Source: Candidatus Omnitrophota bacterium (GTDB lineage: Bacteria; Omnitrophota; Gorgyraeia; JAHIPI01). Taken from it: a DNA stretch of 38,118 nucleotides. The DNA is taken from contig JAFGFD010000135.1 in NCBI GenBank assembly GCA_016931215.1, forward strand, positions 1-38,118. The letters are read 5' to 3'. This document shows positions 1-38,118 of this stretch, piece after piece. Positions within the stretch are counted from its first letter, which is position 1; the number at the start of each line of letters is the position of its first letter. Under the pieces are notes generated by a model that was given only the letters and a program-made list of their open reading frames with translations, searched no databases and had not been told where the DNA came from. The translations under genes and the position numbers were made by a program.

Positions 1-393
1 AAAATAGCTGTGAAATACATGGCCGTGGAACGTATGTATTATAACAGGGACTCCGGCTAAGATAGCCGCAATCCTTCCTATCGCCCCGGCCTTTGCCGTA
101 TGCGTATGAATTATATCCGGCCTATTCTTCTTCAAATATCTACAAATCTTCCATAACCCTTTTATGTCTTTTACTATATCTACTTCGCGTTGTAATTCCG
201 CTATCAATATAGGCTCTATCCCCTGCTCGGCCACCAGATATGTCATGTCGCCCTCGTTCTCGCATATAGCCCCTGTCAAGAGCGTTGAATCGAACTTATC
301 TCTGTTTAAACCTGTCGTTAAGAGAGCGGCCTGTATGGCCGGCCCACCTATATTCATGCGCGTAATAATTCTTATTACCTTAATCTTTTCCAT
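1..393 (-). CDS. Glycosyltransferase family 4, N-terminal part (truncated by left window edge)
   Basis: Reverse-complement translation from ATG at 393 reads MEKIKVIRIITRMNIGGPAIQAALLTTGLN...PDIIHTHTAKAGAIGRIAAILAGVPVIIHTFHGHVFH, typical of a GT4 N-terminal domain; open through position 1. Not in the supplied ORF track because it is partial. Confidence 0.85.
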   Translation of the reverse strand, partial: MEKIKVIRIITRMNIGGPAIQAALLTTGLNRDKFDSTLLTGAICENEGDMTYLVAEQGIEPILIAELQREVDIVKDIKGLWKICRYLKKNRPDIIHTHTAKAGAIGRIAAILAGVPVIIHTFHGHVFHSYF

Positions 394-1500
394 GGGCGTC
401 AAGCAGTTCTTCGTAAAGCCTTTTGGTATCGGAGACTGTTCTCTTTATATTGAACCTTTCATTTGTGTAAGTCGCGGCATTCCGCGATAAACGGTCCCTT
501 AATGATTTGTCATTGAACAAGATTTCAATGGCCTCGGAAAGCGTCTTACTCTCCCTCGGCGGAACTATCAGACCTGTATCATTATTGGCCAATGCCTCCG
601 TGACACCTCCTACGTCAGTGGCGACGACGGCTAGACCCGCGGCCATCGCTTCCAGGAGGGCATTGGGCAGACCCTCCCAAATCGAAGGCAAGACGAAGAT
701 ATCAGCCGCTTTTAAAAGCCTGTTTACATCGTCCCTTCTTCCCAGCAAAGCTACTCTATCCACCAGGTCCATTTTGGTTATTTGCCTTTCCAATCTTCTT
801 CTTTCCCTGCCCGAACCTGCGATTACAGATTTAAAGTCATAGCCCCTTTGTTTCAATATCCGGAGGGCTTCAAGCAAGTAGATATGCCCCTTTTTTTTCT
901 CGAGGTTACTTACCGTCAATATGAAATAAGTGTCCTGCCCGAGGCCTATTTCTTTTCTCAGGCGCAAATTATCCGCCGTATCATCTTCGGTAAGCTCGAG
1001 CCCATTATAGATAACTTTTATTTTATCTTCTCTGGTCACCCCTTTCTTGACATGTGCCCTTCCGACTTCTCTTGAAACCGCGGTGACTTTACTGACACAA
1101 AAATCGGTCAAACGCAATGACATCTCACGAAATTTACCGCCTATGTTCTCGTTGCGTAACGAGGATATGACAATGGGGACTCCCGATATCCTCGCCGCTA
1201 TTCTACCCAATATGTCCGCGTGAAAGAGGTAATTATGTACTATGTTGGGCCTTTCCGATTTTAGAATCGATATCAAGCGCGGAAGCGAGGCTACAAAACT
1301 GATCTTATTGACACCCAAAGTATAGACCTTCACGCCTTCACTTTCTATCTTTTCCCTCAAAGGCGTGTTGGGGAGCAACGATACAACGAAATGAGAAAAC
1401 CGGCTATCTTCAAAGTTGCGAAGCACTTTAAGCAGCATGTATTCCGCACCGCCTATATCTAAATCTGTTATTATATGAGCCACTTTAACTTGAGCCACGT
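380..1500 (-). CDS. Glycosyltransferase family 4 (GT-B)
   Basis: ORF 380..1564; likely GTG start near 1500 (VAQVKVAHIITDLDIGGAEYML). Contains GGAE N-terminal motif and PSIWEGLPNALLEAMAAGLAVVATDVGG C-terminal motif. Confidence 0.88.
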
Positions 1501-2708
1501 TTATGCCTCTCGAATAAGTCCCGATATAAAAGCATATATCTGTCCGCGATAAGCCCCCAGTCATACGATTCCGCCCTCTTCAGCGCATTTTCCGACAGCC
1601 TTCTTGCCAGGTTTACGTCAGAAAATATCGACGAGATGGACCTGGTCATGCCGTCGATATCGCCCACCCGATTTTTTAGACCATCTTGCCCCTCAATGAC
1701 CATATCATCGACACCCGGGGCATCTGTAGTCACTATCGGAAGTCCGGCCGCCATAGCTTCTATTATAACTTTGGCAAAAAGCTCTATCATCGTAGGATAT
1801 ACGAATATATCGCTTGCCTTATAATAGCGAATAAGCTTAGGAGAAGGTATTACGGGCTCGCCGCTCGCGGCGATCTCCACCTTAAGGTCCTTTGTAATAA
1901 TAAGGTTCTGGACGCCGTGCTTTATTGCCTGGGATTTAATGCTTTCACACCCTTTGCCTATCAACAGCCAGCGGAACAAAAGCCCCTTATCCGACAACCT
2001 CCTGGCGATTTGCGGTATATACAAGAAGCCCTTCTTCGGATGGTTTCTGCCGACCGAGATTATCAATTTAGTCTTATCGTCAATGCCCAATTCTCTTCTT
2101 GTCTTTTCTCTCTCCACTTCAACTCTAAAGGCGCCATAATCCACGCCGTTAGGTATGATATTTATCTTATCGCCTGAGATCCCGAGATCTTTCAGTTCTT
2201 TCGTAAACGAATTATTCGCCGTGATAATAGCGTCGAACTTTTTATAATTCTCTTTAACTGCATTATCAACCTTCCTGTCCAGCCTATAACCGTACTTGAT
2301 GTCGGCGGACATCTGTATGTCTTCTCCGGCACAGCGTAAGATAGACGGGATATTTTCCGCATTGAAATAATCCGCAGAGGCAGCGCCTAAAGGATATCCG
2401 ATGGTGACCTGCCAGATGTCGAAGGAATATCTTCTTTGAATATCGCGCAATACCGCGCCAAGGATCTTTTTACCCAAAGCAAAATTATAAAAAATCAGTT
2501 TATAGATTATAGGATTGATCCGGAGAACATCATAATCATATTTAGTGTCGTACTTCCATTTCTTGCCCGGTGTAATAACAATGGCGCCATGCCCCTTTCC
2601 GGCGACAGACGTAGCGAGTCTGTGCACAAAGACCTGCGCCCCTCCGACGCTGGGAAGATAGTTGGAAATAAGATAAGCTATCTTTAATCTGCTATTATCC
2701 GTCTTCAC
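1485..2708 (-). CDS. Glycosyltransferase family 4 (GT-B)
   Basis: ORF 1485..2708: YLPSVGGAQVFVHRLA, FVYPTMIELFAKVIIEAMAAGLPIVTTDAPG. Confidence 0.88.
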   Translation of the reverse strand: MKTDNSRLKIAYLISNYLPSVGGAQVFVHRLATSVAGKGHGAIVITPGKKWKYDTKYDYDVLRINPIIYKLIFYNFALGKKILGAVLRDIQRRYSFDIWQVTIGYPLGAASADYFNAENIPSILRCAGEDIQMSADIKYGYRLDRKVDNAVKENYKKFDAIITANNSFTKELKDLGISGDKINIIPNGVDYGAFRVEVEREKTRRELGIDDKTKLIISVGRNHPKKGFLYIPQIARRLSDKGLLFRWLLIGKGCESIKSQAIKHGVQNLIITKDLKVEIAASGEPVIPSPKLIRYYKASDIFVYPTMIELFAKVIIEAMAAGLPIVTTDAPGVDDMVIEGQDGLKNRVGDIDGMTRSISSIFSDVNLARRLSENALKRAESYDWGLIADRYMLLYRDLFERHKRGSS

Positions 2709-3445
2709 ACATACCTTTTTTTCAATATAAATATTGCGCTGGAACAGAGCCCCTTATTCGCGAGCAGCCTCACAGTGGGCACTATTGGAAATTCGGAAGG
2801 CGCATATAACAAAAGCGGGTCGACGGTCATGACCTCGAATCCCCCTTCTTCGAACAGGCCTTTCCAATTTCCTATTTTAAAGGCATTGAAGCAACTCATA
2901 AAGCCCTCACGCCAGCCGTGTCCGACAGGCAAGACCTTCTTCCAGCCGGTTCTTTGCCTCAGGTCCATCTCGGGGCGGTCCCCGCGTCTGGCCTTTCTGC
3001 TTTTCTTGAATAACTTTCCCAGGGCGTTATAGGCCTGCGCGGGTATCGACAACAAAAGCCATATGTTGGTCGGTACGGCAAAAGCATATACGCAGTCGCC
3101 TCTCCCTATCCTTTTAAGTTCCGCAAAGGCTTTTTTAACATCCTCGATATGTTCTAAAACATGGTTCGAAAAGACCAGATCAAAGCTATCCGATGCAAAC
3201 GGGGCGTCCTTTATGTCGCATACAACATGTGCCGTGCCATTTTCTGACCTCTCGCTGACATATATATCGGAAGTTATGACATTCCCGAGTCTCTTCAAAT
3301 ACGGGATCTGATATCCGTCACCCGAGCCGAACTCGAGTATTTGGATCCTTGTGCCTGTCTTCAAAAAGGGCTTGATCGCTCCGATTGCAAAATTCATCTC
3401 GGCCTTTCTCTTTCTCTCCCTATGTGCTGTTTCAAAATTTAGCAT
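2705..3445 (-). CDS. Class I SAM-dependent methyltransferase
   Basis: ORF 2705..3445: ILEFGSGDGYQIPYLKRLG and FDLVFSNHVLEHIEDVKKAFAELKRIG motifs. Confidence 0.85.
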   Translation of the reverse strand: MLNFETAHRERKRKAEMNFAIGAIKPFLKTGTRIQILEFGSGDGYQIPYLKRLGNVITSDIYVSERSENGTAHVVCDIKDAPFASDSFDLVFSNHVLEHIEDVKKAFAELKRIGRGDCVYAFAVPTNIWLLLSIPAQAYNALGKLFKKSRKARRGDRPEMDLRQRTGWKKVLPVGHGWREGFMSCFNAFKIGNWKGLFEEGGFEVMTVDPLLLYAPSEFPIVPTVRLLANKGLCSSAIFILKKRYV

Positions 3446-3460
3446 AATCCCAAAAGCCGT

Positions 3461-4570
3461 TCATGAATCAATCATGGTAAGCAATCTCTCGCAAAATTCC
3501 GACCGGCCCCCTCCATAAAGATAATATCTATACCTATCCTGTGCCTTTTTGCTGACGTATTCCAATCTCGCGCGATCTCTCAAGACGCACGATAGTTTAT
3601 CGACCAGATCTTCCAGCCCCCAAGAAAAAGAAATATAAGTCTCTCCATCGTCATATAAATGCGGCCAAGTCTCCATGTGGGACATATCCTGCTTAAAAAG
3701 TAATGCCCCCTGTATTATAATGTCGAAATCGCGGCAACTTATCTCGCCCCAGCCAAAAGGGCTGACGGCAACTTTTGTGTCGGCCAATTCCTTTAAATAG
3801 CGACTTCTTCTCACCTTTTGAGTCTTGACATCAAACTCTATTCTTAAAATATCGCTGATAACCTGCCTCTGATATCTTACGGTATCTCTCGAATGAGACA
3901 GTCCCAGCCTGCCGTTTATGTCTATCGACCTATTGCTAAGACAATCTGCAAATCTCACAGTGTAATCGGTCTTTAAAAGCAGGCCGCATCTCATGCGGCC
4001 GACCCATTCATCGTAGATATAGTTGTACCTACCCCATTCATTCAAGGCGCTGTTCCACGACACTCCGAGCTTATATTCAAACTCCTCTCTAAGAGGTGTC
4101 TCTACCGAAACACTCCCGGATGCATCGGACTCGCCCTTATCTGTAATATTAAATTTATTTTTGTAAAAATCCGTATAAATTCTGTTTCCATAGAAAGAAC
4201 GCCTGTAGAGCGATTTATCCTTCAGGATCTGGCTCTTATAATACCCGTCCACGTACGGCAAAATGTTAAACTGTGTCGTACCCGTACTGTCATTCGTGTC
4301 GAACCACAATATCTTGCCCGTCTTTTTTCTGAAAGAAGACAGCAGGTCATAAAGCTGACCGTACCTCCCGCTGTGCCATGTTTTGAAAAATTTACTGTTT
4401 ATAAACAAAATATCGCAGTCGCCTATCTTCTTGGAAAGCGAGTCAAAAAAATTGATACTTATTCCCTTTTCATCGAAAAAATCCTTGTTTATCAACAGCG
4501 GGTAGTTCAATGCATGGGAATTGGGCGATCTATATTCCGTCAATACAAATAAACGTCTTTTATCCTTCAT
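3461..4570 (-). CDS. Uncharacterised protein, probable glycosyltransferase-like C-terminal domain
   Basis: ORF 3461..4570; VSPFGWGEISCRDFDIIIQGALLFKQDMSHMETWPHLYDDGETYISF resembles C-terminal motifs of exostosin/GT1-like proteins; embedded in a glycan locus. Confidence 0.6.
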   Translation of the reverse strand: MKDKRRLFVLTEYRSPNSHALNYPLLINKDFFDEKGISINFFDSLSKKIGDCDILFINSKFFKTWHSGRYGQLYDLLSSFRKKTGKILWFDTNDSTGTTQFNILPYVDGYYKSQILKDKSLYRRSFYGNRIYTDFYKNKFNITDKGESDASGSVSVETPLREEFEYKLGVSWNSALNEWGRYNYIYDEWVGRMRCGLLLKTDYTVRFADCLSNRSIDINGRLGLSHSRDTVRYQRQVISDILRIEFDVKTQKVRRSRYLKELADTKVAVSPFGWGEISCRDFDIIIQGALLFKQDMSHMETWPHLYDDGETYISFSWGLEDLVDKLSCVLRDRARLEYVSKKAQDRYRYYLYGGGRSEFCERLLTMIDS

Positions 4571-4658
4571 ATTAGCGATAAATCAGGTTGGGGCCCGTTC
4601 TACATTGGGCGTTTTGGTGCTTCCCTCCGGGCATCATTCGATTTCGCCCGCTATTGAC

Positions 4659-5774
4659 TCAATTGCAGGCCTTCAGGCCCTTTTTTAATTTATCGATGAC
4701 ATACCTTTGTTCGTCATCTTTAATCTCGGGAAACAGGGGTAACGCCAATGTCTCGGTCGATGCCGCCTCGGCTTCGGGAAAATCGCCTTTTTTATACCCC
4801 AAGTCTTTGTAGCACTCCTGTAGATGGACCGGCAGCGGATAATATACCCTCGATTCTATCCCGTTATCGTTTAGAAACTTCATAAGCCCGTCTCTCTTTC
4901 GCTTCTCGACCCTGATTATGTAAAGATGATATACATGTCTGCCTTTATTCGCTTCCGATGGTGTCTCTACGAGCCCCTTCAGTTCCTCGTCATATCTCTT
5001 CGCTACCCTTCGCCTTCTTTCATTCCAATCGTCAAGCTTCTTGAGTTTTACAGTAAGGATGGTCGCCTGTAGATTATCCAATCTTGAATTAAAGCCGATT
5101 ATGGAATGATGGTATTTCTCGCTGGTTCCGTGCACTCTCAGCAAACGAAGTTTTTTATAGAGCCCTCCGTCATTGACGAGAATCATGCCGCCGTCTCCAA
5201 ACGCGCCGAGATTTTTACTCGGGAAAAAGCTTAAACAGCCCGCGTCGCCGAATGAGCCGACTTTTTTGTCATTATATGTCGCCCCGATTGCCTGCGCTGT
5301 GTCTTCTATTACCTTGAGATTATGCCTCCCGGCGATATCCATTATCCGATCCATGTCACACGGGTTTCCGAAAAGATGAACGGGGATTATTGCCTTGGTA
5401 CGAGGCGTAACCGCTTCCTCTATCTTACCGGGATCTATATTGTATGTATCTCTGTCGATATCGGCAAATACGGGCCTTGCTCCTACTCTTGAGATGGATT
5501 CCGCTGTAGCGATAAATGTAGCCGGCGTCGTGATGACTTCATCTCCTTTGCCTATGCCCAGGGCGGTGAGCGCCAAAATGAGCGCTTCCGTGCCCGAGCC
5601 AACTCCTACGGCGTATCGAGCGTCGCAGTAGGCGGCTATCTCTCTTTCAAAAATCTCAGTCTCTTTACCGAGAATAAATTTACTGGAACTGGCGATCTCG
5701 GTTATAGCGTCATCGATCTTTGTTTTTAACTGATCGTATTGAACCTGTATGTTCATTAAAGGGACTTTCATCAA
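4659..5774 (-). CDS. DegT/DnrJ/EryC1/StrS family PLP-dependent sugar aminotransferase
   Basis: ORF 4659..5774: VGVGSGTEALILALTALGIGKGDEVITTPATFIATAESI, EDTAQAIGATY, SFFPSKNLGAFGDGGM. Confidence 0.92.
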   Translation of the reverse strand: MMKVPLMNIQVQYDQLKTKIDDAITEIASSSKFILGKETEIFEREIAAYCDARYAVGVGSGTEALILALTALGIGKGDEVITTPATFIATAESISRVGARPVFADIDRDTYNIDPGKIEEAVTPRTKAIIPVHLFGNPCDMDRIMDIAGRHNLKVIEDTAQAIGATYNDKKVGSFGDAGCLSFFPSKNLGAFGDGGMILVNDGGLYKKLRLLRVHGTSEKYHHSIIGFNSRLDNLQATILTVKLKKLDDWNERRRRVAKRYDEELKGLVETPSEANKGRHVYHLYIIRVEKRKRDGLMKFLNDNGIESRVYYPLPVHLQECYKDLGYKKGDFPEAEAASTETLALPLFPEIKDDEQRYVIDKLKKGLKACN

Positions 5775-5799
5775 CTTCTCCTTGATTTAACGGTTGCAA

Positions 5800-5853
5800 G
5801 GGATCAGGCCTTCATTCTTTAAAAAACGTGTCTAAACGTGAAGACCTGATCCC
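5800..5853. repeat. REP/RAYT-like palindromic element (imperfect inverted repeat)
   Basis: GGGATCAGGcCTTCA (5800-5814) pairs with TGAAGaCCTGATCCC (5839-5853) at 14/15 positions; A5799/T5854 extends it. Lies just after the stop of the upstream GT2 gene. Confidence 0.75.
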
Positions 5854-5857
5854 TATC

Positions 5858-6631
5858 TTATTTTCTTACATCACAGGGAAGGACATCCTTCCACTTCTTT
5901 TTAAATATCGCGCTGTTTCTATTATACAGCTTGAGGTCATTCGGTACTAAATCCTTATAAAAATCCGATCTCCTCGTAGTCCCGCCGTTGCCGACATGGA
6001 ATCCGAGTACATTCACGGCAACATTTCTATAGCCAGCCTTGAGGCTAGACAGAGAAAAGTCCATGTCGTAAAAATGCATCATTCCGTATGTCTCGTCCAG
6101 AATGCCTATCTTCTCTACAAAACTCTTTGCAAAAACAAAGCACATGCCGTCGCAAACGGCTATATCCGCCACCTCTTCTTTCATGGGCGGATTCAGGCCT
6201 ATACTCAAAAGATTGTGCTTTAGCGTGTCCTCGTCACAGGAACAATTTTTGCGTATATACTGCCTGCCGGCTAAACACGCTATGCCTATGGACGGATCTT
6301 TCTTCATTATCGATACAATCTTACCGAGCCAACCTTTTTCAAATATGACGACATCATTATGCATCTGGCAAATATAGTCATATTTGCTTTGCCTTATCCC
6401 CTGGTTTACCGCGAGGATAGGGCCAAGATTAGCATCATTGCGAATATAGTTAATATCCAGCTCTCTTGACAGGTCCTTAATGTATTCCTGGGTACCGTCC
6501 GTCGAGCCGTTATCAACTATCACCAACTCAAAAGGAACAACGGTATTCTTCACTATATAATCCAAGCACAATCTTGTAAAGCCAAGCATATTGCATACGG
6601 CTATTACTATGCTAACGCCATCATTTTTCAT
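5858..6631 (-). CDS. Glycosyltransferase family 2
   Basis: ORF 5858..6631: VSIVIAVCNMLGFTRLCLDYIVKNTVVPFELVIVDNGSTDGTQEYI, YICQMHNDVVIF. Confidence 0.9.
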   Translation of the reverse strand: MKNDGVSIVIAVCNMLGFTRLCLDYIVKNTVVPFELVIVDNGSTDGTQEYIKDLSRELDINYIRNDANLGPILAVNQGIRQSKYDYICQMHNDVVIFEKGWLGKIVSIMKKDPSIGIACLAGRQYIRKNCSCDEDTLKHNLLSIGLNPPMKEEVADIAVCDGMCFVFAKSFVEKIGILDETYGMMHFYDMDFSLSSLKAGYRNVAVNVLGFHVGNGGTTRRSDFYKDLVPNDLKLYNRNSAIFKKKWKDVLPCDVRK

Positions 6632-6669
6632 GTTATTGATTTAACCTCGTCATCTACCGTGGGATTAGA

Positions 6670-7599
6670 TCATTTCTTCCTAAACCAATCGATAGCAAGT
6701 CTTAAACCGTCATCCAGCGGTATCTCGGGCGACCAGTTCAACTCTCTTTTGGCCAGGGTCGTATCAGGCTTCCTGGTCTTGGGATCGTCTATGGGCAGTT
6801 TTCTGTATTCTATACTGCTTTTAGACCCCGATAATTTTATGATTTTTTCAGCTATCTCCAACACGCTGATCTCGTTCGGATTGCCTATATTGACCGGTGA
6901 ACTAAGATTTGAACCCATCAAGTTGTAAATTCCCCGGATCGTGTCCGTTATATAACAAAAACTCCTTGTCTGCCTACCGTCTCCGAAGACCGTCAAAGGC
7001 TCGTCCTTCAATGCCTGTTCTATAAAAGTCGGTATGGCCCTCCCGTCGGATCTTCTCATCTTCGGGCCGTAGGTATTGAAGATGCGCGCGATCTTGACGT
7101 CAAGATTATGCGTGTGATGATAGGCCATGGTAAGGGCTTCGGCGAATCTCTTGCTCTCATCGTACACTCCGCGCGGACCGATGTGGTTTACATTACCCCA
7201 ATAACTCTCCGGTTGAGGGTGAACCTGAGGGTCGCCGTAGACTTCGCTTGTAGAAGCCAATAAGAACTTTGCATCATTCGCCTTAGCTACGCCGAGGGCA
7301 TTATGCGTACCGAGTGAACCGACTTTTAATGTCTGTATTGGATATTTATTATAATCGACGGGGCTCGCGGGAGATGCGAAATGCAAGACGTAATCCAATT
7401 TTTTTTCTATACCAATATATTTAGTCACGTCCTGCTTTATGAACTCAAACCTTTTTCTCTTTAGAAGATCCGTTATATTGTCAAGGTCGCCGGTAATCAA
7501 ATTGTCCATACATATGATTTCATATTCTTTGTCATGCAGATAATGACAAAGATGGCTTCCTATGAATCCCGCTCCGCCCGTTATCAAGACTCTTTTCAT
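6670..7599 (-). CDS. uxs: UDP-glucuronate decarboxylase (UDP-xylose synthase), extended SDR
   Basis: ORF 6670..7599: [101 protein letters not shown]. Confidence 0.9.
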
Positions 7600-7623
7600 C
7601 TAATCGCCTTTTCTTTTCGCGAC

Positions 7624-8568
7624 TTATAAAGTAACTTTTGACGACTGAAACCACTCTAAAGTCTTTTTGAGACCGTCGTCAAAATTTACTCTTGGGGATA
7701 TCTTAAGTATATTCTTCATCCTCGAGATATCGGCCAATGTCTTTTGTACGTCACCCTGCCTGGAAGGTGCAAACTCCGGCTTTATATGTTTATTCATGTA
7801 TCTGTTTAACTGCTCAATGATATATACTACGGAGTGAGTAGTCCCGCAAGCCACATTAAAGACTTCTCCGGCTGCGCCTTTTGCCTTGGCCGCTGCGAGA
7901 TTGGCATCCACCACATTATCTACATACGTAAAATCTCTCGTTTGAGTGCCGTCGCCTTCGATGATAGGGGCTTCTCCGGAGAGCATTCTGAATATGAAGA
8001 TCGGCACAACAGCCGAATATTTGGACTCCGGATTCTGCCTGGGTCCGAATACGTTAAAATACCTAAGGCTTGCCACTTCGAGGCCGAAAGTCCTGGTATA
8101 GGTATAACCGTAATATTCTCCCGTGAGTTTAGAAACAGCGTACGGAGAAATCGGCAAAGGGCAATACTCCTCTTTCTCCGGAAATTTATCGCAGTCCCCG
8201 TATACCGAACTCGAGGATGCATATACAACCCTCTTGACACCCGCTTCTCTAGACGCCATAAAAACATTCAAGGTGCCGCTTACATTAATATCGTTGGTAA
8301 GGCTCGGATCATCGACGGATTTAGGCACGCTCCTAAGGGCGGCCTGATGCAGAACAAAGTCAATTCCCTTGACGGCCTTCTTAACGGCATCGGGATCCCG
8401 TATGTCCTTTTCTATCAGCTCGATATCATCCATGAAAGGGGCTATGTGCTCGCGTTTGCCGGTTATGAAACTGTCCATAACCCGGACCGAGTGGCCTTCC
8501 TTAAGCAATCTTTCGACTATATTTGAACCTATGAAACCTGCGCCTCCCGTAACAAGGTATTTCTCCAT
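7624..8568 (-). CDS. UDP-N-acetylglucosamine (or uronate) 4-epimerase-like SDR (WbpP/TviC-like)
   Basis: ORF 7624..8568: [66 protein letters not shown]. Confidence 0.85.
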   Translation of the reverse strand: MEKYLVTGGAGFIGSNIVERLLKEGHSVRVMDSFITGKREHIAPFMDDIELIEKDIRDPDAVKKAVKGIDFVLHQAALRSVPKSVDDPSLTNDINVSGTLNVFMASREAGVKRVVYASSSSVYGDCDKFPEKEEYCPLPISPYAVSKLTGEYYGYTYTRTFGLEVASLRYFNVFGPRQNPESKYSAVVPIFIFRMLSGEAPIIEGDGTQTRDFTYVDNVVDANLAAAKAKGAAGEVFNVACGTTHSVVYIIEQLNRYMNKHIKPEFAPSRQGDVQKTLADISRMKNILKISPRVNFDDGLKKTLEWFQSSKVTL

Positions 8569-8581
8569 AATAACTCCTGTT

Positions 8582-9889
8582 TTAAAGCCTAATAATCTTC
8601 TTTGACACTATGCCTCTTTGTTTAAAGGCGTTTCTGGTGTCAAAAATCAATTTAGCGTCATTCTTAAGCTGTTTATAATCAAGTGAGCTATGGTCGGTAG
8701 CCAAAATAACACAATCCTGTTTCTTTAAAATATCATCCGTAATGCATAAAGATTTGAAAGTATGGCCGTCGACCCTCACCGTCGGGATATAAGGATCGTG
8801 GTATGAAACCTCGGCTTCTTCTTCTCGGAACAATCTCAATATCTCGAAAGAAGGCGATTCCCGCGTGTCATTTATATCTTTCTTATACGTAACGCCTAAT
8901 ATTAGTATCTTGCACCCCTTGACCGGCTTACGTTTTTTGTTGAGTGCGCTTATTACCCGATTCACTACGTACCTCGGCATCGAAGAATTTATGTTGTCGG
9001 CGATCTCTATAAACCTAGAATTGAAACCGTGTAAACTCGCCTTCCAAGACAGGTAGAGAGGGTCTATATTTATACAATGGCCCCCGATTCCGGGGCCAGG
9101 GTAAAACGGCATAAATCCGAAAGGCTTGGTCTTGGCAGCATCTATCACTTCCCAGACGTCGATGTGTAATGCTTCGCACATAAGGGCGAGTTCGTTTACA
9201 AGGCCTATATTGACACTTCTGAAGGTATTTTCCAGAAGTTTCGCCATCTCTGCCACTTTACTGGACGTCACCGGTATGACCTCTTCGACTATCTTCGAGT
9301 AAAGCTCTCTAGTCAGCATGGTGGATTTTCTCGTCACGCCGCCAACGACCTTCGGAATATTACTTGTAGTGTATGTCTTATTCCTCGGGTCGACGCGTTC
9401 CGGCGAAAACGCCAAAAAGAAATCCACGTCCTTTTTAAAACCGTCTTCCTCGAACTTGGGCAGAAGCATCTCCTCGGTGGTTCCGGGATAAGTCGTGCTT
9501 TCCAACACATAGAGCTGTCCCCGCTTTCTATTTTTAATGATATTTTTTATCGCCGACATTATGAAAGAGATGTCCGGCTCTTTCGTCTTTGACAGAGGCG
9601 TGGGCACGCATATAATAATGACATCCAACTGCTTGACTACGGAATAGTCGACGGTTGCGTCCAAAAACTTATTCGCGGTAAGTTCGGCGATGGTTTTCGT
9701 CGGGATATCCATAATATAGGACTTACCGTTTTTAATAGACTTGACTCTTTTTTGGCTGGTGTCTATCCCAGTAACTTCGAATTTCTGCTCCGCAAATAAA
9801 ACCGCCAGGGGTAACCCGACGTACCCCAAGCCTATGACTCCTATCTTGGCAGATTTATTAGCAATCTTACCCTTTATTTCCTTGTACAT
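8582..9889 (-). CDS. Nucleotide-sugar dehydrogenase, UDP-GlcNAc 6-dehydrogenase type (WbpA/TviB-like)
   Basis: ORF 8582..9889: IGVIGLGYVGLPLAVLFAEQ, LESTTYPGTTEE, FSPERVDPRNKTYTTSNIPKVVGG, FYPGPGIGGHCINIDPLYLSWKA. Confidence 0.9.
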   Translation of the reverse strand: MYKEIKGKIANKSAKIGVIGLGYVGLPLAVLFAEQKFEVTGIDTSQKRVKSIKNGKSYIMDIPTKTIAELTANKFLDATVDYSVVKQLDVIIICVPTPLSKTKEPDISFIMSAIKNIIKNRKRGQLYVLESTTYPGTTEEMLLPKFEEDGFKKDVDFFLAFSPERVDPRNKTYTTSNIPKVVGGVTRKSTMLTRELYSKIVEEVIPVTSSKVAEMAKLLENTFRSVNIGLVNELALMCEALHIDVWEVIDAAKTKPFGFMPFYPGPGIGGHCINIDPLYLSWKASLHGFNSRFIEIADNINSSMPRYVVNRVISALNKKRKPVKGCKILILGVTYKKDINDTRESPSFEILRLFREEEAEVSYHDPYIPTVRVDGHTFKSLCITDDILKKQDCVILATDHSSLDYKQLKNDAKLIFDTRNAFKQRGIVSKKIIRL

Positions 9890-10799
9890 AATCCCTCTTT
9901 ATTTTATGTTCGTTGAAAAGATAATCCTCCAAAGCCTTCCGCCATTCCCTGGGAACCTCTCCCGTAACGTCGCAATATTTCTCGGTGTTCAATGCCGACA
10001 TGGGCGGCCGCGCCGCAGGTCTATTCAGCTCCTGAGACGTTATCGGCACAATCCTCACGTGGGTTCTATTGGCAATCTTCAGAATCTCTTCCGCATATTT
10101 AAACCACGAACAGGTTCCAGAGTTGCAGAAATGGTAAACTCCCCCCATTTCTTTATTCTTAGATGCTATGTCCATTAAATTACTGATAGCTTCCGATAAG
10201 TCTTTGGTAAAGGTCGGCGATCCGAATTGATCGAATACCACCCTCAATTCCTTATTGGCATCCGCTTTATCCAGTATAATGTCCACAAAATTCCGTCCGT
10301 ATTTACCAAAGAGCCAGCTGGTCCTCACGATGCAATATCTATACAATTCCTTCCGAACGGCCTCTTCGCCTTTCAATTTAGATAATCCGTATATATTAAC
10401 GGGTGCTGCCTTGTCATCTTCGAGGTAAGGTTCGCTTTTTGAGCCGTCAAAGATAAAATCCGTTGAAATGTAAAACATCAATGCGCCGGAGTTTTTGCAT
10501 CCCAGGGCAACGTTATGCGTACCTTCGTAATTCACGGCCATCGCCTTTTCTTTGTCCAGCTCGCAACTATCCACGTCTGTCCACGCGGCGGCATGGATTA
10601 CTACCTCAGGGTTTATCTTGTCTATCACATTTAAAATCTCGTTCCTATCCGTTATGTCACATTTTTTAAAAGTAATCGCGCCGCCCTTCGGACTCTTGTT
10701 TTCGATGATATCTATCCCCGTGATATCGCAAGAATCCTTCAGTGCAAGGATAAGATCCATGCCTAGCATGCCGCTTGAACCCGTTATGAGTACCTTCAC
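9867..10799 (-). CDS. rfbD: dTDP-4-dehydrorhamnose reductase
   Basis: ORF 9867..10799: MKVLITGSSGMLGMDL, VIHAAAWTDVDSCELDKEKAMAVNYEGTHNVA, FYISTDFIFDG, YGLSKLKGEEAV, RTSWLFGKYGRNFV. Confidence 0.93.
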   Translation of the reverse strand: MKVLITGSSGMLGMDLILALKDSCDITGIDIIENKSPKGGAITFKKCDITDRNEILNVIDKINPEVVIHAAAWTDVDSCELDKEKAMAVNYEGTHNVALGCKNSGALMFYISTDFIFDGSKSEPYLEDDKAAPVNIYGLSKLKGEEAVRKELYRYCIVRTSWLFGKYGRNFVDIILDKADANKELRVVFDQFGSPTFTKDLSEAISNLMDIASKNKEMGGVYHFCNSGTCSWFKYAEEILKIANRTHVRIVPITSQELNRPAARPPMSALNTEKYCDVTGEVPREWRKALEDYLFNEHKIKRDYVQGNKG

Positions 10800-10800
10800 A

Positions 10801-11817
10801 TCACACCTTTGTCTTGGAACTCTTATGGAGGCGTGCCGCTTCTGCCGATTTCCTAAGCGGCTCCCACCACGCCTTGTTATTTTTATACCATTCTACAGTC
10901 TCTTTTAGTGCGCCCTCGAATTCGTACTTGCTCTCCCATCCAATGGCCCTTATCTTGGATGCATCCATTGAATACCGCCTATCGTGCCCCGGTCTATCTT
11001 CCACAAATTCAATCAGGTCGTCTGACTTGCCCACGTACTCCAATATCTTCCTTGTCAATTCGATGTTGCTTATTTCGTCTCCTTTCGCAACATTGTAAAT
11101 CTCGCCGATCTCGCCTTTATGCAGCACTATATCGATTGCGGAGCAATGGTCCAAAACGAAGAGCCAGTCTCTGACATTCATCCCGTCGCCATATACAGGT
11201 AATTTCTTATCTTCAATTGCGTTCGTAATAAAAAGGGGTATGATCTTTTCGGGATACTGATAAGGCCCAAAATTATTCGAGCTTCGCATTATTATAGCCG
11301 GTAGTTTGTAGGTGGTATGGAATGACAAAGCCATCAAATCTGCGCTGGCCTTACTGGCCGAATAGGGACTCCCCGGATTTAGATTGCTCTTCTCGGTAAA
11401 ACTGCCCTTTTCTATGCTTCCGTACACCTCATCGGTCCCGATTTGAACAATACGGGGCACATTGTAATCCTTGGCAACCCTAAGCACGGTCAATAGGCCG
11501 TGTATGTTTGTCCGCACAAAATTATTCGGGTTCTTTATGGATCTGTCGACATGGCTCTCGGCCGCGCAATTCACAATGGCGTCGCACCCTTTCATCGCCT
11601 CCTTTACCACTTCCGTATCTTTGATATCGCCTTTTATGAAAGAATAGTTGTGGTTCTTTTCAATATCCCTTAAGTTCTTCGGATTACCGCAATATGTCAA
11701 TTTATCAAGATTGACAATTTCGTAATCGGGGTGCTTCTTGAGCATGTATCTTATGAAATTGGAACCGATAAAGCCCGCGCCGCCGGTCACCAATATTTTT
11801 TTCAATTTAATCTTCAT
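10801..11817 (-). CDS. rfbB: dTDP-glucose 4,6-dehydratase
   Basis: ORF 10801..11817: [76 protein letters not shown]. Confidence 0.95.
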   Translation of the reverse strand: MKIKLKKILVTGGAGFIGSNFIRYMLKKHPDYEIVNLDKLTYCGNPKNLRDIEKNHNYSFIKGDIKDTEVVKEAMKGCDAIVNCAAESHVDRSIKNPNNFVRTNIHGLLTVLRVAKDYNVPRIVQIGTDEVYGSIEKGSFTEKSNLNPGSPYSASKASADLMALSFHTTYKLPAIIMRSSNNFGPYQYPEKIIPLFITNAIEDKKLPVYGDGMNVRDWLFVLDHCSAIDIVLHKGEIGEIYNVAKGDEISNIELTRKILEYVGKSDDLIEFVEDRPGHDRRYSMDASKIRAIGWESKYEFEGALKETVEWYKNNKAWWEPLRKSAEAARLHKSSKTKV

Positions 11818-11818
11818 G

Positions 11819-12571
11819 TCAATCTTCTCCTTTAATCTTTCCTTGCCTCTTCCGGTCTCTTTTCTTGACCAGGTTACTCGCCTTGAGTAGTGAGTCGAAA
11901 GATGTGCCTGAGTCCGACCACCATCCGTTTAATATATCGTAGCGAAGCTCTTTTCTTTTTATATAGGCATTATTCACGTCCGTGATCTCGAGCTCATTCC
12001 TCTTTGAAGGTCTGAGGGTTTTTATGATGTCGAATACCTTTTCGTCATACATATAAACGCCGGTAACGATATAGTCCGATTTGGGGTTTTTGGGTTTTTC
12101 CTTTATCGACACGATCCTATTATGCTTTATTTCAACGACGCCGAATCTCCATGGGTCCTTGACCTTCTTTATCAAAATCCTGGCGCCGCGCGGTTGCTTC
12201 CTGAAATTTTCTATGTATCTTTTTATTCCTTTCTCCAATATATTATCGCCCAATATTACGACTATCTTTTCCCTGTCCGCGAAATGTTCCGCAAGCCTAA
12301 GGGCGTCGGCGATGCCGCCTTCCCCTTCTTGGTAAGTATAGTTGATATGTTTCAAGCCGAAGGCCTGGCCGTTGCCGAGCAACCTCAGGAATTCCCCGGC
12401 ACGGCTGCCGCCCGTTACCAAAAGTATATCTTTTATGCCCGCGTCTACAAGCGTCTGCAACGGGTAATAGATCATAGGCTTGGAATAGACGGGCAGAAGA
12501 TGTTTATTTGTTATCTTGGTCAAAGGGTTGAGCCTTGTTCCCAGACCACCTGCAAGTATCACGCCTTTCAT
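11819..12571 (-). CDS. rfbA: Glucose-1-phosphate thymidylyltransferase
   Basis: ORF 11819..12616; likely start MKGVILAGGLGTRLNPLTKITNKHLLPVYSKPMIYYPLQTL at 12571; NELEITDVNNAYI, GWWSDSGTSFDSL. Confidence 0.93.
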   Translation of the reverse strand: MKGVILAGGLGTRLNPLTKITNKHLLPVYSKPMIYYPLQTLVDAGIKDILLVTGGSRAGEFLRLLGNGQAFGLKHINYTYQEGEGGIADALRLAEHFADREKIVVILGDNILEKGIKRYIENFRKQPRGARILIKKVKDPWRFGVVEIKHNRIVSIKEKPKNPKSDYIVTGVYMYDEKVFDIIKTLRPSKRNELEITDVNNAYIKRKELRYDILNGWWSDSGTSFDSLLKASNLVKKRDRKRQGKIKGED

Positions 12572-12575
12572 CTTA

Positions 12576-13022
12576 TCACCTCTTCCAGTCGTACGGTATG
12601 TCGTTATCGAACGCATCTACCCTGTATTCATCGGGATTCTTGTGATTATACGGTACGGTCACGTTATTTACGACTATGGCTTCGTAATTGCTCACGCATT
12701 TAAAACCGTGGTAAACAAACGGCGGTATCTGTATGAGCTTGGGATCATCCAGGCTAACGGTAAACTCGTTCACCTCTCTGTATGTCGGAGATCCCTGTCT
12801 AGAATCATACAGGGCAAGACAAATCACGCCGTGGACGCAGGTAAAACTGTCCGTCTGCAACCTGTGATAATGCCATGCCTTTACGATACCCGGAAAGGCC
12901 GTCGTCATGTAGACCTGACCGAACTTTATAAATTCAGCATCATCGTTCCTCAATATCTCCATCAACCTACCCCTGTCGTCCGGTATAACTTTAAGTTTCT
13001 TAATCTTGATGCCGTCTATCAT
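12576..13022 (-). CDS. RmlC-like cupin (dTDP-4-dehydrorhamnose 3,5-epimerase family, divergent)
   Basis: ORF 12576..13022: DDRGRLMEIL, VKAWHYHRLQTDSFTCVHGVICLALYDSRQGSPT, IPPFVYHGFKCVS, PDEYRVDAFDNDIPYDW; short (148 aa), next to rfbA/B/D. Confidence 0.8.
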   Translation of the reverse strand: MIDGIKIKKLKVIPDDRGRLMEILRNDDAEFIKFGQVYMTTAFPGIVKAWHYHRLQTDSFTCVHGVICLALYDSRQGSPTYREVNEFTVSLDDPKLIQIPPFVYHGFKCVSNYEAIVVNNVTVPYNHKNPDEYRVDAFDNDIPYDWKR

Positions 13023-14313
13023 AATATCTCCCTATTCCTTTATACTTCAAACCGAATTTTTCCACATCCTTGGGTTCATATATATTTCGTCCGTCTACGA
13101 TGATGGGTTGTTTCATCAGGCGCTTCACCCGCTTTAAATCCAAAGACTTAAACTCATCCCAATCGGTTATTATGCAAAGACAATCGCTGTCCCTAACGGC
13201 GCTATAAGCGTCTTTGCAGAACTTCACGTCTTTCAAGACAGTCTTTGCATTCTTCATGGCCTGAGGGTCGAAGGCCTTTATCTTGACCCCTTCGTTCTGA
13301 AGCATCTTTATGATATCTATAGCAGGGGCGTATCTTATATCGTCGGTGTTGGGTTTGAAAGCGATACCGAGTACGGCTATCGTTTTGCCGTTGAGCACCC
13401 ACAATGATTCTTCTATCTTCTTAATGAACAATATCTTCTGATAATCATTCACCCTTTTAACTGACCGTAAAAGGTCGAAATCATAGCCGAGTTTCTCCGA
13501 GATCCTTATGAACGCCTCTAAATCTTTAGGGAAGCAGAATCCGCCGAATCCAACGCCGGAGTTCAAAAAATCCTTTCCGATCCGCCTGTCGAGGCCTATA
13601 CCTTTCGACACCTTTACGATATCCGCTCCGCATCTCTCGCATATATTCGCTATGGAATTGATATAAGATATCTTCATAGCCAGAAAAGAGTTTGAGGCAT
13701 GTTTAATCAGCTCCGCACTTTCTATATCCGTAACGATTATGGGGGCCTTGAAAGAAGCGTAGATTGAACTCAATATATCGCGCGCCTTCTTTGAGTTTAC
13801 GCCTATGACTATCCTGTCAGGGCTCAGGAAATCGCTTATGGCCTGACCTTCGCGAAGAAACTCCGGATTGGAGGCAACATCAAATTTTATCTTCTTCTTA
13901 TTATATGCCTTTATGGTCTCCTCTATCCTCTTGCCTGTCTGAACGGGTACCGTGCTCTTTTCGACAATCAGCCGATATGACGGCATCTCCGTCGCAATCT
14001 TGCGTGCGACGTTCTCGATATAAGTAAGATCGGCCTCGCCGTTGTCCTTAGGAGGAGTTCCTACGGCAATAAATATTACCGTGGACTTCGCTATGGCGCT
14101 TTTGATATTGGCCGTAAAATATATATTCTTGGCGCGGAGTCCACTTCTGACAAGCTGGTCCAATCCCGGTTCGTATATTGGGATCTTGCCCTTCTTCAAT
14201 GCGTTTATCTTTGCCGTATCTATATCTACGCATATCACCTTATGGCCGAGTTTCGCAAAGCAAGCGGCAGTGACAAGCCCTACGTATCCTGCGCCGATTA
14301 CGCCTATATCCAT
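13000..14313 (-). CDS. ugd: UDP-glucose 6-dehydrogenase
   Basis: ORF 13000..14325; MDIGVIGAGYVGLVTAACFAKLGHKVICVDID, VEKSTVPVQTG, ASNPEFLREGQAISDFLSPDRIVIG, GVGFGGFCFPKDLEAF. Confidence 0.93.
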   Translation of the reverse strand: MDIGVIGAGYVGLVTAACFAKLGHKVICVDIDTAKINALKKGKIPIYEPGLDQLVRSGLRAKNIYFTANIKSAIAKSTVIFIAVGTPPKDNGEADLTYIENVARKIATEMPSYRLIVEKSTVPVQTGKRIEETIKAYNKKKIKFDVASNPEFLREGQAISDFLSPDRIVIGVNSKKARDILSSIYASFKAPIIVTDIESAELIKHASNSFLAMKISYINSIANICERCGADIVKVSKGIGLDRRIGKDFLNSGVGFGGFCFPKDLEAFIRISEKLGYDFDLLRSVKRVNDYQKILFIKKIEESLWVLNGKTIAVLGIAFKPNTDDIRYAPAIDIIKMLQNEGVKIKAFDPQAMKNAKTVLKDVKFCKDAYSAVRDSDCLCIITDWDEFKSLDLKRVKRLMKQPIIVDGRNIYEPKDVEKFGLKYKGIGRYYDRRHQD

Positions 14314-14367
14314 ATCTACCTCCAAAATGACTTATTTCAATGATAGCCGTATTGTATCAGACCAAAC

Positions 14368-15387
14368 TTAACCGTTGACTACTTCTGCCCTGTGTAAAGG
14401 ACGAAACCATTTCAGACTTTTCGCGAGCTCGGGAGAGTCGCTGTATATAACGTCGAATCTTTTCTTTTTCTTTAAAATACGCACTATGCAGTTTGCATCG
14501 AAAAATAGATTTGGCATATGGACCTTTTTTATATATGCATGACTCGGCAGCTTCAAATCGACGCTCTTCGGCATGAATACCCACGTCCAATTCCTTTTCT
14601 GGGCTTCATCATAGGCCCTTCTATTCAAATCGAATGAATTTTTTCCTTTGAATATATATAAAAACCTTTTCGATCTCCCGTATTTTTCGTAAAATATATC
14701 CTGGTTCTTCTTGAATAGATCGTCAAAGTACCCTGTCTTTTTGAATGAAGAATGTTCCAGATGGACGACATAAGACCCTTGGGCTATCGCAATCTTAAAA
14801 CCGTTTTCTATAGCCGTGATGGAATACTCGGTATCTTCAAAATAGCCGGGTCCGTAATCTTCCGGCCATACCCCTATCTTTTCGATCACCTTTCTCTTGA
14901 TTAAAAAACAGAAGCCTATTGCCGCCGCCGTCTCTGTATAACTACCCTTATTACGCTTATAAAGATCCGCGGCGATGTCCTTCCATTCTTTTCCAAAAGG
15001 CCGCTTTGAGCCGAAATTGCTCAAAGGATTGACTATTCCTATCTTTTCGTCCTTCTCGGCCACCCCGACCATCTCCGTAAGCCAATTCTCGGTAACAATC
15101 GTGTCGTTATCCAATATGCATACGTATTCTGCGTCTGATGCGCGTATGCCCTGGTTTGCCCCTTTCGAATTACCTACATTCTCCTCGTTCCTTATAATCA
15201 GAATGTCCACATCTCTCCTTCTCGAGATCCCTTCCAAGTAAGTGCGAGTCTCTTCGCCGGAGGCATTGTCGACTATTATAATGCGGTAGGGAAAACGGGT
15301 ATTCTCTATTATGCTATCTATGCACTGCGCGGTCAGGTCCCTCATGTTCCATACGGGTATTACTATATCACATCTCGTTTTATTCAT
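14368..15387 (-). CDS. Glycosyltransferase family 2
   Basis: ORF 14368..15387: CDIVIPVWNMRDLTAQCIDSIIENTRFPYRIIIVDNASGEETRTYLE, ILDNDTIVTENWL. Confidence 0.9.
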   Translation of the reverse strand: MNKTRCDIVIPVWNMRDLTAQCIDSIIENTRFPYRIIIVDNASGEETRTYLEGISRRRDVDILIIRNEENVGNSKGANQGIRASDAEYVCILDNDTIVTENWLTEMVGVAEKDEKIGIVNPLSNFGSKRPFGKEWKDIAADLYKRNKGSYTETAAAIGFCFLIKRKVIEKIGVWPEDYGPGYFEDTEYSITAIENGFKIAIAQGSYVVHLEHSSFKKTGYFDDLFKKNQDIFYEKYGRSKRFLYIFKGKNSFDLNRRAYDEAQKRNWTWVFMPKSVDLKLPSHAYIKKVHMPNLFFDANCIVRILKKKKRFDVIYSDSPELAKSLKWFRPLHRAEVVNG

Positions 15388-15400
15388 AATTCTGTATTAG

Positions 15401-15470
15401 GTTTACGGTGTATGGTTCATGGTTTTCGGTGCATGGGAATTTTTTCCTGACACCGTAAACCATTAACCAG
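15401..15470. repeat. 7-bp-periodic imperfect repeat with inverted arms (GTTTACG family)
   Basis: gtttacg|gtgtatg|gttcatg|gttttcg|gtgcatg at 15401-15435, then ccgtaaa|ccattaa at 15453-15466, the reverse-complement register of the same heptamer. Confidence 0.85.
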
Positions 15471-15475
15471 TCTTC

Positions 15476-16579
15476 TTACCATCCCTTCTTTACGGTATCG
15501 ATTACCCTCATTACGTCATCGTCTGTAAGGCCCGCGTGCAGCGGTATGGAGACATATTTAGGCTCCAATTCGTTCATAACGGGTAGATTCAAACGTTTAC
15601 CTCCGAATATGGGATAGACGTCGCAGCGGACATGGACCATGTGGGTGTCTATCCCGTTGGATCTCATCATCTTTATGAAATCCTCCCGACGATTCACCAG
15701 GATCGTAAAGAGCCAGTTGGCGCTCTGCCTGTCCGATTTCTTCTCCAATAGCGTCAATCCGTCCACTCCGCTCAATCCCTTACGGTACATATCGGCTATT
15801 TCCCTGCGCCTTAGATTAACTTTTTCCAAATCGTCGAGCTGAACAGAAAGTATTGTGGCTGTGACATCGTTCATATGATATTTGAAACCGGGCTCTTCCA
15901 CCTTAAACTTCCAGTATATGTCGCCTTTGAAGTTTCTGTCTATTCCGTACCATCTCAGCAACTTTCCTCTTTTATAATCTACTCCATCCTTGCACACTAG
16001 CATGCCGCCGTCTATAGTCGTAATCTGTTTTATCGCCTGGAAGGAGAAGCAGGTAAAATTACTAACGGCCCCGATATAGGCACCTTTGTACCGTGCTCCC
16101 AAAGCGTGAGCTGCGTCTTCGATAACCGGGATATCTCTTGACTTGGCTACAGCATGTATCTCATCCAGGTCGCATGGATTGCCTGCCCAGTGCACAACGA
16201 GTATCGCCTTTGTCTTATCTGTTATCTTCTCTTTGACGCTTTCCGGGTCGATATTCATAGAAGACTTTTGTATATCGGCAAATACCGCCTTTGCCTTCTG
16301 ATGCAGAATATGGATATTTGTGGCGGAGCACGTCATCGGTGTGGCAACGACTTCGTCTCCCTCATTTACATCCGATAGTAAAAGAGCGAGATGCAACGCG
16401 GAGGTACAGGAATTTAAGGTGAGCGCCCCACTTAAGCCGAAAAGCTTTTCGAACTTCCTCTCCACCTTATCCACCTCGGGCCCCTGGCCGATCCAATCGG
16501 TCTTGAGTATCTCGACCACTGCCCCGGCTACCTTCTCCGACATATAGGGTTTGAACATCTTTATGGATTTGTCACTCAT
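15476..16579 (-). CDS. DegT/DnrJ/EryC1/StrS family PLP-dependent aminotransferase
   Basis: ORF 15476..16579: LTLNSCTSALHLALLLSDVNEGDEVVATPMTCSATNIHIL, IEDAAHALGARYKGAYIG, TCFSFQAIKQITTIDGGML. Confidence 0.92.
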   Translation of the reverse strand: MSDKSIKMFKPYMSEKVAGAVVEILKTDWIGQGPEVDKVERKFEKLFGLSGALTLNSCTSALHLALLLSDVNEGDEVVATPMTCSATNIHILHQKAKAVFADIQKSSMNIDPESVKEKITDKTKAILVVHWAGNPCDLDEIHAVAKSRDIPVIEDAAHALGARYKGAYIGAVSNFTCFSFQAIKQITTIDGGMLVCKDGVDYKRGKLLRWYGIDRNFKGDIYWKFKVEEPGFKYHMNDVTATILSVQLDDLEKVNLRRREIADMYRKGLSGVDGLTLLEKKSDRQSANWLFTILVNRREDFIKMMRSNGIDTHMVHVRCDVYPIFGGKRLNLPVMNELEPKYVSIPLHAGLTDDDVMRVIDTVKKGW

Positions 16580-16601
16580 TCGTTAATATTCTCCTCGATT
16601 G

Positions 16602-17417
16602 TTACAAGATTGCATGTTCCTTTTTTCTATTTAATCTATCTAAAAAATCCGCATTGAAATCCATGATCTTTCTGCCGTTACGATCAAAGATGCCGAATTT
16701 CGCAAGGCCGCATCTTTGCAAGATAAACCTCAAGCATGTCCAGAGTATGCCGAATCCGTACACGATAGACCTTGCGAACGATATGGAAGAAGCCTCTTTG
16801 TTATAGTTGGTGGGGGAGGTCACCTCGCCTATGCTATATCCGAAATATATCGACTGCGCGAGCATCTCGTTGTCAAAGACGAAATCATCGGAATTCTCGA
16901 TTATAGGCAAGTTCAAAAGCACTTCTCTTTTAAAGGCCCTGTATCCGGTGTGATATTCTGAAATCTTCTGCCCCATAACGACATTTTCAAAAAGCGTCAA
17001 CGCACGATTAGCCACGTATTTATATAAAGGCATTCCGCCTTTGAGTGCCATGCCGCCCAATATCCTCGAACCCAGGGCTATATCAAAGACGCCGGATACA
17101 AGAAGCCCCGCCATAGCGGGGATGAGTCTGGCGGGATATTGATAATCCGGATGTAGCATGACGACTATGTCTGCCCCTCGTTCAATCGCAAGCTTGTAAC
17201 ATGTCTTTTGATTGGCACCGTAACCCATATTCTCGTCATGTAAATATGTCGCGATGCCCAACTCTTTTGCCTTATGAACGGTCTTATCATGGCTCTTATC
17301 GTCCACCAGGAGTATCTCGTCTACGATATCTTTTGGGATCTCTATATATGTCTTTTCCAGGGTACTTTCCGCATTATAAGCGGGCATCACTACAACAATC
17401 TTTTTACCATCGAGCAT
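16602..17417 (-). CDS. Glycosyltransferase family 2 (dolichyl-phosphate mannosyltransferase-like)
   Basis: ORF 16602..17417: KIVVVMPAYNAESTLEKTYIEIP, EILLVDDKSHDKT, HPDYQYPARLIPAM, YHTGYRAFKREVL. Confidence 0.9.
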   Translation of the reverse strand: MLDGKKIVVVMPAYNAESTLEKTYIEIPKDIVDEILLVDDKSHDKTVHKAKELGIATYLHDENMGYGANQKTCYKLAIERGADIVVMLHPDYQYPARLIPAMAGLLVSGVFDIALGSRILGGMALKGGMPLYKYVANRALTLFENVVMGQKISEYHTGYRAFKREVLLNLPIIENSDDFVFDNEMLAQSIYFGYSIGEVTSPTNYNKEASSISFARSIVYGFGILWTCLRFILQRCGLAKFGIFDRNGRKIMDFNADFLDRLNRKKEHAIL

Positions 17418-17482
17418 TAACTACATTCTCCCTTGATGCGGGTGAATATCTAACTTTTTATATCTCTCTATGATGAATGTTA

Positions 17483-17533
17483 GATATTATACACTTTTCT
17501 ATTGTAGTTGTATAGCAAAAAATGTATAATATC
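17483..17533. promoter_or_regulatory. Mirrored divergent -10-like elements within a perfect 11-bp inverted repeat
   Basis: GATATTATACA (17483-17493) and TGTATAATATC (17523-17533) are exact reverse complements, each containing TATAAT on one strand; located between divergent genes starting at 17417 (-) and 17561 (+). Confidence 0.6.
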
Positions 17534-17560
17534 GAAAACCATATACATATAAACAGGTAA

Positions 17561-18718
17561 ATGGGGGTCTACATGTCAAAATTAACACATAAAAATGTAC
17601 TAATAATAATTATAGTGTTATCCCTGGCCGTAAAATTGGGGCTTTTTTGCTATGCTTTTTTCAACGTCCCTTCCCTAAAATTCATGCCCGATACCCCTAC
17701 CTATCTGGAACCCGGAATAAATCTTATTGAAAAGGGGGCCTTCGGTACATACGATGAGAACGGCGTTCTCCACTATGAGATCAATAGAACCCCTGGATAT
17801 CCTTTATTTCTAGCCATATTAAACAAAACATTCAATCTCTCACTTGACGCTATAGTCGTTATCCAAATATTTCTCATCACCCTGGCGGGCTATATGGTAT
17901 ACAAAGCGGCGCAAGAGGTGGACAAGAACATTGCCCCTCTGGCGGCCTTCATATTTTTGTTCGACCAGCCTACCACGCTCGCAAGTTTAATGCTTTTGTC
18001 GGAAGCTTTATACACTCTATTCATCGCTATTTTTATATACCTTTTCCTGCGCTACCTCAACGAAAGGAGGTTGTCCCTATTGTTATCTTTGACGGTTACT
18101 ATTGTGGCTGCTACGTATATAAGGCCCGTAAGCTATTATATAGGGATATTCCTGGCTGGAGGCATAGTATACGCGTTATACCGCCCGTCTCTCACGCGGG
18201 CCTTAGTTCACGGCCTCACGTTACTTTTGGTCTTCTACTCTTTGTTGGGGGTATGGCATTACAGAAATTTCTCCGCAACCGGAAATGCCGATTTTACCGT
18301 TATAGACAACAGAGACCTGAATCATATGGGGTTTGTACATAAGTACGGAAGGGACGACGGACTTGAGGGGACAGGAGCCGGCCCTGTCCGATATTACGCA
18401 GACCTAGTCATAGAATCTATAGTCCAGTTCTTTACGTTACCTGGTACTTTCAAGTACTTCAAATCCGAAACCCTTAGAATGGCCTCGAAGATATTCGGTT
18501 ATCCCTGGGTCTTCTTTTGGATTGTCGGTCTATTCTTCGCAAGATACGGCGAGGTCAAAGGCCAGGCCCTCTTGTTAATTTTGCTCTATTTTATGCTGGC
18601 CTCTATCTTTGTGGTGGGTCTTTGCGTAGGAAGCAGATTCCGCGTACCTGTGATGCCGTTGGTCTCTATTTTATCGGCGGCCGGATGGATGAAAATATAC
18701 TCCTTTTTTAAAAAATAG
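17561..18718 (+). CDS. Membrane glycosyltransferase, GT39/PMT/ArnT-like
   Basis: ORF 17561..18718; multiple hydrophobic segments, MPDTPTYLEPGINLIEKGAFG...NRTPGYPLFLAILNKTF; alternative start MSKLTH at 17573. Confidence 0.8.
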   Translation: MGVYMSKLTHKNVLIIIIVLSLAVKLGLFCYAFFNVPSLKFMPDTPTYLEPGINLIEKGAFGTYDENGVLHYEINRTPGYPLFLAILNKTFNLSLDAIVVIQIFLITLAGYMVYKAAQEVDKNIAPLAAFIFLFDQPTTLASLMLLSEALYTLFIAIFIYLFLRYLNERRLSLLLSLTVTIVAATYIRPVSYYIGIFLAGGIVYALYRPSLTRALVHGLTLLLVFYSLLGVWHYRNFSATGNADFTVIDNRDLNHMGFVHKYGRDDGLEGTGAGPVRYYADLVIESIVQFFTLPGTFKYFKSETLRMASKIFGYPWVFFWIVGLFFARYGEVKGQALLLILLYFMLASIFVVGLCVGSRFRVPVMPLVSILSAAGWMKIYSFFKK

Positions 18719-18722
18719 ATTT

Positions 18723-20855
18723 TTATCTCCTTGCGCCGGGTTCGGGGCCTCGGTACGTCGTCCTGAAGAAGAACGGTATGTCGGGGAATGCCTTGAGGCG
18801 GAATATTACCCAGAACGTATAATCGGTCTCGTCCTCTATCCTGCAAGTCAGCTCGGAAGACCAACAGTGGAGATCTTTTACTATGGTGTACTCCTGCTCC
18901 TGAAACTGCTTTTCCTGTAACTCGTACCTATTATATATTCTGAAACCCCATCTCTTCTTCCAGTCCTTATTGGGTATGTCATAATTGAAGTAGCTGGTGA
19001 CTTGAGAGTTCTCGTCTTGTTCGTATCTATATCCCGCTCCGAACGTCATATCTTTATACTTTGTCACGTGTAGATCCGCGTTGAATGTGTCAAACTGACG
19101 AGCTTCTCTGTCAAGGTGCGCCTCGGCGTCGAAGTACAACCAGTCATAAGGGCGCGTCTCGAGATCATATTTTATGCCAAGGAGCTTATTGTCCTGGCCG
19201 AAGTCATCGAGAAATACGTATTCGCTCGACACTATAAACGAAAGGAGGTCAACGGTCTTTTCAGAGCCGTCATCGGCATGCCTCTTCGTCTGCAATTTAT
19301 GCTCGATTGCCAATTCCACGCTGTTTTTTTGCCTGATAGCGTCTATCTCGTCGAACTGAAGGAGATCTTCCGGAGAGACCTTTGGTTCCCTTATGTATTC
19401 ATAGCGGGCGCTCGGAATGATGAGGTGGCGGATCTTGTTGATATCCAGGTTCAAAAAATTTGTCTCAACGTCGTAAATCTTGTAACTCCGGGCGTATATA
19501 TCCACTCCCGTATTATACAGATCGCGCACGATATTGTCGTTACCGGCTTCGTCCTCCGTGTAAAAAGTCTGTCTCGTTCCTATAAAAGGATTGAGGTTCA
19601 GGAACCCGAACAGCGAAAATGGGTACGATAGCTCATTGTAGGTATCGGCCCTCGTAGCGTCATAACTGTCTCCGGCCCTTGCCCCATCGACGTCGTTGGC
19701 AAAACTCTTATTGAGAACGGCTATACTCGAAGTGTTCGTGTAGTAAAGATTCAAATGGTTCAATAACTTCAATTTTCTAATATTCAGGCGCGCCTCCGGC
19801 AGCCTCTCGGTTACGGTGAAGAAATCGTTTACCTTCGGGCGATATAACATGGAAAGGGTGTAATTCTCCTTTGCGCCGATAAGGGTAAGATAAGTCTGCG
19901 GCTCGTGGTCCAGTTCATATTCCTCTTTATAGAAAAAATCCTTTATGAAATCCCGGTCGCTCAATTTATGAAATTCGCCGGCCATGAATGTGTTTTCGTC
20001 GACCGGCCACTTATGGCGTACCTGAACCCTGTATCTTTTATCGTCGATGCCGCTGCCGGGCTCTTTGTCGTGCAGATAATAGAATCTTGCGTATCCTTTG
20101 CCGAATTTCTCCATTCCGTATTTGTAATCCAGCCCCTCCGCAAACCCTCTCTTGGACCTCCAGTCCACGTGGACGTGGCCTTTGGAATCGGGATGAAAGT
20201 AGTACCGCCAGCTCGACAGAAGATAAGCCCCCCACTCATCGTTATGGCCGGGTACCAGATTCACCTGAGGTAGATTGTCTTTCAACGGATGATTATAATA
20301 AGGGATGTACATAATCGGCATGTCTCCGACATAGAACAAGACGTTCCAGGCGGTTACCCGGTCGCCCAGATATATCTTGATGGTCCTTGCCTCGATCCTG
20401 TAATGCGGCTTCTCATAGTCGCAGGTTGTAATATAACTCTTATTGAGGTCGAATTCTTGGTCAGCGACTTTCTCGATGGATTCGGCGTTTCCGTACCAGG
20501 GCGGCATCTTCATCTCGCCGTTTATCAACTCTCCCGTCTTATTTTCGAAATTATAAACGACGTTCTCCGCGCTGAAGACGTTATCCTGTTGATACAGCGT
20601 CACGTTACCTTCCGCTAAGCCCTCTTTCGCATCCAGGTTGACAGTGATCTTATCACAAGTAATCCTGATATCCTTGTAATTTATAGAGACGTTACCCGTT
20701 CCCGTAACTATCTTATTCGCATGATCGTACTGGACTTTGTCGCCGTTCACCACAATAGGAAGTGTCTTGGTATCAATGTCCTCGCCCTCTGCCGATGCAG
20801 CGGCCACCAGCAGTAGTGGAAAAATGATATATGATAACAGTATTTTTTTGAACAT
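18723..20855 (-). CDS. lptD: LPS-assembly outer-membrane protein LptD (OstA)
   Basis: ORF 18723..20855: signal peptide MFKKILLSYIIFPLLLVAAASAEG; OstA-like VVNGDKVQYDHANKIVTGTGNVSINYKDIRITCDKITVNLDAKEGLAEGNVTLYQ; VLFYVGDMPIMYIPYYNHPL; beta-rich C-terminus. Confidence 0.9.
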   Translation of the reverse strand: MFKKILLSYIIFPLLLVAAASAEGEDIDTKTLPIVVNGDKVQYDHANKIVTGTGNVSINYKDIRITCDKITVNLDAKEGLAEGNVTLYQQDNVFSAENVVYNFENKTGELINGEMKMPPWYGNAESIEKVADQEFDLNKSYITTCDYEKPHYRIEARTIKIYLGDRVTAWNVLFYVGDMPIMYIPYYNHPLKDNLPQVNLVPGHNDEWGAYLLSSWRYYFHPDSKGHVHVDWRSKRGFAEGLDYKYGMEKFGKGYARFYYLHDKEPGSGIDDKRYRVQVRHKWPVDENTFMAGEFHKLSDRDFIKDFFYKEEYELDHEPQTYLTLIGAKENYTLSMLYRPKVNDFFTVTERLPEARLNIRKLKLLNHLNLYYTNTSSIAVLNKSFANDVDGARAGDSYDATRADTYNELSYPFSLFGFLNLNPFIGTRQTFYTEDEAGNDNIVRDLYNTGVDIYARSYKIYDVETNFLNLDINKIRHLIIPSARYEYIREPKVSPEDLLQFDEIDAIRQKNSVELAIEHKLQTKRHADDGSEKTVDLLSFIVSSEYVFLDDFGQDNKLLGIKYDLETRPYDWLYFDAEAHLDREARQFDTFNADLHVTKYKDMTFGAGYRYEQDENSQVTSYFNYDIPNKDWKKRWGFRIYNRYELQEKQFQEQEYTIVKDLHCWSSELTCRIEDETDYTFWVIFRLKAFPDIPFFFRTTYRGPEPGARR

Positions 20856-20875
20856 ATTCCCCCTTGATTAGGATT

Positions 20876-21529
20876 TTATTTTACCTCGACTTTCATCTTG
20901 TTCCAATCATCTATGAATCTCTGAATACCGATATCGGTAAGCGGGTGTTTTACGAGCTTCATAAGGGCCTCGTAAGGAACCGTAGCGATGTCGGCTCCTA
21001 TCTTCGCCGCTTCAAGAACATGCAGTGGGTGTCTTATACTCGCTACGATTATTTCAGTTTTAAAACCATAATTTTTATAGATGGCCTTGATATCCCTTAC
21101 GATATCCATGCCTATGTGGCTGATATCGTCAAGCCGCCCTATAAACGGACTTATATAAGTAGCTCCCGATTTAGCCGCAAGTAAAGCCTGATTAGCCGAA
21201 AAACACAGCGTAACATTTGTCCTCACTCCTTCCCGCGAAAGAACCTTTACGGTTCTAAGGCCATCGGGAATAAGAGGAATCTTTATGACAACATTCTTAT
21301 CTATCCGGGAAAGGGCCCTGGCTTCATCGAGCATCTCTTCATAATCAAGCGCCATCACCTCGGCGCTGACAGGACCATCCACGATCGAGCAGATCTCTTT
21401 TACCAGAGCTGTAAAATCTTTGCCCTCCCGGGCGACCAGAGTAGGATTTGTCGTTACGCCGTCTATAATACCTAGATTATTGGCTTGCCTTATATGCTCT
21501 ATGTTCGCCGTATCTATGAATATCTTCAT
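20876..21529 (-). CDS. Transaldolase / fructose-6-phosphate aldolase-type (short transaldolase)
   Basis: ORF 20876..21529: [84 protein letters not shown]. Confidence 0.94.
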
Positions 21530-21540
21530 CGGTTCCTCTT

Positions 21541-21642
21541 TAGTATGGTGTACGGTTTAAGGTGTATGTTTCACGGCTACCGGTTGCTGGTTTATATTTT
21601 TTCTTTTCCGCTAACCAAAAACCGTGAACCATTAACCTAAGA
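21541..21642. repeat. 7-bp-periodic imperfect repeat with inverted arms (GTTTACG family)
   Basis: tagtatg|gtgtacg|gtttaag|gtgtatg|tttcacg|gctaccg|gttgctg then ccgctaa|ccaaaaa|ccgtgaa|ccattaa|cctaaga (21608-21642); overlaps the stop codon of the ROK gene. Confidence 0.85.
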
Positions 21643-22611
21643 AATTTTTTTTAATAAATTTATTTTGACCAGCTCTGCGGCGCCTATGACGCCCGCATCG
21701 TTACCTAGTTTTGCCCTTACAACCTTGGCCGTCCTACCCTGAATCGCCATGGCCCTTTTTTTCAAGGTCTCTCTAAGCGGCCTGAAGACCAAATCACCCG
21801 CGCCGGCAATCCCTCCTCCTATTATTATCAATTCGGGATTCAACAGGTTTACGACTCCGGTAAGTGCCACTCCCAGGTGTTCACCCATCTCCCGCCACTT
21901 ATTGAGAGCATATCGATCACCGCCTAGTGCGGCCTTTGTAAGCATCTCAGGCGTTATATCCGCTATTCTATTGTTAGATATCGCCAGGACGGATGTCCTG
22001 ACGCCTCTTCTAATATCTTTTTTCACTTCTTTTAAAAAATACTCCCTGCCCACGTACGCCTCTATGCACCCAATGCCTCCGCAGTTGCACCTGGGCCCCT
22101 TTTCGTTTATGGGCACATGGCCGATCTCGCCCGCTACCAGGTCTTGGCCTCTACGCATCTTGCCGTCGATTATAACGGCTCCTCCCACGCCTGTGCCCAA
22201 AGTAAGGCATATAACGTTATCGTAACCTCTTCCCGCTCCGTACGTGACTTCGCCTCTCGCCATTACCTTTACGTCGTTGTCGACAAAAGTAGGTAAGCCT
22301 GTCTTTTTTTCCAAAAGCTTCTTAAGAGGGACGTTTTTCCAGGCCGGAATATTTATAAAATAAAAAACCAGGCCTCTCTTAAAATCCAGTAGGCCTGGTA
22401 CACCGATTCCCAATCCCAAAAAATCGCGTTTTTTCAATCTTAATCTCCGAGAGAGGGAATCCAACAAATCCGATACGGCATCTATCAGGGCGTTCTTCCT
22501 ATGCATCTGAGTGCTGAAATTATCTTTGAGGAGGATATGCCCTTTTAAATCGAGTATGGCGACCTTCGTTTGTGTGGCCCCTACGTCCACACCTGCCAAA
22601 AATTTATTCAT
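21637..22611 (-). CDS. ROK family glucokinase
   Basis: ORF 21637..22611: FLAGVDVGATQTKVAILD, FVDNDVKVMARGEVTYGAGRGYDNVICLTLGTGVGGAVIIDGKM, GEIGHVPINEKGPRCNCGGIGCIEAYVG (ROK zinc motif). Confidence 0.92.
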   Translation of the reverse strand: MNKFLAGVDVGATQTKVAILDLKGHILLKDNFSTQMHRKNALIDAVSDLLDSLSRRLRLKKRDFLGLGIGVPGLLDFKRGLVFYFINIPAWKNVPLKKLLEKKTGLPTFVDNDVKVMARGEVTYGAGRGYDNVICLTLGTGVGGAVIIDGKMRRGQDLVAGEIGHVPINEKGPRCNCGGIGCIEAYVGREYFLKEVKKDIRRGVRTSVLAISNNRIADITPEMLTKAALGGDRYALNKWREMGEHLGVALTGVVNLLNPELIIIGGGIAGAGDLVFRPLRETLKKRAMAIQGRTAKVVRAKLGNDAGVIGAAELVKINLLKKIS

Positions 22612-22618
22612 AATGGCA

Positions 22619-23722
22619 TCATACGATTGTGTTCTCTGTTTCTTTGTCGAAAAAGTGGACTTTATTCATATCGATAACGACTTCTATGTTCTTCCCCAAC
22701 TCAGGCGTACTGCGCGATCCCACCCTGGCTATGAAATTATGCTTTGGTGTCTTTAAGTATAAATATACCTCCGAGCCCATGGTTTCTACGACATCGACTT
22801 GCACCTTGACTGTGTTATCGGATTCCGATTTCGTCACAAATAATTTGTCATATATATCTTCGGGCCTGACGCCGAATATCACCTCCTTATTTATGAATTG
22901 AGCTAACGCGCTTTTCATCTTATCGACCGTGCCGAGCTGGAAATTGCCTTCGTCAAAGAACAATTTACCTTTTTTCTCGATCAGGGTGCCGTTCATGAAG
23001 TTCATCGGCGGGCTGCCGATGAATCCCGCAACAAATTTATTGACCGGTTTATCATAGATCTTCATCGGGGTGTCGCATTGGTTTATCACGCCGTCTCTCA
23101 TGACCGCTACCCTGTCTCCGAGAGTCATCGCCTCGACTTGATCATGAGTAACGTAGATCATGGTGGTCTGAAGCCTGTTATGAAGCTTATGTATTTCGGT
23201 CCTCATCTGTACGCGGAATTTTGCGTCTAAATTGGACAACGGTTCGTCAAAAAGAAAGACCATGGGTTTTCTTACTATGGCGCGGCCAACGGCTACGCGC
23301 TGCTTCTGTCCGCCGGATAGTTCCTTGGGCTTTCTTTTCAAAAGCTTGCCTATGCCCAGTATCTCCGCTGCGTCCACAACGCGTTTGTCTATTTCGCCCT
23401 TAGGGATCTTTCTAAGTTTAAGTCCGAAGGCCATGTTATTATAGACATTCATGTGAGGGTATAAAGCGTAATTCTGAAATACCATGGCGATATCCCTGTC
23501 CTTCGCAGGGACATCATTGACGATTCTATCGCCTATGTATATCTCTCCCGATGTTATCTCTTCGAGGCCGGCGATCATGCGAAGCACCGTGGACTTGCCG
23601 CACCCCGAGGGGCCGACCAAGACCAGAAACTCTCTGTTTTCCACTCCGAGAGTCACATCCTTCGCCGCCTCTACGTTTTCTCCGTATATCTTGGTAACAT
23701 TCTTCAGGCTTACTTGCGCCAT
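22619..23722 (-). CDS. ABC transporter ATP-binding protein, UgpC/MsmX/MalK type
   Basis: ORF 22619..23722: LVGPSGCGKSTVLRMIAGLEEITSGEIYI, MVFQNYALYPHMNVYNNMAFGLKLRK, LSGGQKQRVAVGRAIVRKPMVFLFDEPLSNLDAKFR, C-terminal TOBE-like region. Confidence 0.95.
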   Translation of the reverse strand: MAQVSLKNVTKIYGENVEAAKDVTLGVENREFLVLVGPSGCGKSTVLRMIAGLEEITSGEIYIGDRIVNDVPAKDRDIAMVFQNYALYPHMNVYNNMAFGLKLRKIPKGEIDKRVVDAAEILGIGKLLKRKPKELSGGQKQRVAVGRAIVRKPMVFLFDEPLSNLDAKFRVQMRTEIHKLHNRLQTTMIYVTHDQVEAMTLGDRVAVMRDGVINQCDTPMKIYDKPVNKFVAGFIGSPPMNFMNGTLIEKKGKLFFDEGNFQLGTVDKMKSALAQFINKEVIFGVRPEDIYDKLFVTKSESDNTVKVQVDVVETMGSEVYLYLKTPKHNFIARVGSRSTPELGKNIEVVIDMNKVHFFDKETENTIV

Positions 23723-23753
23723 CCCGTCTCCACAATCTACTTTATTATAGAAA

Positions 23754-24596
23754 TCACGAAAAATAATGGATAAGCTTGTTGATGCAATCTCTTAAGTCTT
23801 TCCTAGAGATTACCATATCTATGAGTCCGTGTTCAAGCATAAACTCAGAAAGTTGAAACCCCTCGGGTAACTTCTGCCGTATGGTCTGTTCTATCACCCT
23901 CGGGCCGGTAAAACCTATGAGTGCCTTTGGCTCGGCTATAATGACATCTCCGAGAGAAGCAAAGCTCGCCATGATCCCGGCCATTGTGGGATGCGTAAGC
24001 AGCGATATGAATAAGTGACCGGCTTTATTGTGCCTGCTTATCGCGGCGCTGGTCTTGGCCATCTGCATCAGGGAAAACATCCCCTCGTACATCCTGGCCC
24101 CGCCGCCCGATCCGGAACAGATGACAATAGGCAGTTTTGACTCGGTAGCCTTTTCTATGGCGCGGGTGATCTTTTCTCCTACGACGGAACCCATGCTCCC
24201 CATGATAAACCGTGAATCGGTCACGGCAAATATCAATCTGTTCCCCTCTATCTTACCCTCGCCCGCAATGACGGCTTCTTTAAGACCCGTTGTCTTCTTG
24301 TCGCTCTCCAGTTTGTCCTTATATTTTTTTGGCCCCTTGAACCCCAGAGGGTCCTTGGATGTCATCTCCTTGTCAAACTCATGGAAACTATCTTTATCTA
24401 ATGTATATTTTATTCTTTCATGGGCGTTTAAGGTAAAGTGGTAGTTACACTTCGGGCATACCTTAAGGTTTTCCTCGAGTTTCTTGTTGTAAATAATCTC
24501 TCCGCATTCATCGCACTTTGTCCAGAGCCCCTTCGGAATGTCCTTCTTCTTCGAAACCTTTACTATCGTATATCTTGGTTTTCCAAACAGCGGCAT
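23754..24596 (-). CDS. accD: Acetyl-CoA carboxylase carboxyltransferase subunit beta
   Basis: ORF 23754..24596: zinc ribbon [73 protein letters not shown]-type region; [21 protein letters not shown]. Confidence 0.96.
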
Positions 24597-24610
24597 ATCG
24601 ACTCCGTTAT

Positions 24611-24652
24611 GTCTTTAGTCGATAGTCAATGGACTATGGTCTATAGACTATG
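24611..24652. repeat. 7-bp-periodic imperfect repeat (GTCTATA family)
   Basis: gtcttta|gtcgata|gtcaatg|gactatg|gtctata|gactatg, six consecutive heptads just upstream of accD. Confidence 0.8.
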
Positions 24653-24738
24653 GAAAAATTTTAAATCCTTATACTCCAGAATTTTTATTGTCGGGACAAC
24701 TACTAATCCTATATGCTAAACGCTGTCTCTCTTGTTCT

Positions 24739-24767
24739 CCTGTGCCCTTGTGACTTGTGTTCTTGTG
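24739..24767. repeat. Short 7/8-bp-periodic degenerate repeat (CTTGTG family)
   Basis: cctgtgc|ccttgtg|acttgtg|ttcttgtg, adjacent to the corrinoid gene stop. Confidence 0.5.
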
Positions 24768-24791
24768 CGCTTATAACTGAAAATATTATAC

Positions 24792-25436
24792 CTATTTATT
24801 CTTCTTATGTAAACCAATAAGTTCTCTTGCCTTCTCAACGGCGCTGGATGCATCTTTTGCATATCCGTCTGCCCCAATAGAACGGGCGAATTCATCCGTT
24901 ATCGGAGCTCCGCCCACCATTGTCTTTACCCGATTTCCGAGGCCCTGTTCCTTCAAACGCTCGATAACATGTTTCATCACCCCCATGGAAGTCGTCAAAA
25001 GACTGGACATCGCGATTATATTCATCTCTTCTTGTTTCGCGGCATCTATAAATTTCTCAACCGGCACATCTATGCCCAAATCCATGACTTCGAAGCCCGC
25101 TCCCCTAAACATCATCGCGACCAAATTCTTGCCTATATCGTGCAGGTCCCCTTTTACCGTGCCGATGCAGACCTTCGCCAAGGGCCGTATTCCGCTTGCC
25201 GAAAGCAGAGGTTCCAGAATATTCAGCCCTGCGTGCATAGCCTTGGCCGATATGAGAACCTCGGGTATGAATATCTCATTTTCCCTGAACTTGGCGCCGA
25301 CATCATCCATTCCTTTTATTAAAGTATCCAGAACCGTCTTTACGCCGTTTCCCTCATCGAGAGCCTGCTTTGTAAGCTCGCTGACTCTACCTATCTCGCC
25401 ATTGTTCAAGGCCTCTATAATAGACTCGAGCTTCAT
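24792..25436 (-). CDS. Corrinoid (cobalamin)-binding methyltransferase subunit, MtaC/MtbC-like
   Basis: ORF 24792..25514; likely ATG at 25436 (gaaagg atgcat ATGAAGCTCGAG). B12 motif GTVKGDLHDIGKN, IAMSSLLTTSM, VGGAPITDEFARSIGADGYAKDA. Confidence 0.9.
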   Translation of the reverse strand: MKLESIIEALNNGEIGRVSELTKQALDEGNGVKTVLDTLIKGMDDVGAKFRENEIFIPEVLISAKAMHAGLNILEPLLSASGIRPLAKVCIGTVKGDLHDIGKNLVAMMFRGAGFEVMDLGIDVPVEKFIDAAKQEEMNIIAMSSLLTTSMGVMKHVIERLKEQGLGNRVKTMVGGAPITDEFARSIGADGYAKDASSAVEKARELIGLHKKNK

Positions 25437-25470
25437 ATGCATCCTTTCGCCAATATAGCTAACTTCGCTA

Positions 25471-25570
25471 AACGGGACATCTTCTTCGAAAATGTCCCGT
25501 TTAAATTCACCCACCGATGCTGCGGGACACTTTCGTTGAAAATGTCCCGTTTAAATTCACCCACCGATGC
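25471..25570. repeat. 50-bp direct tandem duplication (2 copies), each containing a palindrome (REP/RAYT-like)
   Basis: Copy 1 25471-25520 and copy 2 25521-25570 are identical over the last 30 bp and differ at 6 of the first 20. Each contains a 27-nt hairpin (25473-25499; 25523-25549). Confidence 0.9.
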
Positions 25571-26863
25571 TTAAAACTTGTTCATGACGAGGCCTGTCAA
25601 TAGCTTCGGATAAAAATATGTCGACTTATGAGGCATCCTATCGCCCGATCTCGCTATATTGCGCACCTCTATTACCTTGGTGGGTAGCTGGAAAAATGCC
25701 GCTTCGCACTCGCCGCTCTCCACCAGTTTTATTGCGTAATCTTCTTCCCGTGTATAGATAATATTTTTATCGTTGGATAGGTTCCGTTCGATGTTCAAGA
25801 TATGATCAAATATCAAAAAATGCAGAACCGTAACATTCAACCTTTTCCATTCACGCGATTTATCGACCTTTATTACTTCATCCAGCACGGATTCATCCTT
25901 CAATGTCAAGAGGTAGAGCCTCTTGTTCTTGAAATACATTCCGAATGCGTAAGCCTTTTTTTTCTGTTCAAGCCTTTTGAACAATTCATTCTTATCTTTA
26001 ACCGTACTTATGTAAAAATAAGGGCTCAGCTTCTTTTCAATCTCCGAAAAATCCATATTGCCCATATCCCTTACGATTCGATAGGTAGAGAATATGACCA
26101 GATTTTCATCGGTTAGATTGGAGAAGAACGCCATTACATTATCATAGAGCCTTGCCTTGATCCTTCCGAGACGCCTTCTCATCTCATCTCTATAGGCAAG
26201 CGCCACTTCATATCTATGGTGGCCGTCGGCGATAAAGACCTGTTTTGAATCCATGCATCTTTGTATCATCTCAATGCCTCGGGGGTCCGACAGTCTCCAC
26301 AATTTATGCCTTACCCCTTCAAAATGGATGTCGACGATAGGGGAGGCCTTCCGGGCATATCCCTTGATTATTCCTGTCACTTTATTGTGATCGTCCTGAT
26401 AAATGCAGAATATCGGGCTGGTATTGGCTTTTGTCTTCCTTATGAGATTGAGTCGGTCTGCCTTAGGTTTAGAAAAGGTATACTCGTGCGGAAGGACGAG
26501 GCTCGAAGAAGGGTCTTCTATCTTCATCACGGATATGAAGCCTATCCTTTTATTCAATTTACCTCTGTAGAGATACTGCTGCTCGTAGATATATATTGAA
26601 GATCGCTTATCCTGTTTCAATATGCCGTCTCTTAACCATTCAGTAAGATGATCGGCTGCTCTCGTGTACTTATTATTCCTGGGGGTGTCGCCGTCAAATT
26701 CCTTGCCTAAAATTATCCTTACGACATTATTGGGGTGGGTCTTGTATAATTCTTCCCTCATATGGTCGGAGATCACATCATAAGGCGGGGCTGATACAGC
26801 CGCAATATCTTCTATCAATTCAGTGTTGTATAAAATCCCCTTAAATGATTTTATCTTGGCCAT
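25571..26863 (-). CDS. DUF1015 family protein
   Basis: ORF 25571..26863: MAKIKSFKGILYN...AVSAPPYDVISDHMREELY, NVVRIILGKEF, VFIADGHHRYEVALAYRDEM - typical DUF1015 motifs. Confidence 0.92.
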   Translation of the reverse strand: MAKIKSFKGILYNTELIEDIAAVSAPPYDVISDHMREELYKTHPNNVVRIILGKEFDGDTPRNNKYTRAADHLTEWLRDGILKQDKRSSIYIYEQQYLYRGKLNKRIGFISVMKIEDPSSSLVLPHEYTFSKPKADRLNLIRKTKANTSPIFCIYQDDHNKVTGIIKGYARKASPIVDIHFEGVRHKLWRLSDPRGIEMIQRCMDSKQVFIADGHHRYEVALAYRDEMRRRLGRIKARLYDNVMAFFSNLTDENLVIFSTYRIVRDMGNMDFSEIEKKLSPYFYISTVKDKNELFKRLEQKKKAYAFGMYFKNKRLYLLTLKDESVLDEVIKVDKSREWKRLNVTVLHFLIFDHILNIERNLSNDKNIIYTREEDYAIKLVESGECEAAFFQLPTKVIEVRNIARSGDRMPHKSTYFYPKLLTGLVMNKF

Positions 26864-26882
26864 CTATAGATAATTCCCGATA

Positions 26883-27257
26883 TCAATCTTTCGCGCTCTT
26901 CCTATAAACAAGAGAGCCTAAAATTACTCCCAATGTATCGAAAAGAAAATCCGATACTGTGGCAAATCGGCCCGGTACCACGCTCTGATGAAGCTCGTCC
27001 GTAAAACCATAGAATGTCCCTATGATAAAAGATATTAATATACCGATCTTCCAGGACATGGTCTTATCCGAACCGTGTACGGCCCTCATCAAGAGATAGC
27101 CGAATATCCCATATTCCAGCATGTGAAGCAGCTTGTCTAAATTATCTTCTGCGAATTTCAGGCCAAAGGGCTCTTCCAGTGAAGAGAACCAGAAAATTAA
27201 TATAGCATAAAATATGGGAGGAAGCCAGAATTTTATAAAATGTTTGATTAAATTCAT
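26883..27257 (-). CDS. VanZ-like family membrane protein
   Basis: ORF 26883..27257: KFWLPPIFYAILIFWFSSL, DKLLHMLEYGIFGYLLMRA, YGFTDELHQSVVPGRFATVSDFLFDTLGVILGSLVY. Confidence 0.88.
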   Translation of the reverse strand: MNLIKHFIKFWLPPIFYAILIFWFSSLEEPFGLKFAEDNLDKLLHMLEYGIFGYLLMRAVHGSDKTMSWKIGILISFIIGTFYGFTDELHQSVVPGRFATVSDFLFDTLGVILGSLVYRKSAKD

Positions 27258-27529
27258 TTTTTAACCGTATTCTGCTGGCAGGCTGCGCAGCCGGGGTCCG
27301 AATCTTTTGCTTTCGGGCACTGAGAAGATCCCTTTTCCTTCTCTTTGCCCCTTTTATAATCCGTTTCGTAGAAGCCCGAACCTTTAAAAATTATACCCGC
27401 GCCGTAACCTATCAATCTTCTAATCTCGGATCTGCATTTCGGGCACTCCTTTAACGGTTCGTCTTTCATGCTCTGAAATGCCTCGAATCTATGTCCGCAT
27501 TTTATGCATTCGTATTCATAAGTCGGCAT
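27254..27529 (-). CDS. FmdB-family zinc ribbon protein
   Basis: ORF 27254..27529: MPTYEYECIKCGHRFEAFQSMKDEPLKECPKCRSEIRRLIGYGAGIIFKGSGFYETDYK; 4-nt overlap with VanZ-like gene. Confidence 0.93.
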   Translation of the reverse strand: MPTYEYECIKCGHRFEAFQSMKDEPLKECPKCRSEIRRLIGYGAGIIFKGSGFYETDYKRGKEKEKGSSQCPKAKDSDPGCAACQQNTVKK

Positions 27530-27543
27530 ATTATTTTCTTTCT

Positions 27544-27605
27544 GTTTCGTCGTTCGTCGTGCGTATGTCGTATTGAGCGAAAGCCTTCACTACGCATCAT
27601 CATGT
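27544..27605. repeat. 7-bp-periodic imperfect repeat (CGTTCGT family)
   Basis: gtttcgt|cgttcgt|cgtgcgt|atgtcgt then a short right part actacgcatcatcatg; fills most of the fmdB-dnaJ gap. Confidence 0.55.
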
Positions 27606-27609
27606 TTTA

Positions 27610-28779
27610 TCATCTATTTTTATTTACAAATCTCTTTACCGACTCCAAAAATGACTTTCTCATAGGGCTCGATTCATCGCCGATAGACTTTGCAAATACT
27701 TTTAAGGCCTCCTTCTGCTCGGCGTTAAGGTTTTCCGGCACTTCTACGAAGATCCTTACGTGCTCGTCGCCGGTCCCGTAAAAATTCATCCTTGGGAAAC
27801 CTTTCCCCCTTAGCCTGAATATCTTGCCACTCTGAGTGCCGGACGGTATACTCATCTTGACTTTTCCGTCCAGAGTGGGTACATCTATCTCGGCCCCAAA
27901 TACGGCCTGGGGAAAAGTTATCGGGACGCTAACCAGCACGTCATCGCCGTGCCTTTCGAAAAGTTCATGCGGTCTGATATAAATATCGGCGTACAGATCG
28001 CCCCGGTTCCCGCCGGATGTGCCTGCTTCCCCCTCGCCGCTTATCCTAAGCCTAGTGCCCTCATTTACGCCGGCCGGGATTTTTATCTTTATCTTCTTTG
28101 CAACCTTTACCCTGCCGCTGCCGTTACAATCTTTGCATGGGCTCGTTATTATAGTGCCCTCGCCTCCGCAGGCGCTGCATGTCCTCGATACGCTGAAGAA
28201 GCCGCTCGACATCACGACCTGGCCCCTTCCGCCGCATTGGGAGCATTGCTTCTTTTTAGATCCGGGTTTTGCGCCACTTCCCTTGCAGGTAGGGCATATC
28301 TCGTTACGCTTAATCGTTACGGTCTTTTCGACCCCGGTCGCTGCTTCAAGGAATTCTATCTCAAGATTGATCTTGATGCTTGGGCCTCTTCTTGGGCCGC
28401 GGCGCCTTGAAGACGACCCGAAAGCCGTCTCGAATATGCTCCCCCCGAAACCGTTGAATATATCTCCGAGATTAAAATCGCTGAAGATATCCTGGATATC
28501 ATCGAAGTGGGTGAAGTCAGACCAACTGAAGCCTCCGCCGCTAAAAGCGCCCTGTATGCCAGCGTGGCCGAATTGGTCGTAGGTACTTCTCTTATTGGCG
28601 TCGCTTAAGACTTCGTAGGCCTCGGAGACTTCTTTAAACTTCTCCTCGGCCTCTTTTTCTCCTCCCGGATTCTTGTCGGGATGATACTTAAAGGCGAGTC
28701 TCCTATATGCCTTCTTTATATCCTCGGGGCTTGCATCACGCGCAATACCCAGGACTTCATAGTAATCACGTTTTTCCAT
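27610..28779 (-). CDS. dnaJ: Chaperone protein DnaJ
   Basis: ORF 27610..28779: [36 protein letters not shown], four CxxCxGxG zinc motifs ([36 protein letters not shown]). Confidence 0.97.
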
Positions 28780-28786
28780 GATATTT

Positions 28787-28871
28787 AGCGTTTAGCGTAT
28801 AGCGTTTAGCGTATAGGTTTTTTGTTATAAGAATTACCTCCATGCGCTATCCGTTAGACGCTATACCCTAT
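28787..28871. repeat. 7-bp-periodic imperfect repeat with inverted arms (GTTTAGC/GTATAGC family)
   Basis: gcgttta|gcgtata|gcgttta|gcgtata (28788-28815), then gcgctat|ccgttag|acgctat|accctat (28844-28871) in reverse-complement register; fills the dnaK-dnaJ gap and overlaps the dnaK stop codon. Confidence 0.85.
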
Positions 28872-30844
28872 TTCTTCCCCTCGTCCTCGACTTTGTAATC
28901 CGCGTCGACGATGTCTTCGTCATTATTCGTCTTTCTGCCATCCCGGCTCTGTTTTTCATCCTGCCCGGTTCCGGTGCCCTTCGGACCCGATTGAGAAGAC
29001 TGAGACTGTTTCTTCGAAGCCTCTTTATACATCTCCTCAGCCAGTTTATGGCTCGCTTTGGTCAATTCTTCCTGTACCTTCTTGATCTCACTTAAGTCCT
29101 CGCTCGTAAGTTTATCTTTCGCTTTGGAAAGGGCCTCTTCTACCCTCTTCTTTTCGTCTTGAGACACCTTGGAACCGTGTTCCTCCAGACTCTTCTGGAC
29201 CGAATAGACAAGCGTATCGAGCTGATTTCTCGCGTCTATCAACTCGCGCCTCTTTTTGTCCTCCTGCTCGTGGGCCTTTGCCTCGTTCATCATCTTATCT
29301 ATCTCTTCCTTGGATAGCCCGCTGGATGATTCTATTCGTATCTTCTGCTCCTTGCCGGTCGCCTTATCCTTCGCGCTCACATGAACTATGCCGTTTGCGT
29401 CTATATCGAAGGTGACCTCGACTTGCGGAATGCCCCTCGGAGCAGGAGGTATGCCTAACAGATCGAACCTGCCTAAAGTGCGGTTATGTTGGGCTATCTC
29501 CCTTTCGCCCTGGAGTACATGAATGGAGACGGCTGTCTGATTATCGGCAGCGGTAGAGAATATCTGGCTCTTCCTGGTAGGTATAGTGGTATTCCTTTCG
29601 ATAAGTCTTGTCATAACGCCTCCCAGCGTCTCGATGCCAAGGGAAAGTGGTGTAACGTCCAGAAGCAAAATGTCTTTAAGATCGGCGTGGCCTGAGAGGA
29701 TTCCACCCTGGATAGCCGCGCCTACCGCAACCACTTCATCAGGATTTACGCCTTTGTGGGGTTCTTTGCCAAAGAGCTCTTTTACCACGCTCTGTACCTT
29801 GGGCATCCTCGTCTGGCCCCCTACAAGGATAACTTCATCTATGTCGCTGGACGATAGCCCGGCGTCTTCCAATGCCTTAATGCAAGGTCCCTTGGTCCTT
29901 TCGACCAGATCGTCCAACAGCTGCTCCAGTTTTGATCTCGTTAAACTGAGTGTAAGATGTTTAGGGCCGCTCGAATCCGCCGTGATAAAAGGCAGGTTTA
30001 TCTCTGTCTGCATGTTAGTCGACAGCTCGCACTTGGCCTTTTCAGCCGCTTCTTTCAGCCTCTGCAGGGCCATCCTATCGTTCCTCAACTCGATGCCGTT
30101 CTCTTTCTTGAATTCATTCGCTATCCAATCCACTACCTTCTGGTCGAAATTGTCTCCGCCTAAGTGTGTATCGCCATTGGTCGATTTCACCTCAAGCGAA
30201 AGCTGGCCGTCTATCTCGCTCACTTCGAGGATCGATATGTCGAATGTACCGCCTCCCAAATCATACACCGCGATCTTCTCGTTCTTCTTCTTGTCCATAC
30301 CGTACGCGAGGCTTGCCGCTGTCGGCTCATTGATAATCCTCAAGACCTCCAATCCCGCTATCTGTCCGGCATCCTTGGTCGCCTGCCTTTGAGAGTCGTT
30401 GAAATACGCCGGCACGGTGATAACCGCCTTTGTCACCTTCTCGCCGAGATAATCCTCCGCGGTCTGTTTCATCTTCTGAAGTATCATGGCGGAGATCTCC
30501 GGCGGCGTGTAGGTCTTGCCTCTCAATTCGACCACGGCGTTCCCGCTGGAATCCTCGGATACCTTGTACGGCACCAGCTTCTCTTCTTCCTTGACCTCGT
30601 CGTGGCGCCTGCCCATGAAACGCTTTATTGAAAATACGGTGTTGTCGGGGTTGACTACGGCCTGGCGCTTTGCCGGTTGCCCGACCAATCGCTCGCCGCC
30701 TTTGGTGAAACCCACGACGGAGGGCGTGGTGCGCGAACCTTCGGCATTGGTCAACACCGTAGGCTCCTTTCCCTCCATCACCGCAACGCAAGAGTTTGTA
30801 GTCCCAAGGTCTATGCCTATTACCTTACCTTTTGTCTTTGTCAT
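28868..30844 (-). CDS. dnaK: Molecular chaperone DnaK (Hsp70)
   Basis: ORF 28868..30844: [75 protein letters not shown]. Confidence 0.98.
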
Positions 30845-30867
30845 GGCTAATCCCTCCTTAGATTATC

Positions 30868-31431
30868 CTATTTTTTCTTTCCTACCTTCACTATGGCCGG
30901 CCTAAGCAGCCGCCCATTAAGCATGTATCCGGCCTGAACCTCTTCCACTATCTTATGGTCTTTGTCTTCATCCGCCTCAACATGCTCAACGGCGTCGTGC
31001 AAAGTCGGATCGAATTCTTTTCCGAGTGCCTCTATCCGTTCGATGCCTCTCGCCTCCAGAATACGATGAAACTCTTTCTGTATCATCTTTATGCCCTCTA
31101 TCACGTTCTCCACTTTCTGCGTGCCGTTTATGTGCTCCATGGCTCTATCGAAGTTGTCAATAACGTATAACAGCTCGCTTAAGAGATCCTCATTGGCGAA
31201 CTTTACATATTCCTCTTTCTCCTTATTGAATCTCTTGCGGATATTATCGATCTCGGCTTGAGCTCTCAAATATTTATCCTTATAATCCTCTGCGTCTTTC
31301 GTGAAAGCTTTAAGCTTATCTAGCTCGGCCTTGTCGATCAATACCTTCTCTTCTATGCTTTTGCCCTCTTCCTTAGAGCTATCGGCTGTCTTCGCTTTAT
31401 CATTATGTTCCGCTTCTCTCTTATTACTCAC
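30868..31431 (-). CDS. grpE: Nucleotide exchange factor GrpE
   Basis: ORF 30868..31431: DKYLRAQAEIDNIRKRFNKEKEEYVKFANEDLLSELLYVIDNFDRAM, EFDPTLHDAVEHVE, VEEVQAGYMLNGRLLRPAIVKVGKK. Confidence 0.96.
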   Translation of the reverse strand: MSNKREAEHNDKAKTADSSKEEGKSIEEKVLIDKAELDKLKAFTKDAEDYKDKYLRAQAEIDNIRKRFNKEKEEYVKFANEDLLSELLYVIDNFDRAMEHINGTQKVENVIEGIKMIQKEFHRILEARGIERIEALGKEFDPTLHDAVEHVEADEDKDHKIVEEVQAGYMLNGRLLRPAIVKVGKKK

Positions 31432-31432
31432 T

Positions 31433-32176
31433 TTATATCTCCATATCGTCCAATACCTCTTCTATCGCCTTCGAAACAAAATCGACAAGAGGTATCAAGG
31501 CCGAATAATTCATCCGAACGGGTCCCAATACGCCAAGGCTGCCTTTCCTGGCCTTCTTAATATTATAATTCGCGGTTATCAACGACAGATCCCGAAGAGT
31601 CTCGTTTTTTCCTTCCTCTCCTATGTGTATCTTTACTCCTTCCGTCTGCAGGTCTTCTTCGATAAGGTTGAAGAGTTCCTCCTTTTCGTCGAACAACCTC
31701 AGAAGGTTCTTCATCCTCTCGACATCCTTGAACTCGGGTATGTCGGCCATATTACTGGTGCCTTCCATGTAAAATTTCAGGTTCGATATACAGGCGATAC
31801 CCGCGTAACGCGTCAATTCGGAAAGAAGATGAGATATATAACCCAGCATCTCCTCGAGCGTCTCTATTCTCTTCTTATAATACTCCATCTCGATCATCTG
31901 TTTCCTTTTGTCGGAGATGACATCCAGCTCCATCAGATTATTCACATAGTACCTATAACCGTTGCGTGTCGGTATCCTCCCCGCGGAAGTATGGGGCTTG
32001 GCTATATAGCCCATGTCCTCAAGTTCCCCCATTACGTTTCGTATAGTCGCGCTCGATAATCCAAGGACATCCGATACATGCAGAGACCCTATGGGAGAAG
32101 CTGACTTTATGTGGGAAAGTACGACTATCTTTAAAACGTCCTTTTGTCTATCGTTCAATCTATGCTCTCTTGCCAT
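31433..32176 (-). CDS. hrcA: Heat-inducible transcription repressor HrcA
   Basis: ORF 31433..32176: LNDRQKDVLKIVVLSHIKSASPIGSLHVSDVLGLSSATIRNVMGELEDMGYIAKPHTSAGRIPTRNGYRYYV; GSLGVLGPVRMNYSALIPLVDFVSKAI. Confidence 0.96.
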   Translation of the reverse strand: MAREHRLNDRQKDVLKIVVLSHIKSASPIGSLHVSDVLGLSSATIRNVMGELEDMGYIAKPHTSAGRIPTRNGYRYYVNNLMELDVISDKRKQMIEMEYYKKRIETLEEMLGYISHLLSELTRYAGIACISNLKFYMEGTSNMADIPEFKDVERMKNLLRLFDEKEELFNLIEEDLQTEGVKIHIGEEGKNETLRDLSLITANYNIKKARKGSLGVLGPVRMNYSALIPLVDFVSKAIEEVLDDMEI

Positions 32177-32253
32177 AATCCCTCATTAGCCGTCCGGCAA
32201 AATATAAGCCAAATAAGACAAATGTGCCCCCTTGAGCCATATTGATAGGGGGC

Positions 32254-32280
32254 TTAGCACTCTATATAGAAGAGTGCTAA
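32254..32280 (-). promoter_or_regulatory. CIRCE operator (HrcA-binding inverted repeat)
   Basis: TTAGCACTC-tatatagaa-GAGTGCTAA: exact TTAGCACTC-N9-GAGTGCTAA consensus, upstream of hrcA. Confidence 0.97.
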
Positions 32281-32286
32281 TGTGTT

Positions 32287-32314
32287 ATTTTATCATGCTT
32301 TCATCTTTTGTCAA
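32287..32314 (-). promoter_or_regulatory. Sigma70-like promoter of hrcA-grpE-dnaK-dnaJ
   Basis: Minus strand TTGACA (32314-32309), 16-nt spacer, TAAAAT (32292-32287), immediately upstream of CIRCE. Confidence 0.75.
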
Positions 32315-32355
32315 GAAAAAAATCGTGAAAATTTTGCGCCTCGGTATCGCCGGCG

Positions 32356-33591
32356 TCATTTGTAAAAAATAGCCTGGTACCTCTTGGGTATAGTTGCCTC
32401 TATATAGATTCCTTTATCGGTATACTCGGTCTTTTTAACCTTGCCATACTCGTGTATTATATTGAATTTCTTCATCTCGTCATGCGGGATCGTTATCTTT
32501 ATCTCCGTCATAAGGTTCGACAATTCGCGGACCAGTCTGTCTATCAGGTCTTCCAGGCCTTGTCTTTTAAGGGCGGATATTATGACCGGTGAATCGAAAT
32601 GATGTCTGATGCCGGATAAGACTATATCATCGTCTATCTTATCCTTTTTATTCAACACGTTTATCAACGGCTTATCGTCTATTTCAAGATCCCTGAGCAC
32701 GGCGCGGACGGAATTGCTGCATTCGACGATCTTCGGGTTACTGGCATCTATGACATGAAGCAGCATATCGGCGCCGCGGGCCTCTTCGAGTGTGGCCTTG
32801 AATGACTCGACCAAATGGTGCGGTAGATTGTGTATGAAGCCGACTGTATCGGAGAAGACGATGCGTTGATTGTCAGGCAGCGTATACTTTCGCACCGTAG
32901 GGTCCAACGTGCTGAAGAGTTTATCCATGACATACGCGTGTGAGCCGGTGAGGGCATTGAAGAGTGTCGATTTACCTGCATTCGTATAGCCCACCAACGC
33001 GACCGTACAGGTCGTGAACCGTTCTCTCTGCTTTCTGCGCGCGTGCCTCTGCCTCGTAGCGCTATCGAGCTCCTCCTTGAGATGCGCGATCTTGTCGCGG
33101 ATCCTTCTTCTGTCAAGCTCGAGTTTCTTTTCGCCGGGCCCCCTTGTGCCGATTCCGCCTCCTAACCGCGAAAGGATAATGCCCTTGCCGGTGAGGCGCG
33201 GCAATGCATATATCAGTTGCGCCAATTCCACCTGGATCGTACCCTCCTTAGAATGCGCCCTTTGTGCGAATATATCCAAGATCAACTGTGTCCTGTCTAT
33301 CGTCTTTATCTCCAGCACCTCCTCGAGGTTTCTCTGCTGGGTCGGGCTTAAATCATGATTGAAGATAACGACATCGCAGCCTTTTTCCCGAGCGACAGAA
33401 CCAATCTGGTCCACTTTACCTTTCCCTATTAGGAACTTCGGCGAAAATTCCGCAAGTCTTGCCGTAACCTCCGCAAGTATACTGACTCTGCTTGAGGTCG
33501 CCAGTTCCTTCAACTCAGCAGCCAGATCCTCAACGCTCCATTCTCTGTCTTCCGAGACATGTTTCAAAGTTACTAAGACGGCTCTTTCCAT
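32356..33591 (-). CDS. hflX: GTPase HflX
   Basis: ORF 32356..33591: [122 protein letters not shown]. Confidence 0.96.
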
Positions 33592-34526
33592 ATCTTTTTA
33601 TTGCCCTTTTTTAGAACAGAATCTGCTATATTATTTATAAAGGTACTGTACTTGTCATTGTCGCGGAGATTGAACCACGTCGCGGAGGCATCTTTGCGAA
33701 ACCAAGTCATCTGCCTCTTAGCGTAACGACGCGTGTTCCTCTTGATTATCTCTTTTGTCTGAGGCAGAGTAAATTTTCCGTCCAAATAATCGACGATCTC
33801 TTTGTAACCGAGGACTGCGCCGGCCGTCCGGCTCAGTCTTATCCCCCTCAATCTCGATACCTCTTCCGCTACCCCCTGTTTGAACATCATCTCGACGCGG
33901 CTATCGATCCTTCCGTATAGCGCCTGTCGCGGTCTGGATAAGATGAATAACGCGATCTCATATCTGTCGCGGATACCTTCTGTCTTCAGGTGCTCATCGG
34001 AGATGCGACTGCCCGTAAGCTTATATATCTCCAGGGCCCTTATTATTCTTCTTGCATCATTCATGTGTATCTTGGAAGCGTACACAGGGTCGATCTTGAG
34101 CAATCGGCCATAAAGATAATCACCTCCTTTCTTGGCGGCGACTGCTTTAAGATGCATCCTATACCCCTCATCCTTGGGCGGCGATGGAAACAATCCGTTT
34201 ATAAACGAGCGGGCATACAGGCCGGTGCCGCCCACGACAATGGGCACCTTCCCTCTTCCCAAGATTTGAACGGTGATCCGATCGGCCCTCCCGACGAAAT
34301 CGGCAGCGCTCCATTCTTCGGACGGATCGAGAAAACCTATCAGATGATGTCTTGCCGACTTGAGCAACCGTTTCTGAGGCTGCTGGCTTATGATGCGCAT
34401 CCCTTTATAAACCTGCATGGAATCGCAGGAGATTATCTCTCCTTTGATCCTATCGGCGAGCTTTACCGCAAATTCGCTTTTGCCGATCCCCGTGGGGCCA
34501 AGAACAAAAACTATATTTGGCTTCAT
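33573..34526 (-). CDS. miaA: tRNA dimethylallyltransferase MiaA
   Basis: ORF 33573..34526: [73 protein letters not shown]. Confidence 0.95.
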
Positions 34527-34538
34527 GCGCTATATCCT

Positions 34539-35696
34539 TTATTGCGGAAATTTCGGGATGCGTATCTTGCCTCTTGCCATAGATATCTCAAAGATTATAA
34601 TAATTACCAACATAAAAAATGCAAATACATAAGGAGTCCTGATGCCTAATGTGCCTGCCGTTACGCCTCCCACTAGGGGACCCAAAAACGCCCCCGCTCC
34701 TATAAAGCCCTCATGAAGGCCGCTCCTCTTACCCTTGTCGATGAAACCGTAGAGTGAGTAGAAGATACTGGAAAAATACGTCATGCCGCCGGATATTCCC
34801 AACAGGAAAAACGCTATCATAAGATAAACGACTCCGGAATTTCTCATTAGTATGGCAAGGGCTAAGAGGGCCAAGGCCTGACATGCGACCAACGGGGTAA
34901 GCCGATAATGCCATCTTGCCGTCTTTCCCAAAATAAAAAATACAAAAGTCTGCGCCAGCATCATTATAAAAATCAAAATTCCGATGAAGCCGCTTGAAAA
35001 ACCCAACTCGATGCCCAGCTTAGGAAATATGTTTCTCACCGTGCCTACTATGTACCAGCTTGCAAAATTGGCGAACCAGGCAATGTAGAGGTATCTCTCG
35101 GACTCCTTGGGCCTGTCGTTCTCGGTCTGGATGAAGACCTTGCGGGCGGGCTCATCCTCCGTCTCAGAGACGATCGGCTGCCTGAGAAGAATAAAAAATA
35201 CAATACATAAAAGAGTTACGCCGAAAAAGAAAGGCGCCTTATAATCTATCGAGAATAGGAAACCAGATATCAAAAACCCAAAAGTGAGTCCGGCGCACCA
35301 GAATATATTGAAGTATTTTAGCGAACGAAGGAGCGCCTTTTTATCCAGACCCTGAGAGAGCCATGACTGTATTGTCGGCCAAAAAAGAGCCATCGAGAAC
35401 GCAGCGGGGATATATAACGCAAATACACATTTGATATCATGCGACAAGGGAAGGATTAAGTATGAGACTACAAAAAGTACGCAGCCCGACAGGAGGACCG
35501 TCCTGCGGTTCATCCTATCGCTCAACCTTCCGAACGCGACTACCCCGGATGAATAGATCAATGCACCAAGGGCGCCAAAGAGTCCAAGGGTGAGAGAAGA
35601 AGCTTCGAATCTATATATAAGAAGGAGGGGCAACGAGAGTAGGACAACCCCTAAAGCAAAATCGGCTAAAAACGCGGCGATGTAAAAATTGATCAT
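34539..35696 (-). CDS. MFS transporter
   Basis: ORF 34539..35696; about 12 hydrophobic segments, AFGRLSDRMNRRTVLLSGCVLF (MFS loop motif), second-half LGISGGMTYFSSIFYSLYGFIDKGKRSGLHEGFIGAGAFLGPLVGG. Confidence 0.88.
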   Translation of the reverse strand: MINFYIAAFLADFALGVVLLSLPLLLIYRFEASSLTLGLFGALGALIYSSGVVAFGRLSDRMNRRTVLLSGCVLFVVSYLILPLSHDIKCVFALYIPAAFSMALFWPTIQSWLSQGLDKKALLRSLKYFNIFWCAGLTFGFLISGFLFSIDYKAPFFFGVTLLCIVFFILLRQPIVSETEDEPARKVFIQTENDRPKESERYLYIAWFANFASWYIVGTVRNIFPKLGIELGFSSGFIGILIFIMMLAQTFVFFILGKTARWHYRLTPLVACQALALLALAILMRNSGVVYLMIAFFLLGISGGMTYFSSIFYSLYGFIDKGKRSGLHEGFIGAGAFLGPLVGGVTAGTLGIRTPYVFAFFMLVIIIIFEISMARGKIRIPKFPQ

Positions 35697-35720
35697 TTAC
35701 TAGACTATAGTTTTATATAG

Positions 35721-35830
35721 GTTTATGGCTAACGGTGTATGGTTCATGGAATTTTGCTTCTCCGTTAACCGATAACCGCAAACCGTGAACCGGTCCTTTA
35801 AAACCGTAAACCATTAACCGCGAACCTAAG
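35721..35830. repeat. 7-bp-periodic imperfect repeat with inverted arms (GTTTACG family)
   Basis: gtttatg|gctaacg|gtgtatg|gttcatg (35721-35748), then ccgttaa|ccgataa|ccgcaaa|ccgtgaa|ccggtcc|tttaaaa|ccgtaaa|ccattaa|ccgcgaa (35762-35824). Confidence 0.9.
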
Positions 35831-35891
35831 TGCTATTTTTATTTGTATCCTGGTGACCTAGTGACTTTGCGCTTCTATAACAGAGTTTTTT

Positions 35892-35964
35892 CCGTAAACC
35901 GTATTATAGTCTATCGTCTATTGTCTATCGTCTATTGTCTATCGTCTATTGTCTATAGACCGAT
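35892..35964. repeat. 7-bp tandem repeat (GTCTATY)n
   Basis: gtctatc|gtctatt|gtctatc|gtctatt|gtctatc|gtctatt|gtctata|gaccgat (35909-35964), preceded by ccgtaaa|ccgtatt; abuts the SPOR gene stop codon. Confidence 0.95.
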
Positions 35965-36806
35965 TACGGATATATCTTAACATCATACCCGGCGTTCTTC
36001 AATCTCAGGGCCATATCTTCCGCATCGTTAAAATTATTATACTGCCCCACCCTTACTCTGTAGAAACGTTCTTCCCCGAGCAGAGTCGTGTGGATAGTCG
36101 CGTCGAAACCCTGTTTTTTCAATTCCTCGCTCAGCCTCTGCGCGTTCTTCCACTTACCGAAAGAGGCTACTTGAACACTGTAGGTCAAGAAATCAAAACT
36201 CCCTCCCGACAAAAGGTTCGCCTCTAGGCTGTAAGGATACGCCTTGGTCAACCGGTTGAAGTTCTCTTGGGCCTTGGTATCATCCCCCAATGCGGAATAG
36301 CATTCCCCCAGCCTGTAATACACTATATGGAGATATTGAGAATCCGGAAAATAACGCAGAATCTTTTCGTAATAATCGACGGCCGTTTTATAATTACCCT
36401 CCAGAAAATACGAATCGGCAAGCCCGATATAGGCGTTGTCCAGCAATTCCTCATTATCGCTGTGATTCACCACTGTCGAAAAACGGTTACGCGCCTCATC
36501 GAATCTGCCCATCTTCAACAGTGCCCTTCCCATAAGATGTTGAAGCTCGCTGTCCGTTTTGCTTGCATAGGACTGATAATGGCCTGCTGTTCTTAAGACC
36601 TCTTCATAATCCCCCTGAACGAATGCCTGCTCAGCTTTCTTCAAAGCCGAACTCTTATCGTACCCTCCGGAGCCGGACTCATCTTCGGAAGGGCCTCTAT
36701 CGAAGAATCCCCTGGCGCAATAAGCCGTAGAGAATGCGGCGTCCAATATAAACAAAGCGAGAACAGCCATTAACGCAAGGTTATAAATTATTCTCTTCTT
36801 ATCCAT
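35964..36806 (-). CDS. TPR-repeat protein with C-terminal SPOR domain (YbgF/CpoB-like envelope protein)
   Basis: ORF 35964..36806: N-terminal hydrophobic segment, LDNAYIGLADSYFLEGNYKTAVDYYEKILRYFPDSQYLHIVYYRLGECY, C-terminal YSVQVASFGKWKNAQRLSEELKKQGFDATIHTTLLGEERFYRVRVGQYNNFNDAEDMALRLKNAGYDVKIYP. Confidence 0.92.
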   Translation of the reverse strand: MDKKRIIYNLALMAVLALFILDAAFSTAYCARGFFDRGPSEDESGSGGYDKSSALKKAEQAFVQGDYEEVLRTAGHYQSYASKTDSELQHLMGRALLKMGRFDEARNRFSTVVNHSDNEELLDNAYIGLADSYFLEGNYKTAVDYYEKILRYFPDSQYLHIVYYRLGECYSALGDDTKAQENFNRLTKAYPYSLEANLLSGGSFDFLTYSVQVASFGKWKNAQRLSEELKKQGFDATIHTTLLGEERFYRVRVGQYNNFNDAEDMALRLKNAGYDVKIYP

Positions 36807-36813
36807 AACTCAG

Positions 36814-36842
36814 ATTCTAACATAATAAAACTGTTTATTCAA
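36814..36842 (-). promoter_or_regulatory. Sigma70-like promoter for SPOR gene
   Basis: Minus strand TTGAAT (36842-36837), 17-nt spacer, TAGAAT (36819-36814), 7 nt before the ATG at 36806. Confidence 0.55.
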
Positions 36843-36865
36843 GAGGCCGATTGACCTATATGGCC

Positions 36866-38056
36866 TTACGCCATCTTCGAGGTTTCATGCCTGTGCGACG
36901 ATCTCTTGTTTCCGGAGATCTTCTTCTGCAGGTCCAATAACCTCCTATGCCTGTCTTTCTTTACCGCATCCTCTACGTTATCCTCGAACTCGCTCGATTT
37001 GGCCGGCGGTCTGGGAGAATACTTGAATATATATGCCGCATCAAACCCGATGCGTTTTAACAAATCGACCGTCTTTTCAAAATCGGTATCGCTCTCCCCG
37101 GGAAAACCCACAATGATATCCGTTGTCAAATTGCATTCAGGGACATACCGTCTGAGTTCTTCGACTAAATGCTTGTAATGGCGCACACTATAACCTCTAT
37201 TCATCGCCTTGAGAATCCTGTCCGACCCCGACTGCAGAGGCATGTGGAGGTGTTTGTAAATCTTCGGGAGGCTCCTCATCGTCGTAAAGAGCTCTACCTC
37301 CGTGTCTTTTGGGTGGCATGTGACAAACCGTATTCTTTTAACAGCCTCTATTCTATGAATATCCTCCAATAATCGTATAAAATCATAATGCGTATCCAGA
37401 TCCTTGCCGTAAGAATTGACGTTCTGGCCGAGCAGCGTAATTGCCGATATGCCCAGTTCTGTAGCGGCTTTTACTTCATCTAAAATATTGGATTTTTTTC
37501 GGGACCGCTGCCTTCCTCTCACATAAGGCACTATGCAATACGAACAAAAATTATCGCATCCCTCGCTGATAGAGACATAGGCTGAATTTCTATCTCCGTA
37601 AAAAAACGGCGTAACGCGGTCGGGCCTCTCGGTAAAATCGATGGCCAAGACCCTCTTTCTATTTTTAATCACATCGTCTATCAAGCCGGGTAATTTATAA
37701 ATAGAGGCGGGGCCGACCACCAAATCCACATGAGGCAGTCTTTTAAAGACTATATTCTTGTCCTGTTGCGCCGTGCATCCGATAAAGCCGAGGACGATGT
37801 CCGGTTTCCTTCTCTTAAGCTTTGCCAAGGTTCCCATGTTGCTGTAAGCCCGCTGTTCGGCGTGATGCCTCACGGAACATGTATTAAAAAGTATGCAGTC
37901 GGCATCCTCGATCTTCTCTGTCATCCTCCATCCCCTCTCGAGAAGGAGGCCCGAGATTATCTCCGAATCCCTGTCATTCATCTGACAGCCGAAAGTCCGG
38001 ATGTACACACTACGTCCGGCTTTGTCATAAGTCCTTCTATCTCTTGAAGTTGGCAA
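36866..38056 (-). CDS. miaB: tRNA-2-methylthio-N6-dimethylallyladenosine synthase MiaB (start uncertain)
   Basis: ORF 36866..38056 (TTG at 38056); MTTase motif VYIRTFGCQMNDRDSE, LFNTCSVRHHAEQRAYS, radical-SAM ISEGCDNFCSYCIVPYVRGRQRSR, LLGQNVNSYGKD. An internal GTG at SVYIRTFGCQ is an alternative start. Confidence 0.95.
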   Translation of the reverse strand: MPTSRDRRTYDKAGRSVYIRTFGCQMNDRDSEIISGLLLERGWRMTEKIEDADCILFNTCSVRHHAEQRAYSNMGTLAKLKRRKPDIVLGFIGCTAQQDKNIVFKRLPHVDLVVGPASIYKLPGLIDDVIKNRKRVLAIDFTERPDRVTPFFYGDRNSAYVSISEGCDNFCSYCIVPYVRGRQRSRKKSNILDEVKAATELGISAITLLGQNVNSYGKDLDTHYDFIRLLEDIHRIEAVKRIRFVTCHPKDTEVELFTTMRSLPKIYKHLHMPLQSGSDRILKAMNRGYSVRHYKHLVEELRRYVPECNLTTDIIVGFPGESDTDFEKTVDLLKRIGFDAAYIFKYSPRPPAKSSEFEDNVEDAVKKDRHRRLLDLQKKISGNKRSSHRHETSKMA

Positions 38057-38118
38057 TCTAATTGCACCTCATCTAAAAGCGTTTTGAAAGGCTCGTATAG
38101 CTCATATCTAGCGAGCTT
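37978..38118 (-). CDS. C-terminal end of an unidentified upstream gene (truncated by right window edge)
   Basis: Minus strand frame is open from 38118 to a TGA at 37978-37980: KLARYELYEPFKTLLDEVQLDCQLQEIEGLMTKPDVVCTSGLSAVR*; would overlap the miaB 5' end. Confidence 0.3.
   Translation of the reverse strand, partial: KLARYELYEPFKTLLDEVQLDCQLQEIEGLMTKPDVVCTSGLSAVR

Follow-up and report, generated by a model that had tools for sequence, protein, structure and literature searches.

Heptad hairpins in an Omnitrophota operon gap suggest a dispersed, lineage-specific repeat element

The window analyzed here, a stretch of 38,118 nucleotides, is the whole of contig C23 in a draft metagenome-assembled genome of a Candidatus Omnitrophota bacterium (1.6 Mb, 162 contigs, 81% complete). 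Toward its end lie, in order, a miaB-like gene, a gene for a TPR-SPOR protein, a gene for an MFS transporter, and miaA. The MFS protein is 61% identical to a protein of another Candidatus Omnitrophota metagenome-assembled genome, the only named relative found. The initial annotation described a 267-bp gap between the SPOR and MFS genes, in which different heptad families are stacked, and both points were borne out. Its description of the gap as built almost entirely of heptads was too strong, as heptads make up ~150 of the 267 bp, roughly 60%. A better reading is that several heptad hairpins make up a composite, in which a 5' GGTNNAY arm faces a 3' RTNNACC arm (family A), with GTCTAT units (family B) flanking. 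A search of the window against Rfam at the gathering threshold returned no match to a known structured RNA. The features of the locus are as follows.

34539..35696, minus strand: MFS transporter gene, downstream in the operon (PF07690, 1.8e-31)
35697..35963: SPOR/MFS gap, 267 bp; the orthologous gap is ~0-12 bp in three same-family genomes
35700..35710: short outer family B piece CTAGACTATAG, with GTC/GAC units at the equivalent position in sister copies L081, L032, L182, and L177
35710..35723: non-repeat linker GTTTTATATAGGTT, common to sister copies
35720..35749, plus strand: family A left (5') arm, GGTTTAT GGCTAAC GGTGTAT GGTTCAT GG
35750..35761: AT-rich hairpin loop AATTTTGCTTCT
35762..35792, minus strand: family A right (3') arm CCGTTAACCGATAACCGCAAACCGTGAACCG
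35802..35826, minus strand: second family A right-arm block AACCGTAAACCATTAACCGCGAACC, joined via a linker recurring elsewhere (linker3, 7 places)
35849..35864: two units with an 8-bp period, CCTGGTGA and CCTAGTGA
35892..35901, minus strand: isolated family A fragment CCGTAAACCG
35905..35960, plus strand: family B array, (GTCTATY)6 GTCTATA GAC
35964..36806, minus strand: TPR-SPOR protein gene, upstream in the operon (PF05036, 8.8e-15)

The inverted-arm block of GGTTTAC type noted earlier is present, as one left arm and two right-arm blocks. The patch of CCTGGTGA and CCTAGTGA is also present; it had been taken for a heptad sub-family and instead repeats every 8 bp. It is possibly a remnant of an octad family (CTCCTGTG/CTCTTGTG) that is separate from the heptads, similar in type to the patch, and repeated elsewhere in the genome. 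The GTCTAT array has the top tandem repeats finder (TRF) score in the window bar one 50-bp repeat, with 86% matches at period 7 and 97% at period 14. Reported as seven clean GTCTATY units, it consists of six such units and a final GTCTATA. The strict alternation of C and T claimed for this array holds in the window, whereas the 14-bp higher-order unit drawn from it does not hold as a general rule: in a sister array, located at C4:1295-1362 (L012), the variable position runs C T C C T C T A. The alternation of GTCTATC and GTCTATT is a C/T change at one hypervariable phase. A 50-bp unit occurs twice (91% match) at 25473-25571, over the end of a B12-binding gene and the gap to a DUF1015 gene. In another genome (G294), GTCGATT and GTCAATC alternate at many dispersed loci in a 14-bp pattern resembling the window array.

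Heptads are in large excess over chance, in the window and beyond it. Allowing up to 3 mismatches, GGTTTACGGTTTACGG has 12 matches in the window versus 0.26 expected. When 727 kb of the genome were scanned, tandem stretches that are nearly exact turned up at 39, 44, and 30 scan positions for periods 7, 14, and 21, respectively, and at almost none for other periods; period 7 and its multiples exceeded every other period from 2 to 30, and shuffled sequence gave no such stretch. About two thirds of the genome were covered in the analysis. Over 1.07 Mb, two-unit matches numbered 117 versus 7 in the reversed genome for family A, 52 versus 2 for family B, and 26 versus 4 for family C. With tandem 7-bp units above chance that are mainly intergenic and dispersed, the elements agree with the heptameric simple sequence repeats known from bacteria. 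Enrichment at a spacing of 7 bp was seen for six or more heptad cores, namely CGGTT (A), GTCTA (B), TAGCG (C), GCTCA/TAGCT (D), ACTGA (E), and ACTTG (F), and the heptads of the genome take the forms GGTNNAY, GTCNATN, AGCGNNN, AGCTCAT, and others. Family A is found too in the nearest genome examined (G001), together with ATCGTTT and GGTTCTC, and a third genome (G268) has a CTTCCGT array near GGTTNAC units.

Across 286 genomes of the phylum Omnitrophota, the distribution of heptads is patchy within families. Two exact GGTTNAC units occur in 15 genomes, with strong signals confined to the present genome (20), G001 (32), and G268 (7). Three exact GTCNATN units occur in 53 genomes (at most 131 matches, in G169), and three exact AGCGTNN units in 75 (at most 100, in G005). 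Rich in heptads are G005, G181, G169, G204, G235, and G154, whereas most of the other surveyed genomes are poor in them. The reversed control is not neutral for GTCNATN because this motif read backwards is TANCTGN, near TAACTGA, and hits in some genomes may belong to the TAACTGA family. Viral contigs contain four tandem GTCNAT units in 111 stretches, and 14 of the 80 loci inspected (L200-L279) have inverted arms nearby; these arrays may stem from host DNA or may truly be carried by viruses. The open-access literature searched yielded no description of such repeats for the Omnitrophota. An assembly or polishing artefact is conceivable in a draft genome of so many contigs, and we give it almost no credence, because the array is only 52 bp long and its family is found again at numerous other loci as well as in many independently assembled genomes.

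The arms of the elements are arranged with a fixed polarity. In family A, the GGT.. arm comes first and the ..ACC arm second; of the neighboring pairs within 70 bp, 19 are convergent and none is divergent. The same order prevails for AGCG heptads in the 286 genomes, with 535 convergent matches in 63 genomes (a column sum in which an element with overlapping units is counted repeatedly) versus 13 divergent matches in 10. Such convergent inverted arrays are shared with the heptamer pairs of Xanthomonas. Families can also be nested, as in G001, where an ATCGTTT outer arm surrounds a CGGTTTA inner arm. As RNA, the whole SPOR/MFS gap and the dnaK|dnaJ hairpin described below are predicted to be more stable than shuffled sequences (z = -3.05 and -3.88, respectively). 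We considered a selected RNA hairpin and rejected it, as the two arms complement each other at their variable positions no better than randomly re-paired arms do. Under a strict test, complementarity in 14 family A hairpins was 0.544 versus 0.604 for re-paired arms, a value that 95% of shuffles reach, and in 33 AGCG hairpins it was 0.596 versus 0.629. This lack of covariation speaks against a precisely selected structure, and we make no claim of one. A looser regular expression gave a stronger deficit in complementarity and mixed in chance matches; hence, we do not claim an avoidance of perfect palindromes either.

To describe how units differ from their neighbors, we counted unit-to-unit changes per phase in period-7 segments, with no core preselected. 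In family A, the changes by phase were 0/90, 0/87, 2/75, 13/75, 52/74, 21/77, and 32/82. In family C, AGCG is nearly fixed (11 changes in 162), and the remaining three phases hold 43 changes in 127. Family B changes at phases 4 and 7 and also at phase 2, the last probably in part due to a near self-complementary unit, and in the GTCTAT array of the window only phase 7 varies. The contrast between fixed and variable phases is less clear in family F. Since variation between units falls at fixed phases in most families examined, much of what looks like degeneracy belongs to the family itself. The earlier reading of a recent clean array beside older degenerate units is supported as to recent change and is not the best one where it takes degeneracy as a sign of age. 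The fixed core suggests that something recognizes the unit every 7 nt.

These counts bear on the view that the gap contains ordinary 7-bp simple repeats, each grown independently in place by slippage, as Mrazek and colleagues proposed for heptamers, with inverted arms arising by template switching inside hairpins. Two papers (PMC4679880 and PMC4692102) describe heptamers as more common in many prokaryotes than any other long simple repeats, cite an over-representation of period 7 in many bacterial genomes, and give slippage as the standing hypothesis. The arm lengths here also change in 7-bp steps, and no mover was found. Even mutation of slipped copies would, however, spread changes evenly over the unit; the uneven changes observed call either for a core under constraint or for copying that makes specific errors. 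The strict polarity of the arms and the recurrence of cores in different families of the phylum also argue against slippage in place.

The non-repeat linkers weigh further against slippage. The linker CTATAGTTTTATATCGGTTTATGG occurs within 3 mismatches at six loci of the genome, GAACCGATCTTTTAAAACCGTAAACC at seven places, and AAAAATCCTTAGGTTTTCAAGTTTTTGTCC within 4 mismatches at four places; overall, conserved linkers recur at 3-7 places each. All three were absent from the reversed genome and from the portion of G001 that was searched. Segments of the gap match other loci of the genome at 75-94%. In an alignment of six copies with near-identical linkers, the left arm has 4 units in the window, 3 in L035, and 2 in L081, L182, and L086. 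Shared linkers together with unequal arms indicate related elements at unrelated loci that differ by whole heptads. Given linkers conserved at unrelated loci, we regard independent slippage as possible and rather doubtful as the whole explanation.

At the orthologous sites of relatives, the elements are absent. With the gene order shared, the SPOR|MFS gap of 267 bp corresponds to 5 bp in G001 and to about 12 and about 0 bp in G002 and G003, respectively, and four other gaps of the window are occupied by similar elements.

15388..15475: gap between genes for a DegT-family aminotransferase and a glycosyltransferase, filled by a family A hairpin
21530..21636: family A hairpin between a ROK gene and a transaldolase-family gene (fsa), 107 bp; no gap in G001
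24597..24791: family B and octad composite between a B12-binding gene and accD, 195 bp versus 37, 30, and 17 bp in relatives
28780..28867: AGCGNNN hairpin between dnaK and dnaJ, 88 bp; 8 bp in G001 and about 30 bp in another relative

The comparison works in both directions: two heptad gaps of 234 and 99 bp in G001 correspond to 3 and 22 bp in this genome. Of 50 orthologous adjacent gene pairs, none shares a heptad gap; the comparisons with G002 and G003 involve few loci only. Together with copies that differ by whole 7-bp units, the empty sites support the recent change proposed in the initial annotation. They show that positions have turned over since the genera split, which does not by itself demonstrate transposition. 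As even the closest relative examined has only about 57% protein identity, no insertion is caught in the act, and single sites could have grown slowly in place. We found no target-site duplication, conserved termini, or associated transposase, at a divergence from the empty-site relatives too high to define the ends (terminal inverted repeats with a target-site duplication) by which a MITE or insertion-sequence derivative would be recognized.

Within the genome, 62 of 91 elements lie outside open reading frames of at least 150 aa, and several of the remainder are single two-unit matches that may be due to chance. The median distance of elements is 15 bp to stop codons versus 37 bp to start codons. 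A preference for a particular gene orientation was considered and rejected, since the context equals the background (43/46 co-directional versus 539/587). A fixed core at a 7-nt pitch and sites between operon genes would be expected of binding sites for a global DNA- or RNA-binding regulator, for which there are precedents in the proposals made for the TAACTGA repeats of Beggiatoaceae and the elements of Geobacter metallireducens. By analogy, the heptads here might be such sites; we consider this improbable, as their positions are not conserved between related genomes, one genome holds several unrelated cores, and their orientation context is that of the background.

Some heptads lie in frame within genes. 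At L032 (C24) 10167-11971, three consecutive pseudopilin-like genes (encoding T2SSG, an N_methyl protein, and T2SSJ) have in-frame leader heptads upstream of the N-methylation motif. In three relatives, the part that matches the T2SSG-type protein starts at its residue 36 or 37, so a leader of 35 residues appears to be lineage-specific. These leader heptads fit a harmless settlement where sequence is free to vary. At L050 1090-2187 (minus strand), a membrane protein with no match in Pfam has an N-terminal leader, SQFSVFSFQSSVFSYQSS, that is encoded by family E heptads, and at L019 1851-2744, a polysaccharide deacetylase gene has an in-frame stretch of family D heptads (TDIAHSSSLIAHSK...PDIARSSSLIAHSK).

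Short dispersed intergenic palindromes are also typical of REP, BIME, and REPIN sequences, as described in PMC3116915, where they are not built of tandem 7-bp units and depend on a RAYT, a Y1 transposase. This genome has one Y1_Tnp gene, and G001 and G268 have several. Nevertheless, Y1_Tnp genes occur in 12 of 15 genomes searched, some of them without GGTTNAC matches, and do not clearly track the abundance of heptads; the local gene is flanked by another palindrome (GGGGACGG/CCGTCCCC) and not by heptads. We found no link between a RAYT and the heptads, consider movement by one very unlikely, and reject a RAYT/REP origin. The GGGGACGG/CCGTCCCC palindromes on either side of this RAYT-like gene, at L034 (C26) 3121-3447, form a separate REP-like family.

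Several known repeats resemble these elements in part. Cyanobacteria have short tandemly repeated repetitive (STRR) heptanucleotides, likewise with several families in one genome; a hairpin architecture with linkers as seen here was not found described for STRR in the literature searched. Heptanucleotides of Calothrix are cited in PMC4692102. The closest known system is the convergent GGGANTN pairs of Xanthomonas, and the elements here are a variant of known heptameric bacterial repeats. In the Xanthomonas heptamers (GGGANTN, for example GGGAATC), positions 1-4 and 6 are conserved, and 5 and 7 are variable; two arrays are often convergent (70 cases in Xcc and 75 in Xac); and the heptamers are intergenic and dispersed, with no mobile element found and 83% sharing their position between two sister species (PMC4692102). 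A 7-bp unit with fixed and variable positions, convergent arms, and intergenic dispersal are thus common to both. In Xanthomonas there is one G-rich, quadruplex-prone family whose positions are largely shared between sister species, whereas here several families that are not quadruplex-forming are joined in one element with shared linkers, no position is shared between related genera, and the G-rich GGGANTN unit was not found.

The TAACTGA repeats of Beggiatoaceae, Cyanobacteria, and Bacteroidetes are direct repeats, with one indirect set beside 169 others, and lie mostly just upstream of start codons (PMC4679880). They too are intergenic heptamers, patchy across lineages, and close in sequence to family E (ACTGANN). 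The elements here are instead hairpins of fixed polarity nearer to stop codons, and they do not belong with TAACTGA (MacGregor 2015), as family E is minor and the inverted arrangement predominates in family A. According to passages of PMC2700814, Geobacter metallireducens has heptanucleotide elements (GGGACCG, and the MTYCTGA class 3 sites) of 4-5 tandem heptads dispersed between and within genes, as here, some of them depicted in fold-back pairs; they differ in having other cores and in being read as regulator sites, and no empty-site test is described in those passages.

Taken together, we lean toward reading the gap as a composite of dispersed, palindromic heptad hairpin elements that are lineage-specific and lengthen in 7-bp steps. 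An element would begin with a 5' arm of 7-bp units from one family, pass through an AT-rich loop, and end in a 3' arm of units in reverse complement, with different families nested or side by side. Copies may spread within the genome by transposition in trans, or by template switching and end repair via heptad hairpins. They would settle where they do little harm, that is, just after stop codons, between co-transcribed genes, and in the leader regions of pseudopilins, and later lengthen or shorten through 7-bp slippage. The SPOR-MFS transcript would carry a stable hairpin, which might affect the processing of the mRNA.

Far more tentatively, heptad hairpins could be a distinct dispersing class, common though patchy in Omnitrophota, for which a trans-acting factor reads the core every 7 nt and only the convergent polarity is kept. 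Many sequence families might then have evolved under this one 7-nt rule, and Xanthomonas GGGANTN, Beggiatoa TAACTGA, and the Geobacter heptads would be members of the class as well. The dominance of 7-bp repeats in many bacterial genomes has been a standing puzzle, to which polymerase slippage is the usual answer. Plain slippage does not predict three testable facts, namely a fixed core with hypervariable phases, one prevailing polarity across a phylum, and linker-sharing elements at sites that are empty in relatives. If such a factor were found, it would link orphan heptad families that have been described separately in different phyla.
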